Made by a program: the position numbers and the translations under genes. Below are positions 1 to 64,000 of a stretch of DNA of 64,000 nucleotides, in pieces; the first letter of the stretch is position 1; each line of letters begins with the position of its first letter. The DNA is from Paracoccaceae bacterium (GTDB lineage: Bacteria > Pseudomonadota > Alphaproteobacteria > Rhodobacterales > Rhodobacteraceae): assembly GCA_012270125.1 (NCBI GenBank), contig JAAXIY010000048.1:1-64000 (forward strand), written 5' to 3'. Below the pieces are notes generated by a model, which was not told the origin of the DNA, made no database searches, and was given only the letters and a program-made list of their open reading frames with translations.

Positions 1-29
1 GCATGATTCCTTCTTCATAGGATTAGTTT

Positions 30-650
30 ATGACTGCAACATTTTTTGATTTAGCACTTTATGCCGGAGGAATTTTTATTCTCTTTCTTACGCCAGGGCC
101 TGTTTGGATGGCGCTTGTAGCGCGAACATTATCAGGTGGCTTTGGATCGGCATGGCCATTGGCTCTTGGAGTCGTTATTGGAGACATCCTTTGGCCGATA
201 ATAGCTATTCTTGGGCTTAGCTGGGTGGCAATGCAGTATGACGGGTTGCTTGATTTATTAAAATACCTTGCAACTCTTATCTTTTTTGTTTTGGGTTTTA
301 GCCTGATTAGCAATCCTGACCGGGCTGTAAATAATGATAATAGACTTACACGGCCAGGTCAGTTAGCAGGTTTTATTGCTGGAGTTGCAATCATTCTTAG
401 CAATCCTAAAGCGATTTTGTTTTATATTGGTGTTCTGCCTGGGTTTTTCGATTTATCACGCGTGACTTTACTGGATATCGTCGCAATTTGTACAATTTCT
501 GCTGTTTTACCATTTCTTGGTAATCTTACTCTTTCGATAATGGTTGATCGTGTAAGGCACCTTCTTAGTTCGCCAGCCACACTTAGAAAAGTTAATATTA
601 TTTCTGGTATTCTTTTAATTCTTGTGGGGGTTATAATCCCACTGACATAA
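30..650 (+). CDS. LysE/RhtB family amino-acid exporter
   Basis: A 206-residue, very hydrophobic protein with about six predicted membrane segments. Residues 1-60 look like the LysE/RhtB N-terminus: an early FLTPGP motif near residue 20, then a Gly-rich helix. The length is normal for the family (about 200-210 aa). Members export amino acids or derivatives (lysine, threonine, homoserine lactone) from the cytoplasm; the substrate cannot be read from sequence. The ATG is preceded by AGGA with 7 nt spacing. It is followed by the separate metallophosphoesterase gene 61 nt downstream, and the window edge hides anything upstream. Family is secure, substrate unknown. Confidence 0.85.
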   Translation: MTATFFDLALYAGGIFILFLTPGPVWMALVARTLSGGFGSAWPLALGVVIGDILWPIIAILGLSWVAMQYDGLLDLLKYLATLIFFVLGFSLISNPDRAVNNDNRLTRPGQLAGFIAGVAIILSNPKAILFYIGVLPGFFDLSRVTLLDIVAICTISAVLPFLGNLTLSIMVDRVRHLLSSPATLRKVNIISGILLILVGVIIPLT

Positions 651-711
651 AGTGATTGATAAGTTTACGTTGCGATTTTAGTTACATCAAAGTTGGAAAG
701 TTTAACTTGAA

Positions 712-1497
712 ATGAAGATTGTACAGATTTCAGATATTCATCTTGGAGCTCCTGGTGAGGAGATAAATGGATGTCACCCATCTGAAAGGTTGCTCTCGTG
801 TTTTGAGGATATAGTTGCTTGGCATAGTGATGCAGAATTTTGTGTTATAACGGGTGACTTAACGGAGTTTGCTGAACCTGCAGCTTATGAATTTCTAAAA
901 TCTACTTTAAAAGATTTTCCTCTACCGTGTTACTTGATGTTGGGCAATCATGACGATCGAGGGGTTTTCCAAAGTGTATTTGATGATTATTTTCAGGATG
1001 AAAATGGGTATGTCCAATATAGCCTCAAGACCAAAAATGGCGTTTTTCTTTTTCTTGATACAACTAAAGAGGGAACGGATGCACATGAAGGGCAGCTGTG
1101 CAGTCAGCGACTAAAATGGTTGAAGGACGCTTTAATCAATGCTGGTGATGAACCAATATATATTTTTATGCATCATCCACCCTTCAATATAGGCGTTCAT
1201 TATGTTGATAAAATCAAACTAGTAGAAGTTGAGGATTTTGCAGAAACACTCAAACACGGGCAGAATATCAAACACATTTTCTTTGGCCACGTGCATCGCA
1301 TGACCTCTGTGTCATGGCGAGGCATTCAGTTCACTAGTTTGCCAAGCTTGAACCACCAAATCCCGCTAGTACCCAATAGTGTTGGCAATGAGTTTTGTGA
1401 TGAACCACCAGCTTATGGTGTAGTCAATATAGATGATGAGCAATTAACTTTTCATTATAATACTTTTATGCAGCGTAATGGATTGAACCAAACTTAA
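712..1497 (+). CDS. Calcineurin-like metallophosphoesterase (GpdQ/CpdA type)
   Basis: A 261-residue cytoplasmic two-metal phosphoesterase with all canonical motifs in order: DIH near the N-terminus, GDLTE, GNHDD, HHPP and GHVHR. Size and motif spacing fit the class III cyclic-nucleotide phosphodiesterase/GpdQ group. Known members hydrolyse cAMP (CpdA) or glycerophosphodiesters (GpdQ). It is convergent with ugpQ, the two stop codons being only 8 nt apart. The surrounding glycerophosphodiester uptake operon makes a GpdQ-like role (or phospholipid-headgroup turnover) attractive, but that is inference from context. A cAMP phosphodiesterase remains possible. No signal peptide is seen. Confidence 0.82.
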   Translation: MKIVQISDIHLGAPGEEINGCHPSERLLSCFEDIVAWHSDAEFCVITGDLTEFAEPAAYEFLKSTLKDFPLPCYLMLGNHDDRGVFQSVFDDYFQDENGYVQYSLKTKNGVFLFLDTTKEGTDAHEGQLCSQRLKWLKDALINAGDEPIYIFMHHPPFNIGVHYVDKIKLVEVEDFAETLKHGQNIKHIFFGHVHRMTSVSWRGIQFTSLPSLNHQIPLVPNSVGNEFCDEPPAYGVVNIDDEQLTFHYNTFMQRNGLNQT

Positions 1498-1505
1498 ATG
1501 ATTAT

Positions 1506-2426
1506 TTACCAGCGTAATCCTCGACTAGCCAATACCCTTTGAGCTCGGTCAGGGTAATCAGTAATAATGCCGTCTACTCCTGCATCAACCATGTTTTCTA
1601 AGTCTTCAATTTCATTTACTGTCCAAGCGCAAACGACCAGGCCCAGTTCATGGGCTTCTTGCACCAGCTCCACTGTCACATCACTAAATTCTGGACACCA
1701 CATTTGGCCTTTGTGACTGGCCACTGCTTTCGGTATTGAGATATCAAAGGAGGCAAAATCTGGGATATTAAAGTCAGAATATTCATCTAAGGTTTCATCA
1801 TCTTTCCCAGGTAGTTCAGATAAAAAAGAGCAAGGAATTTCGGGTGCTACCCTTTGGCACTCTCTAAGCAAATCCCAATCAAAACTATGCAGTACGGTTC
1901 TGCTTTCAAGTTTTTTCCCCCGAACTTCATCGACTACTCGCCGAACAGCATTTTCAGCATCAAGTGCTGGTCCAGATTTTATTTCAAGTAATAAATATAA
2001 GTTTTCGTTATTTGGCAAACATGCAAAATCCAATAACTCTGAAAGCGTTGGTATCCGAATTTTCGATAAAAATTTTTGCTCAGGATAGCGTTGTCCATAT
2101 TTTGAACGCTCATCTAGACCGCCAACATCAAATTCTTTCAATTCAGTCAAAGTAAGTTCATTTATACTGGGACCATCTTTTTGCAGCCATCTCCCAGTAT
2201 TATCTCGCGTTGAGGCTGCAGAAAGGTAATCATCGTGAGTAATGACCGGCACATGATCTTTCGAAAACAAGACATCAAATTCTAATGCCGTAACACCTAG
2301 ATCCAGAGTAAATTCAAAGCCCTCAATGGTATTTTCTGGCATTAATCCGCGGGCTCCTCTATGGCCTATTAGGCGTACAAAGCCTGGAAGGCTTCTAAAA
2401 CCATTTAATTGAGGGAAGTCTTTCAC
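1506..2426 (-). CDS. ugpQ: Glycerophosphodiester phosphodiesterase UgpQ
   Basis: A 306-residue GDPD-family TIM-barrel enzyme that hydrolyses glycerophosphodiesters to sn-glycerol-3-phosphate and an alcohol. The visible active-site set is the GHRG motif (His22, Arg23), Glu31, Glu49, Asp51 and His64, with a C-terminal AWTVN and DGIITDYP typical of the family. It is slightly longer than E. coli UgpQ (247 aa), with an insertion around residues 75-120. There is no signal peptide, so it acts in the cytoplasm on diesters brought in by UgpBAEC. It is the last gene of the ugp operon and its start codon overlaps the ugpC stop by one base, implying translational coupling. Confidence 0.93.
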   Translation of the reverse strand: MKDFPQLNGFRSLPGFVRLIGHRGARGLMPENTIEGFEFTLDLGVTALEFDVLFSKDHVPVITHDDYLSAASTRDNTGRWLQKDGPSINELTLTELKEFDVGGLDERSKYGQRYPEQKFLSKIRIPTLSELLDFACLPNNENLYLLLEIKSGPALDAENAVRRVVDEVRGKKLESRTVLHSFDWDLLRECQRVAPEIPCSFLSELPGKDDETLDEYSDFNIPDFASFDISIPKAVASHKGQMWCPEFSDVTVELVQEAHELGLVVCAWTVNEIEDLENMVDAGVDGIITDYPDRAQRVLASRGLRW

Positions 2427-3478
2427 TATCCAAGCCTTTTTTCTGTATCGGGATTGAAAACGTGAATGTTGGTTTCCTTTGCAGAAAATGAAACTATAGA
2501 ACCAGCTTCTGCTGTTACGTGGCCTGACAAACTAGCAACAATCTCAATATCGGTATCTTCAAGAGTCCCATGGAGAAGGCTGTTAGAACCAAGTTGCTCT
2601 ACCATTTGAATAACAATTCTAATGTTACCTTTTTTATCTTCCTCAAGATGCTCAGGCCTAATGCCAATTGAGACCTTTCCTTTATGTTTTAAACTTTTAT
2701 TAATTTTTTTTCCGTTGCAGAGCGAAATACTTTTTTCGCTACAGTCGGCGGGAATGAAATTCATAGATGGACTTCCAATAAATCCCGCAACAAAAATTGT
2801 TTCTGGATGATCATAGAGTTCTATTGGCGTTCCGAACTGCTCGACAACACCATCATTTAAAACCATTAGCCTGTCACCAAGTGTCATCGCTTCAACTTGG
2901 TCATGGGTAACGTAAATTGATGTCACGTTAAGACGTTTCTGTAATTTGCGAATTTCTAAACGCATTTGGACGCGCAGTTTAGCATCAAGGTTTGACAAAG
3001 GTTCATCAAAAAGAAAAACTTGTGGATCTCTAACAATAGCACGCCCCATAGCTACGCGCTGTCGTTGCCCGCCAGAAAGTTGGCGAGGCTTTCGGTCTAA
3101 ATATTCACTTATTCCTAATATTTCCGCTGCTTCTAAAACACGCCGTTCAATTTCTTGTTTTTCAATTTTTCTTATTTTTAAACCGTAGCCCATATTCTGT
3201 CGAACAGACATGTGTGGGTAAAGAGCGTAGTTTTGGAATACCATTGCTATATCGCGATCTGCTGGTTCAAGATCATTAACTGTTTTATCTCCGATACTAA
3301 TCTTGCCGGACGTTATTTTTTCCAAACCTGCTATCATTCGAAGAAGTGTGGATTTACCACAGCCCGATGGCCCAACCACAACAACAAATTCACCATCTTG
3401 GATATTTCCATTTAAATTATGGAGCACCTCGACGTCGCCATAAGTCTTCACAAGATCTTCTAGTTTTATGGTTGCCAT
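2426..3478 (-). CDS. ugpC: sn-glycerol-3-phosphate ABC importer ATPase UgpC
   Basis: A 350-residue MalK/UgpC-type ATPase. Walker A (GPSGCGKST) lies at about 36-44, the Q-loop near 82, the LSGGQ signature at 134-138 and Walker B with DEP at about 155-160. A C-terminal TOBE/OB regulatory domain runs from about 235 onward. It energises import of glycerol-3-phosphate and glycerophosphodiesters with UgpA/UgpE. It sits 13 nt downstream of ugpE and overlaps ugpQ. The length matches E. coli UgpC (356 aa). Isolated, it could be any carbohydrate-importer ATPase; the operon settles the assignment. Confidence 0.93.
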
Positions 3479-3491
3479 TTCAATTTATCCG

Positions 3492-4343
3492 TCATTTATC
3501 CGTTTCTGTTAATCCCTGAACAAAGAGTTTTTGCATTGCGATGACAACAAAAACGGGAGGGATCATTGCTAAGAGAGCTGTCATCATTATTATGTTCCAT
3601 TCAGGTTGTTGCTCTGCCGACTCAAGCATTTGTTTGATGCTCATAACGATTGTGGTCATATCACTATCGGTGGTGATCAAAAGGGGCCAAAGATATTGGT
3701 TCCAGCCATAAATAAATAAGATTACAAATAATGCTGCGATATTGGTTCTGCTCAAGGGAATTAAGATATCCCAGAAAAACCTCATTGGTTTAGCACCATC
3801 AATACGAGAGCTTTCGAGCATTTCATCAGGAATAGTCAGGAAGACCTGTCGAAACATAAATGTAGCAGTTGCAGATGCAATTAAAGGTACTGACAGACCC
3901 CAGTAGCTATTGAGCATCCCTAAATTGGCAACAACCTCAAAGGTTGGTAAAATTCTCACTTCAACCGGAAGCATTAGCGTAATAAAAATTAACCAGAAAA
4001 ACCCCATTCGAAATGGAAACTTGAAATAAACAATCGCAAAAGCAGACAGAAGAGAAATTGCTATTTTTCCAATTGCTATCATCATGGCCATTGACAGAGA
4101 GTTAAAAAGCATACGCCAAACTGGAGCGGTTTCTGCTCCAGATAGGCCTCTACCAAAAAGGGTGGTTACAAAATTTTCCCAAAAATAGCTGCCTGGTAGC
4201 AACGGTATGGGAGCTTGCGTCATTCTAAGTGGGTCGTGAGTTGCTGCTACAAATGTTATCCAAATTGGCAACGCAACAATAAGTATACCAATTATTAGAA
4301 CAAGATGGCTAATTATATCTAGTATTGGGCGATTTTGAACCAT
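3492..4343 (-). CDS. ugpE: sn-glycerol-3-phosphate ABC importer permease UgpE
   Basis: A 283-residue binding-protein-dependent permease with about six membrane helices. It has the EAA-type cytoplasmic loop (E-x3-DGA, here ESSRIDGAKPMRFF, about residues 178-191) that docks onto UgpC. It is the CUT1-family partner of UgpA, and length and gene position equal the E. coli ugpE arrangement. Its ATG overlaps the last base of the ugpA stop codon, so translation is probably coupled. No signs of truncation. Confidence 0.93.
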   Translation of the reverse strand: MVQNRPILDIISHLVLIIGILIVALPIWITFVAATHDPLRMTQAPIPLLPGSYFWENFVTTLFGRGLSGAETAPVWRMLFNSLSMAMMIAIGKIAISLLSAFAIVYFKFPFRMGFFWLIFITLMLPVEVRILPTFEVVANLGMLNSYWGLSVPLIASATATFMFRQVFLTIPDEMLESSRIDGAKPMRFFWDILIPLSRTNIAALFVILFIYGWNQYLWPLLITTDSDMTTIVMSIKQMLESAEQQPEWNIIMMTALLAMIPPVFVVIAMQKLFVQGLTETDK

Positions 4344-5224
4344 CAGTATTCCACCCTTCGCTCTATGTAACGAAACTGTACTATAGTCATTGCAACAACA
4401 AGAAACATCAAGATTACTGATTGAGCAGCTGATCCTCCAAGGTCGAGCCCAACAAAACCATCATTATAAACTTTGTAGACTAAAATCGATGTGGCGTTAG
4501 CAGGTCCGCCCTGAGTAATTGCGTGGATGATACCAAAAGTGTCGAAAAAAGCATAAACTGCGTTAATCACGAGTAGGAAAAATGTTGTTGGAGAGATCAT
4601 GGGAAAAATATGATCAAAAAATCTTCTAATTGGACCGGCGCCATCGATCGCGGCTGCATCTATTAGTGACCGTGGTATGGATTGCATTGCCGCTAAATAG
4701 AAAAGAAAGTTATAAGCAATCTGTTTCCATGCCGCTGCTATGATGACTAAGGACATCGCTTGAGATCCATTCAGATAGTGGTTCCAGTCAACGCCTACAA
4801 ATTCCAGTAAATAAGGGAAAATTCCAAGTGTGGGATTAAACATGAATACCCACAAGGCTCCGGCAAGAACTGGAGCAACAGCATATGGCCAGATAAGAAG
4901 TGTTCTATAAGTTGTTGTTCCTTTTATTACTCTATCGGCAAATCCAGCTAAAATAAGTGCTAAAAACATTGAGAGAAAAGCGACACAAATAGAAAAGAGT
5001 ATAGTCCTTCCAAAGCTGTCTAGATATATTTCATCAGTTGCTAAGTAAACGAAATTTTCGAACCATACAAATTCTGTTGACATACCAAAGGCATCTTCAA
5101 TCAAAAAGGACTGATAAACGGCCTGAGTAGCAGGCCAGATGAAAAATATAAGTGTAATAATGACCTGCGGTGCCACTAAAAAATATGGCAAAGGAGACGT
5201 CGGAAAATGAACGCGCTTTAGCAT
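4343..5224 (-). CDS. ugpA: sn-glycerol-3-phosphate ABC importer permease UgpA
   Basis: A 293-residue CUT1-type permease with about six membrane helices and an EAA loop containing [14 protein letters not shown] near residues 190-203. The N-terminus has the hydrophobic FLVAPQ start characteristic of MalF/UgpA proteins. It forms the transmembrane pore with UgpE. It lies 74 nt downstream of ugpB, and that gap contains a stem-loop (5260-5284) which may hold transporter-domain expression below binding-protein expression. Confidence 0.93.
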
Positions 5225-5259
5225 TGAGGCATCTCCACAGGCGTTTTTAAAGAATTGCT

Positions 5260-5284
5260 CGGCGGCTCTATGAAAGAGCCACCG
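5260..5284 (-). other. Stem-loop between ugpB and ugpA
   Basis: On the ugp mRNA this reads as two 9-nt arms (CGGTGGCTC / GAGCCGCCG) around a 7-nt loop, fully paired if one G-U is allowed. It starts about 14 nt after the ugpB stop. There is no T-run, so it is more likely an mRNA-stabilising or partial-termination element than a full terminator. Similar hairpins follow every other binding-protein gene in the window. Confidence 0.7.
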
Positions 5285-5298
5285 ATGATTTGCTTAAA

Positions 5299-6603
5299 TT
5301 ATTTTGCTGATCGCTCAAATTTTCGCAATAGTTTATTTCCGCGGTCAACGGCAGCATCTAAAGCAGCCTTTGCGGTTTTATTGCCAGCCCAGAGAGCTTC
5401 CATCTCTTCGTTGATCACGTCACGGATTTGAACAAAGTTACCAAAACGTAAACCGCGTGAGTTTGGAGTCGGTGTGTTCAGGCTCAACTGTTTTGTAGCA
5501 GTATCAGTACCAGGGTTTTCTTTATAGAAGCCTTGGCTTTCCGATACATCGCCAGCTGCTGAGGTAATTGGAACATAGCCAGTTTCTTGGTGCCACCAAG
5601 CTTGAACATCAGATGAGGACAAATATGTTAGAAATTTTGAAAGTCCTTTATACTCGTCTGCCTCATGGCCTTGAAGAGCCCATAAGGTTGCTCCTCCTAT
5701 AATGGAGTTTTGTGGAGCGCTTGCTACATCAGTATCAAGAGGCAACATCGTTTGACCGAACTCAAACTGCGCTTGCTTAACGATTGAACCATAATAAGCT
5801 GATGAGTTCATCCACATTCCACATTCACCATTTGTGAACATTGGGAGCGAGTCTCCTCTTCGACCACCATAGGCAAACAGTTTATCTTTTTGGCTGTCTG
5901 CAATTGCTTGTAATCTATTTGCAACATGATCGTTGTTGAAGGTGAATTCTGTATCAAACCCTGTGAAACCATTCTCTTTTGTTCCGATTGCGATATCGTG
6001 CCACGCAGAATAGTTTTCAATCATAACCCAACTTTGCCATCCAAAAGAGTAGCCACAATCCATACCGTTTGCGACAAGTGCTTTTGCGGCTGTTTCTACT
6101 TCATCCCATGTTGTTGGTACTGAAGCACCAGCGGCCTTTAGAGCGTCTGCATTGTACCAAAGAACAGGAGTAGAGCTGTTAAATGGCATAGATAGAAGTT
6201 GGCCTTCCGGTGTTTGATAATAAGAAACAACCGCTGGTAAGTAGGCTGACCCATCAAATGGCTCACCAGAGTCTGCCATCATCTGCTCTACTGGATATAC
6301 AGCGCCTTTTGCGGCCATCATCGTAGCTGTACCAACCTCAAACACCTGAACTAGGTGAGGCTGTTCGCCCGCTCGGAAAGCTGCAATTGCTGCAGTCATA
6401 GTCTCGGTATAATTACCTTTGTAAGTTGGAATTATTTCGTAATCGCTTTGGCTTGCGTTGAAATCAGCGGCGATCTTATCGACGCGCTCACCGTTTGTGC
6501 CACCCATTGCGTGCCACCAGTGGACTTCTGTTTTTGCAACAACTGCACCTGCCGTCATGGCTAATGCGATTGCTGCAGAAAATAATGTTTTTGGAGCTTT
6601 CAT
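5299..6603 (-). CDS. ugpB: sn-glycerol-3-phosphate binding protein UgpB
   Basis: A 434-residue periplasmic solute-binding protein with a classic signal peptide (positive start, hydrophobic core, cleavage about residue 23 after VVA). Blocks recognisable from E. coli UgpB include YKGNY, EVGTATMMA, PFNSSTPVLWYN, QNSIIGGATLW, a PGTDTATKQ segment and the C-terminal VDRGNKLLRKFE. It binds glycerol-3-phosphate and glycerophosphodiesters and delivers them to UgpAE. It is first in the operon, with a strong GGGAGG ribosome site. It is divergent from a LysR regulator; the 174-nt spacer carries a palindrome at 6690-6708. Confidence 0.95.
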   Translation of the reverse strand: MKAPKTLFSAAIALAMTAGAVVAKTEVHWWHAMGGTNGERVDKIAADFNASQSDYEIIPTYKGNYTETMTAAIAAFRAGEQPHLVQVFEVGTATMMAAKGAVYPVEQMMADSGEPFDGSAYLPAVVSYYQTPEGQLLSMPFNSSTPVLWYNADALKAAGASVPTTWDEVETAAKALVANGMDCGYSFGWQSWVMIENYSAWHDIAIGTKENGFTGFDTEFTFNNDHVANRLQAIADSQKDKLFAYGGRRGDSLPMFTNGECGMWMNSSAYYGSIVKQAQFEFGQTMLPLDTDVASAPQNSIIGGATLWALQGHEADEYKGLSKFLTYLSSSDVQAWWHQETGYVPITSAAGDVSESQGFYKENPGTDTATKQLSLNTPTPNSRGLRFGNFVQIRDVINEEMEALWAGNKTAKAALDAAVDRGNKLLRKFERSAK

Positions 6604-6689
6604 GTTCTCCCTCCCTGAAAAATTATTTTTATAACTCGGGAGGATTTACGAATAAATTTAATAATGCAAGATAATTTTTATTTTAAATT

Positions 6690-6708
6690 TTATAACATTT
6701 TGTTATAA
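6690..6708. promoter_or_regulatory. Palindromic candidate operator, ugpB/LysR spacer
   Basis: A perfect inverted repeat with 8-bp arms (TTATAACA / TGTTATAA) and a 3-bp centre, located between divergent ugpB and the LysR gene. LysR regulators typically bind T-N11-A palindromes in such divergent spacers, so this is the obvious candidate site. That is inference; no footprint evidence exists here. I did not see a good Pho box in the same spacer. Confidence 0.5.
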
Positions 6709-6777
6709 ATAAGGAGAAAAATGGTATTTGAATAAATAAGTGAAATTGTATTTCCAAGTTACAGGATAGCTAAGTCA

Positions 6778-7683
6778 TTGAAATTCAAATTAAGACAGCT
6801 TGAAGCTTTTCGTGCGGTGGCAGAAACTGGAAGTATGACACGTGCGGCTCAGAAACTAGAGATATCACAACCTGCCGTGAGCCGGCTCCTTTCTGATTTT
6901 TCAAATTCAGTTGGTTTTGACCTATTTCAAAGGAGGCAAGGTATTTTAGAGCCAACAAGTGATTCTAGGTACCTGCTTGCCGAAGTGACTAGAATTATTG
7001 ATAATTTAGAGCATCTTGAAGATTTACGGCGTGACCTTACAGAAAGAACAGTGGGTCATATTCGCATAGCTTGTTTGCCTGGGTTTGCGACCAGCCACCT
7101 ACCTGGAGTTTTAGTTAAATTCCTTGAAGACAGACCGGGTGTAACGGTTTCGCTTGAACCGGATAGGCCAGAAAGGATTTTAGAGTGGATTATCGGGCAG
7201 CAATATGATTGCGGGCTAACGGATGCTTTTTCAGGTCATCCGGCTACTATAAGCCAAGATCTATTCATAAGGTCTGTCTGTATTTTACCAAAAGGTCACT
7301 CGCTTTCTGACAAGGAAGTTATTACGCCGCCAGATCTAGCCTCTGAGCGATTGATACACACCAGACGAGATAGTTGGTTTTTCCAAGAATTGTATCGTTC
7401 ATTTGGCAATAGTAATGTGGAAATAAATAGTTTAGTGGAGGTTCGGCAATTCACCACGGCCTGTATAATGGTCAAAGAAGGTCTTGGAGCTTCAATTGTG
7501 AGTGCATTAGATGCGGATGCGTTCAAGTCTTCGGGTATAGTAATCAAGCCATTTGAACCAAAAATTTTACATCGACTGTCGATAATTCAACCCGCCTCTG
7601 GTCCGAGTTCTCCAGTTATCTTGGATTTTATTGATGCATTTCGAGAAAGTTTAGAGCCCTATATATCTAAAGACGTTGAGTAA
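6778..7683 (+). CDS. LysR-family transcriptional regulator
   Basis: A 301-residue LTTR. The N-terminal winged helix-turn-helix (residues about 4-62) has the signature RQLEAFRAVAETGSMTRAAQ and SQPAVSRLL; residues about 90-295 form the periplasmic-binding-protein-like effector domain. The start is TTG: it gives the family-typical N-terminus, no in-frame ATG is nearby, and AGGA sits 11 nt upstream. It is divergent from ugpB, so it probably controls glycerophosphodiester uptake; in enterics ugp is under PhoB instead. The effector is unknown. It could also act on the downstream aminotransferase gene. Confidence 0.88.
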   Translation: MKFKLRQLEAFRAVAETGSMTRAAQKLEISQPAVSRLLSDFSNSVGFDLFQRRQGILEPTSDSRYLLAEVTRIIDNLEHLEDLRRDLTERTVGHIRIACLPGFATSHLPGVLVKFLEDRPGVTVSLEPDRPERILEWIIGQQYDCGLTDAFSGHPATISQDLFIRSVCILPKGHSLSDKEVITPPDLASERLIHTRRDSWFFQELYRSFGNSNVEINSLVEVRQFTTACIMVKEGLGASIVSALDADAFKSSGIVIKPFEPKILHRLSIIQPASGPSSPVILDFIDAFRESLEPYISKDVE

Positions 7684-7734
7684 AAATTCTTATTTCTTTA
7701 TGCTTCAACTTAGATTTCTCTGAGCGGCAAAAAT

Positions 7735-8643
7735 ATGGAAAAAGATTTAAGCCTTGGTGCGGCATGGATGAATGGTCATGTTTTACCTATTTCGCAGGCT
7801 ACCATTCCAGTAAACGATTGGGGTTTGGTCCACTCAGATATAACGTATGATGTCGTTCCGGTGATAAATGGTGCTTTTTTTAGATTTGAGGAATATCTGT
7901 CTCGTTTTTTTTCTTCGATGGAAAGTCTTTATCTTGATCCAGGAATGAACAAATCAGAAGTTCAAAAAGCACTTCACCAAATGGTCAGTCAATCAGGTTT
8001 GCGAGATAGTTATGTAGCTATGGTTTGCAGTCGTGGAAGACCAAAAATACCAGGATCAAGAGATCCTAGGGATTGTGAAAATCATTTTTTCGCATGGTGT
8101 GTGCCTTATGTACATGTAATCAAACCTGAAATTATAGATCAGGGCGCAACGGCTTGGATTTCCCAAAACGTGTATCGAATCCCTGAAGAAAGTGTAAATC
8201 CTCGCGTCAAAAACTATCATTGGGGAGACTTCACTCAGGGTATATTTGAAGCAAAAGATAATAAATACGAGACAGTAATTTTGTTAGATTTTGATGGTAA
8301 TGTAACAGAAGGTCCTGGTTTTAATGTTTTTGCCATCAAAGATGGAGTTTTAATAACACCTGATCGAGGAGTCTTGGCTGGTGTAAGTAGAAAAACAGTT
8401 TTAGAAATTGCTGATTACCTTGGTATAGGTACCAGTATACGCCCATTAAGTGTCGATGAACTTTTAGCGGCAGACGAAGTTTTTCTCTCTTCTTCTGGAG
8501 GAGGTGTGATCCCAATAGTTCGTGTGAATGAAACAATTTATGGAAACGGTGTGAAAGGACCGATTTCAGTTCGGTTAAACGAAACATACTGGCAATGGAC
8601 TACGTTGGAAAAATATAGAGATCCAATTAATTACATCGCTTAA
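7735..8643 (+). CDS. Fold-type IV aminotransferase, (R)-amine transaminase-like
   Basis: A 302-residue class IV PLP aminotransferase. The catalytic Lys is Lys159 (in VKNYHWGD) and the PLP-contacting Glu is Glu192 (TEGPGFN). Segments HSDITYDV (residues 33-40), WGDFTQGIFEA, TPDRGVL-G-SRK and SGGGVIPI closely recall fungal (R)-selective amine transaminases such as the Aspergillus terreus enzyme, rather than IlvE or D-alanine transaminase. His33 and Tyr38 correspond to its large/small pocket residues as I remember them, while the Glu of its FVEV motif is Ala here. It would transfer an amino group to a keto acid. Substrate unknown. It is convergent with the next gene with no spacer; its stop abuts the neighbour's stop. 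Confidence 0.8.
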   Translation: MEKDLSLGAAWMNGHVLPISQATIPVNDWGLVHSDITYDVVPVINGAFFRFEEYLSRFFSSMESLYLDPGMNKSEVQKALHQMVSQSGLRDSYVAMVCSRGRPKIPGSRDPRDCENHFFAWCVPYVHVIKPEIIDQGATAWISQNVYRIPEESVNPRVKNYHWGDFTQGIFEAKDNKYETVILLDFDGNVTEGPGFNVFAIKDGVLITPDRGVLAGVSRKTVLEIADYLGIGTSIRPLSVDELLAADEVFLSSSGGGVIPIVRVNETIYGNGVKGPISVRLNETYWQWTTLEKYRDPINYIA

Positions 8644-9111
8644 TTAGTTTTCTTGATCTATGGGGTTAAATAAAGGTCTTTGTCCAAATATTGCGCCGCG
8701 TTTGCAATGTTCTTCCAGATCAAGAGCGTCCTGAAAATTTTCAACTAATAGATACTGATATTCCACATTAGTTCGAATATACTTTTTGGTCATTTGGTCT
8801 AGCGTTATTGAACCTTCTCTAAATTTATTAAGTTGAGAACTTTTAAGAGAAGGAATGACTATTCTATTTGATAAAAGAGAACAAAACTGATCTCCTGCTG
8901 CTCTTCCGCTGGCATGACTATTAAGCCGAGTTATCAACCCAAACTTATTTTTTCCTGATCTTAGTGCTTTGTCTAAATCTTTTCCTGCAGTACTAACGTA
9001 AAGTAATGTTTGTCCATCCCAAATTAAGTAAATACCAGCGGCTACTGCAGGAAAATTTTTTTGCGGCCAGTTTTTGAATTTAAATCTTTTTGAAAATGAA
9101 TTTTTTAGCAA
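8644..9111 (-). CDS. GIY-YIG-like small protein
   Basis: A 155-residue protein. The N-terminal third carries a GIYLIW...LLYVS block (residues about 26-40) resembling the GIY-YIG fold's two strands. It is followed by RLNSHASGRAAGDQF, where an Arg and His sit as in small GIY-YIG proteins, and it ends with a P-LFNP tail seen in such families. Whether it is an active nuclease is unclear. The start is TTG: an in-frame stop lies five codons upstream and there is no Met before the domain. It is last in the operon running from 17274 down to here, 21 nt after the S58 peptidase. Assignment is by motif only. Confidence 0.55.
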   Translation of the reverse strand: MLKNSFSKRFKFKNWPQKNFPAVAAGIYLIWDGQTLLYVSTAGKDLDKALRSGKNKFGLITRLNSHASGRAAGDQFCSLLSNRIVIPSLKSSQLNKFREGSITLDQMTKKYIRTNVEYQYLLVENFQDALDLEEHCKRGAIFGQRPLFNPIDQEN

Positions 9112-9132
9112 ATCAGCAACTTTTTAAATCTA

Positions 9133-10137
9133 TTAACCATTAAAATTTTTAAAAGTGGGCATAGGATCACCGGGTAGATTTTTTGCGTTGTAGAAGCCAC
9201 GAGCAATTGCCCTAGCCATGCAAAGACTGGCAGCATGGCAAATTTCTGCAAGATCGTAAGTCTCGTCTCGCAAAGGTAACTCATTCGTTGAGCTGGCAAA
9301 TATTAAATCACCATCGTAAGGAAGATGAGACGGGACAATTGCCCGTGCTATGCCGTCGTGGGCTGATGTCGCAAGCCTTAGAACTTGCGCCTTTGTTAAG
9401 GCAGCATCCGTGGCAACAATGCCAATTGTTGTGTTGGCTCGATCCTCGAGAGGGAATAACTCTGGCCTTTTAAACGATTTTGAATAATTGCCTGCACGTG
9501 GGGCTTCAAATCCGCCAAACTCATCATCAATTTCGAATGGTGCTGCCCAGAAATGTTTTCCTGTCTCATCTGTTGCATCGCCTGCGGGGTTTGCGGCGAC
9601 TAATGCTCCTACTGTAATACCGTTGCTCAACTTGAAAGATGCCGAACCTAAGCCACCTTTCATTGTCCCACCCTGAGCACCGCATCCAGCTCCAACACTA
9701 CCGAGTTCAAATTCTGTATTTAAATTTTTATATGCTTTTTTACCTAGATTAGGATAAGGATTGTTAGCCCAATTTTTATGACCACCATTACTTAGATCAA
9801 ACAAAATAGCTGCTGGAACGAGAGGAACTATGTGTCCAGCGACTTCTAAACCTTTACCATCTTGTTTTAATTTATCTACAACCCCGGAAGCAGCATCTAA
9901 CCCAAAAGCAGAACCTCCAGATAATACGAGGGCATCTACGCCTTTAATAGTTTTATCTGGTGCAAGTAAATCTGTTTCGCGTGTTCCTGGAGCTCCGCCC
10001 ATCACAAAATATGAGGTCACTAATGGTTTATCTGCGCTGAGAACTGTTACACCAGTTTTAATTTTTTGATCTTCTGCGTTACCGACGACTATGCCTTCCA
10101 CATCGGTGATCAAATTTTTTGGTCCTGGTTGCATCAT
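9133..10137 (-). CDS. P1/S58-family N-terminal-nucleophile hydrolase (DmpA/NylC type)
   Basis: An S58-family hydrolase of about 334 aa. Counting from the upstream in-frame GTG, the motifs are GSVGAGCGAQGGTMKGGLG (about 149-167) and the self-cleavage site Asn238-Thr239 in the segment RANTTIGIVATDA. Family members cut themselves there and use the new N-terminal Thr/Ser to hydrolyse beta-peptides, D-aminopeptides or 6-aminohexanoate oligomers (NylC). The Asn-Thr junction matches NylC-like members. I place the start at the ATG overlapping the SDR stop (TAATG); a GTG 9 nt upstream is possible. It lies in the operon with a peptide-type importer, suggesting it processes an imported amide or oligopeptide. 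Confidence 0.87.
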   Translation of the reverse strand: MMQPGPKNLITDVEGIVVGNAEDQKIKTGVTVLSADKPLVTSYFVMGGAPGTRETDLLAPDKTIKGVDALVLSGGSAFGLDAASGVVDKLKQDGKGLEVAGHIVPLVPAAILFDLSNGGHKNWANNPYPNLGKKAYKNLNTEFELGSVGAGCGAQGGTMKGGLGSASFKLSNGITVGALVAANPAGDATDETGKHFWAAPFEIDDEFGGFEAPRAGNYSKSFKRPELFPLEDRANTTIGIVATDAALTKAQVLRLATSAHDGIARAIVPSHLPYDGDLIFASSTNELPLRDETYDLAEICHAASLCMARAIARGFYNAKNLPGDPMPTFKNFNG

Positions 10138-10883
10138 TATATACACCGCCCACCATCAACTTGCATGCAGACACCCGTCACCATACTAGCTTCTTCTGAG
10201 CACAAATAGCATGCTGCATTTGCAATATCTTCAGGTTGGGCAAATCTTCCAAGGGGAATCGTTGAGAGAAATTTCTGCCGCATTTCTGGTGTGTCCTCAC
10301 CTAGAAAAGAGGCAAGTAGCGGTGTTTCACTGGCGACGGGATTAACGGCATTGACCCGAACCCCGAAAGGGGCAAGCTCCACTGCCATTGTCCGGGTGGC
10401 GGTATTCATCCAGCCTTTTGAACTATTGTACCAATTCAAATTTGGTCTAGGAGACACTCCTGCTGTTGAAGCTATATTTAATATTGAACCGCTACCCTGT
10501 TTTTTCATATGAGGAACAAACGCCTTTGCCATTAAATAAACTGATTTACAATTTATACGAAAAACGCGATCAAAGTCCTCTTCTGTAACTTCATCAAGCG
10601 GTGTGGGTAAGTGGGTAACACCTGCATTGTTAACTACAACATCCACACTGTCAAAATTGTCAAACACAACTTTCTTCAAATTTTCTACTGACTTTGTATC
10701 GCCGACATCGGTTTTGACTGCTAAAGTTTTTGGCCCTAGAGTTGCCGAGAGGTCTCTTGCAGCACTCTCATTGACATCAACGATGACTACCCTCGACCCC
10801 TCTCCAAGGAATTTTTCGACAATTGCTTTTCCTAAACCCGAAGCGGCTCCAGTTACAATTGCTGTTTTGTTTTCTAATCGCAT
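10137..10883 (-). CDS. SDR-family NAD(P)-dependent oxidoreductase
   Basis: A 248-residue classical short-chain dehydrogenase. The cofactor motif TGAASGLG lies at 11-18, NNAG at 85-88, the catalytic Ser139 at 139, and Tyr152/Lys156 as YxxxK. An Asp at about 36 after the second strand suggests NAD preference. It oxidises or reduces an alcohol/carbonyl; the substrate is not deducible. It is 15 nt downstream of the aldehyde dehydrogenase and overlaps the S58 hydrolase start, so alcohol to aldehyde to acid oxidation within the same operon is plausible. Confidence 0.88.
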   Translation of the reverse strand: MRLENKTAIVTGAASGLGKAIVEKFLGEGSRVVIVDVNESAARDLSATLGPKTLAVKTDVGDTKSVENLKKVVFDNFDSVDVVVNNAGVTHLPTPLDEVTEEDFDRVFRINCKSVYLMAKAFVPHMKKQGSGSILNIASTAGVSPRPNLNWYNSSKGWMNTATRTMAVELAPFGVRVNAVNPVASETPLLASFLGEDTPEMRQKFLSTIPLGRFAQPEDIANAACYLCSEEASMVTGVCMQVDGGRCI

Positions 10884-10898
10884 TTTAAAATTCCTTTT

Positions 10899-12353
10899 TT
10901 ATTGGTGATAGCTGGCTACAGTTTTCAAAGTTGAAAAACCATAAAGTGCTTCAAACCCTTTTTCTCGTCCATGCCCTGAGAACCCTCGTCCTCCAAATGG
11001 AAGTTCAACACCACCACCGGCTCCATAATTGTTTATAAAAACCTGTCCTGACTTGAGTTTTTTGGCCAATCGCATTTGACGGGCACCATCATTTGTCCAA
11101 ATGCTTGCGACTAAACCGTAGTCTGTACCATTCGCGATGCTGATAGCTTCTTCTTCTGTATCGAAAGGCATAATAACTTGCACAGGACCAAATATTTCAT
11201 CTTTGGCCAAAATATGATCTTCTGGAACATCTGCAAACAAGTGTGGGGCAACATAATGTCCTTTTGTTGGAGCACTGCTGTCTATTTCTCCTTGAGCAAC
11301 TAAGTTCAGCTTCTGACCTTTAGAAATAAAATCTTCCACAATTGATTTTTGCCTTTCTGATATCAAAGGTCCCAAAGCTCCATCATTAATTGCTGGTCGA
11401 ACGATTAAGTCTTTGTACTTTTGGGACATATGATCAACCACTTCGTTATATCGGGAACGATGGACTAATATACGGCTGCTAGCGGAACAAGTCTGACCGC
11501 CATTCTGGATCCCCGCGTTCACAAGAAAGGGAAGCGCACTTTCCAGATTTGCGTCTTCAAAGAATAATTGGGGTGATTTACCTCCAAGTTCTAACGTTAC
11601 AGGAACAATATTATTAGCAGCTGATGCTTGCACCAAGCGGCCTGTTGTAACTGATCCAGTAAAACTTATGTGATTAATTCCTTTATGCGCGCAAAGAGCA
11701 GCACCTGCTTTGGCGCCCAGCCCAGGAACCACATTAAGCACACCTTTGGGTAGACCCGCTTCAATAGCAAGATTAGCAAAAGTTAAGGCGGTCAAGCAGG
11801 CTTCTTCAGCTGGTTTCAATACACATGTATTTCCCATTGCTAGGGCTGCGCCAACAGATCGACCAATAATCTGCATAGGGTAATTCCAAGGAACAATATG
11901 ACCAGTTACACCGTGGGGTTCTCGCAAAGTATATACCGTGTATCCTTCTAAATACGGTATTGTCTCCCCGTGAACTTTATCAGCTGCGCCACCATAAAAT
12001 TCCATATACCGAGCCAACGCTCTAACATCTGCTTGAGCTTGAGTTAAGGGTTTTCCCACATCAAGTGCCTCGAGTGTAGATAAAAGATCTATATTTTTTA
12101 GAACAAGCCTGCCTAAGTTGCTCAATATACGCCCGCGTTCCGCTGCTGGTGTTGTGTTCCAGCACTGGTCAAATGCATTTTTTGCATTCTCAATAGCCTC
12201 ACCAATATCATTTTCATTGCCTGATGCGATTTCAGTTAATGTACTCCCATCAGATGGATTTTTTAATTCCAGCTTTTCAAGGTCGGTAGGATGACGCCAT
12301 TGGCCTCCAATTAAGCAACAAGATGGATCGAAGGGTAGATGAGGAAGCGACAT
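10899..12353 (-). CDS. NAD(P)-dependent aldehyde dehydrogenase
   Basis: A 484-residue ALDH-superfamily enzyme with the complete catalytic set: Asn157 in PWNYP, Glu255 in LELGGKS, and the nucleophile Cys289 in NGGQTCSA. It converts an aldehyde to a carboxylate in the cytoplasm. Overall it resembles the betaine/gamma-aminobutyraldehyde/indole-acetaldehyde dehydrogenase branch, but the substrate cannot be fixed. It starts only 3 nt after the ABC ATPase stop and is followed by the SDR, so it belongs to the transporter operon. Confidence 0.9.
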   Translation of the reverse strand: MSLPHLPFDPSCCLIGGQWRHPTDLEKLELKNPSDGSTLTEIASGNENDIGEAIENAKNAFDQCWNTTPAAERGRILSNLGRLVLKNIDLLSTLEALDVGKPLTQAQADVRALARYMEFYGGAADKVHGETIPYLEGYTVYTLREPHGVTGHIVPWNYPMQIIGRSVGAALAMGNTCVLKPAEEACLTALTFANLAIEAGLPKGVLNVVPGLGAKAGAALCAHKGINHISFTGSVTTGRLVQASAANNIVPVTLELGGKSPQLFFEDANLESALPFLVNAGIQNGGQTCSASSRILVHRSRYNEVVDHMSQKYKDLIVRPAINDGALGPLISERQKSIVEDFISKGQKLNLVAQGEIDSSAPTKGHYVAPHLFADVPEDHILAKDEIFGPVQVIMPFDTEEEAISIANGTDYGLVASIWTNDGARQMRLAKKLKSGQVFINNYGAGGGVELPFGGRGFSGHGREKGFEALYGFSTLKTVASYHQ

Positions 12354-12356
12354 TAT

Positions 12357-13946
12357 TTATAACTCCATTTGAAAACTAGGTAACTTAGGTGCTGCTTCAA
12401 TTAACGTTTTTGTATATGCATTTTGAGGTTGTTCCAAAACCTTTTTGGTAAGCCCTTCTTCGATAATCTTACCGTCCTTCATAACCAGGCATCGATCGGT
12501 AATTGAGCGGATTACAGCTAGATCATGACTTATGAATAGGTAACTAAGGCCATATTCTTCTGCGAGTTGAGCGATCAAATCGAGAATTTGGGCTCTTACT
12601 GTTACATCAAGAGCCGACACCGCTTCATCAAAAATAACGAGTTTTGGTTTAATGATCAAAGCGCGTGCTATCGCAATTCTTTGCCGCTGACCGCCAGAAA
12701 ATTCATGAATATATTTATTCTTGTCTGCAGATGATAGTCCAACATCTTCTAAAACATTGTCTATTTTACTTTCAATACTCTTGACCTCAAGAGCGTCTTT
12801 AATGAGATAAAAAGGCTCTTTTATAAGAGTTGAGACTTTATGTCTTGGATTGAAGGAACCGTAAGGATCCTGGAAGACGACTTGAATATTTTTCCTGGTA
12901 TTTAGTGTAGCTTTGGAAATATCTTGATCTTCGACATTAATCGCGCCTTCGTAAATTGGCTCAAGGCCAAGTATTGCCCTGGTTAGAGTTGATTTGCCGC
13001 AACCAGACTCTCCAACCAGTCCAACTCTTTCACCATTTTTTATGTCAAAAGAAACATTTGAAACGGCCGTAAAATAATCACTTTTCGAAAAAATTTTAGT
13101 ACGTGCTAACCTGTATCTGCAAGTGACGTTTTGGATGGTCAAAAGAAGGTCGGCACTTCTCTTTGCTGAGGGTAAATCAACTGAATGTCCTGATGCTGCA
13201 AAAAGTGAACGGGTGTATGGATGTTTCATATTTCGAAATAAATTTTGTGTTTCATCAATTTCAACAATGATACCGTTTTGCATAATCGCAATCTCATCTG
13301 CCATGTCGGAGACAACCGCAAGGTCATGCGTTATCAAAATTAAAGAGATATTGTCTTCTTTAACTAATCTTTTGAGTAGAGCTAGAATCTGGGCCTGAGT
13401 TGTTACGTCTAAAGCTGTAGTTGGCTCGTCAGCAATTACAATCGAAGGTTTCAATGCAATTGCAATCCCTATAACAACCCTTTGACGTTGCCCTCCCGAT
13501 AATTCGTGTGGGTAGCGTTTTATTACTTCAGTTGCTGGGCTTAGGCCTACTCTTTCTAAAATATTGAGAGTTTCCGTATCGGCAGATTTTTTATTTTTTT
13601 CACTGTGTAATACGATTGTCTCGCTGATTTGATCTCCTACAGTTTTTACTGGATTCAAAGCTGTCATAGGTTCTTGAAATATCATGCCTATTTTAGCTCC
13701 ACGGATTTTACATAACTCAAACTCGTCTTTTTCAGTGATGTCTTGATCTTTGAAAAATATTTTTCCCTTCAATTTTGCGTATTTGGGTTGAAGCTGGATT
13801 ATTGAAAGTGCTGTCATAGATTTTCCAGATCCACTCTCGCCTGTTATGGCCAGAATACGGCCCTGACCAAGTTTAAATGAAATATTATTGAGAATACTTT
13901 CTGACCCTATTTTGAGACTTAAATTTTCAACAGATAAGATACTCAT
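12357..13946 (-). CDS. Peptide-type ABC importer, fused dual ATPase (DppD-DppF)
   Basis: A 529-residue protein with two complete ABC ATPase halves. Half 1 has Walker A GESGSGKS at 36-43 and an LSGGQRQR signature. Half 2 starts near residue 270, with Walker A GESGCGKST near 315 and FSGGQRQR. The fusion is equivalent to separate DppD/DppF (OppD/OppF), as in YejF/GsiA. It powers uptake through the two permeases encoded just upstream. Its start overlaps the permease stop by 4 nt (ATGA). The ligand could be peptides, opines or other amide compounds. Confidence 0.92.
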   Translation of the reverse strand: MSILSVENLSLKIGSESILNNISFKLGQGRILAITGESGSGKSMTALSIIQLQPKYAKLKGKIFFKDQDITEKDEFELCKIRGAKIGMIFQEPMTALNPVKTVGDQISETIVLHSEKNKKSADTETLNILERVGLSPATEVIKRYPHELSGGQRQRVVIGIAIALKPSIVIADEPTTALDVTTQAQILALLKRLVKEDNISLILITHDLAVVSDMADEIAIMQNGIIVEIDETQNLFRNMKHPYTRSLFAASGHSVDLPSAKRSADLLLTIQNVTCRYRLARTKIFSKSDYFTAVSNVSFDIKNGERVGLVGESGCGKSTLTRAILGLEPIYEGAINVEDQDISKATLNTRKNIQVVFQDPYGSFNPRHKVSTLIKEPFYLIKDALEVKSIESKIDNVLEDVGLSSADKNKYIHEFSGGQRQRIAIARALIIKPKLVIFDEAVSALDVTVRAQILDLIAQLAEEYGLSYLFISHDLAVIRSITDRCLVMKDGKIIEEGLTKKVLEQPQNAYTKTLIEAAPKLPSFQMEL

Positions 13947-14761
13947 TCTCGGGATCTCCTCACTCGAGGATCAAGAAGATCGCGAAGACCATCCCCCATT
14001 AAATTCAACCCTAGAACGGTTACGATTATTGCTGACCCGGGAATGATTGCCAGGTGAGGAGCAAAGCTGACCATAGTTTGTGCATCTGCAAGCATACGCC
14101 CCCAGCTTGGTACCGGCGGTTGTGTCCCCAGTCCAACATAACTCAATCCCGCCTCTGCCAAGATACCTAGTGAAAATTGAATTGTGCCTTGGACTATTAG
14201 AAGGTTAGCAATATTGGGAAAAATATGTTCTGCGGATATTCGAAGGTCTGATTTACCACTTACCCGCGCTGCTAAAATGAACTCTTTTTGCCAAAGACTT
14301 AGTGCGGCTCCACGACTGACACGGGCAAAGACTGGTATATTGAATATTCCAATCGCAATGATAGCATTCATAGCTCCAGCGCCAAAGAGTGCTGTTATTA
14401 GGATAGCAATAACTAAAGATGGAAATGCGAATATTAGATCATTTGTTCGCATGATGGTTTCATCTAAAAGCGAATTTTTCTTAGTTGCTGCTGCTAGACC
14501 AAGTGGAACTCCAATAAAAAAACCTATTCCAACTGCTAAGATTGCAACGGCTAGTGAAGTTCGTGCCCCGATCATAATCATTGATAAAATGTCACGTCCG
14601 AAGTGATCTGTACCTAACCAATGCACTTCGTTTGGGGTCTGTAATTTATCAGGTATCGAAAGTTGGGTAATATCAAATGGGACCCAGAGAAACGAAACTA
14701 AAGCTGCGATTACAACCAATGCACTTAATAAACCGCCAAGTATCAAAGAGTTACTTTTCAT
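13943..14761 (-). CDS. Peptide-type ABC importer permease (DppC type)
   Basis: A 272-residue permease with an N-terminal membrane anchor, the LGTDHFGRDIL segment near residues 49-59 typical of DppC/OppC, and about five further helices. The EAA loop (AARVSGKSDLRI) contacts the fused ATPase. It overlaps genes on both sides by 4 nt (ATGA), a sign of tight translational coupling in the operon. Confidence 0.92.
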   Translation of the reverse strand: MKSNSLILGGLLSALVVIAALVSFLWVPFDITQLSIPDKLQTPNEVHWLGTDHFGRDILSMIMIGARTSLAVAILAVGIGFFIGVPLGLAAATKKNSLLDETIMRTNDLIFAFPSLVIAILITALFGAGAMNAIIAIGIFNIPVFARVSRGAALSLWQKEFILAARVSGKSDLRISAEHIFPNIANLLIVQGTIQFSLGILAEAGLSYVGLGTQPPVPSWGRMLADAQTMVSFAPHLAIIPGSAIIVTVLGLNLMGDGLRDLLDPRVRRSRE

Positions 14762-15705
14762 ACTCGCCGCCTTAACCTTGGATCAACGACTGCGTAAGCC
14801 ACGTCTACGATAAAGTTCACAGTTATGACCGCAAAAACAAGGAGCATTACCACGCTCTCAACTACAATTAAATCTCTTTGTGTTATAGCTTGAAAAACTA
14901 ACCGTCCTAAGCCAGGAAGGAAGAACACTTGTTCGATTATGATGGCACCAGCCATTAAAAAGGAAAATTGAAGCCCAATAATTGTTAGTACTGGAATAAG
15001 AGCATTTCTCAAGGCATGTCGCCAAATCACAGCTTTTTTACCAAAGCCTTTTGCTCTTGCAGTTCTTATATAATCCTCTGACAGAGTTTCAATTAGCGCA
15101 CTTCGCATTACTCGTGATAGTATCGAAGCTTGAGGCAAAGCTAGAGCAATAGCTGGAAGTGTTAAAGATTTCAAACTTAGAAGAATACCGTTTTCCCATT
15201 CCACAAAACCACCCGCGGAGAACCATCTAAGCTTCAACGCAAAAATAACGACTAATATCATCGCAAACCAAAAGTTGGGTATAGCTATTCCAAACTGTGT
15301 GGCTCCCATGACTGCTGCATCGCCGGCTTTGCCTCTTTGAGTTGCGGCGTAAATACCGGCAGGAAAAGCGATGAAAGTGGAAATCAATAATGCATAAAGA
15401 GCTAGAGGCAAGGAAACCCAAATTCTCTCCTTAATCATATCTGAAACTGGACTGCGATAGGTATAAGATGTTCCGAAATCACCTTTGACCATACCACTGA
15501 CCCAAGAAAAATACCTTGATAACTTGTCTTGATCTAAGCCCAACTCTGCTCTCAAAGCAGCAATAGTATCTTCTTGTGCATTAATGCCCAGCATGAATGA
15601 AGCTGGGTCGCCAGGAGCAATTTCTACGACTGAAAAAATAATAATAGAAGCTAGACACAGGCTTACTATCAGTGAAATAGCTCTTTTAAGAATATATCCC
15701 AGCAT
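14758..15705 (-). CDS. Peptide-type ABC importer permease (DppB type)
   Basis: A 315-residue permease of the DppB/OppB group. It has one N-terminal helix, a periplasmic segment with the LGLDQ-type motif (ALRAELGLD), then five helices and an EAA loop (YIRTARAKGFGKKAV). Its length is usual for DppB. It lies 84 nt below the binding-protein gene, behind a stem-loop at 15745-15768, and overlaps the DppC-type gene by 4 nt. Confidence 0.92.
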   Translation of the reverse strand: MLGYILKRAISLIVSLCLASIIIFSVVEIAPGDPASFMLGINAQEDTIAALRAELGLDQDKLSRYFSWVSGMVKGDFGTSYTYRSPVSDMIKERIWVSLPLALYALLISTFIAFPAGIYAATQRGKAGDAAVMGATQFGIAIPNFWFAMILVVIFALKLRWFSAGGFVEWENGILLSLKSLTLPAIALALPQASILSRVMRSALIETLSEDYIRTARAKGFGKKAVIWRHALRNALIPVLTIIGLQFSFLMAGAIIIEQVFFLPGLGRLVFQAITQRDLIVVESVVMLLVFAVITVNFIVDVAYAVVDPRLRRRV

Positions 15706-15744
15706 CTTAAATTTTCTAGAAAAGGTCAGAATTTATAATGTAAG

Positions 15745-15768
15745 AGGCGGGGAGAACTTTCCCCGCCT
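15745..15768 (-). other. Stem-loop between binding-protein and DppB-type genes
   Basis: Perfect 9-bp GC-rich arms (AGGCGGGGA / TCCCCGCCT) with a 6-nt loop, 21 nt after the binding-protein stop. No long T-run follows on the minus strand. It is probably a 3'-end stabiliser or partial terminator that raises binding-protein output over the permeases. Confidence 0.75.
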
Positions 15769-15789
15769 TCATAAGTGCTTTTTCCAAAC

Positions 15790-17274
15790 TTAATCTGCCC
15801 AACTAACTCCTGTAAGGTCGGTAGCTTGCGTTGGCGCATTCTTCCAAAGGCCTCGAACTTTCGCATTTGCAACTGTGGTGAAAGCTAATTCGAAAAGATA
15901 TCCATTCACGTAATCATCTGAAATAATGCGTTGCGCTTTTTTCAGCATGCTGCTCCGTTTAGCTGGATCCGTAGTCCCATTCAGTTCGGTCATAAGAGAT
16001 TGAAATTCTGGGTTATCATACTGAAAATAGTAATCAGGTCTTGCATATATCCCAATATCCATTGGCTCAGTGTGGCTTACTATTGTAAGGCCGTAGTCTT
16101 TTCCTCTAAAAACTTGCTCAAGCCACTGTGCCCACTCCAAATTACTAATCTCAGTTTCGATTCCTACAGCACGTAATTGAGAGGCAATTATTTCTCCTCC
16201 ACGCCTAGCATATGAAGGAGGGGGAAGTTTTAAAGTGGTTGTGAAGCCACCTGAAAGGCCCGCCTCAGCTAGAAGTTTTTTCGAAAGCTCTGGGTCATAA
16301 TTTGAATTACCAGTTAGATCTACATAATCCGGATTATGCGGAGCAAAGTGAGTACCAATTGGAGTGCCGTAACCAAACATAGCACCGTCGATGATGGCTT
16401 GACGGTCGATTGCATGAGCAATTGCCTTTCGCACTTTGACATTATCTAAAGGGGGCATTTTATTATTTGTAGACAAAATAGTCTCACCTTCCGTTGAACC
16501 TTCTAAAACCTGAAACCTTGGATCAGCTTCAAATTGTGGAAGGTTTTCAGGTGCTGGAAAACCAGTAAAAACATCTACATCTTGCGCCATAACAGCTGCA
16601 AATGCTGCTGTTGGGTCTGAGATAAATTTAAAAGTAACGTTCTCTAAAGCAGGTTTAGCGCCCCAATAGTTTGGATTTCGAGATAGTTCTATTCGATCGC
16701 CTTGAACCCAGTTTTTAAAAGTAAAGGCGCCAGTTCCTACTGGGTTGTTTTTAATGCCTTCAATACTTTCAGGTGCAACTATCACAGCATCACCCCAGGC
16801 CATATTAAACAAAAAGCTTCCATTAGGCTTATCCAATGAAACTTTAACCGTGGTGTTATCTACGACAGCAACATCAGTTATCCCAGAGAATAAAGCTTTT
16901 TGAGCATTTGTACTATCTTCAGCTCTGGCTCGATCAAGGGAAAATTTTACGTCGTTTGCATCCATTGAGCTGCCATCATGAAAATTTACTCCAGAGCGAA
17001 GTTTAAACGTATAGACCGTACCGTCACTTGAAATATCCCAAGACTCTGCCAAGCCAGCTATTATTGATCCATCGGATGCAAATCGTGTTAAACCTTCAAA
17101 AACATTTGAATATAGAACACTATCAATTGCTCCGGCAGCTGCGCTTGTTGGATCGAGATGGGGTGGTTCTAGTTGCATGGCAACTGTAATATCAGATTGA
17201 GCGGAAAGGCTAAGTCCCGCGCCGGCAAATAAAGCGAAAGCGCCAGCTGCAATTATTTTTTTTGATTGAAACAT
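15790..17274 (-). CDS. Family 5 solute-binding protein (peptide/opine type)
   Basis: A 494-residue periplasmic binding protein (SBP_bac_5, DppA/OppA superfamily). It has a signal peptide of about 25 residues ending ...SLSAQS, and the family signature LAESWDISSDGTVYTFKLR followed by VNFHDGSSMDANDV. It captures the ligand for the downstream DppB/C/DF-type transporter. It has a strong GGGAG ribosome site. It heads an operon continuing through ALDH, SDR, S58 hydrolase and GIY-YIG-like genes, and diverges from the amidase across a 293-nt AT-rich spacer. Confidence 0.92.
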   Translation of the reverse strand: MFQSKKIIAAGAFALFAGAGLSLSAQSDITVAMQLEPPHLDPTSAAAGAIDSVLYSNVFEGLTRFASDGSIIAGLAESWDISSDGTVYTFKLRSGVNFHDGSSMDANDVKFSLDRARAEDSTNAQKALFSGITDVAVVDNTTVKVSLDKPNGSFLFNMAWGDAVIVAPESIEGIKNNPVGTGAFTFKNWVQGDRIELSRNPNYWGAKPALENVTFKFISDPTAAFAAVMAQDVDVFTGFPAPENLPQFEADPRFQVLEGSTEGETILSTNNKMPPLDNVKVRKAIAHAIDRQAIIDGAMFGYGTPIGTHFAPHNPDYVDLTGNSNYDPELSKKLLAEAGLSGGFTTTLKLPPPSYARRGGEIIASQLRAVGIETEISNLEWAQWLEQVFRGKDYGLTIVSHTEPMDIGIYARPDYYFQYDNPEFQSLMTELNGTTDPAKRSSMLKKAQRIISDDYVNGYLFELAFTTVANAKVRGLWKNAPTQATDLTGVSWAD

Positions 17275-17448
17275 ATTTATACTCCCTTTCTAAAGGTCAT
17301 TTTTATCTGCAGAAAATCGCCGATGTAAAAAATGTGTAAGAGAAGCTTATACTAGGATTGTTATTTTTAAATAAAAAAAGTGAATTAGTAAGTTTTTTGT
17401 TATTTTTACGAACTAGAGTTGGATAACTTTTTTAATAATAAAAGTATA

Positions 17449-17470
17449 AATTCAGCTAACTATCTGAATT
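17449..17470. other. Inverted repeat in the binding-protein/amidase spacer
   Basis: Seven-bp arms (AATTCAG / CTGAATT) with an 8-nt centre. It lies in the 293-nt divergent spacer 17275-17567, which is otherwise very AT-rich and holds no gene I can support. It could be an operator for the divergent catabolic and transport operons or a weak hairpin; no known regulator consensus is recognised. Confidence 0.3.
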
Positions 17471-17567
17471 CTTAATTTTTATTATCCATCTGTAATTTCA
17501 AATATTTTTCTTTGTTTTGAAACGAGAGCCGTGTAGCGTTTTCGGATAACCAATAAAAAATGTAAAA

Positions 17568-19007
17568 ATGGATAAAAACAACTTATGGCGCATGAGCGCT
17601 TCAGAAATAGTTAAAGCAACAACTGCTGGTGAGGTGCGTTCTATTGACGTCATAACTTCAGTTGTAGACAGAATGCAAAAGGTAAATCCAAAGTTAAATG
17701 CTATCGTTTGTGATCTGTCAGATGAAGCTCTTAAAACTGCGGAACTTTTAGATCGAGCTCGGAATAATGGAAAGGAATGCGGACCATTACATGGTGTTCC
17801 AGTTACAATCAAAATTAACGTTGACCAGAAAGGTCATTCAACTTCAAACGGTGTTCTTGCTTTAAAAGACTGGATGGCACCTGATGACGCACCACTTGTC
17901 AAAAACTTAAAAAATGCCGGTGCTATTATTATTGGTCGTACTAATACTCCTGAATTTTCATTCAGAGCTGATACAGATAATGAGCTGTATGGGAGAACGA
18001 ATAACCCCTGGGGTGGCCATGTTTCTGCTGGAGGTTCTTCAGGTGGAGCTGGTGCAGCCGTTATGTCCGGTATGGGAGCCTTAGGTCATGGTAACGATAT
18101 TGGCGGTTCGCTTAGATTTCCAGCGGCGGCAAATGGTGCCTTTACAGTAAAACCAGGCCTTGGTCGTGTACCTGCTTGGAACCCTTCTCAAAATTCGGAA
18201 AGGGGAATTTTAGCGCAATCTATGTCGGTTCAAGGGCTTTTGACGCGAGATCCATTTGATTTGGATTTGGCAATGCCAATCCTAATGAAAAATGATCCTG
18301 TTGATCCATTTCACGTTCCGTTGCCTTATGACATGGGGGCTCGCAATAATAAGTGTAAAGTTGCACTGTCCCGTGAAACTCCAGGTTTTGAAACCCATCC
18401 CGAGATTTACAAAGGCTTAGAGTTAGCTGCTGATGCTTTGCGTGATGCAGGTCATGAAGTTGTCGAAGTTGACCCGCCCTTAATTCTTGAAACTGCCATG
18501 GCAGGTTATAGAGCTTTAATGGGAGAGGTAATAGAATTACTAGGTCCTGATATAAGAAAATTGGGATCCTCAGAAATTAATCGAATTTTTGATGAGTACT
18601 TCAAACAATTCAAACCATATGCTGGAACTGATTTACTGAAGATACTTGCAAAGAGAAGTTATTATGCAAGGGAATGGTCGATTTTTTTGACCAAGTATCC
18701 ACTAATTTTAAGTCCATTTTTGCCACAACCATTTTTTAAGCCTGGAAGAGATTTGGAGGGTCAAGAAGGTGTTCGGGAAGTTCTCGGATCGGCTCTTTGG
18801 TCGTATTCGATAAACTTTTTAGGGCTTCCAGCAGGTTGTTTTCCAACTCATCTCGCCCAATTAGAGCAGGGGGCTCAAACAATTAATGTTCAATTAATTG
18901 GGCAAAGATGGCGGGAAGATTTAATAGTCCAAAGTATGAAAACAATCCGAAATCGATTAGGAACATTTTCAAATGAACTTTGGTCAATCATGGAAAAAAA
19001 TAACTAG
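17568..19007 (+). CDS. Amidase-signature family hydrolase
   Basis: A 479-residue amidase-signature enzyme. The Ser-cisSer-Lys triad is visible: Lys in VPVTIKINVDQ (about residue 83), the Gly/Ser-rich SAGGSSGG loop (about 144-151), and the acyl-enzyme Ser in NDIGGSLRFPA (about 170-180). It hydrolyses a carboxamide to acid plus amine or ammonia in the cytoplasm. It is not GatA: no gatBC is present and the context is catabolic. It forms a two-gene plus-strand unit with the downstream oxygenase and diverges from a peptide-type transporter operon that contains an S58 hydrolase. The 6-aminohexanoate cyclic-dimer hydrolase NylA is one family relative. Confidence 0.87.
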   Translation: MDKNNLWRMSASEIVKATTAGEVRSIDVITSVVDRMQKVNPKLNAIVCDLSDEALKTAELLDRARNNGKECGPLHGVPVTIKINVDQKGHSTSNGVLALKDWMAPDDAPLVKNLKNAGAIIIGRTNTPEFSFRADTDNELYGRTNNPWGGHVSAGGSSGGAGAAVMSGMGALGHGNDIGGSLRFPAAANGAFTVKPGLGRVPAWNPSQNSERGILAQSMSVQGLLTRDPFDLDLAMPILMKNDPVDPFHVPLPYDMGARNNKCKVALSRETPGFETHPEIYKGLELAADALRDAGHEVVEVDPPLILETAMAGYRALMGEVIELLGPDIRKLGSSEINRIFDEYFKQFKPYAGTDLLKILAKRSYYAREWSIFLTKYPLILSPFLPQPFFKPGRDLEGQEGVREVLGSALWSYSINFLGLPAGCFPTHLAQLEQGAQTINVQLIGQRWREDLIVQSMKTIRNRLGTFSNELWSIMEKNN

Positions 19008-19024
19008 AAATTGGGGCTGTAAAA

Positions 19025-19960
19025 ATGTCATTCCCGAGATTTAATTTAGAGCGCTTTGAAAATTCTTCTGGAGACGAAAGAAAAAAACAGAGTGATGAAC
19101 TTGATAAAATTTGTAGTGAAACAGGTTTTCTAGTCATAGAAGGTCACGGCGTTTCCCAAAGAGCTATCAAAGACCAATGGAATATTGTTTCAAAATTCTT
19201 TTCGTCGCCTCTAGAGGTGAAAAGGGAAGTTAAAGTTCCCTACAGTGGATATCCCTACGGCTGGATTGGACCCGACCAAGAGGCTTTAGCGGCCTCAAAA
19301 GGTGAGGTAACTCCACCCGATTTGAAAGAGAGTTTTAATGGTGGTCCGTTAAACATTCCTAATAATATTAAAGATAATGCTGCTTATGAGTTTTGTTATC
19401 AACCTACACTTTGGCCAAAAATAGAAGGCTTTAGGGAAATTTGGGAAAGATATTATGCTGAAATGGAGCGCTTAGCTAAACGTATTATGGCGGCATTTGC
19501 TGAAGCTTTAGGTTTGGAGAATTCTTATTTTGACAGATTTATAAATAACCCAATTTCAGCGTTACGAGCTCTGCATTATCCTGAAACTAACGATTTTATA
19601 ATTGATAAGCAGCAAAGAGCAGGCGCTCATACAGATTATGGTTCTCTAACAATATTACTACCGCAGGCTGGAACCTCCGGTTTACAAATAAAGAAAAAAA
19701 ATACTTGGGTTGACGTACCTGCTCTTGAAGACTGTTTTGTTATAAACATTGGCGATTTAATGGAACTTTGGACAGCAAAACGTTGGATATCAACTCTTCA
19801 TAGAGTTGTTGCAAAACCAAACCAGCCTGCACGGAAAAGTCTTGCTTATTTTCATCAGCCCGATTGGGAAGCCACTATCAAACCAATAAGTAACTCTTCT
19901 TCTGAAGCCGTTGTTTCTGGACCATATCTAATGGAGAAATTTAAAAGTACAAATTTATAG
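19025..19960 (+). CDS. Isopenicillin-N-synthase-like Fe(II) oxygenase
   Basis: A 311-residue non-haem iron oxygenase of the 2OG-Fe(II)/IPNS superfamily. It has an N-terminal DIOX_N-type region (GFLVIEGHGV at about 34-43) and a jelly-roll core. Fe ligands are His202, Asp204 (AHTDYGS) and His259 (STLHRVV), with the 2-oxoglutarate-binding pair Arg270/Ser272. It probably hydroxylates or oxidatively cleaves a small molecule. It begins 17 nt after the amidase stop, so the two are likely co-transcribed. Its substrate is unknown. Confidence 0.88.
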   Translation: MSFPRFNLERFENSSGDERKKQSDELDKICSETGFLVIEGHGVSQRAIKDQWNIVSKFFSSPLEVKREVKVPYSGYPYGWIGPDQEALAASKGEVTPPDLKESFNGGPLNIPNNIKDNAAYEFCYQPTLWPKIEGFREIWERYYAEMERLAKRIMAAFAEALGLENSYFDRFINNPISALRALHYPETNDFIIDKQQRAGAHTDYGSLTILLPQAGTSGLQIKKKNTWVDVPALEDCFVINIGDLMELWTAKRWISTLHRVVAKPNQPARKSLAYFHQPDWEATIKPISNSSSEAVVSGPYLMEKFKSTNL

Positions 19961-19969
19961 GTTTGATAA

Positions 19970-21055
19970 TCAAACGAGCATTCCACGAGCGGCTACAGGG
20001 ACTGTTTGTAATATTGTATTGTTTTGAACCATAACTAGTTCGTCAACCATATTGACCGCTACACAAACATGGTTAGGTATCACGGTAACAATATCACCTA
20101 CCGAGGGCTTCATTTTGCAATCTTCAAGATCAAGAAACCCATGCTCTTCTGAAAATTTTATTATAGAGGCTTCTGGATACTCGTTTATGTGACCAAATCC
20201 ATTTAGCCCTCCAGTATCAGAGGTTAGTGTTTTTGAACCTGCGTCTAATATTCCCCGATTTTCGTTTGCTCTACTGACAACACTTGTAAACACTCGAAAA
20301 CCACAGTCTGCAAGTTGAGCGAAGCCATCTTGAACCATCATCATATCATTAAAAATGCATGTTCCTGCTCGATGCTCTGTGGCACCTTCAAGCTTCCCAA
20401 TATTTGCAAAGTTTGGTGTCCCGCCGGTAGATATTATTTTTGCTTTAACTTTTAAATCATCAAGCATTTTGGTAAGTGAATTATGAAACATTTGAGTGTC
20501 ATCCCAACCTTGTAGGGTTGGGTAATAGAGTAGTCCGGTAAATTTTAACCACTTATCTTCAATAATTGATTGCACTAAATTTGCAGCCTCTTTGGGATCT
20601 TCGACGCCTGCTCTTTTTTGTCCAGTGTCACACTCGATTAGAACATCAAGAGGCCGATTTGCAGCCTCCGCAGCCTTTGAATACTCTTGTAAAGATACAT
20701 GATTGTCTGCACAGACTTTTAATGGAAGTTTTTTCTGCAAACTGGCTAAACGACCTGATCTGGCAGCTCCTAAAATATTTGTTGCTATTAGAATATCGTC
20801 TATACCTGCTTCTGCCATTACTTCGGCTTCCCCGAGCTTTTGACAAGTTATCCCGCGGGCGCCTGCATCTATTTGCATTTTCGCCAGGAGGGGTGATTTA
20901 TGCGTTTTAATGTGCGGACGATTGGCTACTCCAGCTGCATCACAAATTTTTTGTGCACGGAGTATATTTTTTTTAATTATATCCAAGTCAATAACCGCAC
21001 AAGGTGTGCCGAATTGGCTGATAATAGAAGACTTTAAACTGTCTAGACTATTCAT
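19970..21055 (-). CDS. Alanine-racemase-N fold D-3-hydroxyamino-acid lyase (DSD1/D-Thr aldolase family)
   Basis: A 361-residue fold-type III PLP enzyme. The PLP Lys lies in RPHIKTHK (Lys50). The C-terminal metal pair is His329 and Cys331 (PNHVC). In this family His-x-Asp typifies D-threonine aldolases, while His-x-Cys is found in D-serine and D-threo-3-hydroxyaspartate dehydratases. The sequence therefore leans toward a dehydratase, though aldolase activity cannot be excluded. It is the last gene of a three-gene minus-strand unit (quinone oxidoreductase-like, cupin, this) and is convergent with the oxygenase, stops 9 nt apart. Confidence 0.78.
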   Translation of the reverse strand: MNSLDSLKSSIISQFGTPCAVIDLDIIKKNILRAQKICDAAGVANRPHIKTHKSPLLAKMQIDAGARGITCQKLGEAEVMAEAGIDDILIATNILGAARSGRLASLQKKLPLKVCADNHVSLQEYSKAAEAANRPLDVLIECDTGQKRAGVEDPKEAANLVQSIIEDKWLKFTGLLYYPTLQGWDDTQMFHNSLTKMLDDLKVKAKIISTGGTPNFANIGKLEGATEHRAGTCIFNDMMMVQDGFAQLADCGFRVFTSVVSRANENRGILDAGSKTLTSDTGGLNGFGHINEYPEASIIKFSEEHGFLDLEDCKMKPSVGDIVTVIPNHVCVAVNMVDELVMVQNNTILQTVPVAARGMLV

Positions 21056-21081
21056 AAATGGATGCTTTCTTAAAAAGTTTA

Positions 21082-21498
21082 CTAAGGTTGTTCTACAGTT
21101 TCGGTTTCAAACTCTGCAGGAGATGTGATTTCGATAAGTTCAAGGTCATCGCTATGCTGGACTTCCCTATGCCTTATTCCAGGGGGCTGGAGTGCTGCTG
21201 ATCCTGGCCTAAAAGTTATTTCTCCTTGTCCTTCATATTCAAAGGTAACCCAACCTTGAAGTATATAAATCATTTGAAAATCTAAGTGGTGGATATGCCA
21301 AGCTGGTTCGGCGTGCCTGCCAGGAACAGCTCTAATCACATTTGCTGAGAATTTTCCTTTTGTTGCATCATTAATACCTAAATCACGATATTCAAAAAAG
21401 GCTCGAAGACCGCCAGTAAAATGACTTTTGAATGTGCCTGTTCCATCTGCATGACTAACGCAAAATGCTTGGCCTTTCCATATACCTGATGACATCAT
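21082..21498 (-). CDS. Cupin-domain protein
   Basis: A 138-residue single-domain cupin. The first cupin motif appears as AEPAWHIHHLDFQMIYIL (about residues 61-78), with His-x-His and a Gln/Asp in place of the usual Glu. The second motif is PGIRHREVQH near 105-114. It is likely a small metal-binding sensor or isomerase; the function is not readable. Its ATG overlaps the stop of the oxidoreductase gene, so translation is coupled. Confidence 0.75.
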   Translation of the reverse strand: MMSSGIWKGQAFCVSHADGTGTFKSHFTGGLRAFFEYRDLGINDATKGKFSANVIRAVPGRHAEPAWHIHHLDFQMIYILQGWVTFEYEGQGEITFRPGSAALQPPGIRHREVQHSDDLELIEITSPAEFETETVEQP

Positions 21499-22481
21499 CC
21501 TCTCCCCACGTCAAAGACTGTCGCTCCAGTAGTTTTCCGAGCCATAAGCATTTCAAAGGCTTTTGGTACATCTTTCAAAGCATACCTTTGATTAATATGC
21601 ATTTTTACGTGACCTTCAGCCAACATTTTAAACATATTTTCGGAAACTTGTTTTAAGCTTTCTTTGCTTGATATGAAATCAAACAAAGTTGGTCTTTGAG
21701 CGTAAAGCGATCCATTTTTAGCCAAGTCTCCCATAGCAATATCCTTTATAATACCACTCGACTGGCCAAAAGAGACGAATAAACCAAATTTCTTTAAACA
21801 AGAGAGTGTATGAGGGTATGTTGCCTGACCTACGCTATCGTATGCGACATCAACACCAATCCCGCCCGTGATGCGCGCTACTTCTTCAACAAAGTTTGAT
21901 TTGTTGTAGTTTATTACGTGATCATAGCCTGCATCCTTAGCGAGTTTGATCTTATCATCACTTCCAACGGTCCCTATACTTTCTGCACCAATGTACTTAA
22001 GCCATTGACCAGCTATCAAGCCAACACCGCCAGCTGCGGCGTGAAATAAAACTTTGTGAGAATTTTGGACTTTGAACGATCTATTTAATAAGTATTCGAC
22101 CGTCATACCTTTAAGCATTGATGCTGCGGCTACTTCATCGGTAACATCATCGGGCAGTTTGACTAATTTTTCCGCAGGCAAAACCCGTTCTTCTCTATAT
22201 GCTCCGTTAGGCGTGGTGTATGCGACCCTGTCTCCAATTTTCAGGTGACTTACATTTTTACCCAATTCTGCAACTATTCCAGCAGCTTCCCCGCCGGGGA
22301 TTTGGGGACCGTTTTCTGGAAATGGGTATGTACCACTCGTCATATAAACGTCGATGAAATTCAAACCAATTTTGGTTTGGTGAATCAATGCATCATCTGG
22401 TCCTAAATGTGGTGTTTCTATTTCTCGCCAATCTAATACCTCTATTCCACCGGGCCTATCCGCACAAATTGCCTTTGGCAT
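21495..22481 (-). CDS. Zinc-independent quinone oxidoreductase-like MDR protein
   Basis: A 328-residue medium-chain dehydrogenase/reductase of the quinone oxidoreductase (QOR) branch. It has an N-terminal GroES-like domain (IPGGEAAGIV near 60-70) and the NADPH-binding AAAGGVGLIAGQW near 147-159. It lacks the zinc-coordinating Cys cluster of alcohol dehydrogenases. It reduces quinones or enones with NADPH. It is the first gene of a three-gene minus-strand unit, with ribosome site GGAG. It is divergent from the SDR at 22602. Confidence 0.88.
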   Translation of the reverse strand: MPKAICADRPGGIEVLDWREIETPHLGPDDALIHQTKIGLNFIDVYMTSGTYPFPENGPQIPGGEAAGIVAELGKNVSHLKIGDRVAYTTPNGAYREERVLPAEKLVKLPDDVTDEVAAASMLKGMTVEYLLNRSFKVQNSHKVLFHAAAGGVGLIAGQWLKYIGAESIGTVGSDDKIKLAKDAGYDHVINYNKSNFVEEVARITGGIGVDVAYDSVGQATYPHTLSCLKKFGLFVSFGQSSGIIKDIAMGDLAKNGSLYAQRPTLFDFISSKESLKQVSENMFKMLAEGHVKMHINQRYALKDVPKAFEMLMARKTTGATVFDVGRG

Positions 22482-22601
22482 ATAATTCTCCTATTAAGTT
22501 TATATTATTAAGCATATCAAATAGATGAAAATTTAATAGCGCCAATAGGTAAAAATTTAATAATTTAGATTTTAAACTGAATATGAAAAAGGGTGGATAC
22601 G

Positions 22602-23303
22602 ATGGCAGAAAAAACTTGTCTTGTGATAGGTGGTGGCAGGGGCATGGGCGCTGCTACAGCCAAGGAAATGCAAAAAAGAGGTTATAAACTCTCACTAATG
22701 TCGCCATCCGATAGTTGTGAACAACTAGCTGAAGAATTGAATGGTATAGCTTTACGTGGAAAAGCCGAGGTTCCTGAAAATTTGAAAAGTATTATTGATT
22801 TTACGATGGAGAAATATGGGCGAATTGACTCGGTTTTGGTCCACGTGGGAGGGCCTCCGAAAGGTGATCTTTTGGAAATTGAGGATGAAGACTGGGACAA
22901 AGCAAATCAAATGATAATTAAACCCGTCATTCGGATTGCAAAATTAGTAACACCAATAATGCTAGAACAAGGGGGTGGATCAATAGTTAATATTACTACT
23001 TTTTCTGCTTTTGAACCAAGTCTCACTTTTCCTACATCCAGTGTTTATAGGGCAGGGGTTTCTTCTTTTACAAAATTATTTTCAGACAGATACGGAGCAG
23101 ATAACATTCGAATGAATTGCCTTCTGCCGGGTTTTACTGACAGTTTGAATTTACCTGATGAATTTGCAAAATTATCATCACTAAATCGTTTGGCTAGAGC
23201 TGAAGAACAGGCAAAGGCAGCGGCATTTTTACTATCTGATGATAGCAGTTACATAACTGGTCAAAGCATTAGGTCGGACGGGGGCGTTACACGGCATATG
23301 TAG
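22602..23303 (+). CDS. Divergent SDR-family protein lacking the YxxxK lysine
   Basis: A short-chain dehydrogenase-like protein of about 233 residues with a Rossmann start (VIGGGRGMG) and a C-terminal ITGQSIRSDGG typical of the family. At the active site the Tyr is present (SSVYRAG) but the position four residues on is Val, not Lys, so the canonical YxxxK is broken. It may be non-canonical or catalytically altered. I chose ATG 22602 because GGTGGA sits upstream at good spacing; a GTG three codons earlier (22593) is possible. It is a single gene, convergent with the AbrB-type gene. Confidence 0.8.
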   Translation: MAEKTCLVIGGGRGMGAATAKEMQKRGYKLSLMSPSDSCEQLAEELNGIALRGKAEVPENLKSIIDFTMEKYGRIDSVLVHVGGPPKGDLLEIEDEDWDKANQMIIKPVIRIAKLVTPIMLEQGGGSIVNITTFSAFEPSLTFPTSSVYRAGVSSFTKLFSDRYGADNIRMNCLLPGFTDSLNLPDEFAKLSSLNRLARAEEQAKAAAFLLSDDSSYITGQSIRSDGGVTRHM

Positions 23304-23330
23304 CTTATTTGCTGCGACGAGTTATTGAAG

Positions 23331-24362
23331 TCAATTTTTATATTTTTGTGGTAACATGGCCATCACGATTGGAGCGCCTAAAATTACAAAAAATATTCTC
23401 AATAGGTGATGGGCTACAACGAAAGTTAAATCCGCACCGACAATAATAGCCAAAACAACCAGTTCACCCTGACCTCCGGGAGCAAATGATAGAATAGCCT
23501 CAACTGGTTCTGCTATTTTTAAAATTAAAACGAGGGCCAAGACACAGGTAGTTAGAAGCAGCAGCAGTATGCTGAAAATAAGTCCAGCTAAAATATCACG
23601 GCGTATTTCAATCGAAGAAATTCCTACATATTTTACACCTATGCCTATTGCGATAAAATATTGTGCAGCCCAAATTATTTCAGCTGGTGGGCGATTGGTT
23701 AAGAAACCGCTTAAACTAAAAACGGCAGCCAAAATTAGAGGCCCTAATATAGAAGCGCCAAATAAACCTACTTTTTTCGCAATTCTCCATCCAAAAACAG
23801 CGCTAACTAAAAGCAGTAGGAGCTGTAGGGGTTGGAGTTCCTTTATAGGCATTCCAGGAGGATTAGTAAGATTTATTTCCCAAAATGAACTTAAAACAAT
23901 GGGCAAAAAAACAACGATAACTAAAATACGAGTTGCATGTATTAGAGAAACTGAACGAACATTGGCGCCCGCCTCTTCAGCAAACACAATCATATCTTGT
24001 ACACCACCAGGCATTGATGAGAAATATGCTGTTGGAAAATCAAATTTGAAAAATTTTCTAAAAAATAATACACCTAATAGTCCAATAAGAATGGTGAACA
24101 ATGGAATAATTAGAAGTGTAGTAGTTAAGCTTGGAATACTATAGAAAAATGCTGGGGTAACCGCTGCACCAACTGCAACCCCCAATATTGTGCGCATTCC
24201 ATCTCCTAAGGGTTTGTATACTTTCAATTTATAGCCAAAAAGAGCAGCGATAAGGCAGCTAGTAAGGGGGCCAAACAACCATGGCAAAGGTGCATTTATA
24301 AAGAGAAATAAGCCAGCTCCAATTAAAGCTATGAAGTGAGTTCTGAGTATTGGAGAGATCAA
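23331..24362 (-). CDS. AbrB-family membrane protein
   Basis: A 343-residue membrane protein with about ten helices in two homologous halves. Each half contains the AbrB-duplication signature: SMPGGVQDM with E..GA near residues 118-133, and FAPGGQGEL with GAD near 290-305. Members were once annotated as ammonia monooxygenase; their transport role is poorly defined. The start is TTG, supported by AAGG about 8 nt upstream; no ATG fits. It is flanked by a convergent SDR and a co-oriented sugar isomerase-like gene 79 nt upstream. Confidence 0.83.
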   Translation of the reverse strand: MISPILRTHFIALIGAGLFLFINAPLPWLFGPLTSCLIAALFGYKLKVYKPLGDGMRTILGVAVGAAVTPAFFYSIPSLTTTLLIIPLFTILIGLLGVLFFRKFFKFDFPTAYFSSMPGGVQDMIVFAEEAGANVRSVSLIHATRILVIVVFLPIVLSSFWEINLTNPPGMPIKELQPLQLLLLLVSAVFGWRIAKKVGLFGASILGPLILAAVFSLSGFLTNRPPAEIIWAAQYFIAIGIGVKYVGISSIEIRRDILAGLIFSILLLLLTTCVLALVLILKIAEPVEAILSFAPGGQGELVVLAIIVGADLTFVVAHHLLRIFFVILGAPIVMAMLPQKYKN

Positions 24363-24441
24363 AATTTAACCTTGGTACTTAAACCGCTGAGTGATTGCAT
24401 GGTGTGCTCAATTTTACAACACCTAATCAATTCTTAAATGT

Positions 24442-25125
24442 TTAGAGCCAGTGTTCGTAGTCACTAACAAGCAGGTGAAGTGGATCTTCATCTTCTTCGA
24501 TTTCTGCAAAGCGACCAATATCATCTACAAATATATTATCATACTCGTCGTCATTTACAGTTGATACTTCTCCGATTAAAACATCGCCCTTATCTCCCCA
24601 AAATGCATGCCAGTCACCGGGCATCAATGTTACACTTTCGCCGGGACTAAGCCTGAGTTTTTCTCCCGGAGCAAATTGAGTTAAAATTCCATCACGGTAA
24701 ATCGTGCCGCCATTTTGGGAGCTAAATTTTCCATCTTCATCACTCCCGTATACTTCTATGATAAGATCCGCGCCGCCCCTGTTTATTATATCTTCAGCCT
24801 TTACGATGTGTGTGTGCATCGGAGAAATTTGATCCTTTTTTGAAACTAATAATTTTTCTGCATAACACATACCTCTCCCACGGGATAAATGCTCTAATTT
24901 TCCATTTCTCAGAGTGAACAAAAACAACCCCATTTCATGGAACTTTCCGCAACCATAATCGGTTATATCCCAACCACATCTTGACCTGATTATTTCAGAT
25001 GCATCAGCTTTTTTTTTCTTAAATTGAGATGCTGACCAATAGGCAAAAGGGGGTAATTTGAAGCCAAATTTTTGAATAAATTCATCGGCTTCAAGCATAA
25101 TATTGTTTATTTCTGATCTTTTCAT
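24442..25125 (-). CDS. D-lyxose ketol-isomerase family cupin
   Basis: A 227-residue cupin of the D-lyxose/D-mannose isomerase family. Metal ligands are visible as PMHTHIVKAED (His-x-His plus Glu, about 115-125) and a later His in PGDWHAFWGD. It would interconvert D-lyxose/D-xylulose or D-mannose/D-fructose using Mn2+. The length matches the family (about 225 aa). It is divergent from the PQQ-type sugar dehydrogenase, which suggests a sugar-related neighbourhood. Substrate not fixed. Confidence 0.85.
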   Translation of the reverse strand: MKRSEINNIMLEADEFIQKFGFKLPPFAYWSASQFKKKKADASEIIRSRCGWDITDYGCGKFHEMGLFLFTLRNGKLEHLSRGRGMCYAEKLLVSKKDQISPMHTHIVKAEDIINRGGADLIIEVYGSDEDGKFSSQNGGTIYRDGILTQFAPGEKLRLSPGESVTLMPGDWHAFWGDKGDVLIGEVSTVNDDEYDNIFVDDIGRFAEIEEDEDPLHLLVSDYEHWL

Positions 25126-25205
25126 TGGTTATCTGCTTTAGGTAAAATATTAGAAATTTCTGATCGTAAAATTAAAACTATGATTATTATTTTATCTAAC
25201 TCTAG

Positions 25206-26351
25206 TTGAATGGAAGACTTTTGTATAAAATTTATTTAACTTTTTTGCTATTGATGGCCGCTAGCCACAGTTTTGCAAACAACATAATTGAAGGAAACCT
25301 AGGGTCTAAAATTCAGGGAGAAGTAATTTCAAAATTTAATTACCCCTGGTCACTGTCTTTCATAGACAACGACCATCTTTTGGTCGCAACGAAGCCAGGC
25401 AAACTATGGCTTGTAGACAGTTTTGGATCCAAAACTGAAGTCAAAAATATTATGAACGTTCAGTACGGCGGGCAAGGCGGAATGGGTGATGTTGTCCCAC
25501 ATCCAAATTTTAAAAAAAATAAATACATTTATCTCTCTTACATAGCCTCGGATGATGGAGGTAAGACAAGATATGCAGTGGTTGATCGAGCTAAATTAAA
25601 CGACCTCAAAAGCCCCAAGCTAGAAAGCAGGCAGAGGATATGGGAGCAATTTCCAGCAGTGAAAGGCAAAGGACATTTTTCTCATCGAATAGTTTTTGGT
25701 CCTGAGGGAACTGTCCATGAAAACAAAATATTCATCACATCTGGTGATCGGCAAATGCAAAAACCTGCTCAAATGTGGGATACCAATTTTGGAAAGATAG
25801 TCCGTCTAAACGATGATGGAACGGTTCCACAGCAGAATCCTTTTCAAAGCAAAGGTGAATTGGCTAAAACATTTTGGACGACTGGGCATAGAAATCCTCT
25901 TGGCATAGCTTTTGATCAGAAAAATAACTTATGGGCCAATGAAATGGGCCCACGACATGGGGACGAATTGAATCTAATAGTGGCAGGATCAAACTATGGA
26001 TGGCCATTAGTTTCAGAAGGTAATCACTATAGCGGAGCCCTAATTCCACCACACGAGACAAGGCCGGACTTCGCGTCGCCAGTTGCATATTGGGTTCCAA
26101 CGCTCGCCCCGTCAGGACTAACCTTTTATATTGGAAATGAATTTAAAAACTGGGAGGGGCATGCACTTTTGGGTGGACTAAAGGGGAAGTCGTTGGTGAG
26201 ACTGAAACTCAGAGATCAAAAGGTTATTGAAGAAGAAAGATTTTCATGGCGAGTGAGAGTCAGAGATGTAGAGGTTCAAAAAAATGGCCTTATATGGGTT
26301 ATTGAAGATGGATCCGATGCTCGCTTGATAAAATTTTCATTGCCTGATTAG
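25206..26351 (+). CDS. PQQ-dependent aldose sugar dehydrogenase-like (secreted)
   Basis: A 381-residue protein of the soluble-glucose-dehydrogenase/YliI (Asd) beta-propeller family. It has a signal peptide (hydrophobic to about residue 25, ASHSFAN). Family marks are YPWSLSFIDND near 43-53, GGQGGMGDVVPHPNF near 88-102, FSHRIVFGP, GHRNPLGIAFD and GPRHGDELN. It oxidises aldoses in the periplasm with PQQ. No PQQ biosynthesis genes are in this window. The start is TTG with a weak ribosome site, so it is somewhat uncertain. Its stop overlaps the next gene's GTG. Confidence 0.87.
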   Translation: MNGRLLYKIYLTFLLLMAASHSFANNIIEGNLGSKIQGEVISKFNYPWSLSFIDNDHLLVATKPGKLWLVDSFGSKTEVKNIMNVQYGGQGGMGDVVPHPNFKKNKYIYLSYIASDDGGKTRYAVVDRAKLNDLKSPKLESRQRIWEQFPAVKGKGHFSHRIVFGPEGTVHENKIFITSGDRQMQKPAQMWDTNFGKIVRLNDDGTVPQQNPFQSKGELAKTFWTTGHRNPLGIAFDQKNNLWANEMGPRHGDELNLIVAGSNYGWPLVSEGNHYSGALIPPHETRPDFASPVAYWVPTLAPSGLTFYIGNEFKNWEGHALLGGLKGKSLVRLKLRDQKVIEEERFSWRVRVRDVEVQKNGLIWVIEDGSDARLIKFSLPD

Positions 26352-26932
26352 TGTACATGAAATACATCTTCGCGAAATACAGTTTCAATTTTTCTCTACT
26401 GATTTTCTTAGTGGTTTCTGGTGCAGACGCTGAAATCGCTTCCAAAGATACTTTGCTAAATGCGCTTGATAGTGTGAACGCAGATATCTTATTTTTACGC
26501 CACGCTTTGGCGCCAGGATTTGGAGATCCTGCTAATTTTGATTTAAAGGATTGTGATACCCAGAGAAATTTGGATGCAAAAGGGCGGTCTCAGGCTTCAA
26601 AAATAGGCGAAGAGCTCAGGCTTCGAAATATCAAATTCACAGAAATTTTATCAAGTCAGTGGTGCAGGTGTAAAGAAACAGCAAATTTACTAGATTTAGG
26701 AGAATGGAAAGAGTTTGCTGGACTAAATTCATTCTTCCAAAACTATGCTAATAAAGACGAAACGATGGCTTTATTGAACCACAAGTTAAAATTTCTCGAT
26801 ACAGGTTTGACGTTAATGATAACTCACCAGGTTGTAATTCGGGAGGTAACTGGCAAAGTAGTTTCAAGCGGAGGGATGGCAGCTTTTAATTCAAAAACAG
26901 GCCAATCTGTGGTTTTTCAATTAAGTAATTAA
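26351..26932 (+). CDS. Secreted histidine phosphatase-superfamily protein
   Basis: A 193-residue protein with an N-terminal signal peptide (FLVVSGADA). The phosphohistidine motif is LRHALAPG (His near residue 52), followed by a second conserved Arg (SSQWCRCKETANLL) and a late His (THQVVIRE). It is probably a periplasmic phosphatase of the phosphoglycerate-mutase/SixA fold. Its GTG start overlaps the sugar dehydrogenase stop (TAGTG); an ATG two codons in (26357) is equally plausible. Co-expressed with the dehydrogenase; substrate unknown. Confidence 0.82.
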   Translation: MYMKYIFAKYSFNFSLLIFLVVSGADAEIASKDTLLNALDSVNADILFLRHALAPGFGDPANFDLKDCDTQRNLDAKGRSQASKIGEELRLRNIKFTEILSSQWCRCKETANLLDLGEWKEFAGLNSFFQNYANKDETMALLNHKLKFLDTGLTLMITHQVVIREVTGKVVSSGGMAAFNSKTGQSVVFQLSN

Positions 26933-26980
26933 ATTGATAGTTTTTTTAATGATTAATTATTAATCTTAAAAGAGTTTAAA

Positions 26981-27011
26981 TGTGTAATTGCTCAAAAATA
27001 CCATTTACACA
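26981..27011. promoter_or_regulatory. Inverted repeat upstream of the BMP-family transporter operon
   Basis: Seven-bp arms TGTGTAA / TTACACA separated by 17 nt, about 80 nt upstream of the binding-protein start. It is a possible operator. It does not match the RutR consensus found further downstream, so regulator identity is unknown. Confidence 0.3.
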
Positions 27012-27089
27012 ATTTCAAATGAAATAAGTTATTGATTAATTTTTTAAACGAAAGCACACTCCTCTGGTGTAATGACAAGGGGGATAAAT

Positions 27090-28082
27090 ATGACTCTTAC
27101 GCACCAAATAAGCCGAAGGTTAGCAATTGCTCTAGTAGCAAGTGCCGGCCTTTTCTCATCAGTTAGTGTTGCAGCTGCTGATAAAATAAAAGTTGCGGCG
27201 ATTTATACGCTGCCGGTTGAACAGCAGTGGATCAGCAGAATTCACAAAGCGCTGAATACAGCTGCAGACCGTGGCGATATAGAATACACTTATTCTGAAA
27301 ATGTGGCTAATACCGACTATGAGCGTGTTATGCGCGAGTATGCTGAGCAGGGGCAACAGTTGATAGTTGGAGAAGTTTTTGGTTTAGAAAGAGCTGCTAG
27401 AAAAGTAGCAAAAGATTACCAAAATACAGCTTTTTTAATGGGCTCATCTTTTGGAGGGGTCGGACCAAATTTCGCAGTTTTTGATAATTGGATTCATGAA
27501 CCTTCCTATCTTTCTGGAATGATTGCTGGCTCCATGACTAAATCTAATAAAATCGGAATGGTAGGCGGATATGCCATACCCGAAGTGAATCGTTTAATGC
27601 ACGCATTTATGGATGGCGCCAGAGACGTGAATCCAGATGTAAAGTTTATGGTTAACTTTATCGATAGTTGGTATGATCCACCCAAAGCAAAAGAAAGTGC
27701 ATTTGCTATGATGGATGCAGGTGCTGATATCATGTATGCAGAACGTTTCGGTGTGTCCGATGCTGCTGTTGAAAGAGGCGTGAAGGCTATAGGCAACGTT
27801 ATAGATACTTCAGGTGACTATCCGGGCACAATTTTAGCTTCTGCTTTATGGCACATGGAAGCTACCATAGATAAGGCAATATCAAATGTTGTGTCAGGTA
27901 ACTTTGAAGCAGCAGACTATGGGCAATATAGCTTTATGGCCTATGGTGGTGGATCTCTTGTAATGGATGAAAGTCTAGTACCAGCAGATGTGGCAACCGC
28001 TGTTAAAGCCAAGCAGCAAGAAATACTAGATGGTTTGTTCCGAGTAAATGTAAATGATGCTCGGCCTCAATCTGACGGTTAA
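27090..28082 (+). CDS. BMP-family nucleoside-type ABC substrate-binding protein
   Basis: A 330-residue periplasmic protein of the BMP/PnrA (Med) family with a signal peptide ending near SVAAAD. Motifs include VGEVFGLERAAR and GMVGGYAIPEVNRLM. Members bind purine or pyrimidine nucleosides or related heterocycles. I place the start at ATG 27090, because a strong AGGGGG sits 7-12 nt before it; an ATG six codons earlier lacks this. It heads the four-gene importer followed by a cytosine deaminase-like gene, consistent with nucleobase or nucleoside scavenging. Confidence 0.9.
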   Translation: MTLTHQISRRLAIALVASAGLFSSVSVAAADKIKVAAIYTLPVEQQWISRIHKALNTAADRGDIEYTYSENVANTDYERVMREYAEQGQQLIVGEVFGLERAARKVAKDYQNTAFLMGSSFGGVGPNFAVFDNWIHEPSYLSGMIAGSMTKSNKIGMVGGYAIPEVNRLMHAFMDGARDVNPDVKFMVNFIDSWYDPPKAKESAFAMMDAGADIMYAERFGVSDAAVERGVKAIGNVIDTSGDYPGTILASALWHMEATIDKAISNVVSGNFEAADYGQYSFMAYGGGSLVMDESLVPADVATAVKAKQQEILDGLFRVNVNDARPQSDG

Positions 28083-28090
28083 ATTCTATT

Positions 28091-28114
28091 GGTCGGCACA
28101 ATATTGTGCCGACC
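28091..28114 (+). other. Perfect palindrome/stem-loop after the BMP binding-protein gene
   Basis: A 24-nt perfect palindrome with 12-nt arms, GGTCGGCACAAT and its complement, beginning 8 nt after the binding-protein stop and ending 9 nt before the ATPase ATG. There is no T-run, so read-through is expected. It probably protects the upstream mRNA 3' end and lowers expression of the distal genes. Confidence 0.78.
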
Positions 28115-28123
28115 ACTTCTAAA

Positions 28124-29641
28124 ATGACTTCTCCACCGGTATTACATCTAAATGGTTTGACTAAAACATTTGGGTCTGTCCAGGCAGCTCAATCAATTAG
28201 TTTAGAGCTTTTTAAAGGTGAGGTGCTTGCTCTTTTAGGTGAAAACGGAGCGGGAAAAACCACTTTAATGAATATGCTGTTTGGTCATTACATGCCAGAC
28301 TCTGGGACTATTGACATTTTTGACACTTCGGGAACTGCTAAGCCTTTACAGCTGGGCAATCCTCAGGCTGCTATTGCTGCTGGGATAGGTATGGTTCACC
28401 AGCATTTTACTCTGGCAGAAAATCTAGATGCTCTCGATAATATAATGCTTGGATCTGAAAGATTTTTTGATTTTAGACGAAATAAAACCAAAGCAATGCA
28501 AAAAGTTCAAAAAATAATGGATGATAGCGGTTTAGCTGCTCCCATGAATATTCCAGTTGGAAAATTGACAGTAGGAGAGAGACAGCGAGTCGAGATCTTA
28601 AAAGCGCTTTATCAGGACGTGAAAATTTTAGTTCTTGATGAGCCAACAGCAGTTTTAACACCGCAGGAAGCTGATAAGTTATTTGAGAATATTACAACCA
28701 TGACTAAAAATGGGCTGTCAGTTATTTTCATATCCCATAAATTGAGAGAAGTTTTAGCCTTTTCAAATCGAATAGCAGTACTGCGTCATGGTCGAAAAGT
28801 AGGCGAGATATCAAGTAAAGAAGCAAATGAAAGAAAAATAGCGCGGTTAATGGTAGGCGAGGAGACAGAAATTTCTTCTCGCAAAAAAATGAAATCTGGA
28901 GAAGCAGTTTTAGAATTAGATAATTTGACTATTTCTGGCTCTTCAAAAAGAGAAAGTATTTCAAACGTTAATCTTATTGTAAAAAAACATGAAATTTTGG
29001 GAATAGCTGGAATTTCTGGGAATGGCCAAACTGTTTTGGCCAATGCTATCTCAGGTTTGTTAAAGCCGTCTTCGGGTAAGATTAAGTTAGAGAGTGAAAT
29101 CTTAATCTCAAATGATCCGTCAAACATAATTCAAGCTGGAGTAGGGCGTATACCAGAAGATAGGCATAAGGATGGTATAGTTGGCCAGATGACCGTCGCA
29201 GAGAATATGATATTAGAAGACCTATCTAATAAGCGAATTCAAAGTCGTGGTTTGCTGAACCGTGAAGCAATAATACAGCACTGTGAAGATCTAAGCGTAA
29301 AATATGATGTTAGAGGGCCAGGCGCAAATGCTTCGGCACGTTTACTATCAGGTGGAAATATACAAAAATTAATTTTAGCACGCGTGTTTGAAGCTGCACC
29401 AAAGTTGATCCTTGCAAATCAACCAACTAGGGGACTGGATATGGGTGCAGCAGCTGACGTAGCAAATCGTCTTTTGGAAGCCCGTCAGCGAGGTTCTGGT
29501 GTTATTTTAATTTCCGAAGATCTAGATGAAATTTTAAGTTTATCAGATCGTATTATGGTGATTTATGACGGTGAGCTCAAAGCTGTTGAAACACATGACA
29601 GAGAAACAATTGGCTTAATGATGGCTGGTGAGGCAGCATGA
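28124..29641 (+). CDS. Nucleoside-type ABC importer ATPase (dual domain)
   Basis: A protein of about 505 residues with two ABC ATPase halves, as in ribose/BMP-type importers (RbsA/YufO). Half 1 has Walker A GENGAGKTT (about 40-48) and a degenerate signature VGERQRVEIL; half 2 has GISGNGQTV and LSGGNIQKL. I prefer ATG 28124; the upstream GTG (28106) lies inside the 28091-28114 hairpin. Neither has a clear ribosome site. Its stop overlaps the permease ATG (ATGA). Confidence 0.9.
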   Translation: MTSPPVLHLNGLTKTFGSVQAAQSISLELFKGEVLALLGENGAGKTTLMNMLFGHYMPDSGTIDIFDTSGTAKPLQLGNPQAAIAAGIGMVHQHFTLAENLDALDNIMLGSERFFDFRRNKTKAMQKVQKIMDDSGLAAPMNIPVGKLTVGERQRVEILKALYQDVKILVLDEPTAVLTPQEADKLFENITTMTKNGLSVIFISHKLREVLAFSNRIAVLRHGRKVGEISSKEANERKIARLMVGEETEISSRKKMKSGEAVLELDNLTISGSSKRESISNVNLIVKKHEILGIAGISGNGQTVLANAISGLLKPSSGKIKLESEILISNDPSNIIQAGVGRIPEDRHKDGIVGQMTVAENMILEDLSNKRIQSRGLLNREAIIQHCEDLSVKYDVRGPGANASARLLSGGNIQKLILARVFEAAPKLILANQPTRGLDMGAAADVANRLLEARQRGSGVILISEDLDEILSLSDRIMVIYDGELKAVETHDRETIGLMMAGEAA

Positions 29642-30708
29642 TACGAATAGAGCCTCGAAATACGAATTCTGCTATCTTTAGCTATGGTGTGCCTATTCTA
29701 TCTGCGCTGGTGGCTTTAATTTTAGCTTCAATACCCCTTTGGTTTGCGGGCGCTCCTGTTTTGGTTTCATATGTTGAGATGGCTAAAGGAGTATTTGGAT
29801 CTAAGTTTGCTTTTTCTGAGATGCTCACAAGGGCAACTCCCTTAATGTTCACAGGACTAGCGGCGGCATTAGCTTTCCGCGCTAAACTCTGGAATATTGG
29901 AGCTGAAGGCCAGTTATATTTAGGGGCAATGGCTGCTGTAGCTGTTGGAACAGGGGTTTTAGAAGCGCCGGCATTTATCTTGGTTCCCATAATAATATTG
30001 TTTGGTTGCGCAGCTGGATCGGTGGGAATGGTCGTACCTGCTTTCTTAAAGACACGATATGGTGCTGATGAGGTAGTAACAACTTTGTTGCTCAACTTTA
30101 TTATTCTGATTTTCCTACAGTATATGTTAGAAGGTCCTTTGAAAGACCCGATGGGCTTAGGTTGGCCGCAGAGTTCTCCAATATTGGATCAGGGAATGCT
30201 CCCGCCTTTAATGGAGAGAATGCGTGTACACTCCGGTTTGTTAATTGCTGTTGCTTGCGCTTTGATTGCACAATTTATGCTGGTCAGATCTGTCTGGGGC
30301 TTCAAGTTGCGCGCAGTTGGTGAAAACGTATTTGCAGCTCGGCATGCGGGAATAAAAGTCAACCGAACAATACTTGGTGCGGCCATAGCTTCTGGTGCTT
30401 TAGCAGGAATGGCGGGCGTTAGCGAAGTTGCGGGTCTTAAAGGTTATCTCACTTCAGATCTGTCTCCTGGATTTGGCTATGCCGGAATAATTGTTGCAAT
30501 GCTTGCAGGGTTATCACCAATCGGCGTTGTAATATCCGCACTATTTATAGCTTCAGTTTTTGTCGGTGCTGATAGCATGAGTCGAGCTATGGGTGTGTCT
30601 TCATATCTTGCAGATTTAGTTGTTTCAACTTCACTACTCTGTGTTTTAATTGGTGGATTTTTCGCCCGATTTAAATTAGTAAAAACAAGCGTAAAAGGTC
30701 AAAATTAA
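29638..30708 (+). CDS. Nucleoside-type ABC importer permease 1
   Basis: A 356-residue permease of the BPD_transp_2 family (YufP type), with about eight to ten helices and the cytoplasmic loop LRAVGENVFAARHAGI characteristic of this transporter class. It pairs with the next permease and the dual ATPase. It overlaps the ATPase gene by 4 nt and its stop directly abuts the next start codon. Confidence 0.9.
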   Translation: MIRIEPRNTNSAIFSYGVPILSALVALILASIPLWFAGAPVLVSYVEMAKGVFGSKFAFSEMLTRATPLMFTGLAAALAFRAKLWNIGAEGQLYLGAMAAVAVGTGVLEAPAFILVPIIILFGCAAGSVGMVVPAFLKTRYGADEVVTTLLLNFIILIFLQYMLEGPLKDPMGLGWPQSSPILDQGMLPPLMERMRVHSGLLIAVACALIAQFMLVRSVWGFKLRAVGENVFAARHAGIKVNRTILGAAIASGALAGMAGVSEVAGLKGYLTSDLSPGFGYAGIIVAMLAGLSPIGVVISALFIASVFVGADSMSRAMGVSSYLADLVVSTSLLCVLIGGFFARFKLVKTSVKGQN

Positions 30709-31653
30709 ATGGCTGAGATTATTCAAATTCTTCTAAGTGATAGTTTTTGGGCAGCCTCCTTGCGAATTGCTACTCCACTAATTTTTGGAGTTTTGGGTGC
30801 TTTAATTTGTGAAAAATCTGGGGTTCTTAATTTAGGCATCGAAGGAATATTTGTGGCGGGTGCTATGTCAGGTTGGATGGCTGTTTGGTTGGGCGCTGGT
30901 CTGTGGGGAGGTGTAATAGTTGCTGGATTAGCTGGCGCATTTTTTGGTCTAATTCATGCAATTTTAACAGTCCCCTTGGGTCTTTCTCAACATGTTTCAG
31001 GACTTGGGGTTACTTTATTTGCTACCTCTGTAAGTTATTTCTTTTACAGAACTGCTTTACCTGATGTTTCTTCCCCGCCAAGAATTGAACCCTTTCGACC
31101 GCTGGAGATTCCAATTTTATCAGACCTTCCGTTTGTTGGGCCTGTTTTCTTCCAACAAACAGCTCTCACCTGGCTGGCCTTATTTATGGTTGGGCTTGTT
31201 TGGTATATCATGAATCGTACCGGTTTAGGCGTTGCCATTAAGGCGGTAGGTGATAATCCAAACAGTGTTGATGCCCAGGGTTTAAGTGTTTACGGGCTCA
31301 GGATTGGAGCAATTGTAGTTGGTTCAGCTCTAATGGCCTTGGGTGGGGCTTTCCTCACTATGTCAGCTTTTGATGCTTTTTTCTTTGGTATGGTCAACGG
31401 GCGAGGTTGGATCTGCATAGCTTTGGTTATTTTTGCAAGTTGGAAGCCAGGAAAAGCTCTGTTCGGAGCACTTCTATTTGGAGCGTTTGATGCATTACAA
31501 GTTCGAATGCAGACCGAGGTTGGTGCAAAAGTCCCAACTCAGGTTTTTTTGGCAGCGCCATACGTTCTTTCAATTGTCGCTTTGGTGATAGCTGCTAGGC
31601 GGGCAGAATATCCAAGAGCGCTTCTCACTCCTTGGTTCAAAGGACAAAGATAG
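30709..31653 (+). CDS. Nucleoside-type ABC importer permease 2
   Basis: A 314-residue permease (YufQ type). The N-terminal region has the signature GALICEKSGVLNLGIEG (about 30-46) and an inner loop IKAVGDNPNSVDAQGLSV, both hallmarks of BMP-linked importers. It begins immediately after the preceding stop codon and is followed 9 nt later by the deaminase gene, tying transport to nucleobase deamination. Confidence 0.9.
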   Translation: MAEIIQILLSDSFWAASLRIATPLIFGVLGALICEKSGVLNLGIEGIFVAGAMSGWMAVWLGAGLWGGVIVAGLAGAFFGLIHAILTVPLGLSQHVSGLGVTLFATSVSYFFYRTALPDVSSPPRIEPFRPLEIPILSDLPFVGPVFFQQTALTWLALFMVGLVWYIMNRTGLGVAIKAVGDNPNSVDAQGLSVYGLRIGAIVVGSALMALGGAFLTMSAFDAFFFGMVNGRGWICIALVIFASWKPGKALFGALLFGAFDALQVRMQTEVGAKVPTQVFLAAPYVLSIVALVIAARRAEYPRALLTPWFKGQR

Positions 31654-31662
31654 GAGCTAATT

Positions 31663-32952
31663 ATGTTTGATTTTATGGTTAAAAATGCCTCTCTGCCCGA
31701 CGGCAAAGTGGGTATGGATGTTGGCTGTAAAAATGGAATTATAACTGCCATTGAAAGGAATATTTCAGCTGAGGCGAAAGAAACTATAGATGCTGATGGT
31801 CTGCTCTTAGCACCCCCATTTATTGATCCGCACTTTCATATGGATGCAACTTTATCGCTTGGGACTCCAAGATTAAATAAATCTGGAACTTTGTTAGAGG
31901 GTATATCTCTTTGGGGTGAATTAAAACCTGTCCAAACGATAGATGATATCATTGAAAGATCATTAAGATATTGTGATTTGGCTGTTTCAATGGGCATAGG
32001 AGCTATAAGGAGCCACGTTGATACTTGTGATGACGAACTGAAGGGTGTTCAAGCACTTTTGGAGGTCAAGAAACAGATTAAAGACTATATCGACCTTCAA
32101 TTAGTAGCATTTCCTCAGGATGGTCTTTATCGCGCTCCTAAAGCCTTGGAAAACACAATTCGTGCTTTGGATTTGGGTGTGGATATAGTGGGCGGTATCC
32201 CCCATTTCGAAAGAACAATGTCAGAAGGTGCTCAATCGATTAAAACTCTTTGTGAAATAGCATCTGAGCGAGGTCTGTTAGTTGATATGCATTGTGATGA
32301 AACTGATGATCCAATGAGCCGTCATATCGAAAGTCTAGCTTATGAAACTCAACGGCTTGGTTTGCAGGGCCGGGTAGCAGGTTCTCACCTTACATCAATG
32401 CACTCGATGGATAATTATTACGTATCTAAGCTGATACCATTAATCGTTGAAGCAGAAGTGCACGCAATACCCAATCCTCTTATTAATATAATGCTGCAGG
32501 GCAGGCATGATACCTATCCAAAACGTAGAGGACAGACACGAGTGAGAGAGTTGCGGGATGCAGGTGTTTTAACGGGATTTGGTTCGGATTGCGTAATGGA
32601 TCCTTGGTACTCGCTTGGGAAGGCCGATATGCTTGACGTCGCGTTTATGGGCTTACATGTTGGCCAATTATCTAGCCGTGAAGATATGGCGTGGTGTTTT
32701 GAAGCGGTTACAACGAATTCTGCTAGTATAATGCATCTTGAAGGCTATGGTCTGAGTAAAGGATCAAAGGCGAACTTTAATTTGCTTCAAGCAAAAGACC
32801 CAATAGAGGCTATCAGGTTACGAGCGCATCGGCTCGCCATAGTGCGAGGCGGAAGACTAATCGCAAAAAATACCCATTTGGCTGCAAATTTGTTCATAGA
32901 CGGGCGCCCTGATATCGTTGATCCCGCTTCTTATGCCCCATCTCAAGATTAG
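31663..32952 (+). CDS. Cytosine deaminase-like amidohydrolase (CodA family)
   Basis: A 429-residue amidohydrolase-superfamily enzyme. Metal and catalytic motifs are DPHFHMD (about 57-63), DMHCDETDD, GSHLTSMHS and FGSDCVMDPWYSLG. The block NPLINIMLQGRHDTYPKRRG closely recalls E. coli CodA. At the FGHDD motif of CodA this protein has FGSDC: the metal Asp is kept, but the next Asp, which contacts the pyrimidine in CodA, is Cys. It may therefore prefer another ring, such as a substituted pyrimidine or isoguanine. It has the ribosome site TAGGAG. Genes upstream import nucleosides; genes downstream degrade uracil. Confidence 0.85.
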   Translation: MFDFMVKNASLPDGKVGMDVGCKNGIITAIERNISAEAKETIDADGLLLAPPFIDPHFHMDATLSLGTPRLNKSGTLLEGISLWGELKPVQTIDDIIERSLRYCDLAVSMGIGAIRSHVDTCDDELKGVQALLEVKKQIKDYIDLQLVAFPQDGLYRAPKALENTIRALDLGVDIVGGIPHFERTMSEGAQSIKTLCEIASERGLLVDMHCDETDDPMSRHIESLAYETQRLGLQGRVAGSHLTSMHSMDNYYVSKLIPLIVEAEVHAIPNPLINIMLQGRHDTYPKRRGQTRVRELRDAGVLTGFGSDCVMDPWYSLGKADMLDVAFMGLHVGQLSSREDMAWCFEAVTTNSASIMHLEGYGLSKGSKANFNLLQAKDPIEAIRLRAHRLAIVRGGRLIAKNTHLAANLFIDGRPDIVDPASYAPSQD

Positions 32953-32992
32953 TATGTTGCTGATAAGTATTCAAATTCTACTTCGGGTTTAA

Positions 32993-33883
32993 ATGATTTA
33001 CGCAGTAAATGAAAAAATAAAAAGTCATTTAATAATGCTTTTGTTTTCTTTGTTTGTAGCGGGATCATTTGTTTTTGGAAAATTGTATGCTGAGCTAATT
33101 GAGCCAGAAATTTTAACTTTTTATCGATTTTTGTTGGGTGCTACCCTTCTCGGTTTATATTTGATTGTTACGAAAAGACTATCGCGTGATCTCTTTTTTA
33201 AACCATGGCGCTACTTAATTCTTGGGGGAATTTATTCGATATATTTTGTTTTTATGTTTATAGCCCTCAGATATACTTCAACAATTTCAACCTCAGCAAT
33301 CTTTGCACTTATGCCTTTTGCGACCCTTATTTTAGACTCAATGATTTTCAATAAAAAGTCTCATTCTTTGATCTGGTTGGCGCTTTGTATAAGTTCGGTG
33401 GGCGCACTTTACATTGTCTTTGATGGTTCATTGATTAACGCATTGAACTTTAAGTTAGACTTCGGTGAACTTATTTTCTTAATAGGAACGATTGTTTATT
33501 CTAGTTATGCTTTAGTCCAACCTAGACTGAATTTTGGGGAAAATTTGTTGATTACTACCTTTGGTGTTTTGACAGCTGGGACCCTTATTTTGGCCATGTC
33601 TATAATAATCCAAGGTTTAGATTTTACCCCAACAAATATTTCTATTGGGTTAGTTTTTTTAATAATTTATTTGGCTATCTTTGCCTCCATAGGAACAATC
33701 TTATGCCTAAACTTTGCTTCCTCAAGAATTCCAGGAACAAATGTTATGGCATATAGCCTTTTAATTCCCTTTTGGGTGTTAATGTTCGAAACTTTTACCA
33801 AAGATAGTTTTGCTCCAGGCTATTCTTACGTGGGTATCATTCCAATAGGTTTTGGGCTTCTGCTTTTATACCGGAATTCATAA
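32993..33883 (+). CDS. EamA/DMT-family transporter
   Basis: A 296-residue membrane protein with about ten helices arranged as two EamA repeats (roughly 15-140 and 155-290). It belongs to the drug/metabolite transporter superfamily; substrates are diverse and not predictable. It is 40 nt downstream of the deaminase gene with a weak ribosome site, so it may or may not be in the same transcript. Convergent with the DUF1330 gene. Confidence 0.85.
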   Translation: MIYAVNEKIKSHLIMLLFSLFVAGSFVFGKLYAELIEPEILTFYRFLLGATLLGLYLIVTKRLSRDLFFKPWRYLILGGIYSIYFVFMFIALRYTSTISTSAIFALMPFATLILDSMIFNKKSHSLIWLALCISSVGALYIVFDGSLINALNFKLDFGELIFLIGTIVYSSYALVQPRLNFGENLLITTFGVLTAGTLILAMSIIIQGLDFTPTNISIGLVFLIIYLAIFASIGTILCLNFASSRIPGTNVMAYSLLIPFWVLMFETFTKDSFAPGYSYVGIIPIGFGLLLLYRNS

Positions 33884-33918
33884 GTATTACTTGGAAACTT
33901 ACCAGGATTGCTTTATGC

Positions 33919-34212
33919 CTAGTAGGTTGCCTCAACATACCTAAATTCTCTAGATGCAGATCCGTCTAAAGCATCTAGTGCTGCTTGGTAATCTGGTCCG
34001 TTATATCCAGCATTTGCTGCTTCAATACTAGGCCATTCAATAACAACAGTTCGCGTCTTTTGCCCTTCCTCTCTTACGGCAACCGGCAATCCCCGGGCTA
34101 GAAATTTAGCTCCGGCTTTTTCCATTGCTGGTAATGCTAATGCTGCATATTTTGCTAATTTTTCTTCGTCTGAAACTGACTTATAGATGACAACCTGAAG
34201 GACTTTTGACAT
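33919..34212 (-). CDS. DUF1330 small protein
   Basis: A 97-residue protein with the DUF1330 pattern (ferredoxin-like dimeric alpha/beta-barrel fold): AKFLARGLPV, RTVVIEWPS and YQAALDALDGSASREFRYVEA. Function is unknown for the family. It has a good AAGGAAG ribosome site. It diverges from preT across a spacer that contains RutR operator-like sites, so it may be a member of the pyrimidine regulon. That is inferred from position only. Confidence 0.83.
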   Translation of the reverse strand: MSKVLQVVIYKSVSDEEKLAKYAALALPAMEKAGAKFLARGLPVAVREEGQKTRTVVIEWPSIEAANAGYNGPDYQAALDALDGSASREFRYVEATY

Positions 34213-34325
34213 TTTTCTTCCTTTTATTTTGATTATTCTTACCGCTTATTTTTGCATCACAAATTCACTAAAGTTAAATAAATTTTTGTCAATTCGCATT
34301 TTTTGTTTGCATCTGGAAGTAAAAT

Positions 34326-34341
34326 TAGACCAAATAGTAAA
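34326..34341. promoter_or_regulatory. Secondary, degenerate RutR-like site
   Basis: A 16-bp stretch (TAGACCAAATAGTAAA) matching the RutR consensus TTGACCA-NN-TGGTCAA with three mismatches. It starts 19 bp before the better site, about two helical turns, so cooperative binding on one DNA face is possible. Confidence 0.4.
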
Positions 34342-34344
34342 AAA

Positions 34345-34360
34345 TTGACCATATGGTAAA
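34345..34360. promoter_or_regulatory. RutR operator upstream of preT
   Basis: TTGACCATATGGTAAA matches the E. coli RutR palindrome TTGACCA-NN-TGGTCAA with a single mismatch. It lies 23 nt before the preT start and just upstream of its GGAGGA ribosome site (34369-34374), so bound repressor would block transcription or clearance. A RutR homologue is encoded at 37058-37687. Confidence 0.78.
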
Positions 34361-34383
34361 AATATTTTGGAGGATAGTTAGTT

Positions 34384-35712
34384 ATGGCTTCATCAGGACA
34401 AGTTGAGCAGCTTGAGTCAGGCCGGGTAACCAAAGAGCAATTGGATGCAAACTTCAGTGACCTTCATCCAGAGTTTGACTCACATGAAGCTGCAGTTGCT
34501 GCGGACCGATGCTACTTTTGCTATGATGCGCCATGCGTCACTGCGTGTCCAACATCAATTGATATCCCTTTGTTTATAAGACAAATTGCAACTGACATGC
34601 CCTTGGCATCAGCAAAAACAATATTCGACCAAAACATTTTAGGTGGAATGTGTGCTAGAGTTTGCCCAACTGAGACATTATGCGAGGAAGCCTGCGTGCG
34701 CGAAGCTGCTGAGGGTAAGCCTGTCGAAATAGGACGCTTGCAACGTTATGCGACAGACGTTTCTATGCGATCTGAAGAACACCCATATACAAGAGCAAAA
34801 ACTACTGGAAAAAGCGTTGCAATTGTTGGCGCTGGTCCTGCTGGCTTAGCTGCCGCACATCGTTTGGCAATGCTAGGTCACGAGGTTGATATATTTGATG
34901 CAGGGGTAAAGCCTGGCGGTCTGAATGAGTTTGGGATTGCGGCTTACAAAGCTACTGATAATTTTGCTCAAGAAGAAGTTGAGTGGTTATTAAAAATTGG
35001 TGGTATAAAACTGCACTCAGGTAAAGCTTTAGGCAAAGACTTTACTCTTGAAGACCTCAGTAAATCTCACAATGCAACATTTATCGGTATAGGACTTGAT
35101 AGTGTTCGCAAACTTTCCTTAGATAAAGAAAACCTCAGCAATGTCGAAAATGCTGTGGATTTCATTGCCAGGCTAAGACAATCTTCTGACTTTTCCAAAG
35201 TTCCCGTTGGCTCGAACGTTGTTGTAATTGGCGGAGGTATGACTGCAATTGATGCGGCCGTTCAATCAAAATTGTTAGGAGCAGAAGAGGTTACGCTAGT
35301 TTATAGAGGATCTCAAAAAAAGATGCCTGCTTCACAATATGAGCAAGAGATAGCTAAGTCGAAAGGCGTACGCATTATATTCAACGCAAAGCCGGTTAGC
35401 ATAGAGGGCTCTACATCTGTAGAACATATTGAATTTGAACAAACTGAGAATGGATCAGCTGCTAACAAAAACTTTTCTGTAAAAACTGATCATGTTCTTA
35501 AGGCTATTGGACAGCTTTTAACGGACGAGCCACAAAATTTGGAATTAGAAGGGTCAAAAATTAAAGTTAACGCCCTTTTTGAAACGTCGGTCAAAAATGT
35601 TTGGGCTGGTGGAGACTGTGTATCCGCTGGCGACGACTTGACAGTTACTGCAGTTGCGCAAGGTAGAGACGCAGCTGAAAATATTCATTCTAAACTTATG
35701 GGAGAAGGATAA
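34384..35712 (+). CDS. preT: NAD-dependent dihydropyrimidine dehydrogenase, PreT subunit
   Basis: A 442-residue GltD-like flavoprotein subunit. The N-terminal domain has two Cys clusters for 4Fe-4S centres (CYFCYDAPCVTACP about 43-56, and CARVCPTETLCEEAC about 85-100). The FAD motif VGAGPAGLAAA follows near 145-155 and the NAD(P) motif VIGGGMTAIDAA near 280-290. It passes electrons from NADH to PreA to reduce uracil or thymine to the 5,6-dihydro form. It has a strong GGAGGA ribosome site and its stop overlaps the preA ATG. A RutR operator precedes it. Confidence 0.95.
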   Translation: MASSGQVEQLESGRVTKEQLDANFSDLHPEFDSHEAAVAADRCYFCYDAPCVTACPTSIDIPLFIRQIATDMPLASAKTIFDQNILGGMCARVCPTETLCEEACVREAAEGKPVEIGRLQRYATDVSMRSEEHPYTRAKTTGKSVAIVGAGPAGLAAAHRLAMLGHEVDIFDAGVKPGGLNEFGIAAYKATDNFAQEEVEWLLKIGGIKLHSGKALGKDFTLEDLSKSHNATFIGIGLDSVRKLSLDKENLSNVENAVDFIARLRQSSDFSKVPVGSNVVVIGGGMTAIDAAVQSKLLGAEEVTLVYRGSQKKMPASQYEQEIAKSKGVRIIFNAKPVSIEGSTSVEHIEFEQTENGSAANKNFSVKTDHVLKAIGQLLTDEPQNLELEGSKIKVNALFETSVKNVWAGGDCVSAGDDLTVTAVAQGRDAAENIHSKLMGEG

Positions 35713-37016
35713 TGGCTGATTTAACTTCAAGTTTTTGTGGTATTTCGTCCCCAAATCCATTTTGGCTAGCCTCAGCGCCGCCTACCGACAAAGAGTATAA
35801 TGTGCGCCGAGCTTTTGAAGCTGGTTGGGGCGGTGTTGTGTGGAAAACTCTGGGATCTGAAGGTCCTCCAATTGTGAACGTAAATGGACCTAGGTATGGT
35901 GCTATATGGGGAGCAGATAGACGCCTCTTGGGATTAAATAACATTGAGCTTATAACAGATCGATCATTAGAAATTAATCTGGAAGAAATGGCTCGGATTA
36001 AAAAAGATTTTCCAGATAGAGCTTTAGTTGCCTCTGTAATGGTGCCTTGTGAAGAGCAACATTGGAAAGAAATTGTGCCTAGAATAGCGGAAACCGGAGT
36101 TGACGGTTTTGAGTTGAATTTTGGATGCCCACATGGAATGTCAGAAAGGGGCATGGGATCGGCTGTTGGGCAAGTTCCAGAGTATATTGAAATGGTAACG
36201 CGCTGGTGTAAGGAATCCACAGATTTACCAGTTATTGTTAAACTCACCCCTAATATAACAAATATAATCTACCCGGCTACTGCCGCTAAAGAGGGCGGTG
36301 CCGACGCTGTCAGTCTTATAAATACAATTTCATCAATTGTATCCGTAGATCTCGATGATATGGCTCCTAACCCAACAATTGATGGTAAAGGTACTGCTGG
36401 TGGATATTGTGGACCTGCGGTTAAACCAATTGCTTTAAATATGGTTGCTCAGATAGCTCGTACACCCGAAACTCATGGATTACCAATTTCTGGAATAGGT
36501 GGTGTTACAACTTGGCGAGATGCAGCTGAATTTTTAGCGCTTGGAGCTGGAAACGTTCAAGTTTGTACTGCAGCGATGACCTATGGATTTGGAATTATTA
36601 AGGAAATGACTGCTGGTTTATCTAGCTGGATGGATGAAAAAGGTTATAATTCTGTCGATGAAATAGTTGGAAGAGCGGTGCCAAATGTAACTGATTGGCA
36701 GTACCTAAATTTAAATTACACTACCAAGGCCAGAATTGATCAGGACTCATGCATAAGTTGTGGTCGCTGCTATGCTGCTTGTGAAGATACATCACACCAA
36801 GCTATAGCGATGTCAGCTGATAGAGTATTTACAGTAAAAGATGATGAGTGTGTGGCGTGTAATATGTGTGTTAACGTCTGTCCCGTTGAAAATTGTATTA
36901 CAATGGAGCAGCTATCTCCTGGTGACTTGGATGAGAGAACTGGAAACCGTGTAGCTGCCGAATATGGTAACTGGACGCAACATCCTAATAATCCAATGGC
37001 AAAAGCCGCTGAATAG
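35712..37016 (+). CDS. preA: NAD-dependent dihydropyrimidine dehydrogenase, PreA subunit
   Basis: A 434-residue subunit with an FMN-binding TIM barrel resembling dihydroorotate dehydrogenase. The general-acid Cys139 lies in NFGCPHGMSE. The C-terminal ferredoxin domain (about 335-400) has two 4Fe-4S clusters (CISCGRCYAAC and CVACNMCVNVCP). It catalyses uracil/thymine reduction, the first step of the reductive pyrimidine pathway; the later steps are encoded at 37922-40643. It overlaps preT by one base. A hairpin at 37037-37070 probably terminates it. Confidence 0.95.
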   Translation: MADLTSSFCGISSPNPFWLASAPPTDKEYNVRRAFEAGWGGVVWKTLGSEGPPIVNVNGPRYGAIWGADRRLLGLNNIELITDRSLEINLEEMARIKKDFPDRALVASVMVPCEEQHWKEIVPRIAETGVDGFELNFGCPHGMSERGMGSAVGQVPEYIEMVTRWCKESTDLPVIVKLTPNITNIIYPATAAKEGGADAVSLINTISSIVSVDLDDMAPNPTIDGKGTAGGYCGPAVKPIALNMVAQIARTPETHGLPISGIGGVTTWRDAAEFLALGAGNVQVCTAAMTYGFGIIKEMTAGLSSWMDEKGYNSVDEIVGRAVPNVTDWQYLNLNYTTKARIDQDSCISCGRCYAACEDTSHQAIAMSADRVFTVKDDECVACNMCVNVCPVENCITMEQLSPGDLDERTGNRVAAEYGNWTQHPNNPMAKAAE

Positions 37017-37036
37017 AATAAAATAAAGATCTATTT

Positions 37037-37070
37037 AAGGGTGCCCCTATATAAACATTAGGGCGCCCTT
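37037..37070. terminator. Bidirectional hairpin between preA and rutR
   Basis: Arms AAGGGTGCCCCTA and TAGGGCGCCCTT pair with one G-U and one bulge around a 9-nt loop. It lies between convergent preA (stop 37016) and rutR, and overlaps the rutR stop codon. There is no strong U-tract on either strand, so termination may be partial or factor-assisted. Confidence 0.6.
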
Positions 37071-37687
37071 ACACTCAACGTCCGTAACAAAACGCTTGTT
37101 AAATACTCCTCTGCATCATCAAACAATTCTTCTTCACTTTGATTTAAAATTGATTTCACCTGAATATCAAAATCTGCGTAATGTTGCGTCATAGCCCAAA
37201 TTGAAAAGAATAAATGATAACCGTTTACATATTCTAATTTTTTTTCTTCAATCCATTTATCAATAACTGCAACTTTTTCGTCTAATGTTTGTTTTAAGCT
37301 GGTTGCTAAAACGTTTTGAGTCAGCGGCGCTCCATGCAAAATTTCGGTTGCAAACAATTTACTTTCTTGTGGTTTTTGTTTTGACATCTTTAGCTTTGCT
37401 TTCATGTAACCTAATAGCTCGTCTATTGGGTCCCCATCAGAAGAAATGTTATGAAGTGGGGCAACCCACTCATCCAATAAACCGCTTAAAACATCAAAAT
37501 ATATTTGATCTTTACTCGAATAATAGTAGAGGATGTTTGGCTTAGTAAGGCCAGAGGCGACGGCAATCTTATCTAATGTTGCACCACGCAAACCGTATTC
37601 TGAAAAGACTTCTAAAGCAGCTTTTTTAATAGTGCTGCGTTTTTCTTTTTGAATTCTTGAGAGGGTCTTTTTTTCTATCAAATTCAT
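37058..37687 (-). CDS. rutR: RutR-type TetR-family pyrimidine repressor
   Basis: A 209-residue TetR regulator close in length to E. coli RutR (212 aa). The N-terminal HTH covers about 17-63 (AALEVFSEYGLRGATLDKIA, LTKPNILYYYSSK). The ligand domain shares recognisable RutR segments: KLFATEILHGAPL versus RLFCMEMLAGAPL, and IWAMTQHYADF versus IWASTQHYADF. RutR binds uracil or thymine and releases DNA. Operators matching the RutR consensus lie upstream of preT and between this gene and the amidohydrolase. It probably represses preTA, the hydrolase operon and itself. In E. coli RutR controls the different Rut pathway. Confidence 0.88.
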   Translation of the reverse strand: MNLIEKKTLSRIQKEKRSTIKKAALEVFSEYGLRGATLDKIAVASGLTKPNILYYYSSKDQIYFDVLSGLLDEWVAPLHNISSDGDPIDELLGYMKAKLKMSKQKPQESKLFATEILHGAPLTQNVLATSLKQTLDEKVAVIDKWIEEKKLEYVNGYHLFFSIWAMTQHYADFDIQVKSILNQSEEELFDDAEEYLTSVLLRTLSVRAP

Positions 37688-37815
37688 TTATTTTACTAGT
37701 CACTCTTTGTTTGCAGATCTAAATTTTCAAAACATAGATTTGGTCTTAAAAATTGTTGTGTGCTGCTGTTAATTTAAGCAACCTTAGAACAAGAATTAAA
37801 AAAAATTAAGAAAAA

Positions 37816-37831
37816 TTGTCCAATTGGTCAA
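37816..37831. promoter_or_regulatory. RutR operator in the rutR/amidohydrolase spacer
   Basis: TTGTCCAATTGGTCAA differs from the RutR consensus TTGACCA-NN-TGGTCAA at one position. It lies in the 213-nt-plus divergent spacer, so it can control both rutR (autoregulation) and the downstream catabolic operon. An extra half-site TTGACC occurs at 37840-37845, 24 bp further on. Confidence 0.8.
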
Positions 37832-37921
37832 AAAATTCATTGACCGCCCTCGTTTATATGTTCCAATGTCACTTAGGGCCAAGATTGTTTTGGTTAATTT
37901 TTGTTATTGGGGGTTTTTAGT

Positions 37922-39166
37922 TTGGAAAGTATGAAAAATCTTAGGATCGATCCAGATCGACTTTGGGACAGTCTAATGGAAATGGCAAAAATCGGCCCTG
38001 GAATTGCTGGTGGAAATAATCGTCAAACATTAACGGACGAGGATGCAGAAGGCCGAGCACTATTTCAAAAGTGGTGTGAAGATGCAGGTATGAAAATGGG
38101 TGTTGATACCATGGGTAATATGTTTGCTTCAAGGGCTGGCTCAGATCCAGATGCTCTTCCTGTTTATGTTGGCTCTCATCTCGACACGCAACCAACGGGT
38201 GGAAAGTATGATGGTGTTTTAGGTGTTTTGGGTGGTTTAGAAGTTATAAGAACGTTGAATGATCTTGATGTGACGACAAAGCATCCAATCGTAGTAGTAA
38301 ATTGGACGAATGAAGAAGGAACACGTTTTGCCCCAGCAATGCTCGCATCAGGGGTTTTTGCTGGAAAACACGATCAAGAGTGGGCTTATGATCGAGTGGA
38401 TAGTGAAGGAAAAAAATTTGGTGATGAACTAAAACGTATTGGATGGGTGGGCGACGAGAAGGTCGGCGCCAGAGAAATGCACGCCATGTTCGAGCTGCAT
38501 ATTGAGCAAGGCCCTATTTTAGAAGCTGAAAATAAAGATATTGGTGTTGTTACCCACGGTCAGGGTTTGCGATGGATTGAGTGTAAAATTACTGGAAAAG
38601 AGAGCCATACTGGCTCGACTCCCATGCGTATGCGCAAAAATGCAGGTAGGGGTTTAGCGTTAGTTACCGAACTGGTTCATGAAATTGCCATGAAGCACCA
38701 ACCGAATGCTGTTGGCGCAATTGGACATATTGATGTGTACCCCAATTCTCGAAATATCATCCCTGGGCAAATTGTCTGCACCGTAGATATGCGAACGCAC
38801 TTGTTGGATATACTAGAAGCAATGGTTGCAGAGTTTGAGGAGAAAGCTCCAAAATTATGTAGTGACATTGGTGTTGATTTCGAATGTTCAATAGTTGGGC
38901 AATTTAATCCACCTGCTTTTGATGAGGGTTGTGTTTCAGCGGTTAGAGAAGCTGCAGAAGAACTTGGTTACAGCCATATGGATATAGTTTCGGGAGCTGG
39001 GCACGATGCTTGTTGGATAAATGATCTTGCACCAACTGCTATGATCATGTGCCCGTGTGAAGACGGTTTAAGCCACAATGAGGCCGAAGAAATATCCAAA
39101 GAATGGGCACAAGCTGGTACCGATGTTTTGCTTCATGCAGTTTTAAATACAGCTATCATTCAATAG
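37922..39166 (+). CDS. N-carbamoyl-beta-alanine amidohydrolase-type M20 hydrolase
   Basis: An M20-family Zn-dependent amidohydrolase of about 415 residues (HyuC/PydC/allantoate amidohydrolase group). Metal-site motifs include GSHLDTQPTGGKYDG (about 82-96), NWTNEEGTRF and FELHIEQGP, with a C-terminal GAGHDA. It hydrolyses N-carbamoyl-beta-alanine to beta-alanine, CO2 and NH3, the last step of reductive uracil degradation; the context supports this over allantoate. Start choice: TTG 37922 has GGGGG about 9 nt upstream; ATG 37931 and an upstream TTG (37901) are alternatives. It has a RutR operator upstream and is 22 nt from dihydropyrimidinase. Confidence 0.9.
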   Translation: MESMKNLRIDPDRLWDSLMEMAKIGPGIAGGNNRQTLTDEDAEGRALFQKWCEDAGMKMGVDTMGNMFASRAGSDPDALPVYVGSHLDTQPTGGKYDGVLGVLGGLEVIRTLNDLDVTTKHPIVVVNWTNEEGTRFAPAMLASGVFAGKHDQEWAYDRVDSEGKKFGDELKRIGWVGDEKVGAREMHAMFELHIEQGPILEAENKDIGVVTHGQGLRWIECKITGKESHTGSTPMRMRKNAGRGLALVTELVHEIAMKHQPNAVGAIGHIDVYPNSRNIIPGQIVCTVDMRTHLLDILEAMVAEFEEKAPKLCSDIGVDFECSIVGQFNPPAFDEGCVSAVREAAEELGYSHMDIVSGAGHDACWINDLAPTAMIMCPCEDGLSHNEAEEISKEWAQAGTDVLLHAVLNTAIIQ

Positions 39167-39188
39167 TCATATCGTTAGGAGTTAAATA

Positions 39189-40643
39189 ATGTCGAAGGTA
39201 ATTAAAAATGGAACCGTTGTAACTCATGATTTGACTTACAAAGCCGATATTTTAATCGAGGGTTCAAAAATTAGTGAAATCGGACAAAATTTGTCTGGTG
39301 ACACTGAACTTGATGCGACAGGTTGCTATGTTATGCCAGGTGGTATCGATCCGCATACCCATTTGGAAATGCCATTTATGGGCACCTATTCAAGCGATGA
39401 TTTTGAGAGCGGTACTAGAGCCGGTCTTGCTGGTGGTACGACCATGGTTGTAGATTTTGCTTTGCCTAATCAAGGTGAAAGCTTGCTTGATGCTATAAAG
39501 CGTTGGGACAATAAATCTACTAGAGCAAATTGTGATTACTCTTTTCACATGGCGGTTACTTGGTGGGGTGAGCAAGTATTTAATGACATGAAAACGGTTA
39601 TAGAAGAGCGTGGAATAAACACATTTAAGCATTTTTTGGCATATAAAGGTGCTTTGATGGTTAATGATGATGAATTATATGCATCTTTTTCACGCTTAGC
39701 CGATCTTGGCGGTATCGCGATGGTTCATGCGGAAAATGGTGATGTTGTTGCTGAATTGAGCGCTAAGCTTTTGGCCGATGGCAATAATGGTCCAGAGGCT
39801 CACGCGTATTCTAGACCCAGTCAGGTTGAAGGTGAAGCCACAAATCGTGCTATTATGATCGCAGATATGGCCGGTGTTCCGCTTTATGTTGTTCATACTT
39901 CTTGTGAAGAAGCTCACGAGGCGATCCGACGTGCTAGACAAGCTGGGAAGCGTGTTTGGGGTGAGCCATTGATTCAACATCTCACTTTAGATGAAACTGA
40001 ATATTTTAATAAAGATTGGGATCATGCTGCTAGAAGAGTAATGTCTCCACCATTTAGAAATAAAAAGCATCAGGATAGTTTGTGGGCTGGTTTACAAGCT
40101 GGATCTTTGAGTGTGGTTGCTACGGATCATTGTGCATTTACCACGGAGCAAAAACGTTTTGGGGTGGGTGATTTTACTAAAATTCCAAATGGGACGGGAG
40201 GCTTAGAAGATAGATTACCTATGCTTTGGACGCATGGAGTGAGAACTGGCCGACTAACAATGAATGAGTTTGTTGCGGTAACGTCTACAAATATTGCAAA
40301 AATACTAAATTGTTATCCTAAGAAAGGTGCTGTGCTTGTGGGGGCGGATGCTGATTTGATTGTCTGGGATCCAGAAAAGTCTAAGACGATTAAGGCATCA
40401 ACTCAACAATCAGCGATTGATTACAATGTTTTTGAGGGTCATACGGTAACCGGATTGCCCAGGTACACTTTATCGAGAGGCTATGTGGCGATTTCTGATG
40501 GCGAAGTTAATACTAAAGAGGGTCACGGCGAATTTGTTGCAAGAAAAGGTAATACCCCAGTCAACCAAGCTCTTTCGAATTGGAAAGATCTTACATCTCC
40601 AACTCCGGTGAAGCGCACTGGGATACCTGCCACAGGTGTTTAA
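39189..40643 (+). CDS. hydA: Dihydropyrimidinase
   Basis: A 484-residue cyclic amidohydrolase. The binuclear Zn site motifs are DPHTHLEMPF (about 55-64), the carbamylated Lys in FLAYKGAL (about 150), VHAENG, VHTS and ATDHCAF. It hydrolyses 5,6-dihydrouracil or dihydrothymine to N-carbamoyl-beta-amino acid, linking PreTA to the preceding amidohydrolase. The length matches bacterial HydA (about 460-485). The ribosome site is TAGGAG. It is followed 22 nt later by an ABC importer set in the same direction. Confidence 0.95.
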   Translation: MSKVIKNGTVVTHDLTYKADILIEGSKISEIGQNLSGDTELDATGCYVMPGGIDPHTHLEMPFMGTYSSDDFESGTRAGLAGGTTMVVDFALPNQGESLLDAIKRWDNKSTRANCDYSFHMAVTWWGEQVFNDMKTVIEERGINTFKHFLAYKGALMVNDDELYASFSRLADLGGIAMVHAENGDVVAELSAKLLADGNNGPEAHAYSRPSQVEGEATNRAIMIADMAGVPLYVVHTSCEEAHEAIRRARQAGKRVWGEPLIQHLTLDETEYFNKDWDHAARRVMSPPFRNKKHQDSLWAGLQAGSLSVVATDHCAFTTEQKRFGVGDFTKIPNGTGGLEDRLPMLWTHGVRTGRLTMNEFVAVTSTNIAKILNCYPKKGAVLVGADADLIVWDPEKSKTIKASTQQSAIDYNVFEGHTVTGLPRYTLSRGYVAISDGEVNTKEGHGEFVARKGNTPVNQALSNWKDLTSPTPVKRTGIPATGV

Positions 40644-40665
40644 GATTTAGGGACAACTAGAACTA

Positions 40666-41448
40666 GTGACTAACGAAACAGTGATTTCAGCGAAGTCGTT
40701 GGATTTAACCTTCCAAACCAACGATGGGCCAGTACATGCTTTAAAAGATGTAAACCTTAATGTAACAAAAGGTGATTTTGTAAGTTTTATTGGGCCATCA
40801 GGTTGCGGTAAAACAACATTTCTAAGAGTTATGGCGGATCTAGACCAGCCAACAGATGGGACCATCACGATTAATGGTGTGTCTCCAAAAGCTGCTCGAG
40901 AAAGTCGGGCATATGGATATGTCTTTCAATCAGCGGGACTGTATCCGTGGCGCACAATAGGAAAAAATATACGCTTACCTTTAGAAATAATGGGGATAAG
41001 CAAGTCTGAGCAAAAAGAGCGAGTTGAAAAAGTTCTAAAGCTAGTTGAGTTAGAAGATTTTGAAAAGAAATTTCCATGGCAGCTTTCTGGTGGCATGCAA
41101 CAAAGAGTATCTATCGCAAGGGCTCTAGCATTTGATGCTGATATTTTATTAATGGATGAACCTTTTGGTGCTTTGGATGAAATAGTAAGAGACTATTTAA
41201 ACGAACAGTTACTGAAACTTTGGCATTCAACAAAAAAAACAATTTGTTTTGTAACCCACTCGATACCAGAGGCGGTATACCTATCCACTAAAATTGTTGT
41301 TATGTCTCCTCGCCCAGGACGAATTATTGATATAATTGAAAGTGATTTGCCTGATAAACGACCCTTGGAGATAAGAGATACTAAAGAGTTTATTGATATT
41401 GCCCAAAGAGTAAGAGAAGGTTTAAGGGCTGGGCATAGTTATGAATAA
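40666..41448 (+). CDS. NitT/TauT-type ABC importer ATPase (pyrimidine-linked)
   Basis: A 260-residue single ABC ATPase with Walker A GPSGCGKTT (about 43-51), LSGGMQQRVSIARA and Walker B LLMDEPFGALD, as in TauB/SsuB/ThiZ. The GTG start has no strong ribosome site. It overlaps the next permease by 8 nt. Its position directly after dihydropyrimidinase suggests import of a pyrimidine, hydantoin or dihydropyrimidine compound; homologous hydA-linked transporters exist, but the ligand is unproven. Confidence 0.9.
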   Translation: MTNETVISAKSLDLTFQTNDGPVHALKDVNLNVTKGDFVSFIGPSGCGKTTFLRVMADLDQPTDGTITINGVSPKAARESRAYGYVFQSAGLYPWRTIGKNIRLPLEIMGISKSEQKERVEKVLKLVELEDFEKKFPWQLSGGMQQRVSIARALAFDADILLMDEPFGALDEIVRDYLNEQLLKLWHSTKKTICFVTHSIPEAVYLSTKIVVMSPRPGRIIDIIESDLPDKRPLEIRDTKEFIDIAQRVREGLRAGHSYE

Positions 41449-42307
41449 GTCGCTCATTCCAATAGTAACAATCTCCATGTTTATAGTGCTAATTTGGTAT
41501 GCTTTTTCAATAGTATTGAATTCGTCATGGGCTTTAGACAAGGCAGAAAGGAATAATCAGAAACTTAGTTTTTCTGAACTTGTTCATGATACCTGGTCTC
41601 AGAAAAAGCCTAAATTACCGACGCCTCATCAGGTAGGCTATGAAATGTGGAAGACGACTTTTGATAAAAAAATTACGTCTAAGCGATCGCTTGTTTACCA
41701 TGGTTGGATAACGTTATCAGCAACATTGGCTGGCTTCATGTTGGGGACGCTTTTAGGTGTTTTATTAGCTTTAGCAATTGTACACGACAAAGCGACAGAT
41801 TTAAGTGTGATGCCCTGGATTATTACGAGTCAAACAATACCAATCTTGGCATTAGCTCCTATGATCATTGTCGTATCTAGCTCAATTGGCTTTACCGGGC
41901 TCATGCCTAAGGCGATCATTTCAATGTACCTTTCTTTTTTTCCAATTGTAGTGGGAATGGTTAAGGGATTGAGATCACCTGACTTACTTGAAATTGATCA
42001 AATGAAAACTTGGTCGGCCTCGCAATTTCAGATTTTGATTAAATTAAGGCTCCCGAAGTCAATTCCTTTTTTGTTTACCTCGCTGAAGCTTGGAATGGCG
42101 GCATCGCTTGTTGGGGCAATTGTTGGAGAGCTACCATCTGGTGCAATCGCTGGTTTGGGAGCTAGAATGCTTTCAGGAAGTTATTATGGACAGACAATCC
42201 AAATCTGGAGTGCATTATTTGCCGCAGCTATCCTTGCAGCTTCATTGGTTGGATTGATTAGTTTAATCCAGGCCTTTGTTTTTAAAAGGATGATGATTGC
42301 TCAATGA
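41441..42307 (+). CDS. NitT/TauT-type ABC importer permease 1
   Basis: A 288-residue permease with an N-terminal helix followed by a hydrophilic stretch of about 60 residues before the main five-helix core, longer than in TauC/SsuC. The EAA-like loop lies near WSASQFQILIKLRLPKS. It overlaps the ATPase by 8 nt and the next permease by 4 nt (ATGA). It likely forms a heterodimeric pore with the next gene product. Confidence 0.87.
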   Translation: MNKSLIPIVTISMFIVLIWYAFSIVLNSSWALDKAERNNQKLSFSELVHDTWSQKKPKLPTPHQVGYEMWKTTFDKKITSKRSLVYHGWITLSATLAGFMLGTLLGVLLALAIVHDKATDLSVMPWIITSQTIPILALAPMIIVVSSSIGFTGLMPKAIISMYLSFFPIVVGMVKGLRSPDLLEIDQMKTWSASQFQILIKLRLPKSIPFLFTSLKLGMAASLVGAIVGELPSGAIAGLGARMLSGSYYGQTIQIWSALFAAAILAASLVGLISLIQAFVFKRMMIAQ

Positions 42308-43155
42308 ATAGTTTTTTCCTATTTTCTATTGTTTTTTGGGTAGCCGCTTGGACACTAAATATTTTTATTAGTCAATCTAACCTTGTTAAAACTAAAATGG
42401 TTGTGCCTCCTATTTTATTTGGAGTATCTTTACTTCTGATTTGGGAGGCCTCAATTAGTGCTTTCGAGGTAAGTCCAGTAATTCTCCCAGCCCCGTCTTT
42501 GGTATTCATAAAATTTATTAACAGCGTTTCAATTCTTTGGGTTGATTTTGTACAGACTTTCGTCAAGGGAGCTTTAAGCGGATATATCTTTGGTTGTTCA
42601 GCAGCTTTTGGTGTAGCTCTTTTAGCAGATCGTTTTAAGTTCTTAGAACGTGGGTTATTGCCGATTGGAACTTTTATGGCAGCTCTTCCCATTGTTGGTA
42701 CGGCACCAATATTGGTAAGGTGGTTTGGTTTTGACTGGGAGTCGAAATCTGCTGTAGTTACAGTGATGGTATTTTTCCCAATGCTGATAAATACTATACA
42801 AGGTTTGCAAATGTCCGATAAAATTCATCGTGATTTAATGCGGACATATAATGCAACATCTTTTCAAACGTTGGTAAAATTAAGATTAGCAGCTGCAATG
42901 CCTTTTATTTTTAATGGACTTAAAATCTGTTCTACCCTAGCATTAATTGGGGCGATTGTAGCTGAATTTTTTGGATCGCCGATTAAGGGAATTGGATTCA
43001 GGATTTCAACAGAAGTTGGCAGGTTTGCATTAGATATGGTCTGGGCAGAAATAACAATAGCGGCAATAACAGGATCGTTGTTTTATGGTGGGATTGTTTT
43101 GCTGGAAAAGGTGGTAACCTTCTGGCACCCGTCGCAAAGAGTAAGATTAAAATAA
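42304..43155 (+). CDS. NitT/TauT-type ABC importer permease 2
   Basis: A 283-residue permease with about seven helices. The cytoplasmic loop YNATSFQTLVKLRLAAAMPF parallels that of permease 1, indicating a duplicated, heterodimeric pair. It overlaps permease 1 by 4 nt and is followed 24 nt later by the binding protein with an AAAGGAG ribosome site. Confidence 0.87.
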   Translation: MNSFFLFSIVFWVAAWTLNIFISQSNLVKTKMVVPPILFGVSLLLIWEASISAFEVSPVILPAPSLVFIKFINSVSILWVDFVQTFVKGALSGYIFGCSAAFGVALLADRFKFLERGLLPIGTFMAALPIVGTAPILVRWFGFDWESKSAVVTVMVFFPMLINTIQGLQMSDKIHRDLMRTYNATSFQTLVKLRLAAAMPFIFNGLKICSTLALIGAIVAEFFGSPIKGIGFRISTEVGRFALDMVWAEITIAAITGSLFYGGIVLLEKVVTFWHPSQRVRLK

Positions 43156-43179
43156 AATTGTAGTTAAAGGAGATTATAT

Positions 43180-44169
43180 ATGAAAAATTTATTTAAATTC
43201 GCCCTTGGTGGCATTGTTATGTTGGTGGCATCCATTGCCTCAGCGTCAGATGATGTAACAATTCAGTTAAAGTGGGTTACACAAACGCAGTTTGCTGGAT
43301 ATTATGTGGCACAAGACAAAGGATTTTATAAAGAGGAAGGTTTAAATGTTACCATCAAACCAGGGGGACCAGATATTGGGCCAATGCAAGTCCTTGCTGG
43401 AGGTGGCGCAGATGTGGCAGTTGATTGGATGCCATCTGCTTTAGCAGCAAGAGAAAAAGGACTTTCTGCTGTAAATATTGCTCAACCGTTTAAAAGTTCC
43501 GGAATGATGCTTACTTGTAGAAAAGATCGCGGAGTAAACTCTGTCTCCGACCTTAAGGGTAAAAACCTGGGTGTATGGTATTATGGTAATGAATATCCAT
43601 TCTTGAGCTGGATGAATAAATTAGGTCTTTCCACAAACGGGGGCTCCGACGGAGTTACTGTTTTTAAGCAAGGTTGGGATATTCTTCCTTTAACTCAAGG
43701 TGATGCAACATGTGTTTCGACAATGGCATACAACGAATATTGGCAGGTTCTTGCTGAAGGCTTAAAACCGTCTGAATTAACAGTGTTTAAGTATGAGGAT
43801 GAAGGTGTTGCGACACTTGAAGATGGTCTTTATGTTTTGGAAGAAAACTTAAAAGACGCGGCTTTCAAAGATAAGATGGTAAGGTTTGTAAGGGCGTCAA
43901 TGAAAGGGTGGAAATATGCTGAGCAAAACCCAGCTGAGGCTGCCGAAATCGTTGTTGACAACGACGACTCTGGAGCTCAGACAGTTGAGCATAACACAAC
44001 CCAAATGGGAGAAATAATTAAGTTAACTGCAGGCAGCAATGGAGCCCTAGATCCTGCAGATTATCAACGTACAGTTGATAGTTTAATGACCGGTGGTTCA
44101 GATCCGGTTATCACTAAAATGCCAAAAGGTGCTTGGACACACGAAATAACTGATCTAGCATTAAAATAA
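43180..44169 (+). CDS. NMT1/THI5-like ABC substrate-binding protein
   Basis: A 329-residue periplasmic binding protein with a signal peptide ending ASIASAS. The N-terminal domain has the NMT1/THI5 pattern: IQLKWVTQTQFAGYYVAQDKG and FYKEEGLNVTIKPGG. Such proteins bind thiamine-pyrimidine precursors or other small heterocycles; a pyrimidine-type ligand fits the operon (dihydropyrimidinase upstream). It is last in the operon and followed 24 nt later by a strong terminator. Confidence 0.88.
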   Translation: MKNLFKFALGGIVMLVASIASASDDVTIQLKWVTQTQFAGYYVAQDKGFYKEEGLNVTIKPGGPDIGPMQVLAGGGADVAVDWMPSALAAREKGLSAVNIAQPFKSSGMMLTCRKDRGVNSVSDLKGKNLGVWYYGNEYPFLSWMNKLGLSTNGGSDGVTVFKQGWDILPLTQGDATCVSTMAYNEYWQVLAEGLKPSELTVFKYEDEGVATLEDGLYVLEENLKDAAFKDKMVRFVRASMKGWKYAEQNPAEAAEIVVDNDDSGAQTVEHNTTQMGEIIKLTAGSNGALDPADYQRTVDSLMTGGSDPVITKMPKGAWTHEITDLALK

Positions 44170-44193
44170 TTTAAAAATTTTATTGAATTCAGA

Positions 44194-44220
44194 GGGGCAG
44201 CTAATGCTGCCCCTTTCTTT
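44194..44220. terminator. Intrinsic terminator shared by convergent genes
   Basis: Perfect 8-bp arms GGGGCAGC / GCTGCCCC with a TAAT loop, followed on the plus strand by TTTCTTTT. It ends the pyrimidine operon. The stop codon of the minus-strand PLP-enzyme gene (44201) lies inside it, and A/T-rich flanks on the other side could let it act bidirectionally. Confidence 0.88.
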
Positions 44221-45376
44221 TAAAAACTGTGTTGAGAGCTTGTTCGAGATCATTTATGAGATCTACTGGGTCTTCAATTCCTGCTGAAATTCTTATAAGG
44301 TTTTCATGTACTGGAAAGTCATCACCAGAGACGGTTTTTCTGTGTTCAATAAGACTTTCAACACCACCAAGAGATGTGGCTGGATAGAAAACTTTACAGG
44401 CTCTAACAACATTTATAGCGTCAGTTTGTGAGCCTTTAACAATGACTGATAGCATTCCGCCAAATTGTCCATTAGTTTGATGTTTTGCAATTTGATGATT
44501 AGGGTGCGTTTCTAAACCTGGATATAGAACTTTTTCTATGAATTCGTGGTTATTGAAATGTTTAGCAAGTAACATCGCATTTTGACTGTTCTTTTCCACA
44601 CGTAGAAATAGAGTTCGTAAGCCTCTTATTAGTAAAAATGCATCTTGTGAGTTTAAGACAGTTCCATGCAATTTCCTTATAGTAAATAAGTTTTCATACA
44701 TGCTGCTTTGTTGATTAAATGACAGGGCACCAGCGGATATGTCGGAATGCCCATTCAGATATTTTGTGGCAGAGTGGAATGAGATATCTGCTCCAAGATC
44801 GAGAGATTTTGTCATTGTTGGAGGCGTCGCAGTAGCGTCCACAATCAATTTAGCTCCAGCTTTGTGAGCCAGCTCTGAAGCAGAAGATATATCTGTAACT
44901 TCCCAATTTGGATTATTTGGTGTTTCAACCCAAACTAACTGTGTAACTCCATTTTTAATGATGGACTCCATACTAGCGAGATCACCAGCCTCATAATAAT
45001 CTACACGAATTCTATTTTTCGAAGCAAAGTTTTGAATTTGACCTAAGACGCCATGGTACATCACTCTCGGTACAGCAATATGAGCTTCTGCTGGCAACAT
45101 TTCTAAGACAGCAGTACATGCTGACATTCCGGATGAAAATAAAAGTGAAGCATTAGCGTTTTCAAGCTCTGAGATAATTTCCTCAGCAAGTTGGGTGGTT
45201 TTATTTCCATCTCGTCTGTACCAGTAAGCTTGTCGTGGCTGATAATTTTCATCCCGTGAATAAGTCGCTGAGTGGTCAATAGATGGGACTACAGAACCTG
45301 TTTCAGGATCGCTAAAATGCAATGCCTGCGCTATTTTTGTAGAAATAGAAAGGTCTTTGTCATTCTTTAGCTTCAT
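44201..45376 (-). CDS. Cys/Met-metabolism PLP enzyme (gamma-synthase/lyase family)
   Basis: A 391-residue fold-type I PLP enzyme. The PLP Lys lies in FHSATKYLNGHSD (about residue 200), with a YSRDENYQPRQAY N-terminal region and SLGGVESLIEHR near the C-terminus. The family includes cystathionine gamma-synthase, cystathionine beta-lyase, O-acetylhomoserine sulfhydrylase and methionine gamma-lyase; exact activity cannot be decided. It lies 27 nt downstream of dmdA in the same operon, so use or release of methanethiol from DMSP-type compounds is an attractive role. Confidence 0.85.
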   Translation of the reverse strand: MKLKNDKDLSISTKIAQALHFSDPETGSVVPSIDHSATYSRDENYQPRQAYWYRRDGNKTTQLAEEIISELENANASLLFSSGMSACTAVLEMLPAEAHIAVPRVMYHGVLGQIQNFASKNRIRVDYYEAGDLASMESIIKNGVTQLVWVETPNNPNWEVTDISSASELAHKAGAKLIVDATATPPTMTKSLDLGADISFHSATKYLNGHSDISAGALSFNQQSSMYENLFTIRKLHGTVLNSQDAFLLIRGLRTLFLRVEKNSQNAMLLAKHFNNHEFIEKVLYPGLETHPNHQIAKHQTNGQFGGMLSVIVKGSQTDAINVVRACKVFYPATSLGGVESLIEHRKTVSGDDFPVHENLIRISAGIEDPVDLINDLEQALNTVFKRKGQH

Positions 45377-45403
45377 TTGCTGATTTTCTTTCGTACTAGA
45401 TGT

Positions 45404-46516
45404 CTAAATGAAAGGTAGGCTAGATATTTCTCCTAAGCGGATTTTATTATCTTGACTATGAACTTCAACAGACTGTTTAGGTAACCAGTAATGCCGGTCG
45501 ATTAAAGAAAGCCCTACATTTTTTTTTAGCCTTGGAGACCAAATAGCAGACGTTATTTGCCCAATTTTTTCATCTCCAACCATAACGGGCCAAGGCATTG
45601 AGCACGTTGGACACTTGTCTCCATCGAAAGTAACCCCTCTGATTTTCTTTTTTACACCGGAGGTGGCAATTTTTTCTAAAGCAGCCCGGCCTATGAAATC
45701 AATCGAGCCATCCAATGAACAAAATTTAGCCAGCCCTATTTCTAGTGGGTTATTTTCTCTCGTAAATTCGTTGCCATAGCTCAGAAGGCCTCCCTCGATC
45801 CTCTCTATTAAGTTTGGACAACCGGGTGAAATTTCAAATTCAATACCTGCCTCCCAAATTGTTTCCCAAAGATCCGAGCCAAGATTGCTATTTTGTAAAT
45901 ATATTTCGAAGCCACCCTGTCTGGAGTAACCAGACCTTGCAATTAGTTGCTGTGTCCCTTGAAATTCAATCCACCCAAATTTAAAAAAATCTATATTTTT
46001 TATTTGATTACCAAATATTTTTGAAATTAAATTTTCCGCTTTCGGCCCTTGGATGGCTAAAGGGCAAACATCGGGTTCAAATACATTCACGTTCATATTT
46101 GCGCCCAAGGCTAAACCTTTTGCATAAAGCAAAACGTCACTATCGGCTATAGAAAGCCAAAATCGTTCTTTGCCAAGTTTTAAAAGAACTGGATCGTTTA
46201 TAATTCCAGCGTTTTCATCAATTATTGGCAAATAATAACAGTCACCAACATCTGCTTTCGATATATTTCTAGGTGTCATTAATTGAACTAGCTTTTCGGC
46301 GTCTGGCCCTGCTATTTCTACCTGTCTTTGACATGAAACATCCCAAATTTGAACATGTTCTCGCAAGTGCCAGTAATCCTCTTCAACAGATTTTTGGAAA
46401 CCTTTTGGAAGTAACATATGATTAACGATAGAGTAGCCAGTCACACCGGCAGCTTCAACATTTTGGGTATAGGCAGTACGTCTTAATCTGCGCGACATAT
46501 TTAAGCCATCAGTCAT
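45404..46516 (-). CDS. dmdA: Dimethylsulfoniopropionate demethylase DmdA
   Basis: A 370-residue GcvT-superfamily protein. It matches my memory of SAR11 DmdA along its whole length: SRRLRRT start, NHMLLP, HLREHVQIWDV, KLVQLMTPR, CYYLPIIDEN, LSIADSDV, PLAIQGPK, ARSGYSRQGGFEIY, GCPNLIERIEGGLLSYGN and the terminal LPFI. DmdA transfers a methyl group from DMSP to tetrahydrofolate, giving methylmercaptopropionate. Glycine cleavage T-protein is excluded by these blocks and by the absence of gcvH/gcvP. AAGGA ribosome site. Unusually, no dmdB/C/D neighbours are present; instead the operon holds an alpha-hydroxyacid oxidase, a ThDP enzyme, an HIUase-like protein and a gamma-family PLP enzyme. A related sulfonium substrate is possible. 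Confidence 0.88.
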   Translation of the reverse strand: MTDGLNMSRRLRRTAYTQNVEAAGVTGYSIVNHMLLPKGFQKSVEEDYWHLREHVQIWDVSCQRQVEIAGPDAEKLVQLMTPRNISKADVGDCYYLPIIDENAGIINDPVLLKLGKERFWLSIADSDVLLYAKGLALGANMNVNVFEPDVCPLAIQGPKAENLISKIFGNQIKNIDFFKFGWIEFQGTQQLIARSGYSRQGGFEIYLQNSNLGSDLWETIWEAGIEFEISPGCPNLIERIEGGLLSYGNEFTRENNPLEIGLAKFCSLDGSIDFIGRAALEKIATSGVKKKIRGVTFDGDKCPTCSMPWPVMVGDEKIGQITSAIWSPRLKKNVGLSLIDRHYWLPKQSVEVHSQDNKIRLGEISSLPFI

Positions 46517-46526
46517 AAGAAGTTCC

Positions 46527-46880
46527 TTACTCTGGTTGAGATGCCCATGTTGAATAGCTATTTGGTGATAAAATTACCGGCATGTGATACCTGGCATTTT
46601 TATTTGGCATTGAAAATCTTAGCACGACTTCTGAAATTATTTGATTATCTGAAGAAGACAGTCCCAAAGAGTTCCAATATTCACCAGTTTCAAAAATCAA
46701 TTCGAACCTATCTTCCTTTTGAGCTAAAGATAAATCCACATTTTTTTCCAACCGCCCGCTTGGGTCAATATGTGAAATAAAAACTTCCAAATTTTGTGTA
46801 ATATTCATCAGACGTACGCGAATTCCACTAGCATGCGTTCCGTTCATTCCATTCAAAGTGTGTGAAGATACAATAGCCAT
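46527..46880 (-). CDS. Transthyretin/HIUase-like protein with altered signature
   Basis: A 117-residue protein with the transthyretin-like fold of 5-hydroxyisourate hydrolase: N-terminal SSHTLNGMNGTHASG (His7), SGR (Arg43), FETGEYW, and RYHMPVILSPNSYST (His99). The defining C-terminal YRGS tetrapeptide is replaced by W112-A-S-Q. His7, Arg43 and His99 correspond to HIUase catalytic residues, so a hydrolase acting on a different substrate is plausible. No other urate-pathway gene is nearby. Its ATG overlaps the ThDP-enzyme stop by one base and it lies 10 nt before dmdA, so it is firmly inside this operon. Confidence 0.75.
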   Translation of the reverse strand: MAIVSSHTLNGMNGTHASGIRVRLMNITQNLEVFISHIDPSGRLEKNVDLSLAQKEDRFELIFETGEYWNSLGLSSSDNQIISEVVLRFSMPNKNARYHMPVILSPNSYSTWASQPE

Positions 46881-48607
46881 TATTCAATAGATGCCTTGTC
46901 ACGTTTATCAGAAGTAGCAGCAACAATTGGACTTATCACACCGCGGCATTTTACATTCAAGCAGGCCGTCTTTCCACTTTTTATTGCCCTTGCTAGCGCG
47001 GGTTTTAATTCACTTCTAGTTGTAACCAATTCTCCGTATCCACCAAGGCCTTCGAACATAGTGTGAAAAGGAATGTCACGAAAGTCAGTTGCGTAGTGCT
47101 GTCCGTTAGCAAATAAGCGCTCTTGTTGCTGACTTATACAGTCTAGACCCCCATTATTATCAATGACCACAATAATCGGTAGACCTTCCTGAAATGCACT
47201 TTCAATCGATAGACCACCTGAAAGAAACGCACCGTCTCCCGAAATAACAACGACATTTTTATCGGGATATGCTGCTTTCGCGGAAATCCCAAAACTAATT
47301 CCAACACCTAAAAGCGAATAGTTTCCAGGATGCATAATGCCTCCAAGCTTTTTACCCCGCCATCCAGAAATATTAACCGCAATTTCATTCCAAAAGTGAG
47401 TATTCCCACCATCAAAAACAAGCCAGTCCTCGTCATTCATTTCTGAAATTATATCGACGCCAAGTTGTAAAGGATGCATCTTTCGGTTTGATTTTGAATC
47501 CTCAATTTCCTCCTTCAATAAGTGATTTTCCCAGTCTTCAACCCATTTTTTGCGACGTTCAGTTTGTAGCTCAAACCAATTTTCCCACTTACGATTAATT
47601 GAAGTCATAGCATCGAGGAAGGCAGCTGGATGAGATAATAGTATTTCATCTGCAGCGAAATTATATTCTAACTCTTCGCTGCTACCATTAACGCAGATAA
47701 GTTTTGTATCCTTTGGAATAAACGGAGGGTTACCAAAATTCATTTGGTTATCCAGTCGACCACCGATCATTATTACTGTGTCTGCCTCATGAATAGCCAT
47801 CTTAGAAGGATGATATTGATGAAAATCTGCAAGCCCCATATTGGCAGAACAATCCTCACCCAACAATTTTGTATGGTAAGGTACATTAAAAATAGGTATT
47901 TTAAGTTTTTCACCAACTTCTGCGAGGCTTTTCTCTGAATGTGACCACCAAATTCCGTGACCCCCAATAATCACTGGGCGCTCAGAGTTTTCGACAATGT
48001 TCAATATATCTGTAAGTCTTTTTGGTTCTGGCCAAGCTCTTTGTGGTCGAGTTTGGTGTCTTACCCATGGGCGTTCATCTCTGCCAGCATCTTCTTCGAA
48101 AGATGAAAACATGATATCTACAGGTAAACTAAGGTGAACAGGCCCTGGATAACCCGACGTGGCCGCTTGCCAAGCCCGTTCAACAAACTCACCTATACGT
48201 TCTCCATCGGTAATTTGAATAGAATATTTCACAAGTGGTTTTGCGATCGCTACGTCATCTATTTCTTTAAAGCCGCCTGCTCCTTGTCTCTTTAGAGTTG
48301 ATGAGCCTGTAATGAAAATTACTGGACTGCGCTCCCCCATTGCTTCCAACATTGCGGGTACAGCATTAGCAAAACCTTCAGGTCCAACCAAACAAACAGT
48401 TGGTTTTCGATGTATTCGTGCATGGCCGTCAGCTAAATGACCTGCAATTTGTTCATGGGGAGTATTTATGACTGGCATTTGGCATTCCATGAACCCTTCT
48501 AGTGCTGGGTTGCAAAACCCCCCGGCTAAAGTGAAAACATGGTCAACACCTTTTTCCTTCAATGAGTGGGCTAGTAATGCTCCGCCGCGTAGCTTGGCTT
48601 TTGCCAT
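46880..48607 (-). CDS. ThDP-dependent lyase/decarboxylase (acetolactate synthase-like superfamily)
   Basis: A 575-residue three-domain ThDP enzyme. The catalytic Glu lies in TPHEQIAGHLADGHAR (about 49-64), and the Mg/ThDP motif is GDGAFLSGG...DNN in the C-terminal domain (about 455-485). Layout is like acetolactate synthase, 2-hydroxyacyl-CoA lyase, oxalyl-CoA decarboxylase and 2-oxoacid decarboxylases; FAD or CoA dependence is not evident. Glyoxylate carboligase, which lacks this Glu, is unlikely. It lies 46 nt after the hydroxyacid oxidase gene (GGAG ribosome site), so it may act on the 2-oxo acid that enzyme produces. Substrate unknown. Confidence 0.85.
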   Translation of the reverse strand: MAKAKLRGGALLAHSLKEKGVDHVFTLAGGFCNPALEGFMECQMPVINTPHEQIAGHLADGHARIHRKPTVCLVGPEGFANAVPAMLEAMGERSPVIFITGSSTLKRQGAGGFKEIDDVAIAKPLVKYSIQITDGERIGEFVERAWQAATSGYPGPVHLSLPVDIMFSSFEEDAGRDERPWVRHQTRPQRAWPEPKRLTDILNIVENSERPVIIGGHGIWWSHSEKSLAEVGEKLKIPIFNVPYHTKLLGEDCSANMGLADFHQYHPSKMAIHEADTVIMIGGRLDNQMNFGNPPFIPKDTKLICVNGSSEELEYNFAADEILLSHPAAFLDAMTSINRKWENWFELQTERRKKWVEDWENHLLKEEIEDSKSNRKMHPLQLGVDIISEMNDEDWLVFDGGNTHFWNEIAVNISGWRGKKLGGIMHPGNYSLLGVGISFGISAKAAYPDKNVVVISGDGAFLSGGLSIESAFQEGLPIIVVIDNNGGLDCISQQQERLFANGQHYATDFRDIPFHTMFEGLGGYGELVTTRSELKPALARAIKSGKTACLNVKCRGVISPIVAATSDKRDKASIE

Positions 48608-48653
48608 TAATGATACTCCTGATTCACTTTATTTTATTTACCATTTATAACCA

Positions 48654-49796
48654 TTATCGAATATTTTTGGAGATACCGTCATATAAAACATCTCCTGAAA
48701 TTTTTTCTAAATCATTGATACCCAATTGTGCCATTACAACTCCTATCTCGTCTTTAAGAAGCGATAGATAGTCGTTAAGGCCTTTTTTGCTGGATGCTGC
48801 TAGAGCCATCATTATCGGCCTTCCTAGCATAACGAAATTAGCTCCAAGTGCTAAAGCTTTTACTACATCTTCTCCATTTCTGGCTCCGCTATCAAAAATT
48901 ATTGGCATGTTGGGGCCAACAGTGTTTCTTATTTTGGGTAAAGCACTCAAAGCGGGAGGCGAGCTATCTAATTGTCTACCACCATGATTAGATACCCAAA
49001 TTGCATCCACACCTGCGTTTTGAACACGGCTTGCGTCGTCTGTATCCATTATACCTTTAACAATTAAGTTGCCTTTCCATTTTTCCCTTAATGCATCAAG
49101 AAATTCCCAATTAGCACCGGCCCGACTAGCATTTCTATCAAACCTATTTTCGGATCCATGTCGAAAATTTTTTGGTTCAGGGATCCCTTTGAAAAGCGTA
49201 CTTAGTGACCAGTGTGGATGAAGTGAAAAATCCACAAATTGTTTTAAACCTATTTTAAAAGGCACAATAAAGCCGTTACGGAGGTCGCGTACCCGACGCG
49301 ATACCACAGGAACATCAACTGTCAAAATTAACGTTTTATATTCAGCTGCTTTAGCTCGATCTACTAACGTCCAAGCGTCTTGAGTTGGCCCGTTGACGTA
49401 TAGTTGAAACCAAGTTTGGTCTTTTCCCCATTTTTTAAGATCTTCGAGACTTGAAGAGGCAGCAGTCGAAACACAAAGCGGAATATTAAATTTTTTAGCA
49501 GTTTCTGCTAAATTTTTGTCTGCACCTGGCCAAGCTAGATCGCACATGCCCATGGGAGCAATTCCAAAAGGAAAATCAAAGGAATAATTTAGAAATTTAG
49601 AATTGAGTTTAGGATCCTTAATTTCAGCTAAAACTTTTGATTTTAAGAAAATATCATTGAAGATTTCGGAGTTTCTATCAGAAGCGATTTCTCGACCAGC
49701 AGAACCTTCGATAAAATCAAATATCATTCTAGGCAATTTTCGTTTTGCCTTAGCTCTAGCATCTTCGAAACTTATTATGCTTTTGGAGCCCAACAT
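48654..49796 (-). CDS. FMN-dependent alpha-hydroxyacid oxidase/dehydrogenase
   Basis: A 380-residue TIM-barrel flavoenzyme of the glycolate oxidase/lactate dehydrogenase (LldD)/mandelate dehydrogenase family. It has the N-terminal DFIEGSAG (about 27-34), LTVDVPVVSRRVRDLRNGF in the middle, and the catalytic His/Arg in SNHGGRQLDS. It oxidises an (S)-2-hydroxy acid to a 2-oxo acid. AAAGGA ribosome site. It is the first gene of the operon running through the ThDP enzyme and dmdA, and is divergent from the agmatinase gene across a 221-nt spacer bearing two copies of a TTTAC-N6-GTAAA palindrome. Confidence 0.9.
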   Translation of the reverse strand: MLGSKSIISFEDARAKAKRKLPRMIFDFIEGSAGREIASDRNSEIFNDIFLKSKVLAEIKDPKLNSKFLNYSFDFPFGIAPMGMCDLAWPGADKNLAETAKKFNIPLCVSTAASSSLEDLKKWGKDQTWFQLYVNGPTQDAWTLVDRAKAAEYKTLILTVDVPVVSRRVRDLRNGFIVPFKIGLKQFVDFSLHPHWSLSTLFKGIPEPKNFRHGSENRFDRNASRAGANWEFLDALREKWKGNLIVKGIMDTDDASRVQNAGVDAIWVSNHGGRQLDSSPPALSALPKIRNTVGPNMPIIFDSGARNGEDVVKALALGANFVMLGRPIMMALAASSKKGLNDYLSLLKDEIGVVMAQLGINDLEKISGDVLYDGISKNIR

Positions 49797-49880
49797 AATT
49801 ATTTTCCTTTGCCAAAGCGGGATTCCGACTTGAAAAGCTTAGCTGCTCTTATAAATTTGGACAAATAAAATATAGAATGT

Positions 49881-49896
49881 TTTACGTTACGGTAAA
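49881..49896. promoter_or_regulatory. TTTAC-N6-GTAAA palindrome, copy 1
   Basis: An inverted repeat TTTAC-GTTACG-GTAAA in the divergent spacer between the hydroxyacid oxidase/dmdA operon and the agmatinase-family gene. It shares its exact half-sites and spacing with a second copy 72 bp away. Candidate operator for an unidentified regulator. Confidence 0.5.
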
Positions 49897-49952
49897 ATTT
49901 ATAAGATAACTTAAGGATCAGTTGATTAATTAAAATAAAAATTTTTCTATAA

Positions 49953-49968
49953 TTTACTTTCACGTAAA
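49953..49968. promoter_or_regulatory. TTTAC-N6-GTAAA palindrome, copy 2
   Basis: An inverted repeat TTTAC-TTTCAC-GTAAA. It has the same half-sites and 6-bp centre as the copy at 49881. The centre sequences differ, so the conservation is in the half-sites only, as expected for a dimeric repressor site. It lies 50 nt before the agmatinase start. Confidence 0.5.
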
Positions 49969-50017
49969 ATCCATCAACAATGATCACATTATAGATGATT
50001 GGGTAATGTAGCGATAG

Positions 50018-50992
50018 ATGACTGCGCATGGATATAATAAGGGCCGCTTGAATCTTCCATTTGTTGGAATTTCCACTTTTGCAAAGTCCCCCTTTGTTGA
50101 AGATTGGGACGCTATTGAGGCAGATATCGCTGTTTTAGGAGCTCCTTTTGACTCAGGAACACAATGGCGATCCGGAGCTAGGTTTGGACCTAAGGCTATA
50201 CGTGAAGCGTCTATGCTTTTTAGTTTTGGTCATTCGGGTGCTTATGATCATGAAGACGATATAACCTACTTAGATGAATCAGTCCGGATTGTAGATATAG
50301 GCGATGCCGATATAATTCATACTAAAACTGATCAAAGCCACAAAAATATTGAGGTTGGCGTCAGGAAGATTCTCAGAGCAGGGGCTTTACCTGTTGTCCT
50401 AGGAGGCGATCACTCAGTAAATATACCCTGTATAAACGCATTTGAAGAGTTCTGTGGCGATAATGGTCCAATACATATTGTTCAAATTGATGCCCATTTG
50501 GATTTTGTTGATGAAAGACACGGTGTGACCGCTGGCCATGGAAATCCGATGCGTCGCGCTGCTGAAAAAAGCTATGTTGAAGGGTTGTCACAATTTGGAA
50601 TTCGAAACGTGTCCTCCACTGCGAAGGAAGGGTATGAAGATGCTAAATCATTTGGTTCAGACATATTGTCTGTTCGACAAATAAGAAAACTTGGCGTTGA
50701 ACAGGTTATAAAAAGGGTTCCATCAAATAAAAATATATACGTAACAATAGATATAGATGCGTTTTGTCCGTCAATAGCAGCAGGGACAGGAACACCCAGT
50801 CACGGCGGTTTCTTGTACTATGAGGTTCTTGAGGTTTTACAAGGATTGTCTGAACAAAATAATATAGTGGGTATAGATTTAGTAGAAGTTGCACCAGCAT
50901 ATGACCCAAGTGAGTCTACACAGATTTTAGCAGCACAAATCTTACTAAATTTTTTAGGTTTTATATCGTACTTTAAAAGTAAGAGAGCCTAA
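50018..50992 (+). CDS. Agmatinase-family ureohydrolase
   Basis: A 324-residue binuclear Mn ureohydrolase. Metal ligands appear as GGDHS (His132), IDAHLDF (Asp158, His160, Asp162) and DIDAFCPS, with the DGxxPGTGTP-type loop present as AAGTGTP. Related enzymes hydrolyse agmatine, guanidinobutyrate, guanidinopropionate, proclavaminate or guanidine. SpeB (agmatine to putrescine plus urea) fits the convergent polyamine-type transporter, but the specificity loop (HGVTAGHGNPMR) is not diagnostic to me. Its stop overlaps the end of the convergent permease gene by 4 nt. No urease genes are in the window. Confidence 0.85.
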   Translation: MTAHGYNKGRLNLPFVGISTFAKSPFVEDWDAIEADIAVLGAPFDSGTQWRSGARFGPKAIREASMLFSFGHSGAYDHEDDITYLDESVRIVDIGDADIIHTKTDQSHKNIEVGVRKILRAGALPVVLGGDHSVNIPCINAFEEFCGDNGPIHIVQIDAHLDFVDERHGVTAGHGNPMRRAAEKSYVEGLSQFGIRNVSSTAKEGYEDAKSFGSDILSVRQIRKLGVEQVIKRVPSNKNIYVTIDIDAFCPSIAAGTGTPSHGGFLYYEVLEVLQGLSEQNNIVGIDLVEVAPAYDPSESTQILAAQILLNFLGFISYFKSKRA

Positions 50993-52200
50993 GATGGCGT
51001 GATACCTCTTAGTTTTTCTGAACGTCTCCGCAGCATTTCAATTGTAATTAGTAGAGCTATAGAGATTGCAACGAGAATAGTAGCAACGGCAAGGATAGTA
51101 GGGCTAATTTGTTCTCTCAGACCCGTAAACATCTGCCAAGGCAAGGTCTTTTGGTTTGTTGATCCAACAAACATTACTACGACCACCTCATCGAAAGACG
51201 TAATAAATGCAAATAGTCCTCCAGAAATCACACCAGGCAAGATTAGTGGCATTTGAATTTTGAAAAATGTCTTTATTGGATTTGCTCCCATACTTGCTGC
51301 CGCTCGAGTTAAAGAGCTATCAAATCCAACTAATGTTGCTGTCACTGTAATTATGACAAAAGGGATCCCCAAAACACTATGAGCTAGAATAACTTTAACA
51401 TATCCGACAAAATTCTTATCCAAGCCGATTGTATCCTCCAAAAAATTTCCCACATGAGAATAAAAGAAAAACATCCCTGTGGCAGAAATGATTAATGGGA
51501 CAATCATTGGTGATATTAAAATCGCCATTATTGCTCTTTTGAATGGTACATGGCTTTGACTAAGGCCAATTGCTGCTAGAGTTCCAAGAGAAACAGATAC
51601 CAGAGTTGCAACCGGTGCTATCAATAAGGAATTTTTGAAGGATCGTTGCCATTCGTTGTTAGTAAAGAAATCTCTGTAGTGCTTCAGTGAGTATCCCTCT
51701 GGCTCAAATTTAAGCATTTCGGGAGTAAAAGTGAAAAAATCTTGTGAATTAAATGATAAGGGCATGACAACTAGAATTGGCATAATTAGAAAAACGAAGA
51801 TAACCCCACAGATAACCCTAAAAAGATAGTGCCACAAAACCTGGCTAGACGAGAGATAAGGCTGAAGCTTTGTTCTATACTTTCCTAGGTAAAGCCAGTA
51901 CAAGTACCAACCCAAAAACCAACCTAATAAGAGGCCGAGTATAATCCCGACAATACCAAGAAAGTAAAAAGCTGCGAATGCAAAAAAGGCACATATGATG
52001 TAGCGCACTTTATTTTCATTCTGACCAGTAGAAATTGCTGCAATGCTTATGAAAACGACCACTAATATACCGATTAGCAAACCTAAAAAGCCGGAACCGT
52101 TTGCAACGCCGATTATTAGACCAATCAAACCGCCAACTAATCCCATCGAAGAGAGAGTAAATACAATATTATTTTGGAAAAGGGGCTGTGACTTATTCAT
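50989..52200 (-). CDS. Polyamine-type ABC importer permease (PotC/PotI type), extended
   Basis: A 403-residue permease. The PotC-like core begins near residue 125 (YLFRVICGVIFVFLIMPIL) and carries the EAA loop AAASMGANPIKTFFKIQMP. Preceding it is an extra N-terminal module of about 120 residues with roughly four hydrophobic, Gly-rich helices, absent from E. coli PotC (264 aa). The extension may be a regulatory or assembly domain. It starts 4 nt after the PotB-type stop and is last in the transport operon. It overlaps the convergent agmatinase gene by 4 nt. Confidence 0.88.
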   Translation of the reverse strand: MNKSQPLFQNNIVFTLSSMGLVGGLIGLIIGVANGSGFLGLLIGILVVVFISIAAISTGQNENKVRYIICAFFAFAAFYFLGIVGIILGLLLGWFLGWYLYWLYLGKYRTKLQPYLSSSQVLWHYLFRVICGVIFVFLIMPILVVMPLSFNSQDFFTFTPEMLKFEPEGYSLKHYRDFFTNNEWQRSFKNSLLIAPVATLVSVSLGTLAAIGLSQSHVPFKRAIMAILISPMIVPLIISATGMFFFYSHVGNFLEDTIGLDKNFVGYVKVILAHSVLGIPFVIITVTATLVGFDSSLTRAAASMGANPIKTFFKIQMPLILPGVISGGLFAFITSFDEVVVVMFVGSTNQKTLPWQMFTGLREQISPTILAVATILVAISIALLITIEMLRRRSEKLRGITPS

Positions 52201-52204
52201 TCTT

Positions 52205-53479
52205 TTATCCCCCTAATTTCACATTATCGATGCCGACAATTTTGTCATAGGTCCAATATAGAATTAAAACAGCGACTAAAAGAATAGTACCTAAAGCTGC
52301 GGCTAAGCCCCAGTTTAATGACTTCAGTATATGATAAGCAATACGATTGGATATAAACACGCCTTTAGTTCCACCGACGATTTCAGGCGTGATGTAGTAT
52401 CCAATTGCTAGTATGAAAACTAATATTGAGCCCGCACCAATTCCTGGTACAGACTGAGGAAAATAAACGCGCCAGAATGCAGTCCAATTTGTTGCACCTA
52501 ATGATTTTGCTGCACGCAAATAACTTGGAGGGATTGTTTGCATTACAGAATACATTGGTAAAATCATAAAAGGCAAAAGTATATGGGTCATAGCAACGAT
52601 AGTCCCGATTTCATTATTAATCATGATGAGACGACCCTCATCTGATATAAGGCTAAGTTGCACGAGAACATCATTTATAACGCCTTGTTGCTGTAGCATG
52701 ACTTTCCATGCCGAAGTCCTCACCAACAAGGATGTCCAAAAGGGTAACAAAACCAAAATCATAAGTAAGTTTGCTTGTCTCATTGGAAGGTTTGCTAAAA
52801 GCCAAGCTACTGGATATCCGAGAATGATGCATGAAAAAGTAATTATTAACGACATGATCAAGGTTCGCTGGAATAACTTAATTAATATAGTTTTGTCTTC
52901 TGGCTGCCAATCTGCCCCTTGGGCGGTCTTCCGCATATCCACTGCGTTCAAAAAATACCCCGAAGTGTAAGCTGGACTATGCGTTTTAATTGTTTGCCAT
53001 ACTTCTACTTCACCCCATCCTTTATGCACTTTTATTAATTTTTCTTTAAATGGACCATCAGTTTCAATATCCCATTTTTTTGCTTTTCTTGCAGTCTTTT
53101 TGAAAAGTGATGCAATCCCAGATTTTTCATAATTGAGCCTTAGGGCTACTTTAGTATGCACTTTGGCCTTTGCAGCATTCTGAATGTCTTGAGCGAATGC
53201 TTTGTAAACAGACTCGTCAGGTAATTCACCGCTCAATGCATCCCAAGATTGAATAGACTGTACTGTTAAAGGTAAAGTTTTACCTACTAATTCATTTTCG
53301 ACCGATCTGGATAGCATGGAAACGATCGGCATTATAAATGCAACTAAAATGAAGATTAATAATGGAGCTATTAATAACAAAGCTCTCAGTTTTTGCTGTC
53401 GGAGAGAGCGATTTAGACTCTTCTTCAACGGAGTGCCATCTGCTGACAAAAGCACATTTGTGGAAGAGTTACTAACCAT
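52205..53479 (-). CDS. Polyamine-type ABC importer permease (PotB/PotH type), with insertion
   Basis: A 424-residue permease. After the first helix (about 33-53) there is a hydrophilic, presumably periplasmic insertion of roughly 130 residues before the five-helix core (from about 185). The EAA loop is AAKSLGATNWTAFWRVYFP. E. coli PotB is 275 aa, so this is a long variant. It lies 79 nt after the binding-protein gene, with a stem-loop in between, and 4 nt before the PotC-type gene. Confidence 0.88.
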   Translation of the reverse strand: MVSNSSTNVLLSADGTPLKKSLNRSLRQQKLRALLLIAPLLIFILVAFIMPIVSMLSRSVENELVGKTLPLTVQSIQSWDALSGELPDESVYKAFAQDIQNAAKAKVHTKVALRLNYEKSGIASLFKKTARKAKKWDIETDGPFKEKLIKVHKGWGEVEVWQTIKTHSPAYTSGYFLNAVDMRKTAQGADWQPEDKTILIKLFQRTLIMSLIITFSCIILGYPVAWLLANLPMRQANLLMILVLLPFWTSLLVRTSAWKVMLQQQGVINDVLVQLSLISDEGRLIMINNEIGTIVAMTHILLPFMILPMYSVMQTIPPSYLRAAKSLGATNWTAFWRVYFPQSVPGIGAGSILVFILAIGYYITPEIVGGTKGVFISNRIAYHILKSLNWGLAAALGTILLVAVLILYWTYDKIVGIDNVKLGG

Positions 53480-53518
53480 TAAGGTCTCATTCTAATGTAT
53501 TAAAAATTCAGTTTGCAA

Positions 53519-53544
53519 TTGAAGGGCCCAAACGAGCCCTTCAA
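53519..53544 (-). other. Stem-loop between the PotD-type and PotB-type genes
   Basis: Perfect 9-bp arms (TTGAAGGGC / GCCCTTCAA) around an 8-nt loop, 14 nt after the binding-protein stop. There is no T-run on the minus strand. It probably stabilises the binding-protein transcript and attenuates the permeases, as at the other importer operons. Confidence 0.75.
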
Positions 53545-53558
53545 TATATGTTAATTTA

Positions 53559-54665
53559 TTACTTAGCTAACCATGCTTGAAATTTTGCATCTAGATCATC
53601 TCTGTAATCTGCCCAAAAGTCATAATTCATCAAGAAGGCTCTTGATAGATTTTCAGGTGCTGTTGGCATATGAGGAGCCATATCTATACCAAGCTCTGCA
53701 TGCTTTCCAACAAGTGGTGCTGAAGATGCTCTCGCTGGACCATAACTGATGTATTTAGCCTGATCAGCAAGCCGCTGCGTATCTGTAGCGAACATGATAT
53801 AGTCTAATGCTCGAGCCTGTCTTTCTGGGCTTAATCCAGTAGGAATAATCCAACCATCTAAGTCCATAACTTGACCATCCCAAATCATTGCAACAGGTTG
53901 CTTTTGCTCTTCAATTAATGAAAACAAACGACCATTGTAAGTTGCACCCATAATGACTTCACCGTCAGCTAGTAACTGTGGAGTATCTGAACCTGATGAA
54001 ACCCAAATCACGTCGTCTTTAATTGTATCGAGTTTTGCAAGGGCTTGGTTTTGACCTTCTTCCGTTGCAAGCACTTCATATATATCTGCTTTTGCAACCC
54101 CGTCGCAAAGAAGAGCCCATTCCATCTGATTAATAGGAACACTAAATAGTGAGCGCTTTCCTGGATAAGTTTTTGTGTCAAAAACTGCACAAACATCTGT
54201 TGGAGGCGTGTCACCTACTAGGTCTGTGCGGTATCCAAAAGTGGTTGAGTAAACAATCTGTGGAATAAAGCACTCAGAAACTAACATATCTCCAAAATCT
54301 TCAGAAGCTGGAGTGCCATCAGGCGCTGCAGCAAGCATAGTATCTGGGTCAATTTCCATAGCTAAGCCTTCGTCGCACAACTGCATAGCTGGTGCTGCTT
54401 CGACATCTACAACATCCCATGTGATGTTATTCGCCTCGTTCATTGCTCTTAACTGTGCAACTGCTGTTGATGAGCTGTCATCATTAAGTATAGTCACGCC
54501 AGTCTTTGCTGAATAAGGCTCGTGATATGCTTTCAGTTGAGACTTAGAATAAGCCCCACCCCAAGACACGATAGTCATTTCCATAGACATATGACTACCA
54601 GCAAAAGCAACACCTGAAATCAATGCTGCTGATGCAGTTGTCAAAATTGTTTTAGTGAAGTTCAT
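53559..54665 (-). CDS. Polyamine-type ABC substrate-binding protein (PotD/PotF type)
   Basis: A 368-residue periplasmic SBP_bac_8/PotD-type binding protein with a signal peptide ending GVAFAGS. It shows the family start (MTIVSWGGAYSKSQ), a middle block WDVVDVEAAPAM, and a C-terminal region with YGPARASSAPLV. The ligand may be putrescine/spermidine, but PotD-like proteins also carry opines, GABA and other cations. The upstream genes in the operon (DAPAL-like, M24, EutA-like) argue for a non-polyamine possibility. A hairpin with T-run separates it from the ATPase gene. Confidence 0.88.
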   Translation of the reverse strand: MNFTKTILTTASAALISGVAFAGSHMSMEMTIVSWGGAYSKSQLKAYHEPYSAKTGVTILNDDSSSTAVAQLRAMNEANNITWDVVDVEAAPAMQLCDEGLAMEIDPDTMLAAAPDGTPASEDFGDMLVSECFIPQIVYSTTFGYRTDLVGDTPPTDVCAVFDTKTYPGKRSLFSVPINQMEWALLCDGVAKADIYEVLATEEGQNQALAKLDTIKDDVIWVSSGSDTPQLLADGEVIMGATYNGRLFSLIEEQKQPVAMIWDGQVMDLDGWIIPTGLSPERQARALDYIMFATDTQRLADQAKYISYGPARASSAPLVGKHAELGIDMAPHMPTAPENLSRAFLMNYDFWADYRDDLDAKFQAWLAK

Positions 54666-54696
54666 AAGCTTCTCCCATGTTACCCGTTGTTTGAAA

Positions 54697-54735
54697 AAAA
54701 GTATTAGTCTTACGGGTTAATTAACTAATACTTTT
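54697..54735 (-). terminator. Attenuator-like hairpin between ATPase and PotD-type genes
   Basis: On the minus strand, AAAAGTATTAG pairs perfectly with CTAATACTTTT (11 bp, 17-nt loop) and runs into a seven-T tract, the layout of an intrinsic terminator, though AT-rich. The loop contains ACCCGT, complementary to ACGGGT just downstream (54682-54687), before the PotD ribosome site. The two pairings cannot easily coexist, suggesting an attenuator or a partial terminator. Confidence 0.5.
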
Positions 54736-54776
54736 ATAGCTGGATCCAAAAAATGGATAAGCTAAATGTTAATTCT

Positions 54777-55877
54777 TTAGGCGTCCAAAGCACGGCAGCA
54801 CGACGGTGACCAGCCAATCTCGATTTTTTCTCCTGGATTAAGTCTTACTTGATCAGAAGAGTTTCTAGTTTTTACAATAAAGTCATCACTCCCAGCCACT
54901 CGTAGCCTTGTACGGAAAACGTCTCCCATATAAATAAACTCAAGAACCTCTGCCGTCAAAGTGTGAGATCCTGGCGGCAACCTTTTTTTGTTCAATTCAA
55001 CTCTCTCTGGTCTTATTGATACCTGTGTGCGTTCGCCCACTGTAGACACGTTCACTGGCTTACAATCAATTACTTCTCCACTATCTAGTTTGACTGTGGC
55101 AGTTTCATTTTTTAATTTAGCAACAGTTCCATTCAATGTATTGTTTTCACCAATAAATTGCGCAACGAAGCTATTTTCGGGTTCTTCGTAAAGCTGATCA
55201 GGCGTAGCTAATTGCTGTATACGACCGTCATTAAAAACCGCCACTCGATCTGACATGGTTAGTGCTTCTGTCTGATCGTGCGTAACATAGACAACGGTTA
55301 TTCCTAAGCGATGAGCAAGCGCGGTTATTTCAAACTGCATTTTTTCTCTTAGCTGCTTGTCCAGAGCTCCTAATGGTTCATCCATTAAAACCAATTCAGG
55401 TTCAAATACGAGTGCCCTGGCTAACGCTATACGTTGCTGCTGTCCGCCGGAAAGTTGTGCTGGCCTTCTCCCTTTAAAATCACCCATCTCAACCATGTCG
55501 AGAGCACGGTTTACTTTTTCTTCACGAGTTGTCTTATCCAGTTTTCTAACTTCGAGAGGAAAGGATAAGTTCTCGGCAACGCTCATGTGAGGAAACAATG
55601 CATAGTTTTGGAATACCATTCCAATACCACGTTTGTGGGGAGGAATATTGTTAATAGAAATACCGTTTAACATAATCTCGCCATGGGTGGCTGTCTCAAA
55701 TCCTGCTAGCATCATCAGGCAGGTCGTTTTCCCAGAGCCTGATGGCCCCAGCATTGTCAAAAACTCGCCTTTGGGTATTTCCAAATTTAGATCTTTGACA
55801 ACGAGTGTTTCGCCATCATAACTTTTTTGAACTCTTTCAAACTTTACAAATGCCGACTTGCTATTCTTCCGTGCCAA
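54777..55877 (-). CDS. Polyamine-type ABC importer ATPase (PotA/PotG type)
   Basis: A 366-residue ATPase with Walker A GPSGSGKTT (about 45-53), LSGGQQQRIALARAL, Walker B LVLMDEPLGALD, and a C-terminal TOBE domain from about 285. The start is TTG with AAAGGA about 10 nt upstream; no suitable ATG exists. It is the first transporter gene, 137 nt below the EutA-like gene. It probably shares the transcript from the three upstream catabolic genes or has its own promoter in that gap. Confidence 0.9.
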   Translation of the reverse strand: MARKNSKSAFVKFERVQKSYDGETLVVKDLNLEIPKGEFLTMLGPSGSGKTTCLMMLAGFETATHGEIMLNGISINNIPPHKRGIGMVFQNYALFPHMSVAENLSFPLEVRKLDKTTREEKVNRALDMVEMGDFKGRRPAQLSGGQQQRIALARALVFEPELVLMDEPLGALDKQLREKMQFEITALAHRLGITVVYVTHDQTEALTMSDRVAVFNDGRIQQLATPDQLYEEPENSFVAQFIGENNTLNGTVAKLKNETATVKLDSGEVIDCKPVNVSTVGERTQVSIRPERVELNKKRLPPGSHTLTAEVLEFIYMGDVFRTRLRVAGSDDFIVKTRNSSDQVRLNPGEKIEIGWSPSCCRALDA

Positions 55878-56014
55878 AATTTATATTCCTTTGGGTCTTA
55901 AGCCTGATTGTATTCAACCTGTTATTTAAAACATATAGTTTACTCGTTAATCAAGTTGAATGAGACTATTTTTTTCCAATTTTAAGGCAGAGGTTTCTTT
56001 AAACAGAATATTAT

Positions 56015-56725
56015 TTAAGCATTTTCTGAAGATAATTTCTTCATATGCCAGGCTAATGATTGATTGCTAGAAAAAACAGGTTTGTCTATTTGTTTGGATA
56101 TTTCATCCAAACAGCCGAAAGTTCTTAAATTTGTGCAACTAATAAACACGGCTTCGACAGATATATTTTGACCAAGGCTTATCGCGGCTTTAGTAGTCGA
56201 GATCTCTGAAATTCTTGCGACTTTTTCTTCTTTTTCTTCTCCAAAAGTTCCAAAAATTTCTATACTTAAGCCACTATTTTCAAATGCTTTTCTAAGAGGT
56301 GTGTTCACTTCCTCAATATAGGGCGAAAGTAAAGCGAGCTTTGTTACTCCAAGATGCTTTGCATATTCCGTTGCTGCTAAAAGGGGGTTTGTGACATTTT
56401 TAACGGAACAGCCGGATTTTATTAAATCAGATATTATCTCAGAACCGATTATAGCGCTTGCTGAAGTACATCCATAGCCAACAACAGAATACTCCCTAGA
56501 CTGTGGTAGCAGATTAGCGGCAGCCTTAATATTTCCTTCCATATTAGATAATTGCTTTGCTGTAACTTCTAAACCGCTTGGTATTCTTGTTACAAATAAC
56601 TGGTCTTGAGAATCATTGAAAGCTTGTCGAAATTCGGTTTCAATTGTTTCGTCCACTTGAAGGACAATTAAACCCATCGGCGGAAGCCTTTGCTTATCAG
56701 AAGATAGTTTAAAATCAAACTTCAT
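56015..56725 (-). CDS. EutA-like Asp/Glu racemase/maleate isomerase family protein
   Basis: A 236-residue protein with the two active-site Cys motifs of the maleate isomerase/arylmalonate decarboxylase family: YGCTSAS (about 95-101) and SCTNLRT (about 200-206), followed by SSNQSLAWH. This pattern closely recalls ectoine-utilisation EutA. It likely racemises or isomerises a small dicarboxylate or amino acid. It overlaps the M24 gene by 4 nt (ATGA), so translation is coupled. True ectoine genes (doeB/eutE, eutC) are absent here, so the substrate is open. Confidence 0.82.
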   Translation of the reverse strand: MKFDFKLSSDKQRLPPMGLIVLQVDETIETEFRQAFNDSQDQLFVTRIPSGLEVTAKQLSNMEGNIKAAANLLPQSREYSVVGYGCTSASAIIGSEIISDLIKSGCSVKNVTNPLLAATEYAKHLGVTKLALLSPYIEEVNTPLRKAFENSGLSIEIFGTFGEEKEEKVARISEISTTKAAISLGQNISVEAVFISCTNLRTFGCLDEISKQIDKPVFSSNQSLAWHMKKLSSENA

Positions 56726-57855
56726 ATTACTGGTAATTCTTTATTTACTTTTGGGCTTAGATATCGAGCGCCAGTTTCAGTTATTTCTATATTTTCTTCA
56801 TGAACAATTATTTTATCACTTAACGCTATGCCAGGCTCCAAGCTTAACACCATTCCTGTCTCTAAAACAGTATGGTCGTCTGGAATTAATGAAGGCCACT
56901 CCGTCAAAGACATGCCAACGCCATGTCCCAGGCGCCCTGCATCGGTACCTGATGCATTCTTGGTGAGAACGGTATTCATAGCATGAAAAAGGTCTGATGC
57001 CATCGCCCCGGGTTTTGCAAGTTCGAATGCAGCATCGGAAGCATCCAAAAGTTGTGAGTAAGCTTTTTTTACTCCGCTAGAAGGGGCGCCAATCGACCAA
57101 TTTCTATCATAATCGCAGAAATATCCATCCCAAACCAAACCGGTATCCAGCATGAGTAGGTCACCTCTTTTGAGGGGAGCCTCTTTTGCTGGTGAAATAA
57201 CATCATCGTATCCTTCAGTATCTGCTCCACCAGCTAGATAAGGTACCCAATCAGCACCAGCTTCTAAACATAAAACTTGAAATCGCCGAAACACTTCGTC
57301 TAGTTGAATATTTTCAGAAGCAATTTCTGGAACACGACCGAAGGCTTCCTTAGCAATCATGCAGGCTTTTTCAATCTTTACAATTTCTTCTTTAGATTTA
57401 ATCATCCTAAGATTTTTCACAATTTCAAAATCATGACTTAGGTTTACGTTTTGACTTAATTTAATTAAGTCATTTCGAGGTATTCGAACATGTGTTTCTG
57501 CTCCGCTAGGAATGCCGATCCTATTTTTTTTGGCCACCTCATTTAGTGTTTCTGACAGAAGATTTATGCCATCGTCTGTTAAATCTGGCGATGGCCATGT
57601 GCGGATATCCTCTACCCAAGTTTTACTCATCAAGGCTTCGCCTATTGATGGAATAACAGCTATTGGTTTTCCACTTTGAGGAATAATAAGGTACCAAGGT
57701 CTAGTCGGACTTTCCCAAAACCTGGTGAGGAAGCCAGTGAAATACCTAACGTTTGTCTCAGTTGTGAGCAGTAGGGCACCAAGCTCATGTTGTTGCATTA
57801 GTTGCTGGGCCTTTAATGTCCTAAATTCATATTGAGCTAGGTTAAACCCTCTCAT
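56722..57855 (-). CDS. M24-family Xaa-Pro dipeptidase-like hydrolase
   Basis: A 377-residue pita-bread metallohydrolase. It has an N-terminal creatinase-like domain (1-135) and a C-terminal catalytic domain with metal ligands Asp (MLDTGLVWDG and CDYDR), His (LGHGVGM), Glu (LSLEPG) and Glu (EENIEITETG). Relatives include Xaa-Pro peptidases, creatinase and ectoine hydrolase DoeA/EutD. Being sandwiched by overlaps between a DAPAL-like and a EutA-like gene suggests hydrolysis of a cyclic amidine or amide rather than general peptide turnover. That is inference. Confidence 0.86.
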   Translation of the reverse strand: MRGFNLAQYEFRTLKAQQLMQQHELGALLLTTETNVRYFTGFLTRFWESPTRPWYLIIPQSGKPIAVIPSIGEALMSKTWVEDIRTWPSPDLTDDGINLLSETLNEVAKKNRIGIPSGAETHVRIPRNDLIKLSQNVNLSHDFEIVKNLRMIKSKEEIVKIEKACMIAKEAFGRVPEIASENIQLDEVFRRFQVLCLEAGADWVPYLAGGADTEGYDDVISPAKEAPLKRGDLLMLDTGLVWDGYFCDYDRNWSIGAPSSGVKKAYSQLLDASDAAFELAKPGAMASDLFHAMNTVLTKNASGTDAGRLGHGVGMSLTEWPSLIPDDHTVLETGMVLSLEPGIALSDKIIVHEENIEITETGARYLSPKVNKELPVI

Positions 57856-58895
57856 TCTGCAATCTCCGATAGAAAACAGAGAACGTTAGAATTGGGGCCT
57901 AAATTAAGCAATTCTGCAACTTGCTCATTCATAGCTGCAGCAACTCCTGCTCCTCCTGAAGCTGTCGTCGCTAAATTGGATTTAGACATTTTTTCTAGAC
58001 ATCTGGTTACTTCAACATCATCGAGTGTTAAAAAATAGTCAGCATCTCTTGCCAAGCCATTGAGCGCAATAAAAGAAGGCTCTTTGCAGTCAAGACGTCC
58101 CATAATACTATCGGGTCCTTCTGTTAGAACGGGTTTGCCAAGCTCGATGCTTTTTTGCAAAGCTGGGGCGGCAGACGGCTCAACAACTGTTATCAATGGA
58201 GTATCGCCCCAAATTTTCCGAATATGGGCAGCTACTGCTCCAGCCAACCCCCCAACGCCAGCCTGCAAAAATACATGAGAGGCTTTACTCTTGCTCTGGT
58301 TCATTGCTTCATCAGCCATTTGTAGGTATCCCTCCATTAGTTTTAGAGGTTGGTCTATGTAATCCTTCCAAGAGCTGTCTGATAATAAAATCCAATCATT
58401 TTCTTCAGCTGCTTTTAAAGCTGCTGACATAGACGCGGCATAATCTATTCCTTTTCGAACTGGAACGGCTCCTTTTTCTCTTAGTCTGTCAGAAAAGCTT
58501 TCGGGGACTGTTTCTGAAATAAAAACAACAGCTTTAGCTCCAAAAATTTTGGCTCCTGCTGCGAGACTTAATCCGTGGTTCCCTGCACTTGCTGTCACGT
58601 AAGTTTTCCCTTCCAAAGTAGTAGAGCAGGGGTTTTCATCTAGTTCTTGTGCGTGGCTAGCAATTACGTAAGCAGCGCCAAGAGCCTTAAATGAACCTAA
58701 TCCCATTCTGCCTCTTTCATCTTTTACCCATAGGGTGCCATGAGGTAAAAAATCTTCTAATTCCAATAAGGGGGTTTCAGATGCAATTGGGCATTTTTTA
58801 AGCAGGTTGGAAACTTTATCAACATTGGTAGATGGAAACGGGGCGTTATCTATTATCTTTATTTCCCCCCTGGCTGCGTTTTTAATTAACCGCAT
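57852..58895 (-). CDS. PLP enzyme, diaminopropionate ammonia-lyase-like
   Basis: A fold-type II PLP enzyme of about 347 residues. The Schiff-base Lys lies in RMGLGSFKALGAAY, which follows the diaminopropionate ammonia-lyase pattern more than that of threonine dehydratase; SAGNHG supplies the substrate-carboxylate loop. It would eliminate ammonia from 2,3-diaminopropionate or a related diamino/hydroxyamino acid. Start: ATG 58895 has AGGAG 8 nt upstream; a TTG 45 nt earlier lacks one. It is first of three coupled genes (4-nt overlap with M24). Confidence 0.83.
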   Translation of the reverse strand: MRLIKNAARGEIKIIDNAPFPSTNVDKVSNLLKKCPIASETPLLELEDFLPHGTLWVKDERGRMGLGSFKALGAAYVIASHAQELDENPCSTTLEGKTYVTASAGNHGLSLAAGAKIFGAKAVVFISETVPESFSDRLREKGAVPVRKGIDYAASMSAALKAAEENDWILLSDSSWKDYIDQPLKLMEGYLQMADEAMNQSKSKASHVFLQAGVGGLAGAVAAHIRKIWGDTPLITVVEPSAAPALQKSIELGKPVLTEGPDSIMGRLDCKEPSFIALNGLARDADYFLTLDDVEVTRCLEKMSKSNLATTASGGAGVAAAMNEQVAELLNLGPNSNVLCFLSEIAE

Positions 58896-59010
58896 GTATT
58901 TCTCCTGATGAAAAGTTTCGTTAGTTATGCAATTATCCAATATTAACCTATATTAATTTTGCGCAACAAAAAACTTTTTAAGTGCCTAAAAGCTGGATGG
59001 ATTAAATGTC

Positions 59011-59907
59011 ATGAAAATATTGTCGGTTGGGGAGTGTATGGCAGAGCTTTCGCCAGACGAACAACCAGGAAAATTTAATCTTGGGTTTGCTGGAGATACT
59101 TTTAACACAGCCTGGTATATTGCCAACAACCATTTCGATGTAAATTCTGCTTACTTATCAAAAGTAGGTGATGATCAACTTTCAGAAGAGATGCTTCAAT
59201 TTATGTCTGATAATCGTGTTGATATAAAATATGTAAAAAAAGTTACGGGCTCTACAACAGGTCTCTACCTAATCTCATTAGTAAACGGCGAGAGAACTTT
59301 TTCTTACTGGCGAAATAACTCAGCTGCTAAACTTTTGGCTCAGTCCCCGGATGATCTTGAGAATGCTATGAAAGAGCAAGATATTATATATTTTTCAGGA
59401 ATTACTTTGGCTATATTAGATACGAATTCTAGAGAAAACCTATTTTCTAGCTTGAAATTGGCGCGGCATGCAGGGACAAAGATTGCATTTGATCCAAATA
59501 TTCGACCTAAATTATGGACTGACAGAAATGAAATGTGTGAGGTCATTATGGCTGGAGCAAATTTGAGTGATATAATTCTGCCGTCATTCGAGGATGAGGC
59601 GGTTTGGTTTTCAGACACTGATCCAAATTCAACTTTGGATCGCTATCGAAATGTTGGCGCGGAAACAATAGTCGTGAAAAATGCTGGAGAACCTATTTCT
59701 TTTTTTTCAGAACAAGAAATGGGGATTCATAATATAAAAGCAATAGAAAAAATTGTTGATAGCACTGCTGCCGGTGACAGTTTTAATTCTGAGATATTAG
59801 TCGGTTTACTAAGAAAAATTCCGATTAATGATGCGATTAATAATGGTGTTAATTTGGCAAAAAAAGTAATCGTGGGAAAAGGCGCCCTAGTTCCAAGCAA
59901 TGTGTAA
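59011..59907 (+). CDS. PfkB-family sugar kinase, 2-keto-3-deoxygluconate kinase-like
   Basis: A 298-residue ribokinase-fold kinase. The N-terminal GECMAELSP and GFAGDTFNTAWY (about 28-39) are typical of KDG kinases. The C-terminal DSTAAGDSFNS (about 250-260) contains the anion hole and catalytic Asp. It phosphorylates 2-keto-3-deoxygluconate in Entner-Doudoroff or uronate catabolism. No aldolase gene is adjacent. It is transcribed alone, divergent from the DAPAL-like operon. Confidence 0.85.
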   Translation: MKILSVGECMAELSPDEQPGKFNLGFAGDTFNTAWYIANNHFDVNSAYLSKVGDDQLSEEMLQFMSDNRVDIKYVKKVTGSTTGLYLISLVNGERTFSYWRNNSAAKLLAQSPDDLENAMKEQDIIYFSGITLAILDTNSRENLFSSLKLARHAGTKIAFDPNIRPKLWTDRNEMCEVIMAGANLSDIILPSFEDEAVWFSDTDPNSTLDRYRNVGAETIVVKNAGEPISFFSEQEMGIHNIKAIEKIVDSTAAGDSFNSEILVGLLRKIPINDAINNGVNLAKKVIVGKGALVPSNV

Positions 59908-60020
59908 ATTAAGGTAAAAGTATCGATAATTTTTGATAGAAAATAAGTGGCTAATATACTAAGTTATAATAATAAATTAACGTGCTTTATACGACAGTGG
60001 GAAAATATTTGGGGCAAGGA

Positions 60021-60506
60021 ATGCGATTAAAAATAATTCTAATTTTGTTTTTGACAAAAAGTTTAGTTTTTTGGTCAATTCCTGTTTTGGGTCAAGACTC
60101 AGAAACTGAGTACGATCCGTTGCTTCTTTTTCCTGATGTGAACCTTGATTCTGAATTTGATGAAAATTTGCCAGCAATCGAGGTCGTGAAGGAACTAGTT
60201 TTAAATGAAATAGATAATTATCCATATGTTATTGCTCGCTCTGATTTTGATAGTTTTGGAGAATGCACTGCTGAATTAAGAAAAATGTGGAGCCAAATTG
60301 CTGCAGAAGGTGAAGTTTTTGCTTACCCGTTTTCCATTTCTGAACTTCGGTTGTATAAGTCGACCCATCTAGAGATCCACTATTGCAATAGTAGTGAGTT
60401 GATTGTTTTTGTTGATGAAAACAAACTAGTGCCGCCACTTTGGCAAATGAACAAATTGTTGATTGAAGACTGGAAAGATGACATTGAGCTAGGGGCGGTA
60501 TATTAA
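60021..60506 (+). CDS. Small secreted protein, unknown function 1
   Basis: A predicted 162-residue protein with a clear signal peptide (MRLKIILILFL..., cleavage near VLGQ) and an acidic mature part, with two Cys about 47 residues apart (GECTAEL and HYCNSSE) that could form a disulfide. I recognise no family. The ATG at 60021 was chosen because it gives a proper signal peptide; a GTG 39 nt upstream only adds a polar leader. It is followed 27 nt later by another small secreted protein in the same direction. Confidence 0.65.
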   Translation: MRLKIILILFLTKSLVFWSIPVLGQDSETEYDPLLLFPDVNLDSEFDENLPAIEVVKELVLNEIDNYPYVIARSDFDSFGECTAELRKMWSQIAAEGEVFAYPFSISELRLYKSTHLEIHYCNSSELIVFVDENKLVPPLWQMNKLLIEDWKDDIELGAVY

Positions 60507-60533
60507 CGCTTAATAATTTTGTATGGATAAATA

Positions 60534-60899
60534 ATGAAGAAGTTTTTTATTTTTATATGTTTTTTGAGTTTTTCCCAGGGGAGTTTAGTCTGGTCTCAAG
60601 AGACTGAGGCGAGTGAAATTGGAACTTTGGAGAATTGTAAGACACTTGGGTATTTATCATTTCTTGCAGTCGAAAAATTTAAAACTTTAAGAAGTACAGC
60701 GACAGAAGAAATAGAGCTAGATGATGCCAAAGAACTTCTTGAACCAGTTGCTCTTCAGGCATTTAAAATGGTTGATGGTGGTAAAGATAAGGAAAAATTA
60801 TTTGACGAATGGAATATGATGTTAACGGATATATTCTTGAACGAATATTCTGACCCTAAAGGTTATGCGAAGACTTATATTTCAGACTGTATGAGTTAG
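60534..60899 (+). CDS. Small secreted protein, unknown function 2
   Basis: A 121-residue protein with a signal peptide (MKKFFIFICFLSFSQG..., cleavage near VWSQE) and a short helical, acidic mature region with Cys in ENCKTLG and near the C-terminus (ISDCMS), possibly paired. It has no recognised family and no obvious similarity to its upstream neighbour beyond signal peptide, acidity and two Cys. Probably co-transcribed with it. Periplasmic role unknown. Confidence 0.65.
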   Translation: MKKFFIFICFLSFSQGSLVWSQETEASEIGTLENCKTLGYLSFLAVEKFKTLRSTATEEIELDDAKELLEPVALQAFKMVDGGKDKEKLFDEWNMMLTDIFLNEYSDPKGYAKTYISDCMS

Positions 60900-60946
60900 A
60901 AATTTTATTATTTATCTTGGTCACGTAGTAAAAGCTTCAAATATTT

Positions 60947-62653
60947 CTAGCTTCCTGCAAATTGATTTTTCCAAGTTTCTCGTTCTTCGTCAGATATCTT
61001 TCCAAACATTACCTCAGGAACCTCGAAAGCCCCGCTTTCTGGCAGTGAGTTTAGAGCGTCCCTTATGTTTTCTGGCCAGGTTCTATCTTTAACATGCATG
61101 GCGTCGAATATTTTTTGGGCAGTATCTGGGATAAAAGGTTCAGATAAAACACCATATAACTTTATCAAGTTAAGAGATAACCTAATTTGCATTGCTGCTT
61201 TATCTGGATCGGTTTTAAAAACGGACCAAGGTTCAGCGGATTGTAAATATTCATTTCCGCAAGCCCAAATGGCTCTGAGCTCATTTGCTGATTTTCTCAC
61301 TTCTTTATTTTCCAAATATCGATCATAGTCCTTAACGCGTTTTTCAATTTCATCTATCAGGCTATTCTCACTTTGGGACCAGTCTCCTCCAGTAGGTATA
61401 ATTTGACCAAATTTACTTCTACAAAATTTTGTGACTCGACTGACAAAATTACCAAGCACATCCGCCAAATCTTTATTTACCGTTTGTTGAAAGTTTTCCC
61501 ATGTAAATTCTGAGTCAGAACTTTCTGGGGCGTGGCTTAGTAGCCACCATCGCCAATAATCGGATGGAAGAATTTCAAGCGCTTGGTCCATAAAAATGCC
61601 TCGATTTCGAGATGTTGAAAATTGCCCACCATCATAATTCAAATAATTAAAGCTTTTAATGTAATCGACTAATTTCCAGGGCTCTCCTGAACCAAGAATG
61701 GTTGCTGGAAAAGATAAGGTGTGAAATGGAACATTATCTTTGCCCATGAACTGGGTGTAAATAACTTCGTCTGCGCCTTTATCGGTCATCCACCATCTAT
61801 GCCAGTCGGTGCCTTTGCCTGAGTCTACCCATTCTTTCGCACAAGCAATGTATTCAATTGGAGCATCAAACCAAACATAGAAAACTTTACCCTCCATGTC
61901 TGGCCAATCAGCTTCACCTTTTTTAACGGGAATGCCCCAGCTTAGGTCTCTTGTTATCCCTCTATCTTGAAGTCCATCACCATCGTTGAGCCATTTTTTG
62001 GCAATAGATGTCGTTAGAACAGGCCAATCAGATTTGCTATCAATCCATTTTTCTAATTCATCCCGCATCAGCGATTGACGTAGATGAAGATGCTTTGTTT
62101 CGCGTTCCTCTAAGTCTGTTGATCCAGAAATGGTCGAGCGTGGATTGATGAGTTCATTAGGTTGAAGTTGCTTAGTGCAGCTGTCGCATTGATCGCCCCG
62201 AGCTTCTTCAAAACCACAATTAGGACATGTTCCCTCGATGTATCTATCGGGTAAAAAACGCTGGTCTTTATTTGAAAAGACCTGTCTTTCAGTAATTTCT
62301 TTTATTAAGCCTTGCTCTGCAAGTTTTGCTGCGAAATGTTGAGTTAGTGAGTGGTTTTGCTGACTTGAGGATCTGCCAAAATGATCAAAGGAGAGCCTAA
62401 AACCAGAGGCTAACTTTGCTTGTATGTAATGCATTTCATCACAGTAATCGGCAACTGGTTTACCAGCTTTATCGGCCGCTAGCTCCGCAGGTGTGCCGTG
62501 TTCATCAGTTGCGCATAAAAATAATACCTCATTACCTTTTAATCTTTGAAACCTTGCAAATAAATCTGCTGGTAATTGACTGCCAACTAGATTTCCTAGG
62601 TGTTTGACGCCATTAATGTAAGGAATTGCAGATGTAATTAAATGGCGTTTCAT
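60947..62653 (-). CDS. metG: Methionyl-tRNA synthetase
   Basis: A class I aminoacyl-tRNA synthetase of about 568 residues. The HIGH-type motif appears as the HLGN of [16 protein letters not shown], the zinc knuckle as [17 protein letters not shown] (about 145-161), and the KMSKS position as FSTSRNRG. It has an anticodon-binding helical domain and no C-terminal dimerisation extension. It charges tRNA-Met and is essential. I start at ATG 62653 ([13 protein letters not shown]), the family-typical beginning, rather than TTG 62665. It is downstream of, and probably independent from, the MFS gene. Confidence 0.95.
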
Positions 62654-62743
62654 ATTTATATACAATCTTCATGGTTTCTTTACGATTGCTACATAAACTA
62701 TTAAATTCTCAGGTAAAAGAGTATAACGACTGTGCTAAAGCCA

Positions 62744-63973
62744 TTATTTTTTTTCTTGATCCCGTAGACGTTTCAGTAATCTTCCAATCAAGAATGACGT
62801 TCTCGGCGCGTATATATAAGGTGTTTTTTCAGTTAAAGTTGGTCGGGCACGCATCCTGGTAACCCCGAATATCACCAAAATAAGATGAGCGCATGCAATC
62901 ATAATAAACATTGCATTGGGCCCAAAAAAGCCAATTAAGCTGGAGGCGAATAAGGGTGCTGCGATTGCACCCAGCGCATAAAAAAATAATAACGACGCGG
63001 ATAACTCCACGCGCTCATCTGAGTTTGCAAAATCATGTGCATGTGCTGCTGCCACTGAATAAATAGGGAAAGTGGTAAATCCAAAGCCAAAAGCTAAAAT
63101 AAATATGCTCAAAGAGCCATCACTGGATATTGAAATTGATGATATCGAGGAAAAAATAGCAGCTACAGAGAGCCAAATCAAAACCCAACGCCTGTCATAT
63201 TTATCTGCTAGCCATCCTACGGGATACTGAGCAAGAGCTCCACCAAAGACGAAAGCTGATAAAAAGTAAGCAATTTGTTCAACTTGTAGACCGACTTGCG
63301 CCCCAAAGATTGGTCCAACCATACGAAATGCAGCCCCCGAAATAGCTGCGACCAGAACTCCAGCGACAGCCAGTGGAGATCTATGAATTGCTAACTTTGG
63401 TCGCAATCTTGGAGCTACTGGCGTTTCTGGCTGTTTTATCGTTGTAAGTGTAATAGGGAGTAAAGTTGCACAACAAACCAAAGCCAAAAGATTATATGAC
63501 ACATATTGGGCGGGTTCTAAAATGCCAATTAGTAATTGGGCAATTAGCGATGCAAATGTGTCAACAAACCTATAGGTTCCCATGGCTCTTCCACGGGTTT
63601 CGTTTGTGACTTTTGCTTGAAGCCAGCTCTCAATCACAGTGTAACAACCTGCAACGCACAAACCGGACGCTATCCTCATAATAGCCCAGGCATAAGGGTT
63701 TATTATTAGCATGTGTGCGATTAGCCCGATGGCGCCGGCCGCTGCAAAAGCAGCAAATGCCCTTGAATGTCCCACTGTCCCCATAATTCTAGGGGCGTAC
63801 CAACAACCAATAAAAAAACCAAAAAAGTGAGCTGAGCCCAGAAGCCCAATTTCTGTACTGGAAAAGTTTAGGGCAAATCCGGATAGGGCATCAAGTGGTC
63901 CTACACCTCCCGTGGAAATTTGTAATAAAACAACGGATAAGAAAAGGGCTGCAAACGAAATCATTAATCTCAT
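62744..63973 (-). CDS. MFS transporter (YcaD-like)
   Basis: A 409-residue major facilitator protein with about twelve helices. The loop 2-3 motif region (ARIMGTVGHSRAF) and the loop 8-9 motif GWLADKYDRRWV are visible. The overall pattern recalls the YcaD/TIGR-type sugar or drug porters. Substrate unknown. It is transcribed toward metG, with a 90-nt gap. Confidence 0.85.
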   Translation of the reverse strand: MRLMISFAALFLSVVLLQISTGGVGPLDALSGFALNFSSTEIGLLGSAHFFGFFIGCWYAPRIMGTVGHSRAFAAFAAAGAIGLIAHMLIINPYAWAIMRIASGLCVAGCYTVIESWLQAKVTNETRGRAMGTYRFVDTFASLIAQLLIGILEPAQYVSYNLLALVCCATLLPITLTTIKQPETPVAPRLRPKLAIHRSPLAVAGVLVAAISGAAFRMVGPIFGAQVGLQVEQIAYFLSAFVFGGALAQYPVGWLADKYDRRWVLIWLSVAAIFSSISSISISSDGSLSIFILAFGFGFTTFPIYSVAAAHAHDFANSDERVELSASLLFFYALGAIAAPLFASSLIGFFGPNAMFIMIACAHLILVIFGVTRMRARPTLTEKTPYIYAPRTSFLIGRLLKRLRDQEKK

Positions 63974-64000
63974 AAGAGTTTGCTTAAATTAATTTAAATT

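Follow-up and report, generated by a model that had tools for sequence, protein, structure and literature searches.

Because dmdA is in use as a marker gene for marine DMSP demethylation, a dmdA-like gene that stands among genes of other kinds raises the question of which compound its product serves. Such a gene lies in the window analysed here, a stretch of 64,000 nucleotides from a Paracoccaceae bacterium (contig JAAXIY010000048.1; source genome of 2.16 Mb in 85 contigs, 96% complete). At positions 44201-49796, on the minus strand, it belongs to a row of five tightly spaced open reading frames, all of which were recovered at the coordinates given in a preliminary description made from the letters alone. 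In the order of the operon, they are:

48654..49796, minus strand: FMN-dependent 2-hydroxyacid dehydrogenase, (S)-mandelate-dehydrogenase-like (HAO), the operon's first gene; PF01070, 390 bits
46880..48607, minus strand: ThDP-dependent enzyme of the acetolactate synthase / 2-hydroxyacyl-CoA lyase / oxalyl-CoA decarboxylase superfamily, in a subfamily of its own; PF02776, PF00205 and PF02775
46527..46880, minus strand: transthyretin/HIUase-family protein (TTR), divergent subfamily; PF00576, 63.5 bits
45404..46516, minus strand: DmdA-family THF-dependent demethylase, operon-specific clade; NF009133, 553.6 bits
44201..45376, minus strand: gamma-family Cys/Met PLP enzyme, accessory gene; PF01053, 338.6 bits

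HAO and the ThDP gene are 46 nt apart, the TTR start overlaps the ThDP stop by 1 nt (TAATG), and gaps of 10 nt and 27 nt separate TTR from DmdA and DmdA from the PLP gene. As also described earlier, the stretch contains no dmdB, dmdC or dmdD. A promoter scan of the operon returned sites no more numerous than in shuffles.

HAO, ThDP, TTR and DmdA form a four-gene operon that is conserved across distant marine bacteria. A search of species genomes, based on a ThDP-enzyme alignment, yielded 487 confirmed stretches, the best 80 of which were kept as loci (given L numbers here), a sample biased towards close relatives of the ThDP enzyme (73-91% identity across the 80). All four genes follow one another in the same order and on the same strand in 50 of these best 80 of 487 loci; 13 more have ThDP-TTR-DmdA, and 5 have HAO-ThDP-TTR. 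Clustering of the ThDP proteins at 90% identity places the 50 four-gene loci in 25 groups, and since the order is kept over that many loci and groups, the arrangement is not a product of chance. The carriers are alpha- and gammaproteobacteria, including Rhodobacteraceae, Hoeflea, Kiloniella, Granulosicoccaceae, Oceanospirillaceae and others, and the loci nearest to that of the window (in the same scan, best 80 of 487) come from Rhodobacteraceae single cells and MAGs. Where at least 5 kb is available on each side (49 loci), the counts are 47 for TTR, 40 for DmdA, 37 for HAO and 31 for a LysR regulator. An order-wide survey of 296 genomes found close relatives of the ThDP enzyme in 4, the window genome included, and among 198 genomes relatives of TTR (46-49%) occur in 2 besides the window's.

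The preliminary description had staked its five-gene pathway on the gene order being kept in relatives: four of the genes do keep it, whereas the PLP gene, among the best 80 of 487 loci, occurs only in the window and its closest relatives, L046-L048, and is therefore regarded as a local addition and was rejected as a core member of the operon. The PLP enzyme passes no equivalog among the matches listed, and its methionine gamma-lyase score (266.2 against a cut-off of 549.7) likewise speaks against the part it had been given in the pathway.

Departures from the four-gene pattern include loci with ThDP and TTR genes and no DmdA. In two of these, from SAR116 (L078 and L080), the pair follows two PhyH-family genes and precedes formate dehydrogenase-like genes; in relatives of Granulosicoccus (L114, L115, L121 and L095), the ThDP gene stands without HAO, TTR or DmdA, accompanied by tripartite tricarboxylate transporter genes. 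Labrenzia includes DMSP producers, and a Labrenzia genome (L076) carries two ThDP-TTR pairs and HAO with no adjacent DmdA.

The demethylase itself passes the NCBIfam DMSP-demethylase equivalog NF009133 (553.6 against a cut-off of 410 bits) and matches the Pelagibacter DmdA of PDB 3tfh with an E value of 2.4e-117. The folate-site Glu and Tyr, numbered 178E and 180Y in PMC7487153 and corresponding to 204 and 206 in 3TFH by an alignment made here, are kept in 65 of 65 sequences. In a tree of 84 proteins, the operon proteins form a clade of 35 rows (SH-aLRT 97), and a second DmdA type, at about 50% identity, forms a separate clade (support 99). At a node with support of 100, the operon clade joins Pelagibacter 3TFH and the dmdA-acuI clade; the branching among the three is a polytomy, which makes DMSP a direct alternative substrate for the operon DmdA. 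Roughly half of the 50 operon genomes searched have a second DmdA copy, 46-53% identical, and the window genome (which is incomplete) has only the operon copy at 1e-70. An AcuI-like gene follows the second-type copy in L187, L202 and L205, with a GntR-type regulator upstream in L202 and L205, which we take to be the dmdA-acuI arrangement of Ruegeria pomeroyi; the AcuI/GntR pattern is lacking in L204, and L186 has a crotonyl-CoA reductase-like gene in the next position instead. The operon DmdA is of the same family as the DMSP-pathway enzymes (R. pomeroyi SPO1913 type and Pelagibacter ubique 3TFH), to which it is about 50% identical, but it differs from them in having its own clade, in having HAO-ThDP-TTR rather than acuI as neighbours, and in sharing many genomes with the dmdA-acuI type. 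Among the positions that set the clades apart are 3TFH 29-32, where YTxY becomes FSxV. Trp at 3TFH position 197 was considered as a marker of DMSP specificity and rejected, as the other DmdA type also has Tyr there.

HAO had been labelled an alpha-hydroxyacid oxidase, a name we have changed to dehydrogenase because the protein resembles membrane (S)-mandelate dehydrogenase (6bfg), its best full-length match in the PDB. The homologue in L064 aligns with 6bfg over the whole chain, membrane segment included, and the LHPRWSL loop is common to both; Gly83, a substrate-pocket position, is found in 57 of 57 HAO homologues. The score of HAO is below the cut-off for the L-lactate dehydrogenase LldD (225.3 against 550; for PRK11197, 266.3 against 376). 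At loci without HAO, a PanE gene lies nearby in L073, L081, L094 and L101 and a GlcD gene in L075, and at other loci HAO is repeatedly accompanied by Ldh_2 or GlcD. The recurrence of four families of dehydrogenase that can use 2-hydroxy acids (HAO, PanE, Ldh_2 and GlcD), including at HAO-less loci, supports a step between a 2-hydroxy acid and a 2-oxo acid. The mandelate pathway likewise couples an FMN dehydrogenase of the (S)-mandelate type (MdlB) to a ThDP decarboxylase (MdlC); however, the best PDB matches of the operon ThDP enzyme are 2-hydroxyacyl-CoA lyase and oxalyl-CoA decarboxylase, benzoylformate decarboxylase is absent among the PDB matches listed for it, and the operon adds DmdA and TTR.

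The nearest structures to the ThDP enzyme are 8vzc and 8vzf (E about 8e-58). It passes no NCBIfam equivalog among the matches listed (best 251.4 against 587), the equivalogs concerned being those of 2-hydroxyacyl-CoA lyase, oxalyl-CoA decarboxylase and acetolactate synthase. TTR had been called HIUase-like and does share with 5-hydroxyisourate hydrolase (HIUase) its transthyretin family and the catalytic residues His7 (79 of 79 homologues), Arg43 (79 of 79) and His99 (77 of 79). Judged by the curated cut-off, however, it is not an HIUase: its score for TIGR02962 is 61.2 against 87.45 bits, the C-terminal YRGS of HIUase is missing from the window protein (YRG is found in 0 of 79 TTR C-termini), and an extra His16 is conserved among its homologues, as is Trp112-x-Ser114. 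Purine catabolism via HIUase was rejected on the cut-off, the motif and the neighbours. Another transthyretin-family gene, 25% identical to TTR, is located on C49 of the window genome.

Genes for SBP56 proteins adjoin the operon in members of several lineages, at L060, L073, L075, L081, L082, L092, L094, L112, L120 and L125, the linked gene scoring 684 bits with the SBP56 Pfam model, and in L201, where the ThDP gene is absent, an SBP56-like protein precedes TTR-DmdA. Type-I SBP56, defined as above 670 bits by a boundary chosen after the scores were known, occurs in 32 of 44 operon genomes (window genome left out) versus 9 of 147 genomes of the order that lack the operon, with a nominal Fisher p of 1.5e-18 from a test that ignores shared ancestry and compares samples differing in taxonomic breadth. 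The type-I SBP56 gene of the window genome is not on the operon contig but on C76, together with ferredoxin-like and CoA-binding-like genes. Methanethiol oxidase belongs to the SBP56 family (PMC5739008), and the linked protein shares that family with bacterial MtoX; but, as its score of 153.8 falls short of the 650 required for the MtoX equivalog, methanethiol oxidation is suggested at the level of the family. In one genome the SBP56 gene on the operon contig (G409:C43:56702-58040) is in three pieces with a stop and looks broken. The separate DmdA clade and its co-existence with the other DmdA type, the recurrence of PanE, GlcD and Ldh_2 at the locus and the SBP56 association all strengthen the earlier idea that a DmdA variant works together with a 2-hydroxyacid enzyme.

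We hypothesize that the four-gene core serves the breakdown of a methylated 2-hydroxy acid, the likeliest class being S-methyl sulfonium compounds such as 4-dimethylsulfonio-2-hydroxybutyrate (DMSHB), with methanethiol as the end, a reading to which we assign a probability of about 0.4; its substrates, reactions and step order are ones we infer. DmdA would pass one S-methyl group to tetrahydrofolate, and the membrane-type FMN dehydrogenase would turn the 2-hydroxy acid into the 2-oxo acid, its electrons going to the respiratory chain; demethylation before oxidation is chemically preferable because a 2-oxo sulfonium intermediate is unstable. The ThDP enzyme would cleave or decarboxylate the 2-oxo acid, TTR may hydrolyse or partner an intermediate of the ThDP step, and the methylthio group would be released as methanethiol and oxidised by the linked SBP56 protein; in the absence of DmdA, the pathway may be entered at MTHB. 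DMSHB is a natural sulfonium 2-hydroxy acid. The cyanobacterium Z. navalis accumulates it, and it has been suggested to be a prominent compound in the ocean (PMC11306096). The reading is also favoured by a DMSP-lyase-family gene that adjoins the operon in L082, L089 and L090. Against it speak the loci that have ThDP and TTR but lack DmdA, and the annotated neighbours of the operon, among which neither an aldehyde dehydrogenase nor an acyl-CoA ligase was seen to recur.

The alternative that survives best would make the operon DmdA a further DMSP demethylase, with HAO, ThDP and TTR serving other compounds (for example, lactate- or mandelate-type hydroxy acids of the same algae) and merely co-regulated with it. 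The node that unites the operon clade with Pelagibacter DmdA and the dmdA-acuI clade favours this, as do the equivalog passed and the invariant folate-site residues, and the window genome holds, besides SBP56, a DMSP-lyase-family gene and two large DmdC-type acyl-CoA dehydrogenases. Yet order and tight spacing kept across wide taxa would be unusual for unrelated functions, and a dmdA-acuI-type copy is often already in the same genome, so that we consider a second DMSP demethylase somewhat unlikely. Acyl-CoA dehydrogenase and hydratase neighbours of the operon were tried as DmdC and DmdD and rejected, their best matches being ordinary acyl-CoA dehydrogenases and enoyl-CoA hydratases.

The substrate could instead be a quaternary amine, since 11 of the 49 loci flanked by 5 kb or more on both sides have an MttB-family methyltransferase nearby, frequently accompanied by PanE and an FAA hydrolase. 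DmdA would then act on the N or O methyls of another methylated hydroxy acid, for instance an N-methylated, betaine-like one; its wider family does contain THF-dependent amine and O-methyl demethylases, and TTR is related to HIUases, which open a nitrogen ring. The SBP56 and DMSP-lyase-family neighbours, however, point to sulfur, and the operon DmdA falls beside sulfonium demethylases in the tree, which leaves an N-methylated substrate unlikely. The methyltransferase and the PanE reductase, often joined by the FAA hydrolase, are a recurrent set beside the operon in their own right (L073 12236-14683, L081, L094, L101, L104 and L125).

It is very improbable that the operon feeds DMSP formation, HAO and ThDP together supplying the missing decarboxylation of DMSHB and DmdA consuming the resulting DMSP. 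In favour, most DMSP producers have no DMSHB decarboxylase identified so far (PMC11306096), and the Labrenzia arrangement would suit such a role. Against it, the route would pass through the unstable 2-oxo sulfonium, and a Methyltransf_2 match of the kind expected for DsyB is present in only 16 of 45 operon genomes; by length, most of these matches look like carotenoid methyltransferases, on which ground a link to DMSP synthesis via this family was rejected.

If the catabolic reading of the four-gene core is true, marine bacteria would have a route for using DMSHB or MTHB, and methanethiol another source. With a separate DmdA clade tied to an operon of its own, some dmdA counts might then stand for another compound. 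The wider claim is tentative, possible rather than probable: an undescribed marine route would degrade DMSHB, together with MTHB, via a dedicated DmdA clade, the FMN dehydrogenase, the ThDP enzyme and a repurposed TTR hydrolase, releasing methanethiol, and part of the ocean's dmdA signal would not be DMSP demethylation. Neither the four-gene operon nor a pathway for degrading DMSHB or MTHB was found in the open-access literature searched, a scope outside which lie most subscription papers and all preprints.

Two further gene sets flank the operon in the window. At 50018-52200 and 53559-54665, an agmatinase-family ureohydrolase (TIGR01230, above cut-off) is found beside PotBCD-like ABC permeases and a binding protein; the set recurs in L047 and L048 and possibly serves the use of polyamines or guanidino compounds. 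On the other side, at 39189-44169, a D-hydantoinase (TIGR02033, 590.7 bits, above cut-off) accompanies an NMT1-type ABC transporter, and the hydantoinase, found also in L046 and L048, looks like a gene for hydantoin or pyrimidine use.
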